Source: Syntrophobacteraceae bacterium (GTDB taxonomy: Bacteria; Desulfobacterota; Syntrophobacteria; Syntrophobacterales; Syntrophobacteraceae). Taken from it: 32,535 bases of DNA. The stretch spans positions 1 to 32,535 of the forward strand of contig JARLHP010000277.1 of NCBI GenBank assembly GCA_031292195.1, given 5' to 3'. The notes beneath the pieces are model-generated. The model saw only the letters and a program-made list of their open reading frames with translations, was not told the origin of the DNA and made no database searches. Positions 1 through 32,535 of this stretch are shown here, piece after piece (position 1 is the stretch's first letter; each line of letters begins with the position of its first letter). Made by a program: the position numbers and the translations under genes.

Positions 1-1
1 C

Positions 2-154
2 GATTTTTGTTTTCAGTGCGACGAGTATCCGTGTGATAAGACCAATTTTGATCCGACTCTGAAACAGAGATGGATCAAAATGAATAATTTAATGAAAGAA
101 AAGGGCGTCGAGACATACTTCGACGAGTCGAAAGATTTACCTCGCTACATTTAG
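2..154 (+). CDS. C-terminal fragment, DUF3795-like protein
   Basis: The reading frame is open from the window edge to a TAG at 152-154 and gives the last 50 residues of a protein whose start lies outside the window. The fragment begins with a cysteine cluster (CFQCDEYPCDK) followed by a lysine-rich helix and ends in DLPRYI. Two or more closely spaced cysteines ahead of a basic helix recall the C-terminal part of small DUF3795 zinc- or iron-binding proteins, whose function is unknown. This assignment is from motif memory only. Nothing in the next 75 bases looks like a strong terminator. Confidence 0.55.
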   Translation, partial: DFCFQCDEYPCDKTNFDPTLKQRWIKMNNLMKEKGVETYFDESKDLPRYI

Positions 155-230
155 GGGGGTGTGAACATAAGCCTGGAATGTTTCATCGCGGCCCCGGTAT
201 CTCGTTTTATATAGGGGGAATGCGAAAAAT

Positions 231-462
231 ATGGCGGATCGAATCTCAATTAACCCTGCTATTCACTTCGGAAAGCCATGCATAGCCGGCGCCAGAATCC
301 CCGTGCACAACGTGCTCGAATTGGTCAGAAGGCATCCCTTTTGACGGCATCCTAAGGGACTATTATCCAGACCGCAGTGTGGAGGACATCCGCGCTTGCA
401 TCCAATAAGCAATTGATATCGTAAACGCCGAAGAGGTTCATGTCTCGGTTAAAGCGACATGA
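231..462 (+). pseudogene. DUF433 antitoxin-like gene, frameshifted and with an internal stop
   Basis: The ATG at 231 follows an AGGGGG Shine-Dalgarno-like stretch at 213-218. The frame starts like a DUF433 protein (ISINPAIHFGKPCIAG, then ARIPVHNVLELV), the small helix-turn-helix-like antitoxin partner of DUF5615 PIN-like toxins. After residue 31 or so the frame runs into TGA. Shifting one frame restores the rest of the family (EGIPFDGILRDYYP, then SVEDIRACIQ), interrupted by a TAA where a tyrosine or similar codon is expected, and then AIDIVNAEEVHVSVKAT and a TGA at 460-462. Two independent lesions argue for a real pseudogene rather than one sequencing error. The original stop overlaps the next start by the ATGA arrangement typical of toxin-antitoxin pairs. 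Confidence 0.75.
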
Positions 463-611
463 AGTTTCTGCTGGATCAGGACGTTTACGCAGGTACGGCC
501 CGCTTCCTCTCAGGCTCGGTGCATGACGTGGTGTCCGTAGCGCCTTTGCCTGCCAGGACGAGGGCCAAGAACCTTTGCCAACTACGGTCCTGCACTGCTT
601 TCCACCCGTGA
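459..611 (+). pseudogene. DUF5615 PIN-like toxin remnant
   Basis: The ATG at 459 overlaps the antitoxin stop by four bases. The first 28 residues (MKFLLDQDVYAGTARFL, then SGSVHDVVSVA) match the start of DUF5615 PIN-like nucleases, including the early aspartate of the active site. After that the frame loses the family pattern and stops at 609-611, about 50 residues in, whereas intact members are roughly 110-120 residues. The second half with the expected TRDxDF motif is not recognisable; only a degraded CCACCCGTGAAG may remain. Together with the broken DUF433 gene this is a dead type II-like toxin-antitoxin pair. Confidence 0.65.
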
Positions 612-647
612 AGAGTCCCACCCCGCACCCCAATTTTTAGAAAAGTG

Positions 648-744
648 CCAACAGTTACGTTGGTATCTCTTGACAAAAAATATCGCTGCTATATATTGCC
701 AACGTTATTGTTGGAAACAAAACTGTTGGCAATGTATTTGTTGG
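648..744 (+). promoter_or_regulatory. Operator-like array of GTTGG repeats around a promoter
   Basis: Two dyads with the same layout, CCAAC-N6-GTTGG, lie at 648-663 and 699-714, one on each side of the -35/-10 elements, with centres 51 bases apart. GTTGG then recurs at 725-729 and 740-744, so that 710, 725 and 740 are spaced exactly 15 bases. The last copy ends about 22 bases before the ATPase start codon at 767. This arrangement is what a cooperative DNA-binding repressor or an autoregulator would use. The regulator is unknown; the two downstream proteins both carry winged-helix-like C-terminal parts and could be candidates. Confidence 0.6.
670..697 (+). promoter_or_regulatory. Sigma-70-type promoter for the two-ATPase operon
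   Basis: A perfect TTGACA at 670-675 is followed after 16 bases by TATATT at 692-697 (5 of 6 to consensus). It is the best housekeeping-type promoter in the left part of the window. It sits between two identical-layout dyads, so a bound repressor could bracket RNA polymerase. Transcription would start near 704 and give a leader of about 60 bases that contains the three phased GTTGG repeats. Confidence 0.65.
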
Positions 745-766
745 CGAATCTCAAGGGAGCGTGATC

Positions 767-2014
767 ATGGACAGGCTTAAGCAGGCTTATGGCAACTGGG
801 TTGAGGGTGATCGCTTCTGGGACAGGGAAAAGGATGTCGAACTGCTGATCGAAAAAATCCACGATGGCGCTCACATTCTCCTGACTGCCCAAAGGCGCAT
901 GGGAAAAACGAGCCTGATGAGAGAGGCCAAGCGCCGGCTTGAAGGTAGATATATCTGCTTGTTTGTAGACCTGCAAAAAGCCTCAAGCGCAGAAGACGCA
1001 ATAGTCGCCTTGAGCCTTGCCCTCAAACCCCACGAGGGTCAATGGCGCAAAATTAAGGGGATGTTCGCAAACGCACTGGGCGGCGCTGCCGAAAGAATCG
1101 AGGAATTGAACCTGGGGGAGCTTGGCATAAAACTGCGTGCGGGCCTTGTGTCCGGCAATTGGAGCGAAAAGGGAGACATGCTCTTCTCCACAATGGCCGG
1201 TTCGGACCCGCCGGTCGTGTTGATGATGGACGAGGCGCCGGTAATGGTAAACCGTATACTGAAGGGAGAGGACTACAGAATAACTCCGCAGCGAAAATCT
1301 GAGACGGATGCTTTCATGTCGTGGCTCCGGAAAAACAGCCTGGAGCATCAAGGACAGGTGAGGATCGTCCTCTCAGGCAGCATAGGCTTTGAACCCATAC
1401 TGCGCCAGGCGGGTCTCAGCGCCACAATCAACAATTTTCTGCCCTTCGATTTGGGGCCGTGGGATGAACCAACAGCCACAGGGTGCCTGAGGGCGCTGGC
1501 GAATCAATACGGGATTAATTTCCGTGACAATGCAGAGACCGAAATGGTGCGCATGCTCGGTTGCTGCATACCCCACCATGTCCAGATGTTTTTTACCCAT
1601 GTCTGCGACAGGTGCAAGCGGCGAGGGCGGATGGATATCTCTCCTGATGAGGTGGGCGAGGTGTACGAAAATCAGATGCTCGGCGTTCGCGGCCACACAG
1701 AACTCACTCATTACGAAGACAGGCTGAAACTCGTTTTGGGACCGGAGATTTTGACGTTTGCCATTGAGATGCTGACTGAAGCTGCTGTGACCGGCCGTCT
1801 TACGTCGGCCTCCCTTGTCGCAATCCAAAAAGGCTATGAGTTTACAGAAATAAGCGTCCGAGAGGCTACAGAAGAAATACTGCGAGTGCTCGAGCACGAC
1901 GGATATCTCAAAGCGCAGGCGGAGGGCTACATATTCGAGTCGCGTCTTTTGCAAGACTGGTGGAAAAAAAGATACAGTTCCCTCTATTTGCCCGCTCTCC
2001 AAAGGGAGATATAG
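767..2014 (+). CDS. AAA-type ATPase with C-terminal winged-helix-like region (COG1672-like)
   Basis: This 415-residue protein has a Walker A at about 42-50 (QRRMGKTSL), a Walker B at about 150-156 (VVLMMDE) and a sensor-like strand RIVLSGS near 199-205. This pattern fits the archaeal-type/COG1672 ATPases related to STAND proteins. The C-terminal 90 residues look like a winged helix (a helical segment, then VLEHDGYL and YIFESRLLQDWW). The start at ATG 767 is preferred over GTG 761 because AAGGGAG at 753-759 lies 7 bases before 767 but only 1 base before 761. It is followed after 3 bases by the second ATPase, so the two are probably co-translated. The biological role is unknown. Conflict, stress or signal-sensing roles are guesses based on the STAND-like architecture and the neighbouring toxin-antitoxin remnant. 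Confidence 0.8.
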   Translation: MDRLKQAYGNWVEGDRFWDREKDVELLIEKIHDGAHILLTAQRRMGKTSLMREAKRRLEGRYICLFVDLQKASSAEDAIVALSLALKPHEGQWRKIKGMFANALGGAAERIEELNLGELGIKLRAGLVSGNWSEKGDMLFSTMAGSDPPVVLMMDEAPVMVNRILKGEDYRITPQRKSETDAFMSWLRKNSLEHQGQVRIVLSGSIGFEPILRQAGLSATINNFLPFDLGPWDEPTATGCLRALANQYGINFRDNAETEMVRMLGCCIPHHVQMFFTHVCDRCKRRGRMDISPDEVGEVYENQMLGVRGHTELTHYEDRLKLVLGPEILTFAIEMLTEAAVTGRLTSASLVAIQKGYEFTEISVREATEEILRVLEHDGYLKAQAEGYIFESRLLQDWWKKRYSSLYLPALQREI

Positions 2015-2017
2015 GCG

Positions 2018-5000
2018 ATGGTGAATCGTGTCGTTAAGTCCAATCCCTCCTTTCTTTCCGAGATCGCACTCAGGGAGAATTTTGTAGTTAGGCGCGCCGA
2101 TCTCGACATGATTGTCGAAGTGGTCAGAGAAAACACGACCGACTCTAATCAGCACGTTCTGGTCATCGGCCCGCGTGGCAGTGGAAAAACGACTCTCGTG
2201 CTACGCGCCGCGCTGGAGGTCAGGTCGGACAGGGAATTGTGTGACCGTTGGTATCCACTGGTTTTTTCAGAAGAAAGCTACCAGGTAGTATCCGCCGGCG
2301 AGTTCTGGCTCGAGGCCCTTTTTCACCTGGCGGAACAAACCGGCGATGAGCGATGGAAGAAAACCTGGTCTGAGCTTAGAGATGAAACAGACGACGATCG
2401 CCTTGGGGAGCGGGCGCTGTATCAGCTTTTGGATTTTGCGGACAACCAGGGCAAGAGGCTCCTTCTGATCGTCGAAAACCTCAATATGCTTCTAAGCGAT
2501 CTGAGCAGCCCGGACGAGGCATGGAAAATCCGCCACACCCTTATGAACGAGCCAAGACTCATGCTCCTCGCATCGGCGACCAATAGGTTCGAGCATTTCG
2601 AAAACTCCTCGCAGGCGATGTTTGAAATGTTCAAAATGCATGAACTCGGCCCCCTTAATGACGACGAATGCAATGCCATTTGGGTTCTGGTAACCGGAGA
2701 AAGACTTGAGGGCGAAAAGATAAGGCCAATAAGGATCCTGACGGGCGGAAATCCAAGACTCCTCGCGATCATCGCCAAATTCGGCGCCGGGCGCTCATTT
2801 GGGCGGTTACTCGACGACCTTGTCGACCTGATCGACGACCACACGGAATATTTCAAAAGCCACCTCGACAACCTACCGGCGACGGAAAGAAAGGCTTACC
2901 TCGCCCTGGCCGAACTCTGGGACCTTTCGACGGCGCGCGAGGTGGCGAAGGCTGCGAGATTGGACGTCAACACAGCCAGTTCACTCCTAAACCGCCTCGT
3001 AGGACGGGGGGCGGTAACTGTCGAAAAGAAGGGAAAGCGGACCAGGTATTATGCGGTCGCCGAGCGTATGTACAACATTTATTACCTCATGCGAAGACGC
3101 GGCAGACCTTCAGACCGGGTGAAGGCAGCCGTCAAATTCATGGTGGGCATGTATGGTCCGGAATCCGCGACGAGGCTCATAGCGGAAGAGGCCTGCAAGC
3201 TTGGGCCGGAGCATTGTAGAGACCATTACCTTGCTTATGCGGAGGTAATAAGGGAGGTTGGCGACGACTCCCGACTTCTTGAGAAAATTGTATCCTCTAC
3301 ACCCAGGAACTTTCTTGAGTCGCAGTATATCGATGATTCGATAAAAAATTTCGCAATTACCGGAAAGCGATCTGAAGCATACGAGAACGTGCATGATGCG
3401 CCGAAGATTGTACGTGGGAGCGCAAGTCGCATGCTTGAGGACGGTTTTGAACTGCTTAAGAATGGCAATTATGAGCAGGCTTTAGCAACTCTCGACGACG
3501 TAATCAGAAAGTTTGGCGACGAGAGGGAACCTGGCTTGATTGGCTCTGTGGCTAAGGCCATGCTTAGCAGAGGATTCACACTCGGAGCGCTCGGCAGGTC
3601 CGAAGACGCAATCAGGGCCTATGAGGAAGTCGTCGAGCGCTTCGGGGACAGCAGGGAACCCGCACTGGCAGAGCAAGTGGCCATGGCCCTGTTTAACAAA
3701 GGAATCACACTCGGATCGCTTGGGAGGTCCGAAGACGCAATCAGAGTGTACGATGAGGTCGTAGAGCGCTTTGGGGACAGCAGGGAACCCGCACTGGCAA
3801 GGCAAGTGGCAATGGCCCTGTTTAACAAAGGAGGCACACTCGGAGAGCTCGGCAGGTCCGAAGATGAAATAAGGGTGTATGAGGAAGTCGTAGAGCGCTT
3901 TGGGGACAGCGGGGAACCCGGACTGGCAGAGCAAGTGGCCATGGCACTGCTGAACAAAGGTGTCACACTCGGATTCCTCGGCAGGTCCGAAGACGCAATC
4001 AGAGCCTATGAGGAAGTCGTAGAGCGCTTTGGGGACAGCAGGGAACCCGCACTGGTAGAGCGAGTGGCAAGGGCGATGGTTAACAGAGGGATCAGACTCG
4101 GAATTCTTGGCAGGTCTGAAGACGCAATCAGAGCGTATGAGGAAGTCGTAGAGCGCTTTGGGAACAGCGTGGAACCCGCACTGGCAAGGCAAGTGGCAAT
4201 GGCACTGGTTAACAAAGGAGGAATACTCGGAGCGCTCGACAGGTTCGAAGACGAAATAAGGGCGTATGAGGAAGTCGTCGAGCGCTTTGGGGAGAGCGGG
4301 GAACCCGGACTGGCAGAGCAATTAGCCATGGCCCTGTTGAACAAAGGTGTCACACTCCGATTCCTCGGCAGGTCCGAAGACGCAATCAGAGCCTATGAGG
4401 AAGTCGTAGAGCGCTTTGGGGACAGCATGGAACCCGCACTGGCAGAGCTAGTGGCAATGGCGCTGGTTAACAAAGGGGGCGAACTCGGAGCGCTTGGCAA
4501 TTACGACCAGGCGGAGGAATCATTGCACCAAGCGACTCAAATGGCTCCGGAATCAATAGCCGCTCACATTGCGTTAATAGAACTGTTAGTGCAATGGCCG
4601 GCAAGACAGGCAGACGCTCTCCGAGTAGCCGAGGAGATAATCGAGAGGAAACCGGATGATGCAGAACTGCTCAACAGAGTCTCATGGGAGTTTTATGAAC
4701 ACGATATCACGTCTTTGCTTCAAAAAGGCGAAAAGTGGGCTCGCCGTGCCGTTTCTATCTCACCCGATAATCTGAACTACCACCACACCCTGGCTAGCCT
4801 CCTGAGCACTCTCGGTAAAGGCAGTGAGGCTTTGGAACATGCCCAAAGATATGTCTCGGATCCCAAATTTGTTGAAACCACAATTGAACATGCAATTACG
4901 CTTTTTGTAGATCTTGCATCTTCGGGGTACGCAAAAGAATCAATCGAACTGATCGAGAATTCACCGGCAGCCGGGCATCTTGAGCCCCTCGTCATGGGTT

Positions 5001-5119
5001 TGAAGCTCTATAACGGTGAAGACGTCAAGACTGCTGTCGAGATACTCGAAGTGGCCAAGGACGTGGTAAAGCGAATCGAGAACCGCAAGAAGGAAAGGGA
5101 GACCAGGTCTGAACACTAA
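2018..5119 (+). CDS. STAND-like ATPase with winged helix and long TPR array
   Basis: This protein has 1033 residues. Its P-loop (GPRGSGKTTL) is at 51-60 and a Walker-B-like strand LLLIVEN is at about 148-154, with Glu-Asn in place of the usual Asp-Glu. A helix-turn-helix/winged segment (AREVAKAARLDV, then ASSLLNRLVGRGAVTV) follows at about 305-350. From about residue 479 the protein is a tetratricopeptide (TPR) solenoid: one diverged unit, seven near-identical 43-residue units at 525-825, then ordinary diverged TPRs to about 1020. P-loop, winged helix and repeats in this order is the layout of STAND regulators, where the repeats sense a ligand and the ATPase acts as a switch. No separate effector domain is visible, so the partner ATPase or DNA binding may supply the output. 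ATG 2018 follows AAAGGGAG at 2001-2008. Confidence 0.8.
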   Translation: MVNRVVKSNPSFLSEIALRENFVVRRADLDMIVEVVRENTTDSNQHVLVIGPRGSGKTTLVLRAALEVRSDRELCDRWYPLVFSEESYQVVSAGEFWLEALFHLAEQTGDERWKKTWSELRDETDDDRLGERALYQLLDFADNQGKRLLLIVENLNMLLSDLSSPDEAWKIRHTLMNEPRLMLLASATNRFEHFENSSQAMFEMFKMHELGPLNDDECNAIWVLVTGERLEGEKIRPIRILTGGNPRLLAIIAKFGAGRSFGRLLDDLVDLIDDHTEYFKSHLDNLPATERKAYLALAELWDLSTAREVAKAARLDVNTASSLLNRLVGRGAVTVEKKGKRTRYYAVAERMYNIYYLMRRRGRPSDRVKAAVKFMVGMYGPESATRLIAEEACKLGPEHCRDHYLAYAEVIREVGDDSRLLEKIVSSTPRNFLESQYIDDSIKNFAITGKRSEAYENVHDAPKIVRGSASRMLEDGFELLKNGNYEQALATLDDVIRKFGDEREPGLIGSVAKAMLSRGFTLGALGRSEDAIRAYEEVVERFGDSREPALAEQVAMALFNKGITLGSLGRSEDAIRVYDEVVERFGDSREPALARQVAMALFNKGGTLGELGRSEDEIRVYEEVVERFGDSGEPGLAEQVAMALLNKGVTLGFLGRSEDAIRAYEEVVERFGDSREPALVERVARAMVNRGIRLGILGRSEDAIRAYEEVVERFGNSVEPALARQVAMALVNKGGILGALDRFEDEIRAYEEVVERFGESGEPGLAEQLAMALLNKGVTLRFLGRSEDAIRAYEEVVERFGDSMEPALAELVAMALVNKGGELGALGNYDQAEESLHQATQMAPESIAAHIALIELLVQWPARQADALRVAEEIIERKPDDAELLNRVSWEFYEHDITSLLQKGEKWARRAVSISPDNLNYHHTLASLLSTLGKGSEALEHAQRYVSDPKFVETTIEHAITLFVDLASSGYAKESIELIENSPAAGHLEPLVMGLKLYNGEDVKTAVEILEVAKDVVKRIENRKKERETRSEH
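3590..4492 (+). repeat. Seven tandem 129-bp TPR-coding units
   Basis: Seven units of exactly 129 bases (43 codons) follow one another without gaps; each starts with a variant of LGRSEDAIRAYEEVVERFG. Units share most bases, so the array expanded recently or is kept uniform by recombination. Units 2-4 (positions 3719-4105) and 5-7 (4106-4492) correspond pairwise: units 2 and 5 share ALARQVAMAL, units 3 and 6 share EDEIR and SGEPGLAEQ. The last step was therefore a 387-base triplet duplication. The frame is intact throughout. Confidence 0.9.
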
Positions 5120-5212
5120 AGATGGACAAAGACGCCATCCCGGGATGTCTACTGCCTTGCTTTCTCCATCGCGCCCGTGAGGAATGCGGGGTCAGAAACT
5201 CCGCATAAAAAC

Positions 5213-5246
5213 GGCGGGGCCGGCCAAAAAACCGTCCGGCTCCGCC
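5213..5246 (-). terminator. Terminator-like hairpin after the glutaredoxin-like gene
   Basis: GGCGGGGCCGG at 5213-5223 pairs with CCGGCTCCGCC at 5236-5246 (11 pairs, one G-U), with a 12-base loop. On the minus strand it begins 10 bases after the glutaredoxin-like stop codon and is followed by a short TTTT run. It sits between two convergent genes and may also slow transcripts from the ATPase operon. Confidence 0.6.
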
Positions 5247-5256
5247 GCCATAATTA

Positions 5257-5505
5257 TCACTTGAGTTCCGAGGCTATGGTTTCTTCCAGCCGTTCTTTAT
5301 CCAACCCGCATACAATCCGGTTTCCGATCTCGATCACTGGTGGCCCACATGCGCCACGCGTCGCTTCGAGCATGCGTTTGTGGGCCTTTTGATCGGAGTT
5401 GATATCGTAGACTTTGAAGTCTATCCCCTTGCTGTCCAGGTAATCTCTGATCTTTTCGGTATCGGGAGAGGCGGGGAATACATACACGTTCACCTCTTTT
5501 TCCAT
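5257..5505 (-). CDS. Glutaredoxin-fold protein lacking the CxxC motif
   Basis: This is an 82-residue protein. The start at 5505 is chosen because AAGGAG lies 5 bases upstream; a longer frame to 5523 has no such support. The beta-alpha-beta pattern (VNVYVFP, then IRDYLDSKGIDFKVYDI), the cis-proline region GPPVIEIGN and the terminal helix fit the glutaredoxin/NrdH-like thioredoxin fold. The usual CPxC active site, however, is replaced by PASPD at 11-15. The only cysteines are C53 just before the cis-proline loop and C66. It is therefore unlikely to do normal dithiol chemistry; glutathione binding, a monothiol reaction at C53 or a structural role are open possibilities. Confidence 0.7.
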   Translation of the reverse strand: MEKEVNVYVFPASPDTEKIRDYLDSKGIDFKVYDINSDQKAHKRMLEATRGACGPPVIEIGNRIVCGLDKERLEETIASELK

Positions 5506-5667
5506 TTTATCTCCTTCCTGCAATAAATCTCAATCAACCCTGGCCGGTGTAAAGGCTTAAAAATCCGCAGGCACAGGGGTATTTTCTCCTTTTTCGGGCA
5601 GGTACCCCTCCGGGGCGGCTTTGGGCTTTGACAAAACTCAACACGTCGTCCAACCCGACCGCCGGAG

Positions 5668-5695
5668 TTGTGCAAGCTACCATAATAACTATAAT
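5668..5695 (+). promoter_or_regulatory. Possible promoter of the NmrA-like gene
   Basis: A perfect TATAAT at 5690-5695 is preceded by 16 bases and TTGTGC at 5668-5673 (only TTG matches consensus). The region is AT-rich compared with its surroundings and lies 40 bases before the ATG at 5735. The -35 match is poor, so the promoter may need an activator. Confidence 0.45.
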
Positions 5696-5734
5696 CATAT
5701 TTAAGATAGTAGAATCATTGCAAAGGAGACAACG

Positions 5735-6595
5735 ATGGAGACAATTCTCGTAACCGGCGCCTCCGGGAAGTTGGGAAAGGCAGTGGTCAGGGCGCTGGTG
5801 GACAAAGACTTCAACGTCAGGGCCGCCACCAGGAAAACGACCAAAATCAGGTGGACCGACCGGGTGCGGCCCGTACTCTTCGACTACGAGGACCACACTC
5901 TGTTCAAAGCTGCGCTCGACGATATTTCGTCTGTCTTTCTGGTCGCTCCGCCCCTGGATTCCCGCGCTCCGGACAAGTTGATTCCATTTATCGACAAGGC
6001 CGGGGAGGCGGGAGTGAGGCATATAGTGTTCAATTCGGTGATGAGGGCCGATCTGGACGAAAAAAATCCGCTGAGAATAATCGAGCGGTATCTGATGAAA
6101 TCGGAGCTGGAGCACACAATTCTTCGGCCCAATTTTTTCATGGAGAATTTTACGTCCGGGTGGATTGGACCGATGATCGCGGCCGGAACCATACGGGTGC
6201 CGGCGGGCGAGGCCAAGACGAGCTTCATTTCGGTCGAGGATATAGCCCGGGTGGCAGCGGCCTGCTTTCAGGAAAGGCGCTACGGGGAGGATTGCAGCTT
6301 GACCGGCAATGAGGCCATCAGCTACGGCCAGGCGGCCCGGATAATAGCCGATGCCTGCGGTCGGATCGTCAACTACATTCCCATATCGGAAGAGGAAATG
6401 GTGCAGCTCGACCGGCATCATGGGATGCCCGAAAGCTCCATACGGTACAGGGTGCGGCTTTTTCAGGAGGTAAGAAGGGGGCACATGGCCGAGATAACCG
6501 GCGTGGTAAAGGAAGTTACGGGAAAACCGCCCATGTCGTTTAAAGATTTCGCCTGGAAAAACTCCGAGGTCTGTGAAGTGCGCAAGGCCGCCTGA
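5735..6595 (+). CDS. NmrA-family NAD(P)-binding protein
   Basis: This 286-residue protein has the extended short-chain dehydrogenase fold. The dinucleotide-binding motif GASGKLG is at 8-14, and R30 and R33 follow the second strand, which suggests NADP(H). HTILRPNFFMENF at about 128-140 is a hallmark of NmrA/HSCARG-like and quinone-reductase-like (QorB/YtfG) proteins. A typical SDR YxxxK catalytic pair is not evident, as expected for NmrA-type redox sensors. GGAG at 5723-5726 sits at a good distance from the ATG. It stands alone between a divergent small gene and a convergent stress gene. Its substrate cannot be told from sequence. Confidence 0.8.
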   Translation: METILVTGASGKLGKAVVRALVDKDFNVRAATRKTTKIRWTDRVRPVLFDYEDHTLFKAALDDISSVFLVAPPLDSRAPDKLIPFIDKAGEAGVRHIVFNSVMRADLDEKNPLRIIERYLMKSELEHTILRPNFFMENFTSGWIGPMIAAGTIRVPAGEAKTSFISVEDIARVAAACFQERRYGEDCSLTGNEAISYGQAARIIADACGRIVNYIPISEEEMVQLDRHHGMPESSIRYRVRLFQEVRRGHMAEITGVVKEVTGKPPMSFKDFAWKNSEVCEVRKAA

Positions 6596-6610
6596 TACGT
6601 TGGAAACGCT

Positions 6611-6642
6611 GTTTGCCCGGGGACTTGCGGCCTCGGGCAAAC
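6611..6642. terminator. Hairpin between convergent genes
   Basis: GTTTGCCCG at 6611-6619 pairs perfectly with CGGGCAAAC at 6634-6642 around a 14-base loop. It lies in the 104-base gap between the convergent NmrA-like and universal stress genes. There is no clear T-run on either side, so a rho-independent terminator is only possible, not certain. Confidence 0.4.
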
Positions 6643-6699
6643 GGTTGTTCGCAGAAATGACACTTCCGGTGGGCAGTTATCCACAACGGTCCCGCCCCC

Positions 6700-7632
6700 C
6701 TAGGCTGCCAGCCAGAGGGCGACGTCTTTGGCGATATAGCCGAGTTTGTAGGGGACCCTGCCCATGTTGAAGTCGGGGACGTCGTCGATGCCTCTTCGAC
6801 CCACCACGATCGTGTCGAAGCGAGCCGCTTTGGCTTCGTTGTAAATAGTCGCCGCCCGGCTGCCGCTGGTTTTGATCAGTCTTGTGGAAACGTTTTCAGC
6901 AGAAAACCCGGCGCCTGTCAGACGATCCACCGCTCTGTCGAAGACCCGTTTCATGGTTATTTCGTGCGCCAGCGTGATGCGGCTTGCAATTTCTTCTTCG
7001 AGTTCTCCCCCGCTCCTGTTCCAGGGGAGTCTCACGATGTGCGCCAGGCACACGGCCGTGCCGGAGGTATTGAGCATCTTGCACACGAAGTTGACGGCCC
7101 TCAAGGAGCCCAGCGAATCGTCCAGGGCTACAAGTATCCTGCCGGCTTCGGGTTTTCCTCCCAGCAGGCATACGGTGGAGTCCGCGACGTTAATAAACAC
7201 CTTGGCGGCGACGCTGCCGAGCATCGATTCGTCGATTCTTCCCAGCCCGCTTCGCGCCAGGACCACCCCGTCGTAGCCAAACCGGGACTCATCGAGAATG
7301 TCCCTGGCGATCCCTCTTTTCCTTTTGAGGATGTTACAGGTCAGGGCGGATTTGGGCAGGCCGCCGGCCTCCAGGATTTCACAGGCGGCCGCCAGACACT
7401 CCCCCATTTTATGTTCCTTGTATGTGTCCCAGCTCTTCATATGCTCCAGGTGTTCACTTACCGCTTGGTCCCGCTGCGGGTCCCAGAATACGTCGGGCGT
7501 TTTGTCTATGATGGACAGGAGTACGATCTCGGCCTTAACGAGGTTCACAGCCCTGGAAATATACCTTACAACCTCCATCGACTGGTCCGAGCCGTCCATC
7601 GGCAAAAGAATCAGTTTACGTTCAGGGTTCAT
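6700..7632 (-). CDS. Tandem universal stress protein
   Basis: The 310 residues contain two UspA domains. The first opens with KLILLPMDGSDQS, the second with GRILVALDDSLGS. The nucleotide-binding signature G-x2-G-x9-G(S/T) reads A-RS-G-LGRIDESML-GS in domain 1 (first Gly lost) and G-RR-G-IDDVPDFNM-GR in domain 2. ATP binding is thus plausible but not certain. GGGAGG lies 5 bases before the ATG. The gene is 61 bases downstream of mvhG on the same strand and could be the last gene of the hdr operon or have its own promoter. Usp proteins often respond to energy or redox stress, which would suit this neighbourhood. Confidence 0.85.
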   Translation of the reverse strand: MNPERKLILLPMDGSDQSMEVVRYISRAVNLVKAEIVLLSIIDKTPDVFWDPQRDQAVSEHLEHMKSWDTYKEHKMGECLAAACEILEAGGLPKSALTCNILKRKRGIARDILDESRFGYDGVVLARSGLGRIDESMLGSVAAKVFINVADSTVCLLGGKPEAGRILVALDDSLGSLRAVNFVCKMLNTSGTAVCLAHIVRLPWNRSGGELEEEIASRITLAHEITMKRVFDRAVDRLTGAGFSAENVSTRLIKTSGSRAATIYNEAKAARFDTIVVGRRGIDDVPDFNMGRVPYKLGYIAKDVALWLAA

Positions 7633-7693
7633 GGGCGCCTCCCGGGAATGGTTCTAGCGAAAAAAGGATGGTTCCTGCCATGCTAATCTTCCT

Positions 7694-8629
7694 CTATTTG
7701 CGCACAGACTGCGCGGGCCGCAGAAGAGCGTGAGACCCGGAAAACCTCAAAAGCGACGGGTAATCGGGCAGCGAATCGAGTTCTATTCCGTTTGAGGCCA
7801 GCGCGTTTAGCATCTGGAGCAATTGATTGCCGTCATGGCTGACCGGTCCGCTGCATCCTCGGCAGGGTACTCCGGCCTTGAGGCAGCGTGGAACGAGCAG
7901 GCCGCCGCCGCAGCCGCCCCTGGTGACAGGCCCCATGCACAGGAAGCCCTGTTCGAGCAGGCACCGCGTCTTATCCAGCGGTTCGCCGGGGGCGCCCCAT
8001 TCCGGGGCCTGGAGGAAACGGCGAAGCCTTTTGACCTGCCCTTTGCCCTTGCGAACCGTCGGGCAGAAATCGCAGACGCTTTTCTCGGAGAGCGACACCG
8101 GGCCGCCCGTCAGGAGACCGGTGAGGAGATCGAAGACCTGGTCGGGATGCGGCGGGCACCCCGGCAGATACACATCCACCTTTATCTTTTCATCCAGTGC
8201 GTAGACAGCGTCAAGAAGTGGCGGAAGCCCCTCTTTTGGCCGGGGCTGCCCCGCGTCCGTTGTCTCCGTCGAGTAACAGCGCTCCAATACGGCCTCATTG
8301 GTAAACGAGTTGACCAGGGCAGGAATGCCGCCATGCGTGGCGCAGGTCCCCAGAGCGATGATCAGCCCGCACCTTTCCCGCATCACGCGCGCCACTTCCA
8401 GGTGCTCCTCGTTGCGGAGCCCGCCCGTGATTATGCCCACGTCCGCTTCGGGGATGTCGATCCTCGCGCCGTCGCCAAGCTGTCCGAAGTACTTATGGTC
8501 CATCAGGACCGGCATATGGACGAATTCGACCAACCGGAGCACATCGAGGATACGCTCGCCCAAATCCACGAGGGATATCTCGCACCCCGAACAGGAGTTA
8601 AGCCATTCTTCCGCCACTCTAGCGACCAT
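7694..8629 (-). CDS. mvhG: MvhG-like [NiFe]-hydrogenase small subunit, without a large subunit
   Basis: This 311-residue iron-sulfur protein is of the F420-non-reducing hydrogenase small-subunit/NuoB-related family. Proximal-cluster cysteines are visible in NSCSGCEISL (C13, C16), GTCATHGG and LPGCPPHPD. Later cysteine groups (CDFC, GFLCMGPVTRGGCG, CRGC) match the extra [4Fe-4S] clusters of MvhG. GAGGTG sits 7 bases before the ATG. In Mvh complexes this subunit carries electrons from the NiFe subunit MvhA to MvhD and HdrA. Here no MvhA follows; the next gene is a stress protein. The protein may therefore accept electrons from a large subunit encoded elsewhere or from another donor such as formate dehydrogenase. 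It could be called a homolog of VhuG or FrhG, but the MvhD neighbour favours MvhG. Confidence 0.85.
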   Translation of the reverse strand: MVARVAEEWLNSCSGCEISLVDLGERILDVLRLVEFVHMPVLMDHKYFGQLGDGARIDIPEADVGIITGGLRNEEHLEVARVMRERCGLIIALGTCATHGGIPALVNSFTNEAVLERCYSTETTDAGQPRPKEGLPPLLDAVYALDEKIKVDVYLPGCPPHPDQVFDLLTGLLTGGPVSLSEKSVCDFCPTVRKGKGQVKRLRRFLQAPEWGAPGEPLDKTRCLLEQGFLCMGPVTRGGCGGGLLVPRCLKAGVPCRGCSGPVSHDGNQLLQMLNALASNGIELDSLPDYPSLLRFSGSHALLRPAQSVRK

Positions 8630-8679
8630 GGGACTTCACCTCTATAAAATCCAAGAGAACAGACAACGTCCCCCCGGGA

Positions 8680-8818
8680 CACCCTGGAACCATGAAAAGT
8701 TTTGTTCCTTTCGCGGCTTCGCGTGGAAAAACTTTTCCAGACTGCTCCTCACAGGCTGTCCGGCGCACCCGGAAACCACGAAAAGGCCGTGGTTTGGGCT
8801 TGGCAATCCCGGTTGGCG
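8680..8818. repeat. Dispersed repeat, copy A
   Basis: This stretch is clearly related to 29732-29870: both share the core TTCGCGnCTTCGCGTGG and the same order of blocks. Each copy also contains an internal direct repeat of ACCCTGAAACCATGAAAAG-like sequence with an 86-base step (8681 and 8767 here). The element covers the end of the second mvhD and most of the gap to mvhG, and supplies the last residues of that mvhD. The final part (about 8805-8836) recurs at 20727-20756. Confidence 0.75.
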
Positions 8819-9243
8819 GTCCCACCGCCCCGCCTCCGCAGGGGATTGGGCCCAAGAGCCCTTATTCCACGCACAAAGTTTGTAACCACCTCCACGAATC
8901 GCGCGGCCTCGGCCGAAGAGAGCCATTCCATTCGAAACCGGTCCGGATCGATCCCGCAGGTTGCCAGGACAATTCTTATCGCCTCTTCCCGTGCTTTTGC
9001 CTTTTCGTTACCCTCCAGGTAATGGCATTCACCGAGGCGGCAGCCTATTCCGAGCACCCCGTCGATCCCCTTTGAGAGGGCATGGACCACTATTTCCGGG
9101 TCGATCATTCCGGAGCACGCCACCCTGATAATCCGCAAATTGGGCGGATACTGCATTCTACCGACCCCTGCCAGGTCAGCGGCGGCGAAAGCTCACCAGG
9201 TGCACAGAAATCCGATAATCACCGGCTGATACTCGTCAGTCAT
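8749..9243 (-). CDS. mvhD: MvhD paralog with selenocysteine at position 17 (UGA 9193-9195)
   Basis: This 164-residue [2Fe-2S] protein is of the MvhD/VhuD family, which joins hydrogenase or formate dehydrogenase to HdrA. The ATG at 9243 follows AAAGGCGG. The frame reads FLCTW, then TGA, then AFAAADLAGVGRMQYPP, exactly where family members have FLCNWCxYxGADLAG. The TGA therefore replaces the second Cys of the CxxC and is read as selenocysteine (U17). The rest is typical: VACSGMID, then GIGCRLGECHYLEGNEK with an ordinary Cys at 68. A hairpin starts 12 bases after the UGA. From about residue 131 the tail is derived from a dispersed repeat and does not look like family sequence. Conventional annotation would start this gene late at the Met at 9156 and lose the cluster motif. 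Confidence 0.85.
9160..9180 (-). promoter_or_regulatory. Putative SECIS hairpin of the second mvhD
   Basis: On the minus strand GCTGACC (9180-9174) pairs with GGTCGGT (9166-9160): seven pairs, two of them G-U, around a loop TGGCAGG. It begins 12 bases after the UGA at 9195-9193, so the loop is about 19-25 bases downstream, within the range for bacterial SECIS elements, and it has the GG expected in the loop for SelB. It is the weakest of the three hairpins. Confidence 0.55.
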
Positions 9244-9268
9244 ACAACCGCCTTTCAAAAATTGGTTC

Positions 9269-11065
9269 TCAAGGAAGCGCTTCGAGCAGCGCATCCACCT
9301 GGGCCCTTATCTGGGACGGGGTGAATCCGTGGACCAGTACTCCCCTTTTGGGACAGGTGGCCTCGCACACACCGCATCCCTTGCACAAAATGGGGTCGGT
9401 GCGGACTTTTTTAAAGACCCTTCCGTCCCGTTCGAATTCTTCCATGGTAATGGCATGGTACGGACAGACGTCCAGGCAGAGTCCGCAGCCGTCGCACCGG
9501 TCGGTGACGTAGGAAACGAGGGCGCTGAAAACGAGTCTATCCTTTGAAAGCATGGTATTTGCCCTGGATGCGGCGCCAAGTCCCTGGGCGACCGCTTCCC
9601 GAACCGTAGCCGGAAACCTGGCCGTTCCGGCCAGGAAAATGCCGTCGGTCGCAAAATCGAGCGGGCGCAGCTTGGCATGGGCCTCCATGAAGAAATTATT
9701 TCCATCAACCGGGAGGCGCATGAGATTGGCCGTGGCGGCCGAGCCTTCCGGCGCCACGAGCGGGGTCGAAAGAACGGCCAGATCGCACTCGGTCTCTATG
9801 GTCATGCCGGTGAGGGGCTGGTAGAATTCCACCGAACCCTCCTTTACGACCGGTGGGAACGCGGGGTCGAAGATATCGAATTTTACCCCCGCGCCCCGGC
9901 TGTCCCGGAGCAGCTTTTCGTTTTCCGCCCCGTACATCTGGATGTCGCGGTAGAGAATATGTACCCGGGCGTTCGGATCGCGCGATTTGATCAAAAGAGC
10001 GTTTTTTACCGCCGTAAGGCAGCATATCCGGGAGCAATAGCTTCTCCCGGGGCCTCTTGCGCCCACGCACTGAATCATGACGATGTTTTTGACCTCAAGC
10101 GGTGACCCGTTTCGAAGTCTTTCCTCCAGGTCGATCTGGGTGATCACCTTCCTGCCGTCAAATCCGAACAGGCCTTCCGGTATGAACGGTACAGCCCCGG
10201 TCGCCACTATTATCGCTCCGACGGTCTCTTCTGTTTCTTCGCCGCCTTTGCTCTTAAGGCTGATCTCGTAGTTGCCCACCACACCGCTCACGCCGACCAG
10301 GTCGGTCCCGGGAAAGAGGCGGACATGGGAAGCGCTTTCCACCTCTCGTAGCAGCATCGCCAGGACTTCCGCGGCAGGCTCGTTCGAAGGTCCGATCCTG
10401 TTCAGACGGCGCACCAGCCCCCCCAGTTCGGTTTCCCTTTCGACCAGGAGCACTTCCACTCCCATATCCGCAAGGGCCGAAGCGGCGCTGAGCCCCGCAA
10501 CGCCCGCCCCCAGCACCATGGCTTTCCTTACCAGGGAAGACTCGATATCTTCGAGCGGTTCGAGCAGGGCGGCCTTTGCCACTGCCATGCGGATGAGGTC
10601 CATGGCCTTCTGGCGCGCGGCGTCCCGTTCCTGCACGTGTACCCAGGAGCACTGGTCTCGGATATTGGCCATTTCGAACAGGTACTGGTTGAGGCCCGCT
10701 TCCGCGCAGGCGCTCTTAAAAAGAGGCATGTGGGTCCTGGGCGAACAGGAGGCGACCACGACCCTTGTCAGCCCGTGTTCTCTTATGGCCGCCTGAATCT
10801 GCGCGATTCCCGACGCCGAACAAGTGTAGAGGTTGTCTTTGGCGTAGACCACATTTGGCAGGGCCGCCGCATATTCGGCCAGCGCTTCGCAGTCCAGAAG
10901 CCCTGCGATGTTCGAACCGCAATGGCAGACGAAAACGCCTGTCCGCGCTTTGCCTGGAGGCGGGGAGCAGGAAGAAAGCTCGTTCCCCGCTTCTTGCTTC
11001 TCGCTTCCAGCTTTTAGCTCCTCACTCCCCTTTGCCTGCTTCTCGCTTCTTGGCTTTTGCTCCAT
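9269..11065 (-). CDS. hdrA: HdrA-like flavoprotein, C-terminal half of a two-part HdrA
   Basis: The 598 residues match the second HdrA module of the HdrL fusion in the same operon. After a low-complexity start (1-40) come VFVCHCGSNIAG (about 44-55) and SCSPRTHMPLF. An FAD-binding VLGAGVAGLSAASALADMG is near 184-202, then IQCVGARGPGRSYCSRICC. Two C-terminal [4Fe-4S] motifs follow (CDGCGLCLDVCP and CKGCGVCEATCP). This is the flavin and ferredoxin-type part of an electron-bifurcating HdrA. The first 40 residues are encoded by degenerate heptanucleotide repeats, and the ATG at 11065 lies inside the upstream hdrA (44-base overlap, different frame). A later conserved start codon is not available before the conserved domain. 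The gene ends 25 bases before the second mvhD. Confidence 0.85.
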   Translation of the reverse strand: MEQKPRSEKQAKGSEELKAGSEKQEAGNELSSCSPPPGKARTGVFVCHCGSNIAGLLDCEALAEYAAALPNVVYAKDNLYTCSASGIAQIQAAIREHGLTRVVVASCSPRTHMPLFKSACAEAGLNQYLFEMANIRDQCSWVHVQERDAARQKAMDLIRMAVAKAALLEPLEDIESSLVRKAMVLGAGVAGLSAASALADMGVEVLLVERETELGGLVRRLNRIGPSNEPAAEVLAMLLREVESASHVRLFPGTDLVGVSGVVGNYEISLKSKGGEETEETVGAIIVATGAVPFIPEGLFGFDGRKVITQIDLEERLRNGSPLEVKNIVMIQCVGARGPGRSYCSRICCLTAVKNALLIKSRDPNARVHILYRDIQMYGAENEKLLRDSRGAGVKFDIFDPAFPPVVKEGSVEFYQPLTGMTIETECDLAVLSTPLVAPEGSAATANLMRLPVDGNNFFMEAHAKLRPLDFATDGIFLAGTARFPATVREAVAQGLGAASRANTMLSKDRLVFSALVSYVTDRCDGCGLCLDVCPYHAITMEEFERDGRVFKKVRTDPILCKGCGVCEATCPKRGVLVHGFTPSQIRAQVDALLEALP

Positions 11066-11149
11066 GATCTTCGCTCCCTGCTACCTGTTTCCGGCTTTCC
11101 GCGTCTTGCTCCCCGCTCCCCGCTCCTTGCTCCTTGCTCCTTGCTCCCA
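10988..11149. repeat. Heptanucleotide repeat at the junction of two hdrA genes
   Basis: Six clean 7-base units lie at 11108-11149 (GCTCCCC twice, GCTCCTT three times, GCTCCCA). A degenerate unit precedes them, and a longer degenerate field of GCTTCTT/GCTTCTC/GCTCCTC-type units covers about 10988-11062. On the coding (minus) strand GCTCCTT reads AAGGAGC, which contains a Shine-Dalgarno core. The repeat encodes the Lys/Glu/Gly/Ser/Gln-rich end of the selenocysteine HdrA and the similar start of the next HdrA. A 7-base period passes through all three frames, so unit gain or loss would change the HdrA tail. Confidence 0.85.
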
Positions 11150-12653
11150 TCAAGGCGCTGGCCGCCCTTGCGGCCGCGCTGCTGGCCTGCGCCACCGATT
11201 CGGGAATATCCATCGGGCCATGAGCGCATCCGCACGCAAACACCCCGGGACGAAAAGTATCGAGCGGAGGGACCGTCAGGGTGGCGTAAAAGCCGAATTC
11301 ATTTAGCGGAACACCCAGAAGTTCCGAGAGTCTGCGGGCCGACGGGCCCGGTTCGCAGGCCACCGCCAGGATGGCCATATCGACCTCCATGCTGCGCACC
11401 TGGCGCGCTTTGGTGTCCTCATACCAGATGACCGGGTTGTGGCTGTCGTTTTCGGTCACCTCGGCCACTCTGCTCCGAATGAACTTGATTCCCGCTTCCC
11501 CTTCCGCCCGGTTTCTGTATTCCTCGAAATTCTTCCCCACTGCCCGAATATCCATGCCGAAAATATGGACTTCACTCTCCGGGTCGTGCTCCCTGGCTAT
11601 TACGGCCTCCTTTATGGAATGCATGCAGCAAAAGGCCGAGCAATGGCCGTTAAACCTGCTGTCGCGGGAGCCCACGCACTGGATGAAGGCCAGGCGGTGG
11701 GCCGTTTTGAGCGATTCGGCCCGTTCCTTTGTCCGTTTGAACTTTTCTTTCAGCGGCAGGAAGCTCCGGTACTGCCCGGCCCACTCGTCGTAATGGCCTC
11801 CCGTAAGCTCGCCGGAATTGAACTTTTCGATAAACCTCTCGGAACTCATTTCGAAGGTCTTCTCGAACCTTTCGATTTCCCGGGACGAGGTGCGCATTTG
11901 TTTTTCCAGGGTGGCGAGAACCTCCGAGACGGCCAGGTCCGAAGGTTTGTACACATGACCGCCGGTCGGGCCGGAGGCGGAAAGAAACCGTTCGAATTCG
12001 AGCGAGGTGACCACGTTGGGCAAACGGCCGTACCCGTACTCAGGGACCTTGCGGGCATCGAAGAGTTCGTAGCCGGTCGCCAGGATGATCGCTCCCACAT
12101 CCAGTTCCACAATCCGGTCTTCCTGCTGGTAGTCGATTGCGCCCGCCTGGCAAATCCTGGAGCACAAGCCGCATTTTTTGCCCGTCTCGAAGTTGCGGCA
12201 ATGAGCGGCGTCAATGGTGTAGACCGAAGGGATGCCCTGCGCGAAATACTTGTATATGGCCTTGCGTTTGGCAAGTCCCACGTTGTAGGCATCGCAGACG
12301 ACCGTCGGGCACTTTTCGGCGCAGGACCCGCAGCCCGTACACTTGTTTTCGTCAACGTAGCGGGCCTTTTTTCTCACCCGGATCCGGAAATTGCCCATCT
12401 CCCCTTCCACGCCTTCCACTTCCGAGTAGGCCAGAAGCCGAATCTTCGGATGTCGACCGACATCCATCAATTTGGGGGCCAGAATTCAGAGGGCGCAGTC
12501 ATTGGTTGGAAAGGTCTTGTCCAACTGGGCCATTTTCCCGCCGATAGTGGGGAGCCGTTCGACAAGGTGAACTGTAAACCCCATTTCGGCCAAGTCGAGG
12601 GAGGCCTGCATGCCCGCAATTCCTCCGCCTATGACAAGGACATCCCGGTTCAC
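11022..12653 (-). CDS. hdrA: HdrA with selenocysteine at position 56 (UGA 12486-12488)
   Basis: This 543-residue flavin/iron-sulfur protein starts at GTG 12653, preceded by GGAG. It opens with [21 protein letters not shown] (FAD-binding) and TFPTNDCAL, then TGA, then ILAPKL. Family members have TNDCSSCxxxPKL here, so the TGA stands for selenocysteine U56, a position where selenocysteine is known in HdrA of methanogens and some sulfate reducers. Two [4Fe-4S] motifs follow (C105/C108/C111/C115; C152/C161/C164/C168), then [14 protein letters not shown] and [20 protein letters not shown]. An insertion of about 77 mostly helical, charged residues at roughly 241-318 is absent from the HdrL copy. 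The C-terminal tail from about residue 504 is heptamer-repeat derived. Without UGA decoding the gene would be called from about 12470 and lose its FAD motif. Confidence 0.88.
12448..12465 (-). promoter_or_regulatory. Putative SECIS hairpin of the selenocysteine hdrA
   Basis: On the minus strand GGATGTC (12465-12459) and GACATCC (12454-12448) form a perfect 7-base-pair stem around the loop GGTC. It starts 20 bases after the UGA, so the loop is 28-31 bases downstream. A tight stem with a GGU loop at this distance is a close match to the classic bacterial SECIS recognised by SelB. Confidence 0.75.
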
Positions 12654-12682
12654 CAGCCTGAACTCCTTTGAGTCGCCTTGAA

Positions 12683-13801
12683 CTATTCGACCCGGTCCAG
12701 AAGAAAAGAATACAAGTCTTTAATTTTCAAAGTAATGTCCGTATTCTGCTCCGCGCACGAAAGATGAATGGCGCACTTGGGGCAGGCGGTGATCAGGGTG
12801 GAGGCCCCGGCGCCGGCAGCTTCCAGAAGCCGTTCGACCTGCATCTCCTTGGAGCATTCGGAACACTCCATCCATGCGCTCGTGCCGCAGCACACCGAAT
12901 TTTCGCGGTTCCTGGCCATTTCTTCGAACTTTACCCCCGGAACCATGTTTATGAGATCTCTTGGCGGATCGTAGATTCCGGCTTTCCTGCCAAGGCTGCA
13001 GGGGTCTTGGTAAGTGATCGCCCCGCTCCCGTTTTCGGCCGATCTGAAAGACAGGCCCGACCCCGGAAGCTCGCGGGCCAGGAATTGCGAGACGTGAATT
13101 ACCTCAAAAGGCAGCTTACCGAAGTACTTTGGAATCTCGGTCTTGAAGGTAACATAACCTTCCGGACAGCTGAAAAGGACCGTCTTTGCGCCCGCTCCCG
13201 CGATGACTTCCAGGTTTATCGCCGCCAATTTGTGGAAGGTCTCCCGGTCGCCGCTCAAAAGCGCGTCATGCCCGCAGCATCGCTCGTCGTCGCTTACCAC
13301 CGGCTCGATGCCCATCCGGTTTAGCAGCCGCAGGACGCTTCCGGCCATTTCAAGAGAAATTGGGCCGTATTTCAGGGCGGTGTCGAAGTAGGGGGCGCAT
13401 CCCACAAAGAAGAAGATGTCTCCCGCCGTTTTGAACCGGCCGATCTCCTTTGCCCAATCGGTGCGGTGCTGGGAGAGGTTTCGGGTCTGAAGCGACATGA
13501 TGGCCTGCAAAGCGCCATGGTGGCTTTCCTGGGGAAGATTGCCCCGTTTTCGGGCCGTTTCGCGATATTCGCGGATAAATTCCGGGAAGTCGATCCGGGC
13601 CGGACAGCGGGAGCTGCACCGGGCGCAGGCCAGACATGCCCAGAGCTCCCGGCCCTCCAGGACCGTCTCGTCCCGGTCCATCAGCACGCGCTTTATCATC
13701 TGGCGTGGAGAGAAAGCAGGCAGAACCCTGCTCACCGGGCAACTCCCCGTGCAAACCCCGCATTCCATGCAATAGTCGATCTGTTCCCTGGCTAATTCCA
13801 T
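12683..13801 (-). CDS. HdrD-like protein (HdrC and HdrB domains in one chain)
   Basis: The 372 residues begin with two [4Fe-4S] motifs typical of HdrC (C11/C14/C17/C21 and C56/C59/C62/C66). Two CCG-type domains typical of HdrB/HdrD follow. The second is complete (C268, C304-C305, C340xxC343). The first has C135, C175-C176 and C212 but Gly where the last Cys is expected (CPEG). CCG domains bind noncubane [4Fe-4S] clusters that reduce disulfides such as CoM-S-S-CoB; the substrate in bacteria is unknown. The gene lies between the selenocysteine mvhD and hdrA, 29 bases before the latter. HdrD would normally pair with a membrane HdrE, which is not here, so a soluble complex is likely. Confidence 0.85.
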
Positions 13802-13826
13802 TTCATATCCCGGTAAAAAAAAGAAC

Positions 13827-13904
13827 TCACCGCAGAGATCGCAGAGAGGAAATACTCAACGAATGAATGTCGTTTTCTCAGCGTCCTCTGCGTCTCTGCG
13901 GTGA
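13827..13904. repeat. Inverted dispersed repeat of the ACCGCAGAGACGCAGAG type
   Basis: The left arm TCACCGCAGAGATCGCAGAG at 13827-13846 and the right arm at 13877-13904 (ending CGTCTCTGCGGTGA) are inverted copies of a widespread bacterial dispersed repeat. The right arm is translated as the tell-tale [10 protein letters not shown] at the end of the selenocysteine mvhD. A relative (CCACGGAGACACAGAGGCAC) occurs at 29549-29568. Function is unknown; the two arms could form a hairpin in the transcript between mvhD and the HdrD-like gene. Confidence 0.8.
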
Positions 13905-14305
13905 AAAGCTGTGCCCATTTCTGCAAGCAACCGCGTGAAGGATCGCACCTCCTCGGCAAAAATGTTGCCTTCCGAAGCGGAAATCCATTTCAGCCTGAGG
14001 CGGTGCTGGTCGATTCCCAAAAGGTGCAAGACGCGGTGCGTTTCCTCGACCACCTTGAGACACTTCTCATTACCTCCCAGGTAATGGCAGTCGCCGAGGT
14101 GTCAGCCCGCGACCAGCACGCCGTCGGCGCCCGCTTCAAACGTCTTTAGAATGAATCCGTGATTCATCCTCCCAGTGCACATGATCCGTATGAGGCGGAC
14201 GTTTGGCGGGTACTGCATCCTGGCCGTCCCCGCAAGGTCCGCGCCGGCATAGGCGCACCAGTTGCACAAAAAAGCGACTATCCTGGGTTCGAAATGTTCT
14301 GACAT
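13856..14305 (-). CDS. mvhD: MvhD with selenocysteine at position 68 (UGA 14102-14104)
   Basis: This 149-residue [2Fe-2S] subunit of the MvhD family starts at ATG 14305, overlapping the end of the HdrL gene by 28 bases. The frame gives [20 protein letters not shown] (C14, C17), [11 protein letters not shown], then [11 protein letters not shown] and [14 protein letters not shown]. Other MvhD proteins, including the paralog at 8749-9243, have Cys at this site. Both sides of the TGA are in one frame with full family similarity, so selenocysteine U68 is the natural reading. A perfect hairpin follows. The last residues ([11 protein letters not shown] and on) come from a dispersed repeat. Its role would be electron transfer into HdrA/HdrL from a hydrogenase or formate dehydrogenase module. 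Confidence 0.9.
14068..14086 (-). promoter_or_regulatory. Putative SECIS hairpin of the first mvhD
   Basis: On the minus strand CATTACC (14086-14080) pairs perfectly with GGTAATG (14074-14068) around the loop TGGGA. The stem starts 15 bases after the UGA at 14104-14102, with the loop at 23-27 bases. The sequence also encodes the conserved CHYLGGNE, so the structure is embedded in coding sequence as usual for bacteria. Confidence 0.7.
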
Positions 14306-17300
14306 GCTCTGATCATAGCCTCTATCTGCGAATCGCGGAAATGCGCAAGCGAGGCCGCCCCGGTCGGACAGGCGGCGCTGCAGGCGCCACAACCCGTGCA
14401 AAGCGCCCGGTTCACAACGGCCCGCTTCTTGCCGTTTTCCACCTCCGACACTTTTATGGCCCCGAAAAGGCAGGTCTGTTCGCACTCCCCGCAGGCGCGG
14501 CAAAGGTTTGGATCGACCTCGGTGACCACCCCTGCAACCACAATTTCTTTTTGGGACAGTATCGTCATGGCCCGCGACACCGCTCCCCGCGCCTGGGAGA
14601 TCGATTCGTCGGCGAACTTCGGACCGTGGGCCAGGCCGCAGAGGAAAAACCCGGAGGTGGCAAAATCGAGCGGCCGGAGTTTGGGGTGCGCTTCCAAGAA
14701 AAAACCGTCCTGGTCGAGGGGCAACCGAAGGGTTTCGGCCAGCTTTTTGGCATCCTCCCCCGGGCGAATGGCACTGCTTAAAACCAACAGGTCTGTTTTC
14801 AGGACAATCCCGCGCCCGAGTTGAGAGTCGAAAACCAATACGTCCAGTCCTGCCTCACCGATCCGGACTTCCGGTTTTAGGTCCTGGTCGAAGCGAAAGA
14901 ATCGGACCCCCGCGCGTCTGGCTTCCCGGTACTGCAATTCCTTAAGGCCGAAAGTCCTGATGTCCCTGTAGAGCACCGAAACATTGGCCGAGGGATTGAT
15001 TTCTTTGAGTTTTAGACTGTTTTTGACCGCGGCCGTGCAGCACACCCTGGAGCAGTAGGAGTGTTCGGGTTCGCGCGAGCCGACGCACTGGATCATGGTG
15101 ATGTTTCGAAAGGTTTGCGCGGAGGCCGGCTCTTTTGCCAGCATCCGTTCGAATTCATTTTGGGTAACCACCCGGCCGTCCCGGTCGTAAAGATATTCGG
15201 AAGGCTTGTACTCGCAGCCCCCGACGGCAATAATCGCCACGCCGTGAGAGAACTCCACCGATTTGCCGCCCACGGCGATCCGGGTTGAAAAATTGCCGCA
15301 CGAGCCTTTTACCTCCAGCACCTCGGCCTGCCTGTAAATCTCTATCAGTCGGTTCGACTCGGCGGCCTCGATGAGAGTTTGCACGTACTTCGAAGGCTCC
15401 CCCCCGTCTTCGGTGTAGAAGAGCTTTCCGGCATGCCCGCCCAGTTCGGAGGTCTTTTCCACCAGCACGGCCGGAAAACCCTGTTCGGCAACCGCCAGGG
15501 CCGCGGTCAGGCCGGCCAGGCCCCCTCCTATGACCAGGGCCTTTTGTACCACGTCGCAGGAAAAATCATGGAGAGGCTCCAGAAGAGCGGCCCTTGCCAC
15601 CGCCATTCGCACCAGGTCTTTGGCTTTTGCCGTTGCGCGCTCGTGCGCCCCCTGGTGCACCCACGAATCCTGCTCCCTGATGTTTGCCAGTTCGAAAAGG
15701 TAGGGATTCAAACCCGCTTCCCGGAGCGTGTTGCGAAACAGCGGCTCATGGGTGCGCGGCGTACAGGACGCAACCACGAACCGGTTGAGTTTGTATTCCC
15801 CGATCGCCCGTTTGATCTCTTTTTGCTGATCGGTCGAGCAGGCGAACATGGGGCTAAAGGCATATTCGACGCCGGGAAGTGTTTTGGCGTAATCGGCCAC
15901 CGCCACGGTATCCACGACCCCGGCGATGTTTATGCCGCAATGGCAGACGAAAACGCCGATTCGCACCTTCTCGCCGCGCACGTCGCGTTCTTCATAGTGG
16001 GGCGGGGGTTCGATCAGTTCCCCCCGGACCCCGGAGAGAAGCGAGGTGGCCCTGGCCGCCGCGCTGCTGCCCTGAAGCACCGAATCGGGAATGTCCTTGG
16101 GCCCCTGCGCGGCCCCGCAGACGTAGACCCCGGGCCGGGATGTCGAAACCATATCCAGGGGGCCCGTTTTTATGAATGCGAACGGGTCCAGGTCCACTCC
16201 CAGCCGCCTGGCCAGTCCGACTGTCGAGGGGTGCGCGCACAGGCCCACCGAAAGTACGACCATGTCGAACTCTTCTTCGCGCATGACCTCATTTTCATCG
16301 CAGTAGTCTATCAGCAGGCCGCCGGTTTCAACCACCGGTACTATTCTGGAAATCATCGACCGCACATATCTCACGCCGGTTTCATTTTTGGCCCGCTCGT
16401 AGAACCGGTCGAACCCTTTGCCCTGCGCGCGGATATCGATATAAAAGATGGTGGTGTCGATATCGGCTTCGTGCTCTTTGGTGATCATGGCCTGCTTGGT
16501 GGCGTACATGCAGCAGACATACGAACAGTAGTCCCGGCCGATGGCGCTGTCTCGCGATCCCACACACTGGATCCAGGCTATCCGAGCCGGTTTTTTCCCG
16601 TCGGAGAGGCGTTGAATGTGGCCGGAAAAGGGGCCTGCGGCCGACAGGATACGTTCGTATTCGAGGCTGGTCACCACGTTGGGCCATCTACCCCAGCCGT
16701 ATTCGGGCTTGAGTTTGGGGTCGAAGACCTCGAACCCGGGAGAGAGTATGACCGCTCCCGCCTCGATTTTTTCCGTAACCGGCCCCATGTCGTGGGCAAT
16801 GGCGCCAGCCAGACAGGCCTCCTCGCACATCCGGCACTCGCAGCAGATCATGCAGTCCAGGCACCGCGAGGCTTCAGCCCTGGCCTGTTCTTCGGTTATC
16901 CCCGGCTCGACCTCGGAAAATCCGCTTTTTCGCTGTTCCATGGGGATCGAGGTCCGGCGGAGGCGCGGGGTCCTTTTTACGTCCGGGGGTATGGGGGAAA
17001 AATTCTCCCCGGCCGTCTCCGTCTTTTTACGCCCGACCGCCATGTCCTCGCCCTTGAGGTAGCGGGATATGGAAATGGCGGCCTCTCTGCCCGCGGCGAC
17101 CGCGCCTATGGCTATCCACGGTCCCGACTGGGCGTCGCCGCCGGCGAACACCCCTTCACGGCTGGTCTGATAGGTTATCCCGTCGACTTTTATCGTTCCA
17201 AACCGGGTGATGCGCACTTTTTCGGAGTCGGAAAGAAAGAGGCTGTCCGGGGTCTGGCCGATGGCCGCGACAACGATGTCGCACTCTTCCACGAATTCGC

Positions 17301-18753
17301 TTCCGGGGACCGGGATGGGGCTTCGCCTGCCGGAGGCGTCCGGTTCCCCCAGTTCCATCCCCACACACCGCAGGCCCGCCACTTTCCCTGCCGCGGCCAC
17401 GACCTGCCGGGGCGAAACGAGGTATTTGATCTCGATTCCTTCGGCCAGTCCGTCTTCTATCTCGTTTGGATGGGCGGGCATCTCGCCGCGGGTGCGCCGG
17501 TAGAAGATGGAGACCTTGGCCGCGCCCGTTCTGAGTGCGCTTCGCGCCGCGTCTATGGCCACGTCGCCGCCCCCGACCACCACCACCCGCTTGCCCTTGA
17601 GGTCGGTCATCTCATAGAGATTTACCGCGCGCAGGAAATCGACCCCGTGCATCACCCCGTCGGTGTCTTCGCCCTGGATACTCAGCTTTACGCCGCGGTG
17701 CGCCCCGATGGCCAGGTAGACGGCCTTATGGCCCCGCCCGAACAACTCGTCCAGGGTGAAGTCGCGGCCAAGAGCGCTGTGGTACTTTATCTCCACCCCC
17801 AACCGGGTTATTGCTCGTATTTCCTTATCCAGCATTTCGGGGGGAAGACGGTAATCGGGAATACCGACCCGGAGCATGCCGCCGGCGACTCCCAGCGATT
17901 CGTAAATGGTCACGCCGTAGCCCTCCAGGGCCAGGAAATAAGCGGCGGTGAGGCCCGCGGGCCCGGACCCCACAATGGCCACGCTTTCTCTTTTCATTTC
18001 CCTATCGGGGAGGGGCAGTTTTTCCGGGTCTACGGCGTCGGCCACAAAACGCTTGAGGGTGCAAATCGATACCGGTTCGTCCACAGTAGCGCGGCGGCAG
18101 GCGGTTTCGCAAGGGTGCGGGCATATTCTTCCCAGAACGCCGGGAAGGGGCAGGTTTCGCATGATCACCTTCATGGCGTCCTGGTAGCGGCCCCTGGCTA
18201 TGAGAGTCACGTAGGCATGACCATTGACCATGCCCGGACAAGCGTTGGTGCAGGGAGACCCGTCCAGCTTGTCGATGGCGAAGGCGGGCGGGACCGCCTG
18301 GGGATAATTCCTGTAAATGGCCTTGCGGGTGTTCAGCCCCTGGTCGAAACCGGAGGGCAGATCGATGGGGCATACCCTGGCGCATTCGCCGCATCCGGTG
18401 CACTTGTCTTCCAGCACATACCGGGGATGACGTTTTACAGTGAGACTGAAATTGCCGGGAACGCCTTCCAGCTTTTCAACGGTCGTACGGGTTAGAATCT
18501 TGATGTTTCGGTGGTTGGCGAGTTCCACCAGTTTGGGGCCCATCATGCAGGAAGAGCAGTCGTTGGTGGGAAAAGTCTTGTCCAGCTGCGACATGACGCC
18601 ACCGACATTGGGCTGCTGCTCGATCAGGTAAACCTTGAAGCCCGAGCCGGCGATATCGAGCGCTGACTGGATGCCCGCTATGCCGCCCCCGACGATGGCC
18701 ACAGCGCCGGTTTTGTGCGCTTCCCCCGCTTGCTGGTTCTTCGTTTCAGCCAT
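14278..18753 (-). CDS. hdrL: HdrL-like fusion: HdrA interrupted by a GltD/NfnB module, then a second HdrA
   Basis: The protein has 1491 residues. Residues 1-165 are the HdrA start: [21 protein letters not shown] (FAD), TNDCSSC with both cysteines (C66, C69) and a [4Fe-4S] motif at C118-C128. Residues about 166-570 are a GltD/NfnB-like NAD(P)H:acceptor module: [20 protein letters not shown] motif [20 protein letters not shown] at 259-278, pyridine-nucleotide motif [21 protein letters not shown] at about 390-410. HdrA resumes at about 620 with [17 protein letters not shown] (631-647) and runs to about 908, including IQCVGSRD. Residues 930-1491 are another HdrA module with [15 protein letters not shown] motif [14 protein letters not shown] and two C-terminal [4Fe-4S] motifs (C1418-C1428, C1452-C1462). 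It probably links NAD(P)H to Hdr-type flavin bifurcation. Proteins of this layout have been called HdrL in sulfate reducers. It starts 42 bases after hdrB. Confidence 0.9.
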
Positions 18754-18795
18754 GAGTCGGTCAACCTTTCCGTCACGCCCCGCTTCGGGCGCGAT

Positions 18796-19638
18796 TTACC
18801 GCTCTGCCGCCATAAGCCCTTTACTCCGCAAAAGCGGGACGGGATCGACGAAGTGGCGCGAAAGCCATCCTCTGGATTCCGCCAGGCCCCACGCCAACCC
18901 TATCAACTCGGTGAAATAAATGATGGGAAGACCGAAACGCTTTCCCGTATCGGCTTCGATGCGGTCCTGGTACATATCCAGGTTCCCCTGGCACATCTGG
19001 CAGGAAACCACCACGGCCTCGGCCCCCACCCGTCGGGCCATGTCGAGCAGTTTTTCGACCATTTTAAAAGCCGCGCCCGGCATGGAAACAATGAGGCTCG
19101 CCCCGCAGCAGTCCGTTTTGTACGGCCAGTCGATCGGGGTTGCGCCCAGGGTTTTCACGATCCGGTCAATGCTTTGCGGGTTTTCGTAATCGGCGGCCCC
19201 GGTTATTTCAGGCGGCCGGCTGGACATGCAGCCGTAATAGGAGACGACGTTCAGCCCTTCGAGCCGCTTTTTCACCCCTTCGGCAAGTTCCCGGAGCCTT
19301 TCATCGGTTGCAAAAAAGGCGGCAAGGTCCCAGATCCCGGGGAAGGCCGCCCCGGGGTCGTTTGACCCGTGCACGGCGGTCTTCAGGCGGTTGAAACAAA
19401 GCGGGCAGGGGACGAGCATGTCGGGATTGCCAAGCGTTCGAGCAAGCCTCAGGTTGCGCAGAGGCAGCTCGATGCTCGCCCGGCGATTTATGCTGTGGGC
19501 GGCCGTTGCCCCGCAGCAGTTCCAGTCGGGGACTTCCTGCAGCTCGATGCCCATCTGTGCGCAAACACATTCGATGGAATCCGCATAATCCTTCGATGCG
19601 CCTTCAAGAGAACATCCGGGGTAGTAGGTGGCCTTCAT
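18796..19638 (-). CDS. hdrB: Heterodisulfide reductase subunit B
   Basis: This 280-residue protein has two complete CCG domains: C9, C41-C42, C78xxC81 and C137, C177-C178, C213xxC216. Each can bind a noncubane [4Fe-4S] cluster; in methanogens these split the heterodisulfide. The ATG at 19638 overlaps the hdrC stop (ATGA) and is preceded by GGGAG. A longer upstream frame exists but covers hdrC in another frame and is not family-like. HdrB works with HdrC and HdrA. In a bacterium without CoM/CoB the physiological disulfide is unknown, and a DsrC-type protein thiol is a reasonable candidate. Confidence 0.92.
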   Translation of the reverse strand: MKATYYPGCSLEGASKDYADSIECVCAQMGIELQEVPDWNCCGATAAHSINRRASIELPLRNLRLARTLGNPDMLVPCPLCFNRLKTAVHGSNDPGAAFPGIWDLAAFFATDERLRELAEGVKKRLEGLNVVSYYGCMSSRPPEITGAADYENPQSIDRIVKTLGATPIDWPYKTDCCGASLIVSMPGAAFKMVEKLLDMARRVGAEAVVVSCQMCQGNLDMYQDRIEADTGKRFGLPIIYFTELIGLAWGLAESRGWLSRHFVDPVPLLRSKGLMAAER

Positions 19639-20282
19639 TGTTTGTCTCCCCCGGGTGAACGGGACGGGCGCAAAATGGACTTTATCTCGCCTTTTTCCCT
19701 TACCCAATGCGGCAGCGCGGACAAGCGTCCTTTCCTGAAGAGCTTTACGGCCTGATCCAGACTCCGGCGCATCTCCCCGGACTTGAACAGGCTTGCCACC
19801 TGCCGGCTCCTGAGCCAGTAGGCCGGGAGCAGACCGGTTTCGAAAACCCTGCCCGTCAGTTTCAAATTTTCGAGAAAGGTCTGGTAAAAGGCGGCAACGG
19901 AGGACAGGGCGGGAGTTATTCCGGTCTCCAGGGCCAACTCCTTGAAAAAATCCATCAACTCGGCAATCCTGACGCCGTTGGGACACCGGGTGCTGCACGT
20001 CTCGCAGGAAGCGCATATCCAGATGGTGCGCGATCTTAATACTTCGTCTTTTTGGCCGAGAAGGGCCAACCGGATGATACGGTCCGGAAAAATGTCCATG
20101 GCAAAGCTCACCGGGCAGCCGTTGGTGCATTTGCGGCACTGGAAGCAATGCGTGGCATTGAACGGCCCGGCGGCCTCGACAGCGGCCAGGAAATCGAAAT
20201 CGGGCGATAAAAAAGGCTGGAGCGCTGTTCCGGTAATTTCAACGCCTGCGCTGCTTGCGACTATCCGATCGTCTTCAGCCAT
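19635..20282 (-). CDS. hdrC: Heterodisulfide reductase subunit C
   Basis: This 215-residue protein carries two [4Fe-4S] motifs, C46/C49/C52/C56 (CFQCRKCTNGCP) and C90/C93/C96/C100 (CASCETCSTRCP), which define HdrC. It shuttles electrons from HdrA to HdrB. The start at ATG 20282 (MAEDD) is favoured because GAGGG at 20290-20294 is 7 bases upstream. The alternatives at 20288 and TTG 20303 are too close to, or ahead of, that ribosome site. It is the first gene of the hdr operon, and its stop overlaps the hdrB start. Confidence 0.92.
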   Translation of the reverse strand: MAEDDRIVASSAGVEITGTALQPFLSPDFDFLAAVEAAGPFNATHCFQCRKCTNGCPVSFAMDIFPDRIIRLALLGQKDEVLRSRTIWICASCETCSTRCPNGVRIAELMDFFKELALETGITPALSSVAAFYQTFLENLKLTGRVFETGLLPAYWLRSRQVASLFKSGEMRRSLDQAVKLFRKGRLSALPHWVREKGEIKSILRPSRSPGGDKQ

Positions 20283-20329
20283 GGCCATACCCTCAGGGAA
20301 CAAACGCCAATGGGAAGCGAATCTGAAGA

Positions 20330-20358
20330 TTTATCTTCTCATACCAGGTTACGTTCAA
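20330..20358 (-). promoter_or_regulatory. Candidate promoter of the hdr operon with an overlapping dyad
   Basis: On the minus strand TTGAAC (20358-20353) and GATAAA (20335-20330) are 17 bases apart, each matching 4 of 6 consensus bases. The -10 lies inside a perfect dyad, GAAGAT-TT-ATCTTC on the plus strand at 20325-20338, which could be an operator. The -35 lies in the outer arm CGTTCAAGA of an inverted repeat. Transcription would begin about 40 bases before the hdrC start. Confidence 0.4.
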
Positions 20359-20367
20359 GATTTGCCT

Positions 20368-20439
20368 GATGGGTTGCGCTTCGCTCCACCCATCCTACGA
20401 CAGCCGCTGTAGGATGGGTGAAACGCAGTGAAACCCATC
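20368..20439. repeat. Palindromic repeat (GATGGGT...ACCCATCCTAC type)
   Basis: Two 31-base arms at 20368-20398 and 20409-20439 match as inverted copies at 26 of 31 positions, with a 10-base spacer. The arms carry the familiar GTAGGATGGGTgAAaCGCAG pattern of a repeat seen between genes in many bacteria. A further inverted match, CGTTCAAGA at 20352-20360 and TCTTGAACG at 20451-20459, extends the structure outward. It would fold into a long hairpin in RNA entering the hdr operon from upstream. Confidence 0.8.
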
Positions 20440-20854
20440 TGTTTGACGCGTCTTGAACGCAACTTCGTATGAGTTTCGCTTTGTCCCGGGCGGACAACCG
20501 CCCGCCACAGAGATTGAAGCAAACTTCGTTCCAATAAAGGCGATTATAAGTTCAGGGGCTGCCCACAACAATCGTAAAGATGAAAAACCGGGCGTTCCAG
20601 GCGTGTCTCGAACACTTTTCATGACATAAGGTGTCAATGGAAGGTTTCAGTTCTGCTTTTAATTCGTCCTGTGCGTGGGACTGACCTTCAGGAATTCAAT
20701 GGCTCGGTCAACACCGTTTCGATAGCGATCCCGGCTGGCGGTCCCACCGCCTCCTCCCTTCGCCTCAAGCGTTGGGTTGGAACCACCCGGTGTGGTATTT
20801 TAAAAGGGCTTTTGGCCATCCTCTTGTAGAAGCGTCAAGCAATCTGATGCAACC

Positions 20855-22468
20855 TCACCGCTCATCAACCCAGCAGACGCGGATGGTCGTTCCCTTGTGG
20901 CGCGAGGACTCCAACAAGAAACTGCCTCCGGAGAGTTCCGCCCGCTCCCGCATGGAGGCGAGCCCCAAGCCTCTGGTCGCCTTCTTTCTTTTCGAGACGG
21001 CGCCCGGATCGAAACCCTTGCCGTTGTCCCGGATAATCAACTCGATCTTTTTGCTCCGGCCGCTGAGCGAGACTTCCACCCGGTCGGCTTCGCTGTGCTT
21101 GGCGATATTGTTCAAGGCTTCCTGGAGGATCCTGAAGAGCACTATATTTTGCGGCTCGCTGATATCGGATTCGTTCACGTCCATTGACTGCTCGATTTGT
21201 ATTTGGGGACAGACTGTCTTTAATTGCCAGCACAACCAGTTGACGGTCTGCAGTAAGCCCACGGAGTCAAGAATGGCGGGCCGCAGAGCCGCCATGATTT
21301 TTCTGGCGTCGTCCAGCGCGCCCTGGGTAACCGACACCAGAGAATAGAGGGAGCCGGCCGTAAGCGAGCCTTCCTTCAACCTGTCCATGCTCAACTGCAA
21401 ACCCAATTTTATGGCGCTGAGGCTCGAACCAATGCTGTCGTGGATCTCCAGGGCGATTTTTTTTCTTTCCTCCTCCTGGGCCTGCAGCAGCTTGGACGAC
21501 ATAGCTCGCACTCTTTTTTCAGACCGTTTGAGCGCCTCTCCCATCTGCACGCGGCGCATGGCCGAGCCCAGGACCATCCCCACATTTTCGAGGATCAAAA
21601 CCGTTTCCAGGGGGAGTTTGTCTTCCTCATGGTCGGCCACCTGGATCAGGCCCATGATATTGCCCTTGACCCCCACCGGCATGAGCGCGATGGATTTGTA
21701 CCCCAGGCTGTAGCAGTTAAGGCAGACCGGTCCCGTCATCTTATCTTTGGTCTCGATGAAAAACCGGTCCGCGTCGTTTGTATAAAACGAACCGCCTGCC
21801 GTTATACAGGGAAGACTTTGATCGATGGTCCCGGTCACCACATGGACGCACATGCCGGGAAGGGAGCGCGTGGAAGGGGTTTCGGGATGCGCCTCGCCCA
21901 GTCCCTCGCAGGCCAGGAAAGGCAGATTGCCTTCGTCGTCCAGGATCCGAATTCCTGCAAAATCGCAGCCTCCAATTTTTCGGATTTCGCCCGCGAATTC
22001 GTCGAGCATCGGCCCCAACGCCGTGTGCCGATTGGCAATCTCCAGGAAACTGTGCGAAGCCCGCAGGCTGCGTTCGGCCCACATGCGCTCCTTGGTTCTT
22101 CGAATTTCTTTCTCGATGGCGCCGGGGAGCAGCATGAAAAACTCGGGACTCTTTACCAAATAATCCGAGGCCCCGGCCTTCATTGCCTGGACCGCTATTC
22201 GTTCGTCCCCCTGCCCGGTGACCATTATGACCGGCGCCTCGTTTCGGGCCTGGCGCATATGCCTCAAGAATTCGATGCCGTTCATTCCAGGCATCCGGTA
22301 ATCCACCAGGATGAGGTCCGGACGGATGCGATAAAGACTTTCGAAAAACCCGTCGGTGTCCCGGAAGTGGTAGATATCGGCTTGCGGAAGACCTGCCAGG
22401 ATAGCTCGGCGGATTAGTTGGAAATGAGCTTCCTCGTCTTCGATGACAACCAGCTTCAGAGGTTTCAT
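20855..22468 (-). CDS. Receiver-GAF-histidine kinase hybrid (HisKA_3 type)
   Basis: This is a 537-residue cytoplasmic protein. The N-terminal receiver (about 1-120) has the acidic pair E10/D11, phospho-acceptor D56 (LILVDYRMPG) and K106. A GAF-like sensor (about 150-310) has several cysteines and the motif GGSFYTND. The transmitter has a HisKA_3 dimerisation helix with H343 (KKIALEIHDSIGSS), then a HATPase domain (NNIAKHS, DNGKGFD, GLGLASMRERAE). Kinases of this type normally phosphorylate LuxR/NarL-type regulators; none is encoded here. ATG 22468 is preferred over GTG 22483 because receivers of this type begin with MKPLKLVVIEDE. It is the last gene of a four-gene signalling cluster. Confidence 0.85.
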   Translation of the reverse strand: MKPLKLVVIEDEEAHFQLIRRAILAGLPQADIYHFRDTDGFFESLYRIRPDLILVDYRMPGMNGIEFLRHMRQARNEAPVIMVTGQGDERIAVQAMKAGASDYLVKSPEFFMLLPGAIEKEIRRTKERMWAERSLRASHSFLEIANRHTALGPMLDEFAGEIRKIGGCDFAGIRILDDEGNLPFLACEGLGEAHPETPSTRSLPGMCVHVVTGTIDQSLPCITAGGSFYTNDADRFFIETKDKMTGPVCLNCYSLGYKSIALMPVGVKGNIMGLIQVADHEEDKLPLETVLILENVGMVLGSAMRRVQMGEALKRSEKRVRAMSSKLLQAQEEERKKIALEIHDSIGSSLSAIKLGLQLSMDRLKEGSLTAGSLYSLVSVTQGALDDARKIMAALRPAILDSVGLLQTVNWLCWQLKTVCPQIQIEQSMDVNESDISEPQNIVLFRILQEALNNIAKHSEADRVEVSLSGRSKKIELIIRDNGKGFDPGAVSKRKKATRGLGLASMRERAELSGGSFLLESSRHKGTTIRVCWVDER

Positions 22469-22496
22469 GCCTCGCACCTGCACGTCTGATCGGTAG

Positions 22497-22946
22497 CTAT
22501 TCAGTCACTACGGGCGGTTCATTTGTTTCCACCCAGTAAGAATTGATCTGCATGACCTTCGCTTCAAATTCCTTTAATCCCACGGGCTTTGTCAAATAGC
22601 TGTTGGCATGATTGCAGTAGGAATTCGCTATATCCTCCTCCCGCTTGGACGTGGTTAGCATTATTACCGGTATTTTCCTCAAATTCGGATCTCTTTTGAT
22701 CTGTTTTAGCACTTCTATGCCCCCTATGCCGGGCAGCTTTATATCCAGGAGGATCAGTCCGGGCAAAGGGAACTTGGAGGCCTCGCCGTATTTGCCCCGA
22801 TGGTAAAGATAGTCCAGGGCTTCTTCCCCGTCTCTGGCGATATCGATCCGATTGATGCGCCCCGATTTTCGGATCGCCCGCTCCGCCAGAGCGGCGTGCG
22901 CCTCCTCGTCTTCGACGATCAATATGTTGCAAGGCTCTAAGATCAT
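22497..22946 (-). CDS. Stand-alone response regulator (Rcp1-like receiver)
   Basis: The 149 residues form a single CheY-like receiver with acidic residues E12/D13, phospho-acceptor D68 (LILLDIKLPG), T98/T99 and K120. The loop LYHRGKYGEASKFPLPGL before the acceptor is typical of Rcp1-type receivers that serve phytochrome-like or GAF/PAS kinases. There is no output domain, so it likely relays phosphate or acts by protein contact. AAGGA lies 8 bases before the ATG. It lies 22 bases after the membrane kinase and 28 bases before the receiver-GAF-kinase gene. Confidence 0.88.
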   Translation of the reverse strand: MILEPCNILIVEDEEAHAALAERAIRKSGRINRIDIARDGEEALDYLYHRGKYGEASKFPLPGLILLDIKLPGIGGIEVLKQIKRDPNLRKIPVIMLTTSKREEDIANSYCNHANSYLTKPVGLKEFEAKVMQINSYWVETNEPPVVTE

Positions 22947-22968
22947 ATTACAATTCCTTATTTGCAGC

Positions 22969-24567
22969 CTACTGCTCCCGGTCGCCTATGGTGAAAAAAA
23001 ATGTCGTCCCGCGCCCGGGTTCTGAATCGAGCCAAATCCGGCCGCCATGACATTCGATTATCCGTTTTACGATCGCCAGCCCGACACCGGTCCCACCCTT
23101 ATTTCTAGCGGACGGGAGGCGTTCGAAGATGCGGAAAATCTTTTCAAAAAACTTCTCTTCGATACCGATTCCGTTATCGCGGACGAAAAATACGCATCGA
23201 TCGTCCTGATTTTCGGTCCCGATATCGATGCGGGGTTCCTGGTTGTCCTCGCCCATGTATTTGATGGCATTATTTAGCAGGTTATACATGACTTGGGCCA
23301 GTCTATTTTTCTCACAGAAAACCTCGGGAAGATTTTCCTGGACGTTTACCCTGACGCCGCGACTTTCAATGTTGGGTCCAAGTGTTTCGATCGCCGCCGT
23401 GACGATCTCGGCGAAAGGAAGAGTGGTCCGTCTGCCAACCAACCGCCCGATGCGCGAAAGCTCGAGCAGATCGTCGATCAGGGCTTCCATTTTCCGGCCC
23501 GCCCCGCTCATGTAGTCCAGATAGCTTTCGGCTTCCTTGGGGATCGAGGCCCCGAAATCTTCCCGTAAGGCCCCGATAAACCCCCCGATGGTGACTATGG
23601 GGGTTTTGAGATCATGGGAGATGGTATAGACAAACGACTCGAGTTCGGTATTTTTGGCCGAAAGCTCAGAGACCAGTTCTTTCAGCTCCTTTTCCTTTTC
23701 CTGCAAAACAGCCTCGACCCGCTTTCGCTCCGAGATTTCATCGAAGGCCAGGTCCCTGGAGGTCCTGTAGGCTTCCATCCTCAGCAGCAGTTGATAATAG
23801 AGCAGGGAGAGGGCGGCTGAGAGAATGATTCCAAAAACCAGGAACAGGAGCACCTGGGGGGAGCCTCCGGCATACACGCCGCGGCCCGGGGTCATTGTCA
23901 GACGCCATTTCCTCTCGCCTATCGGGATCTCGCGCGTTGAGGAAATCGCCCTTCCTGCCACGCTTGGCTTGCCGTAATGAAAGATGGGCCGCCCCTCGTC
24001 ATAAATGTCTACGGCAAAATCTCCGATGAATTTGCCGGGCATGGCGAAGTTGACCACCTCGGCTACCGTGAACTCGCCGCACAGGTAGCCCTGAAGTTTT
24101 CCGGCGTACGTGAGCGGCAGGACTATCCGGAAGCCCTTCTTTCCCGATAAAAGGTCAAAACAGGGCGAGACCTTATGACCGGGGATGTATTGGACCTTCT
24201 TTCCAAGCCTGGTTGTTTCCGCCTCCCGCGGGAAGACATAGCGTATGACACCGTTCGGATCGGTCCAGAATATCCCGGAGAAGCCCGGGAAGTCGCGGAA
24301 AATGATCTTTGCAAAGGAAAGAAAACGCCTGCGGCTGAAATCATGGTTTTCGTCTTCCACCCACCTGTCTGCGAGCATTTCGAGGGTCGCCTCGCGGCTG
24401 TCCATTATGGTGCCGAGGCGAATTGCGGCTATTCCCGCCGAGCTTTCCACATGGCGCACCACCAGCTGGCGCAGGTGATCGACCTCCACCCTCCATAACG
24501 CAACCGTTACGGAAGCAAAAAAAACGAAAATCAGTATGGGCGAGAACTTCCTGAGTGAAGGCCTCAA
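22969..24567 (-). CDS. Membrane histidine kinase with periplasmic CHASE-like sensor
   Basis: The 532 residues contain TM1 (about 10-25), a periplasmic domain of about 210 residues, TM2 (about 238-263), a coiled coil (270-310), HisKA with H318 (ISHDLKTPIVTIGGF) and HATPase (NLLNNAIKYMG, DNGIGIEE, GTGVGLAIVKRIIECHGG). The periplasmic part (FSGIFWTDPNGVIRYVFP, later PLTYAGKLQGYLCGEF) resembles CHASE/PAS-like extracytoplasmic sensors. The start codon is TTG 24567 with GGAG 6 bases upstream; no better start precedes TM1. The ligand is unknown. The kinase probably signals through the receiver gene immediately downstream. Confidence 0.85.
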   Translation of the reverse strand: MRPSLRKFSPILIFVFFASVTVALWRVEVDHLRQLVVRHVESSAGIAAIRLGTIMDSREATLEMLADRWVEDENHDFSRRRFLSFAKIIFRDFPGFSGIFWTDPNGVIRYVFPREAETTRLGKKVQYIPGHKVSPCFDLLSGKKGFRIVLPLTYAGKLQGYLCGEFTVAEVVNFAMPGKFIGDFAVDIYDEGRPIFHYGKPSVAGRAISSTREIPIGERKWRLTMTPGRGVYAGGSPQVLLFLVFGIILSAALSLLYYQLLLRMEAYRTSRDLAFDEISERKRVEAVLQEKEKELKELVSELSAKNTELESFVYTISHDLKTPIVTIGGFIGALREDFGASIPKEAESYLDYMSGAGRKMEALIDDLLELSRIGRLVGRRTTLPFAEIVTAAIETLGPNIESRGVRVNVQENLPEVFCEKNRLAQVMYNLLNNAIKYMGEDNQEPRIDIGTENQDDRCVFFVRDNGIGIEEKFFEKIFRIFERLPSARNKGGTGVGLAIVKRIIECHGGRIWLDSEPGRGTTFFFTIGDREQ

Positions 24568-24654
24568 TATCCGCTCCTGTTACGGACGATGGAAAGCGGC
24601 CGGTAGAGAAGATGGAAAGAAGGGTTCATGGGCGATTGTCGGTCTCGCGTGGCT

Positions 24655-26391
24655 TCACAGCGGTCGGGCTATGGTGATGCGGAAAACCACTCCGCTGTCG
24701 CGTCCGGGTTCGACCTCGACGCCCCCCCCGTGCCTTTGGGCGATTTCTCTCACAATGTTAAGGCCCAGGCCGGTCCCCGGAATTCCGGCCGAGTTTTCGG
24801 CCCTTTGGAAAGCACTGAAGATCGATTCACAATCCTCCTTTTTCATCGCCGCCCCGTCATTGCTCACCAGGATGGTACAAAAATCGGCGGTTTCCTGGTG
24901 TTCGATCCTTATTTCGCTCAATGCGTTTCCGCCATATTTTAACGCATTGTCCACCAGGTTGGTGAACAGCCTGGTCATGGCCAGCCGGTCGACCATGATT
25001 TTCACGTCTGAATCGGCCTGAATCCAGCGTACGCTCCTGGCCCTCAGCCTTTCGGAAAATTCCTCCCGGACCGTCTGGAGTAGATCGTTTAGCAGGGCGG
25101 GTTCCATGGCAAGCGGGGCGTGCCTGGTCGCTATGTAGGCGTTGATCTGACCGATAAGACCCGAACAGTACTCGGATGCCCTCATTATCTGTTCACAGTA
25201 TTTCCGGCCTCTCTCATCGACCTTGTCTCCATATTGCCTGTGAAACAGGCTTGTCAGGCCGTAGATGGCGATGGTCGGACTCTTCAGGTCGTGCATCACG
25301 GAATAGGCGAAGAGCTTGAGATCTTCGGCGCTCTTCGATAAGGCTTCCTGCGCGCGTTTGCGCACCTCGATCTCTTTTCGGAGCTTGTCGTTGGCAAGCG
25401 CCAGTTCGGCCGTGCGTTCCCTTACGCGTTCCTCCAATTTTTCGTGGGCCCTTCGCAATTCTTCCACCGCCCTCAGACGCCGAACGGCGGTCCCAAGCTC
25501 CATGGCGGCCCGTTCCAGCACCCCGATCACAAGCGGTGTCAGCATCCCGATTTTGCGGTCGGCGATATAAATGAGCCCCAAAATGGAGTCAGCCAGCCTC
25601 ACCGGAACCAGGGCGACCGATTCGTATTGAGACAGCGTGCAACTCCCGCCCTGGCCCATCCCTTCGGGATCCGCGAAAAATCCCGGCGCAAGTGAAGAAC
25701 CGCTGTTGGTATAAAAAGAACCGGATTCGGTATAAAACAAGCCCGACGATGAGCCTGCGTCCGTTAAACCCTCCGCGTTCAACAACTCCAGGCACGGCGA
25801 CAGGCGGCCCGCCGGAACCGACTCCTCCCGGCCGCGGAACTCACAGCTTTCGCACAGCGCCGTGCCGCCTCCCTCCAATATGCGTATCACGGTAAGGGAG
25901 CAGCCGGTGAAACGCTTTGCGATGAGAGTAAACTCTTCGACCAGGCCGGCAAGTTCCACGCTCCTGTTCGCCGCTTCCAGGAACCGGTAGGAAATGTCCA
26001 ACGAGTCTTCCAGGCGCCGCTCATGGAGGACTTTGGTGATGGTCCCCGGCAGCAGCCTGAAAAATTCGGCGGTCTTTACCACGTAATCGGCGGCCCCCGA
26101 TTTCAACGCCCGTACGGCGGTGCTTTCATCGCCCTGCCCGGTTATCATGATCACGGGCGTCGTGTTGTTTTTCAGGCGCAGCTTTTCCAGAAACTCCAGG
26201 CCGCTCAACCCCGGCAGAAGATAATCCGAAATAATCAGATCGGGCTTGAGCCGGTCGATAGCCTCCAGGCAGGAGGAAGCGTCGGGGAAATGATCAAGCA
26301 AAACGCGCGGAAATTCTTTGGAAATAGCCCGTTTCATCAGCTGAAGATGAGCTTCCTCGTCTTCGATGATGACCAGATGCAATGTTTTCAT
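24655..26391 (-). CDS. Receiver-GAF-histidine kinase hybrid (HisKA type)
   Basis: The 578 residues contain a receiver (D56 in LIISDYLLPG, K106), a GAF-like domain (about 145-305), a coiled coil (about 305-350), HisKA with H367 (YSVMHDLKSPTIAIYGL) and HATPase (NLVDNALKYGG, GTGLGLNIVREIAQRHGG). The receiver is about as long as, and similar to, that of the last gene in the cluster, so the two are paralogs with different transmitter types. The GAF part carries a duplicated heptapeptide, SGLFYTE-SGSFYTN. ATG 26391 is chosen because AAAGG lies 9 bases upstream; a longer frame to 26490 has no family-like sequence. It heads the signalling cluster. Confidence 0.85.
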   Translation of the reverse strand: MKTLHLVIIEDEEAHLQLMKRAISKEFPRVLLDHFPDASSCLEAIDRLKPDLIISDYLLPGLSGLEFLEKLRLKNNTTPVIMITGQGDESTAVRALKSGAADYVVKTAEFFRLLPGTITKVLHERRLEDSLDISYRFLEAANRSVELAGLVEEFTLIAKRFTGCSLTVIRILEGGGTALCESCEFRGREESVPAGRLSPCLELLNAEGLTDAGSSSGLFYTESGSFYTNSGSSLAPGFFADPEGMGQGGSCTLSQYESVALVPVRLADSILGLIYIADRKIGMLTPLVIGVLERAAMELGTAVRRLRAVEELRRAHEKLEERVRERTAELALANDKLRKEIEVRKRAQEALSKSAEDLKLFAYSVMHDLKSPTIAIYGLTSLFHRQYGDKVDERGRKYCEQIMRASEYCSGLIGQINAYIATRHAPLAMEPALLNDLLQTVREEFSERLRARSVRWIQADSDVKIMVDRLAMTRLFTNLVDNALKYGGNALSEIRIEHQETADFCTILVSNDGAAMKKEDCESIFSAFQRAENSAGIPGTGLGLNIVREIAQRHGGGVEVEPGRDSGVVFRITIARPL

Positions 26392-26896
26392 CACCCAACC
26401 TTTCCTGGTTCCCAACGCGAAGCTCTTTAGCACCCGGGTTAGCGTGTGGCCGAACAGGGGAGGAGTTAAGCAGTGGACCCCGCAGACCAATTCGAACGAC
26501 CGGAGTTGGCAGCAGGATAGCCCGGCAAATAATTTGTTTTATGTATCATAAATCTTATATAAAATAAAATAGACACTTAGGAAAGTGCGGACCTTTATCC
26601 CGAGCCACTCTTCACAACGGACCGCGAACGCTTCGGAGTCGCGGATTCATAAAGAAAATGTCATGCCGGTGGACCGGGCAAAAGGGGCCACAACCCGGGA
26701 TGATGCCGGGGGGGCGAATCGATATTTGTGTTGTCTCCAAATGACACACCTGCTTGAAACTGGTATCATATAAGAGTTGGGACAAAAAGAGGGATTGCTG
26801 TTAACGGTCGACACGGCGCATAGGCATACCGACGCTTTCCGGCATCTACTCGCGACTGCGCCGGCGGTTCGTGCCACAAAAGACTCCGGGGATGAT
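26392..26896. other. 505-base divergent control region
   Basis: No convincing gene was seen. An AT-rich block at about 26530-26575 stands out in GC-rich sequence. It contains a perfect dyad TTATG-TAT-CATAA at 26539-26551. Plus-strand promoter-like boxes are TTGTTT (26534-26539) and TATATA (26556-26561). On the minus strand TATGAT (26550-26545) could be a -10 without a clear -35. It lies between the divergently read signalling cluster and the DsrC-like gene. The last 120 bases are an in-frame extension of the DsrC-like frame without a ribosome site. Confidence 0.5.
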
Positions 26897-27655
26897 ATGC
26901 ACACACTTGAGAGAAAAGACAAAACCTACCTTCTTGATGACGACGGTTTTCTGCTCGACCAGGAGCAATGGGACGAAGATTTCGCCGAGGCCATGGCGCC
27001 CACGCTGGGAATAGCCGGGGGGCTTAGTCCTTCCCAGTGGGATGTCTTGAGGTTTATCCGCGACACCTACCGTGAAACCGGCTTGTGCCCGGTGGTGCAT
27101 AAGACGTGCAGGGCCAAGGGGCTTAGCGTCAAGGACCTCCAAAAGCTTTTCCCCTCCGGCTACCAGCGCGGGGCGTGCAAGCTCGCCGGCCTGTCGTTTA
27201 TGACCGCGGTCCTGAAGCAGGCCGAGCTTCAGTACCTGCAAGAGGCCCATAAGTTCAACCGGCAGTCCTCCGCGGCCGCGGAGACTACCGCGGTCGGGCA
27301 TCCAACGCAAAACGGGCCAATAAAAGAGATTCCTCTGGATCAGCGGGTCTACAGGGTCAATGTGCAGGGTTTTCTAATCGACCCGAACGAGTGGGATGAG
27401 GAATTTGCCATATTCAAAGCCTACGAACTGCAAATGATCGGTCCTCTCGGTGAAAAGCACTGGAAGATCATCAGGCAAATGCGCTCGGAATACGAAAAGA
27501 GCGGCCAGATCCCCACTGTTTATGCAACCTGCGAGGCGGTCGGGATCGATATGGATGAACTGGCCGAACTTTTCCCGCCCGGCTATCATCGCGGGGCCGT
27601 AAAGATTGCCGGCCTGAACCTGGCCTTAAAAAAGAGCGCAAAGGCCGCGCCCTGA
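26897..27655 (+). CDS. Tandem DsrC/TusE-like protein
   Basis: The 252 residues hold two DsrC-like domains (about 8-105 and 150-245). Each has the pattern of the family: YLLDDDGFLLDQEQWDEDFA or YRVNVQGFLIDPNEWDEEF, a helical centre, then LFPSGYQRGACKLAGL or LFPPGYHRGAVKIAGL. DsrC uses two C-terminal cysteines, one in GACK and one next to the C-terminus (GCV). Domain 1 keeps the first (C94) but not the terminal one; domain 2 has Val in place of the first and no terminal Cys. It therefore cannot make the usual intramolecular disulfide or trisulfide; domain 1 might form mixed disulfides. ATG 26897 has GGGG 7 bases upstream, whereas the TTG at 26777 has no ribosome site. DsrC-type proteins are known partners of HdrD/DsrK-like proteins. 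Confidence 0.8.
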   Translation: MHTLERKDKTYLLDDDGFLLDQEQWDEDFAEAMAPTLGIAGGLSPSQWDVLRFIRDTYRETGLCPVVHKTCRAKGLSVKDLQKLFPSGYQRGACKLAGLSFMTAVLKQAELQYLQEAHKFNRQSSAAAETTAVGHPTQNGPIKEIPLDQRVYRVNVQGFLIDPNEWDEEFAIFKAYELQMIGPLGEKHWKIIRQMRSEYEKSGQIPTVYATCEAVGIDMDELAELFPPGYHRGAVKIAGLNLALKKSAKAAP

Positions 27656-28079
27656 AAGGGGGAGGAAACCATCCGGTGTGGCGTGGCTTCCCGGCGGCAG
27701 GCCTTCGACGGACCGGTCCGGCCACCGGTGTGGAGAAAACCCGCATCCGGAAATACTTGGGAAAGTCGGCCTATTCATAGTTTTTGCCTCCTGTTGTACT
27801 CTCACTCTTTTCCCCGCACTTCGTCCTGCTCCCTGTGGTAGGATAACTCCATAGAAATTCGATAATTTTCCCCTGCCCGACAGGGCCGTTTGCCCCCGCA
27901 TCCGGCCCTGTCAACCAGACGCGCGCACTCTCGTTTACCCGTTTTCTTTTGCTTTTCCGGCTGCGGGAAGCTCTTTAGGAGTTGTCGGCCCGAAGATAAG
28001 GAACTGGAGCGGTCTGGCCGCGGCAGATCGGCATCGGACAAAGACCAGCAGGCAGCCGGCGATAGCAGGAGAGTTCAGC
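27656..28079. other. 424-base intergenic region with a GC hairpin
   Basis: No gene was recognised. A perfect 10-base-pair stem, GACAGGGCCG at 27879-27888 with CGGCCCTGTC at 27903-27912, encloses a 14-base loop. It has no T-run on either strand, so it is not a clear terminator. The first 30 bases include GGAAACCATCCGGTGTGG, similar to GGAACCACCCGGTGTGG near 20778-20794, another small shared repeat. GGAGA before 28080 is the ribosome site of the next gene. Confidence 0.55.
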
Positions 28080-29378
28080 ATGAATGATCATCCTGAAAGC
28101 CCGCCAGGCAATACCACGGCAATGAGGGACACGGTTTTTTCCTCCGTTCAGGGGAGGCTTCGCCTGCTCCTGTTCTGCGGGTTCGCTGCGATGGTGCTCT
28201 TCCAGTCCGTCTCTATCAAGGAAGGCTTGACGTTCCGCGAGGGGGTTGTACTCATTCTGGGTGCGGGCGCGGCCTTCCTCGCTGCGTTTACACTCTCGAA
28301 AGGGATGAGGCGGAGCGAGGAGCGGTTTCGCCGTCTTGAAGGCGAATTTGACACTGTACTCAATTGCGTGCCCGCGGCCATCTGGTATAAAGACACCGAA
28401 AACAATTTCATCCGGGTGAACAAGGCTGCGGCGGATTTGGCCGACCTGGGGGTCGAGGAGATACAGGGCAGGCCGGTTGTTGAAATTTTCCCGATGGATG
28501 CTGAGGCCTATTACCGGGACGACTTGGAAGTTCTCTTTTCGGGAAAGCCCAAACTGGGAATTGTGGAGCGCGCCACCAGCCGTGCGGGTGTGGAAAGATG
28601 GGTGCGGGCCGATAAGCTGCCGATAAGCGACGACACGGGAAAAATCACCGGGATCCTGGTGGTGGCCATAGATGTTACCGATTTGCGGCAAACGCAACAA
28701 GCGCTTCTGAAATCGGAAAGCGGTCTGCGGTTTCTATCCGCGCAGCTTCTTTCGGTTTACGAGGAAGAGAGGAAGAGGATCGCAAGGGAGCTTCACGACA
28801 GCATCGGGTCATCGCTTACGGCCATAAAGATGGGCCTTGAAAAGGCCAGGGGGGAGGTTGCCAAAAGCGGCCACGGTCCCGAACTGCTCGGTCCTGCGAT
28901 CGAGTGGACCCAGCTGGCCATAAATGAGATCCGCAGACTCACGAGCGATCTGCGCCCCCCGGTCCTGGACGACATGGGCGTTCTTGCAGCCCTGCAATGG
29001 TTTTTCAGGCAATATCGAACAATTTATCCCGCAATCCATGTCGAGGCTCAAATCTCCATTGCAGAACCGGATATCCCCCAGTCTTTGAAGATCGTGATAT
29101 TCCGGATAACCCAGGAAGCCTTTCACAACATCGGCAAGCACAGCAGGGCGGAGTTCGTGGAATTTTTTCTGGCCAAACAGGACGGGGCCATAAAGCTCAG
29201 GGTCGAAGACAATGGAGAGGGGTTCGAGTTCGACGCGGTCCGGGAGCGACAGGGAATCGGGCTGGTAAGCATGAAAGAAAGGGCGGAGCTTTCCGGCGGC
29301 TCATTTTGCATCCGCTCGCTTCCGGGAACGGGAACTATCGTGAGCGCCCGGTGGCCGGCAGACACACTTTCGAAGTGA
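28080..29378 (+). CDS. PAS-domain histidine kinase (HisKA_3 type)
   Basis: The 432 residues contain two predicted membrane helices near the start (about 28-46 and 55-73), a PAS domain (about 85-205, FDTVLNCVPAAIWYKDTENNF), HisKA_3 with H239 (KRIARELHDSIGSS) and HATPase (HNIGKHS, DNGEGFEF, GIGLVSMKERAELSGGS). The short connection between the helices means almost no periplasmic domain, so sensing is likely in the cytoplasm or membrane. ATG 28080 has GGAGA 7 bases upstream. The transmitter is closely related to that of the 20855-22468 kinase. No LuxR-type partner regulator is adjacent. Confidence 0.88.
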   Translation: MNDHPESPPGNTTAMRDTVFSSVQGRLRLLLFCGFAAMVLFQSVSIKEGLTFREGVVLILGAGAAFLAAFTLSKGMRRSEERFRRLEGEFDTVLNCVPAAIWYKDTENNFIRVNKAAADLADLGVEEIQGRPVVEIFPMDAEAYYRDDLEVLFSGKPKLGIVERATSRAGVERWVRADKLPISDDTGKITGILVVAIDVTDLRQTQQALLKSESGLRFLSAQLLSVYEEERKRIARELHDSIGSSLTAIKMGLEKARGEVAKSGHGPELLGPAIEWTQLAINEIRRLTSDLRPPVLDDMGVLAALQWFFRQYRTIYPAIHVEAQISIAEPDIPQSLKIVIFRITQEAFHNIGKHSRAEFVEFFLAKQDGAIKLRVEDNGEGFEFDAVRERQGIGLVSMKERAELSGGSFCIRSLPGTGTIVSARWPADTLSK

Positions 29379-29582
29379 ACACTCTGCCGCCTGTCCTCCC
29401 TATCGAACGGGGCAATCGCATGAAATTTCCCCCCCCTCGACCAAATCGAACCACAGCCTTTCATGTTCCCTCGGAACACCCAATTTAATGAAAAGTTCGG
29501 GTTCTTCCCATGGTAAATTTGTTCTCACGCTAAAAACAGGAAAATCCACCACGGAGACACAGAGGCACAGAGAGTTCTTCTT

Positions 29583-29616
29583 TTTTGACCGGCCGGGAGA
29601 CGACGGCCGGTCAAAA
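29583..29616. repeat. Perfect 13-bp inverted repeat
   Basis: TTTTGACCGGCCG at 29583-29595 is an exact inverted copy of CGGCCGGTCAAAA at 29604-29616, with an 8-base spacer. T-runs lie upstream and A-runs downstream of the stem on both strands, the opposite of a rho-independent terminator. A protein-binding site or the tip of a repeat element is possible. Confidence 0.7.
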
Positions 29617-29731
29617 GGGCAAGCCTTCGGCGGATAGGCGGCAGGGACTATCGGACCGGAATGAGTCTTAACCTGGCGCGCGTACAATAAATTTCCGTTT
29701 TTCAGCGCGGTCTTTCATGTCCCTCGAAACC

Positions 29732-29870
29732 TACCCTGAAACCATGAAAATTATTATCCCCCTTCGCGACTTCGCGTGGGAAAGCTTTTCGAGACGCCTC
29801 CTGAGGTCCCTGTGGGTCACCCTGAAACCATGAAAAGCCAGTGGTTACGGCGTAGCAATCCCGGCCGCGG
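29732..29870. repeat. Dispersed repeat, copy B
   Basis: This is the second copy of the element at 8680-8818, in the same orientation on the plus strand. It has the internal direct repeat ACCCTGAAACCATGAAAA at 29733 and 29819 (86-base step) and the core TTCGCGACTTCGCGTGG. It merges into a two-copy 29-base tandem repeat (29855-29912) that contains the helicase stop codon. Confidence 0.75.
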
Positions 29871-29887
29871 CGGCACGCCGCTGGCAA

Positions 29888-32041
29888 TCATGGCCGCGGC
29901 GGCACGCCGCCGCCCAACCCGTAGGCCATCGGCTGATGACCGACGATCCACAAATGGTCGGCGGCGCGAGTGATCACCACGTGCAGGAGCATACGGTTCT
30001 CATGGTCGTCGCGGTATTGGCCGGTGGAGGGATTTATTATCAGAACGGCCGAAAATTCCAGCCCCTTCACCTGGTGGGCGTTTGTCACCACGACACCCGG
30101 CTGAAAGGCGAAGTCGTCTCGCTCATGGCGGCGCAAAGGCAATAGACCCGAGTTGGTGAGTCCCGCAAAGACCCGATCTGCATCCGCTTTGTACCGGCAG
30201 ACCACGGCAACGAGAGCTTTGGGGTGTTTTTCGAGGTAGTCCGAAAGAATCGCCCCGGCCTCCGATAGCGTTTCCTCCGGGCTCCGGGTGGCAACGATGC
30301 GCACCGGGTCCCCGCTCCGGGGTACGGACATGGAGGGTTTTTGGCCCAGAACCTGCCAGGCCAGTTCCATGATGGGCCGAGTTGCTCGAAAACCCACGAC
30401 CAGCGTATCCGAGTTGAGCGTCGCGGTCCCGGTTCGCTGTTGCTGGGCCCGCACAAACCCGGCAAATCCTTCGCCGCTGTCAAAAGAGACTTCCCCTTTT
30501 ATTTTTTGGGCCATGTCGCCGCAAATGGTGATCGACTGGCGCTGGTCGGCCGCGTAGAGGAGTGTGGCCAGTTCGATTTCACTTAAGTCCTGCGCCTCAT
30601 CCACCATGACGTGAGCGTACCGGGGCCTGGCGGCCGCCACTCCTTTTCGCTGCAAAAGCCACAGGAATATTCCGGTATCCGAAAAATCCATCATGTTCCG
30701 GTTGCGTAGATTTTCCTGCCACCGGGTGAGCTGATCCCATTCCTCTTCCCCGATGGAATTTTGGTCTCCATAAGTCTCTATCAAGAGGTCCCGGTCGGTC
30801 AGCATGGCGTGAAGGTCCGCTCCATGGTTAGCGAAGCGGGCCAGAAGACGATTTCTCAAGGCCTTCCGCGTTTTCGGTTGCATGCCTTGAACCAAAGCCG
30901 GCTCGGTGTTGAGTGCCTTTACAAGCTCTTCAAAACGGTTTACGGCTTCCAACTTCACCGTGATGTCACCCCGTTCGGGGTCCCCGCTTTGATCCAGTTG
31001 TTCCAGGAACCATTGGCGCGATTTTTTGAGCAGCCCGTCCAGGTAGCGATCGACCAGTTCCAGGACGCGCGGATGCTTTTTAATTCGTACTACGCCGGCC
31101 GGCAGGGAATCCAAGCCGTATGAAAAATGCACGCCGGCGGAGCGAAACAGTTTTCCGGCCCAGCCGTGATAGGTCTCCACGTGCACGCCCGCCCCCACCC
31201 CCAGTTCCGGCAGGATTCGGGAGATGTAATGTTGCAAAGAGCGATTGAACATGACCACCAGGATGCGCCCGGGACTGAAGTGATCGGCGTCCTGGTAGGC
31301 AAGGTAGGCGATGCGGTGCAGCCCGACGGTTGTTTTGCCGCTCCCGGCGCCACCCTGCAGTAAAACGGTGCTGGATTCGGGGTGAGTAATTGCCCGGAAC
31401 TGGTCCGGGCTTATGAGGGCGGTGATTTCGGGGAGGCGATGATCCGATTTCTCCTCTTTGCGGGATGCCGCGCTTTGGTCTTTATCGGCAGCTTGCCAGG
31501 ACCCATCACCTCCGCGGAGAAGAAGCGTCCCATTTTCGATTATCTTTTGGAGTTCGCCTCCGGCCGCATCCACCTGCCGTTTGTGCCGCACCGCGCCGGT
31601 GCGCTCCCGCCCGCGGATCTCCTCCTCATAGAGTTCCCCCGCCTCGTATTCGTAGTAGAGCCTGGAAATAGGGGCTTCCCGCCAGTCGATCACCAGGGCT
31701 TTGCCGTTCCTGTCGAAAAAAGAGTGCTTTCCCAGGCAAAATTCCAGTTTCCCCAGATCCTCATCCGCTAGCTCCAGGACCGCGAAGTAGGGGCAGCTCA
31801 GGACCTGCCCGTTCTGATAGTGGCGCATACCGTAGCGGGCGCGGCAACGCTCGATTACTTCATCGATTTCCCTTTTTTCCCGCCACCCGACAGCATCCAT
31901 CTTTTGACCTTTGAGTTCGGCGATTTCCCGGTCCTTGTTCTGCCGGTCCAGTTCTTCGCCGGTCAGGGTCTCCCGCATCTCGCCGCAAATCCGGGCGAGC
32001 CGTGCTTCTTCTCGATCGATAATGTCCCTGAATCGCTCCAT
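29888..32041 (-). CDS. HelD/UvrD-type superfamily 1 helicase-like ATPase
   Basis: With the start at ATG 32041 this is 717 residues. An N-terminal charged coiled coil (1-75) is followed by CPYFAVLEL and a domain with IDWREAPISRLYYEYEAGE typical of HelD proteins, which dissociate stalled RNA polymerase. Helicase motifs: Walker A GGAGSGKTT (230-238), motif II VMVDEAQD (478-485), motif III-like ICGDMAQKI, motif V TNAHQVKGLEF (653-663) and motif VI VVITRAADHLWIVG (688-701). The frame stays open to 32335 but the upstream part is not family-like and lacks a ribosome site, so the true start is uncertain. The end GGGVPPRP derives from a GC-rich tandem repeat. HelD is the best fit; DNA helicase IV is an alternative. 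Confidence 0.82.
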   Translation of the reverse strand: MERFRDIIDREEARLARICGEMRETLTGEELDRQNKDREIAELKGQKMDAVGWREKREIDEVIERCRARYGMRHYQNGQVLSCPYFAVLELADEDLGKLEFCLGKHSFFDRNGKALVIDWREAPISRLYYEYEAGELYEEEIRGRERTGAVRHKRQVDAAGGELQKIIENGTLLLRGGDGSWQAADKDQSAASRKEEKSDHRLPEITALISPDQFRAITHPESSTVLLQGGAGSGKTTVGLHRIAYLAYQDADHFSPGRILVVMFNRSLQHYISRILPELGVGAGVHVETYHGWAGKLFRSAGVHFSYGLDSLPAGVVRIKKHPRVLELVDRYLDGLLKKSRQWFLEQLDQSGDPERGDITVKLEAVNRFEELVKALNTEPALVQGMQPKTRKALRNRLLARFANHGADLHAMLTDRDLLIETYGDQNSIGEEEWDQLTRWQENLRNRNMMDFSDTGIFLWLLQRKGVAAARPRYAHVMVDEAQDLSEIELATLLYAADQRQSITICGDMAQKIKGEVSFDSGEGFAGFVRAQQQRTGTATLNSDTLVVGFRATRPIMELAWQVLGQKPSMSVPRSGDPVRIVATRSPEETLSEAGAILSDYLEKHPKALVAVVCRYKADADRVFAGLTNSGLLPLRRHERDDFAFQPGVVVTNAHQVKGLEFSAVLIINPSTGQYRDDHENRMLLHVVITRAADHLWIVGHQPMAYGLGGGVPPRP

Positions 32042-32535
32042 CTGTTTTAAGACCGCCTCACAAGGGGTTTCCGGGTGGCCGCACCGCCACGGACAAGTCG
32101 CGCGGACTTTCCGTAGCGGAAAAAATTGCAACCGGGCCATCTCCAGCCCGCAGGTGATATAGAACAAAATACCGTGCCCGGCAACCGCGGTATTCGCATT
32201 GGAATTCCGGCGGGTTTCACTTTTTCCCATTATTTGTGTTGACGGGGGGGGGCCCGTTGTTATAGAAATGCACCTGCCTTCGGGCGGAAAGTAAAAGGGT
32301 AGCGCGACAATCCTTGGTGTAAAGGCAGTTTGCAAGTGGTCCTTTCCTCGGAATTACCCTGGTTTTAAGCCCCCGACACAGTGGGTGGAACATCCGACGG
32401 AGTGGGGGCGAGAAATAGGGGTTTTGGAAAGGGTTCACTTTTTTTATTGACAAGCAAAAGGGTTGTGGTAGTATCCGGAAATTCGCTTCCGGTTGGAGAC
32501 GAAAGAAGTAAAAAAGAAGTAAGAAGCCTTCGGGC
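32042..32535. other. Upstream region of the helicase and outward promoter
   Basis: The frame of the helicase continues to 32335 without recognisable domains. From 32336 to the edge there is no gene start. The right edge carries a plus-strand promoter and a hairpin, described separately, leading to a gene beyond the window. No clear minus-strand promoter for the helicase was recognised. Confidence 0.5.
32447..32492 (+). promoter_or_regulatory. Promoter and leader hairpin at the right edge
   Basis: A perfect TTGACA at 32447-32452 is followed after 16 bases by TAGTAT at 32469-32474. Right after it CCGGAA (32475-32480) pairs with TTCCGG (32487-32492) around a 6-base loop, at or near the expected transcript start. 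The driven gene is outside the window. Confidence 0.55.

Follow-up and report, generated by a model that had tools for sequence, protein, structure and literature searches.

The two MvhD paralogs in the window (the whole 32,535-nucleotide stretch of DNA that was analysed) mirror one another in selenium, each having one predicted selenocysteine (Sec) at the position where the other has cysteine, and adjacent MvhD genes across the host family repeatedly show this arrangement in one order, with the Cys17/Sec68 type first and the Sec17 type second. We consider it probable, at roughly 0.6, that two HdrA-MvhD modules stand in tandem within one operon, each with its own type of MvhD. The genes, codons and hairpins of the pair are:

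8749 to 9243, minus strand: D1 (MvhD-B), a Sec17/Cys68 MvhD/FlpD protein of 164 residues, covering PF02662 positions 1-123
9193 to 9195, minus strand: TGA codon 17 (predicted Sec) of D1
9040 to 9042, minus strand: Cys codon 68 (TGC) of D1
9161 to 9179, minus strand: SECIS-like hairpin 3' of Sec17 in D1, with a 6-bp stem and a 7-nt loop
9008 to 9022, minus strand: SECIS-like hairpin 3' of Cys68 in D1, TTACC-N5-GGTAA, a possible fossil of a lost Sec68
13856 to 14305, minus strand: D2 (MvhD-A), a Cys17/Sec68 MvhD/FlpD protein of 149 residues
14255 to 14257, minus strand: Cys codon 17 (TGC) of D2
14102 to 14104, minus strand: TGA codon 68 (predicted Sec) of D2
14069 to 14085, minus strand: SECIS-like hairpin 3' of Sec68 in D2

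The mirror-image Cys/Sec exchange had been proposed in a sequence-only reading, and both the codons and the alignment bear it out. D1 runs on the minus strand from an ATG at 9243 to a terminal TGA at 8751-8749, and D2 from an ATG at 14305 to a terminal TGA at 13858-13856. The two proteins share 45% identity and their pairwise alignment is free of gaps up to residue 137, so that columns 17 and 68 do not depend on the starts chosen. The PF02662 profile spans all 123 positions in both proteins, with the TGA inside the match. D2 scores 162.9 bits and D1 159.6 bits where the curated cut-off is 22.3, which places them in the MvhD/FlpD family. Both have Cys or Sec in the five conserved columns 14, 17, 43, 68 and 73. 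Columns 14, 43 and 73 are Cys in 273/273 MvhD sequences and column 17 alone of the five accepts Asp, Ser or Thr (4/273), a tolerance which hints that residue 17 may be the dispensable one of the five for holding the cluster. By analogy with solved relatives, D1 and D2 would each bind a [2Fe-2S] cluster and transfer electrons to HdrA.

Both in-frame TGA codons are probably read as Sec rather than as stops, judging from the codons of relatives, the decoding machinery and the register of the hairpins. TGA is found at the same codons, 17 and 68, in many relatives. Among distinct genes of the host family, a hairpin lies at a fixed distance from site 68 in 67/67 Sec68 genes versus 4/79 Cys68 genes, and from site 17 in 35/56 Sec17 genes versus 1/91 Cys17 genes. 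Folded alone and compared with shuffles, the hairpins of the window are weak (z of -0.74 for D1 and -1.94 for D2), and the evidence from hairpins therefore rests on their conserved register. The host genome has SelB above its cut-off and nine tRNA-Sec matches, three of them above the gathering score; in control genomes the tRNA-Sec model passes its cut-off in 5/14 and SelB in 2/14. D1 and D2 thus show the features by which bacterial selenoproteins are recognised, namely a UGA in a conserved frame with a SECIS hairpin, and SelB and tRNA-Sec in the genome.

The pair is set among genes for heterodisulfide reductase-like proteins:

18796 to 20148, minus strand: HdrB-like protein with a CCG domain, on the upstream side of the HdrL-type HdrA
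14278 to 18753, minus strand: HdrA of the HdrL type that carries a fused GltD-like domain and overlaps the start of D2
12683 to 13801, minus strand: Fe-S protein with a CCG domain (HdrB/HdrC or GlpC-like), lying between D2 and HdrA
11022 to 12653, minus strand: HdrA that itself has an in-frame TGA (codon 56, 12488-12486) in the motif TNDCALU
9269 to 11065, minus strand: second HdrA-like protein, with an FAD domain and 4Fe-4S, immediately upstream of D1
7694 to 8629, minus strand: small subunit resembling MvhG (Oxidored_q6), downstream of D1

The HdrL-type HdrA has Cys at the motif position that is Sec in the TGA-containing HdrA of the window. A motif search of the window found no MvhA motif, and a PF00374 search of the host genome gave matches on contigs C100 and C160 only.

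Taken by itself, the pair is unsurprising. States were read for 16 of the 19 MvhD matches in the host genome, giving four Cys/Sec and three Sec/Cys genes (residue 17 is given first), and two single-Sec genes of this genome drawn at random are mirrored in 12 of 21 draws; what is surprising is the recurrence in adjacent pairs. A census of 26 genomes of the host family gave 364 MvhD matches, of which 254 were entered and 110 dropped (three partial rows with TGA and 107 without a whole TGA row). The entered genes comprised 5 Sec/Sec, 52 Sec/Cys, 64 Cys/Sec and 133 without TGA, 104 of the last being classed without reading the gene, and weak TGA rows were retained more readily than weak rows lacking TGA. 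Cys17/Sec68 followed by Sec17/Cys68 accounted for 22 of the 37 adjacent same-strand pairs, spread over 15 of the 26 genomes, and the reverse order for none of the 37. When states were shuffled within genomes, such ordered pairs averaged 4.0 and reached at most 11 in 2000 shuffles, against the 22 observed, which fall into three operon types and, as orthologous pairs, are not independent. Assembly joins do not explain the arrangement in the single-contig genomes G025 and G002, which carry the mirrored pair twice and once, respectively. A Cys/Sec protein stands first in 28 pairs, with a Sec/Sec partner downstream in three and a Cys/Cys partner in three; the remaining pairs are two of Sec/Cys then Sec/Cys, one of Cys/Cys then Sec/Cys, and six with no TGA in either gene. 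In other bacteria, ten further loci, all picked for their Sec/Sec gene, have Cys17/Sec68 followed by Sec/Sec. Desulfosediminicola flagellatus shows this succession.

In the explanation that we prefer, these genes would form one operon in which each MvhD serves its neighbouring HdrA, D1 and D2 being the [2Fe-2S] connector subunits of two tandem HdrA modules. MvhD-A (Cys17/Sec68) would be paired with the upstream HdrL-type HdrA, and the partners of MvhD-B (Sec17) would be the HdrA that contains Sec, the second HdrA-like protein and MvhG. The Sec site would be fixed within each MvhD lineage, and retention of the tandem module would account for the conserved order; an exact mirror would arise wherever Cys occupies position 68 of the downstream type. 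Selenium at the cluster or next to it may tune or protect electron transfer. Against the tandem modules stand the Cys/Cys partners downstream in 3 of the 28 pairs led by Cys/Sec and the existence of other pair types. Many of the single-Sec genes stand alone, with no same-strand MvhD neighbour inside 8 kb of 36/64 Cys/Sec and 27/52 Sec/Cys genes, some of them at contig ends.

The Sec state of the upstream HdrA does not follow that of MvhD either. An early association of Sec17 with Sec-containing HdrA (9/9 in the host family) was ruled out when a wider reading found 11 Sec/Cys genes after a Cys-HdrA. The HdrA nearest upstream of Sec/Cys MvhD was Sec-HdrA in 7 cases and Cys-HdrA in 11, in a comparison that omitted 36 incomplete family contexts (8 Cys/Cys, 17 Cys/Sec, 7 Sec/Cys, 1 Sec/Sec and 3 others), 9 family rows where 7 kb of sequence contained no HdrA motif (1 Cys/Cys, 1 Cys/Sec and 7 Sec/Cys) and, from the scan set, 41 incomplete contexts and one without a motif.

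In an MvhD tree whose deep forks are weak, the upstream proteins fall into one group of 58 rows (54 Cys/Sec and 4 Cys/Cys; support 88, not starred), and the downstream proteins are spread over several groups. The clade of D1 (12 rows, starred) holds five Sec/Cys, five Cys/Sec and two Sec/Sec proteins, and in the preferred explanation Cys68 of D1 is probably a reversion from a Sec/Sec ancestor. The four Cys68 genes of the family with a SECIS-like stem at that site include D1 and its sister in G022, and the exact hairpin core is present in one of 64 Cys68 genes, namely D1 itself. This is suggestive of a fossil of a recent loss of Sec68, but the hairpin could also be chance codon use.

A possible, though less than even, alternative is translational economy, by which one Sec per MvhD is favoured in bacteria and lineages differ in the site kept. 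A single Sec would be favoured there because each UGA needs its own downstream SECIS hairpin and costs read-through, whereas Sec/Sec would be cheap and common in archaea because one SECIS in the 3' UTR can serve every UGA. The scan found at least 119 Sec17/Sec68 genes, and by their titles those listed divide into 72 from archaea and 47 from bacteria; a local hairpin accompanies site 17 in 45/47 and site 68 in 42/47 of the bacterial genes, and neither site in any of the 72 archaeal genes. The ratio of rows with two TGAs to rows with one is 11:1 in six archaea (11 of 12 TGA-bearing rows) and 10:29 in ten bacteria (Fisher 7e-5, kinship uncorrected), in genomes all picked for one Sec/Sec gene; the rows were tallied by eye, and of two partial rows the one with two TGAs was included and the one with a single TGA omitted. 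Sec/Sec is also scarce in the host family, at 5 against 15.5 expected under independence (p 3e-4; 254 entered genes, kinship uncorrected). An initial 2x2 table of 150 listed matches (5 Sec/Sec, 27 Sec/Cys, 33 Cys/Sec, 85 without TGA) had indicated no depletion (p 0.18) and was overtaken by this fuller census. With the 107 dropped rows taken as lacking TGA, however, the expectation falls to 10.9 and p weakens to 0.03, kinship again uncorrected. We mark economy down because the depletion is likely but not firm. Economy also gives no account of the order of Sec68 first and Sec17 second, and Sec/Sec does occur in the downstream MvhD of other bacteria.

More doubtful is a division of labour, in which both MvhD proteins would belong to one tandem Hdr complex, Sec68 fitting one redox branch and Sec17 the other. 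The order recurs in three operon types of the host family and in other bacteria, and the sites differ in tolerance, with Asp, Ser and Thr at 17 alone. The earlier proposal that selenium marks two different redox branches gains from this recurrent and never reversed order, which stands; the functional part carries less conviction, since co-inheritance of a few tandem modules yields the same pattern and many Cys/Sec and Sec/Cys genes are solitary.

It is very unlikely that Sec17 and Sec68 exclude each other inside one protein. The sequence-only reading had suggested coupling of the two sites, and in this sense the suggestion fails on the Sec/Sec genes of the survey, the outcome that it had itself named as contrary. 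The scarcity of Sec/Sec in the host family, by either count of rows, points towards exclusion, but independent-pair tests on trees gave no trend between the sites, the number of pairs being too small for 0.05 to be reached. Almost no credence attaches to the in-frame TGAs being true stops or errors that leave both mvhD genes broken: D1 and D2 also terminate at TGA and single hairpins fold weakly, but codons, frame and hairpin register are kept across many relatives and the host genome has the Sec machinery.

Returning to the tandem modules, a broader proposal for sulfate reducers and syntrophs is speculative and, taken as a whole, rather improbable. Their tandem Hdr modules would keep a fixed ordered pair of chemically different MvhD connectors, the upstream one with Sec68 and the downstream one with Sec17, and the two sites would matter for two electron branches; SECIS elements local to each UGA would push bacteria toward a single Sec per protein, and archaea with a shared 3' UTR SECIS would keep both. 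It offers a testable reason for the difference between bacteria and archaea in the Sec number of the same protein. Natural pairs of similar iron-sulfur proteins, with selenium moved between conserved Cys columns, also provide a test of the role of Sec in a [2Fe-2S] protein.

MvhD proteins with Sec, including some with more than one, are already known, as is the operon. In the accessible portions of the sources, reviews give MvhD/VhuD/FrhD selenoproteins (PF02662, FlpD) the Sec motif CxxU, show two Sec in an example entry and ascribe several to some archaeal members (PMC13188914); CxxU is also given in PMC2398784. The window pair belongs to the same family and has the same five conserved Cys columns, but unlike these proteins as described there it has one Sec each, at two different sites. 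No description of an ordered partition of Sec between neighbouring mvhD genes was found in the available text of the literature searched. Cys is present at both 17 and 68 in four aligned chains (of six sequences matched) from the MvhAGD-HdrABC, Fdh-Hdr and Elp-Hdr structures (5ODC, 7BKB, 8RVU), whose chains match D2 within residues 1-132. Solved relatives hold the [2Fe-2S] cluster close to the bifurcating FAD of HdrA (PMC12350162, available text), and the accessible accounts do not describe these structures as tandems of two MvhD types, unlike the window.

The excerpted text of Zhang et al. 2006 (PMC1794560) describes a five-gene operon of Deltaproteobacteria, glpC-hdrA-frhD-frhG-frhA, lists eight Sec FrhD and seven Sec HdrA proteins in Syntrophobacter fumaroxidans, and counts Sec/Cys conversions of FrhD, with no site given per Sec in that excerpt. 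The downstream module of the window, with its CCG protein, HdrA, HdrA-like protein, MvhD and MvhG, resembles this operon and follows its gene order, but ends without the final FrhA/MvhA hydrogenase large subunit; its CCG protein lacks an in-frame TGA, the CCG protein of the operon being a selenoprotein, and an HdrL-MvhD module stands upstream. Desulfobacterium autotrophicum HRM2, according to the part of PMC2702500 available, has four Sec MvhD proteins, with Sec positions not found in that part, and an mvhD after every HdrA and HdrL gene except HdrA4; the window resembles these HdrL/HdrA-MvhD loci in having mvhD after its HdrA and HdrL genes.

The two MvhD proteins encoded on the minus strand of the window, MvhD-B (D1) and MvhD-A (D2), had been claimed in the sequence-only reading to align residue for residue, each with a single selenocysteine (Sec) at the other's cysteine position, and both the codons and a gap-free alignment bear this out. 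The features, in transcription order, are:

20148-18796, minus strand: HdrB-like CCG protein, first in order
18753-14278, minus strand: HdrL-type HdrA with a GltD-like domain, directly before D2
14305 (ATG) to 13858-13856 (TGA stop), minus strand: D2, with TGA as codon 68 at 14104-14102
13801-12683, minus strand: CCG Fe-S protein, between D2 and the TGA-bearing HdrA
12653-11022, minus strand: HdrA with its own in-frame TGA at 12488-12486
11065-9269, minus strand: second HdrA-like protein, before D1
9243 (ATG) to 8751-8749 (TGA stop), minus strand: D1, with TGA as codon 17 at 9195-9193
8629-7694, minus strand: MvhG-like protein, after D1

The opposite codons, codon 68 in D1 and codon 17 in D2, are both TGC. 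In pairwise alignment the two proteins are 45% identical and gap-free through residue 137, and each matches all 123 PF02662 positions. A dispersed repeat (13820-13912), found 16 times in the genome with this copy counted, encodes the 16-residue C-terminal tail of D2. Because of their order and shared strand, the genes of the stretch probably form one operon. At 10979-11160 the junction between the TGA-bearing HdrA and the second HdrA-like gene is filled by a degenerate repeat spaced at 14, 21 and 35 nt, supplying the end of the former and the start of the latter.

D1 codon 17 and D2 codon 68 are predicted to encode Sec. Both SelB (368 bits against a cut-off of 242) and a tRNA-Sec match (74 bits against a gathering threshold of 47) are present in the genome; the latter is the weaker sign, since the tRNA-Sec model passed in 5 of 14 control genomes and SelB in 2 of 14. 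A stem TTACC-N5-GGTAA (G-U allowed), at one fixed distance 3' of codon 68, is present in all 67 distinct Sec68 genes of the window's family (26 genomes) and in 4 of 79 with Cys68. One of two fixed stems follows codon 17 in 35/56 Sec17 family genes versus 1/91 Cys17 genes; a looser criterion of any stem of at least 5 bp discriminates less (49/56 versus 47/91). The six listed Sec17 genes of the type with GCHFG at site 68 have a different sequence in common, and one of the six, in the window's own genome (contig C59), was scored outside both hairpin registers. Folded singly, the window hairpins are not exceptional (z = -0.74 for D1, -1.94 for D2).

A PF02662 census of the family gave 364 matches, of which 254 were entered and 110, weaker rows lacking TGA plus partial matches (3 with TGA), were dropped; many of the weaker rows lie in long frames resembling ones that at other loci were assigned Asp17 or Ser17. 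Written as site 17/site 68, the 254 comprise 5 Sec/Sec, 52 Sec/Cys, 64 Cys/Sec and 133 with no TGA (29 read as Cys/Cys, 104 unread). None of the 26 genomes is without an MvhD that contains TGA.

Among the 254 entered matches, neighbouring genes on the same strand and less than 8 kb apart form 37 pairs in 18 genomes. Cys/Sec upstream of Sec/Cys accounts for 22 of these, in 15 genomes, and the reverse order for none of the 37. Cys/Sec is otherwise followed by Sec/Sec (3) or Cys/Cys (3); the remainder are Sec/Cys then Sec/Cys (2), Cys/Cys then Sec/Cys (1) and six pairs lacking TGA in either gene (1 read, 5 unread). Shuffling states within genomes gave a mean of 4.0 mirrored pairs in either order, with a maximum of 11 in 2000 shuffles. 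Mirrored pairs in the single-contig genomes G002 and G025 rule out assembly joins there. By sequence around both sites the 22 pairs fall into three operon types, and thus represent far fewer than 22 independent events. Among loci fetched from the wider scan for a Sec/Sec gene, 11 have Cys/Sec then Sec/Sec, 10 of them new and one (L055) taken as the same place as contig C94 of G008; L066 has Cys/Cys first, the upstream gene is truncated in L093 and L140, and L094 (fetched again as L273) has Sec/Sec then a Thr17/Cys68 gene. Having been chosen for a Sec/Sec gene, these loci are uninformative on the frequency of downstream Sec/Cys.

The nearest upstream HdrA yielded no general rule tying Sec17 to the Sec state of HdrA. 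With rows of incomplete context or no motif left out, Sec-HdrA and Cys-HdrA numbered 10 and 10 for family Cys/Cys MvhD, 20 and 14 for Cys/Sec, 7 and 11 for Sec/Cys, 4 and 0 for Sec/Sec, and 85 and 2 for scan-set Sec/Sec among the matches listed.

Functional coupling of the two sites, also proposed earlier, is contradicted in the sense of exclusion by the abundance of Sec/Sec proteins, the observation set beforehand as counting against it. A scan of 84,980 species genomes (genome_contigs, without short contigs) found at least 119 Sec17/Sec68 stretches; all 119 listed score as MvhD, and their record titles assign 72 to archaea and 47 to bacteria. Within the family, Sec/Sec is rarer than expected among the 254 matches (5 against 15.5; Fisher p = 3e-4, kinship uncorrected); counting 107 dropped rows as lacking TGA gives 10.9 expected and p = 0.03, likewise uncorrected, and an earlier, smaller count among the matches listed gave p = 0.18. 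Independent-pair tests on trees showed no trend, with pairs too few to reach 0.05.

Across 278 distinct MvhD matches, a set enriched for Sec/Sec by the scan, 5 lacked some columns; the remaining 273 have Cys without exception at columns 14, 43 and 73, and their Sec is confined to columns 17 (153) and 68 (188). Column 17 alone ever carries another residue (Asp 2, Ser 1, Thr 1); these are the MvhD-like domains of loci L014, L015, L017 and L094, in which columns 14, 43, 68 and 73 are Cys. In a 214-row tree the upstream proteins lie in one 58-row group (54 Cys/Sec, 4 Cys/Cys; support 88, not starred), the downstream proteins are spread over several groups, and the two sites require at least 7 and 13 changes. 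A starred 12-row clade around D1 contains Sec/Cys (5), Cys/Sec (5) and Sec/Sec (2), indicating that the mirror states interconvert, plausibly through Sec/Sec. A SECIS-like stem 3' of Cys68 is retained in D1, its sister in G022 and two genes of another type.

Among the matches listed, bacterial Sec/Sec genes have a local hairpin at site 17 in 45/47 and at site 68 in 42/47, and archaeal ones in 0/72 at either site. Archaeal SECIS elements are located in the 3' UTR, and in Asgard archaea nearly all adjacent hdrA and frhD genes are served by a shared SECIS (PMC11227280, seen in part). Sixteen genomes, each chosen because of a Sec/Sec gene, were counted by eye, with most rows unread: the ratio of two-TGA to one-TGA rows is 11:1 across the 6 archaeal genomes and 10:29 across the 10 bacterial ones. 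This suggests that each UGA carries a cost in bacteria, which would account for single-Sec proteins and not for the order of the pairs.

The mirrored MvhD arrangement is real and recurrent, and is most simply read as a tandem of two HdrA modules that each have an MvhD lineage of their own; selection for two electron branches is possible, though unproven. No account of adjacent MvhD genes dividing the two Sec sites between them in a fixed order was found in the literature searched, of which coverage was partial. Those sources, seen in part, establish that MvhD/FrhD can contain Sec, as well as the motif CxxU, the presence of at least two Sec in some members, and the operon (PMC2702500, PMC13188914, PMC6019823, PMC11227280, PMC2933860, PMC1794560, PMC5029168, PMC9312934, PMC12054007, PMC12350162, PMC2398784).

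The genome's MvhA matches sit on contigs other than the window's, and a universal stress protein gene comes after the MvhG-like gene (6700-8629). Elsewhere, G025 and G019 have an additional Sec17/Cys68 MvhD copy beside MvhA motifs with in-frame TGA, and contig C160 of the window's own genome (11478-14204) has a further Cys17/Sec68 MvhD, close to an MvhA-like match that contains an in-frame TGA. Unlike the operon of PMC1794560, in the part of that paper seen, the window has no MvhA after its MvhG-like gene and no in-frame TGA in its CCG gene; its downstream part agrees with the glpC-hdrA-frhD-frhG-frhA operon described there (Zhang et al. 2006).
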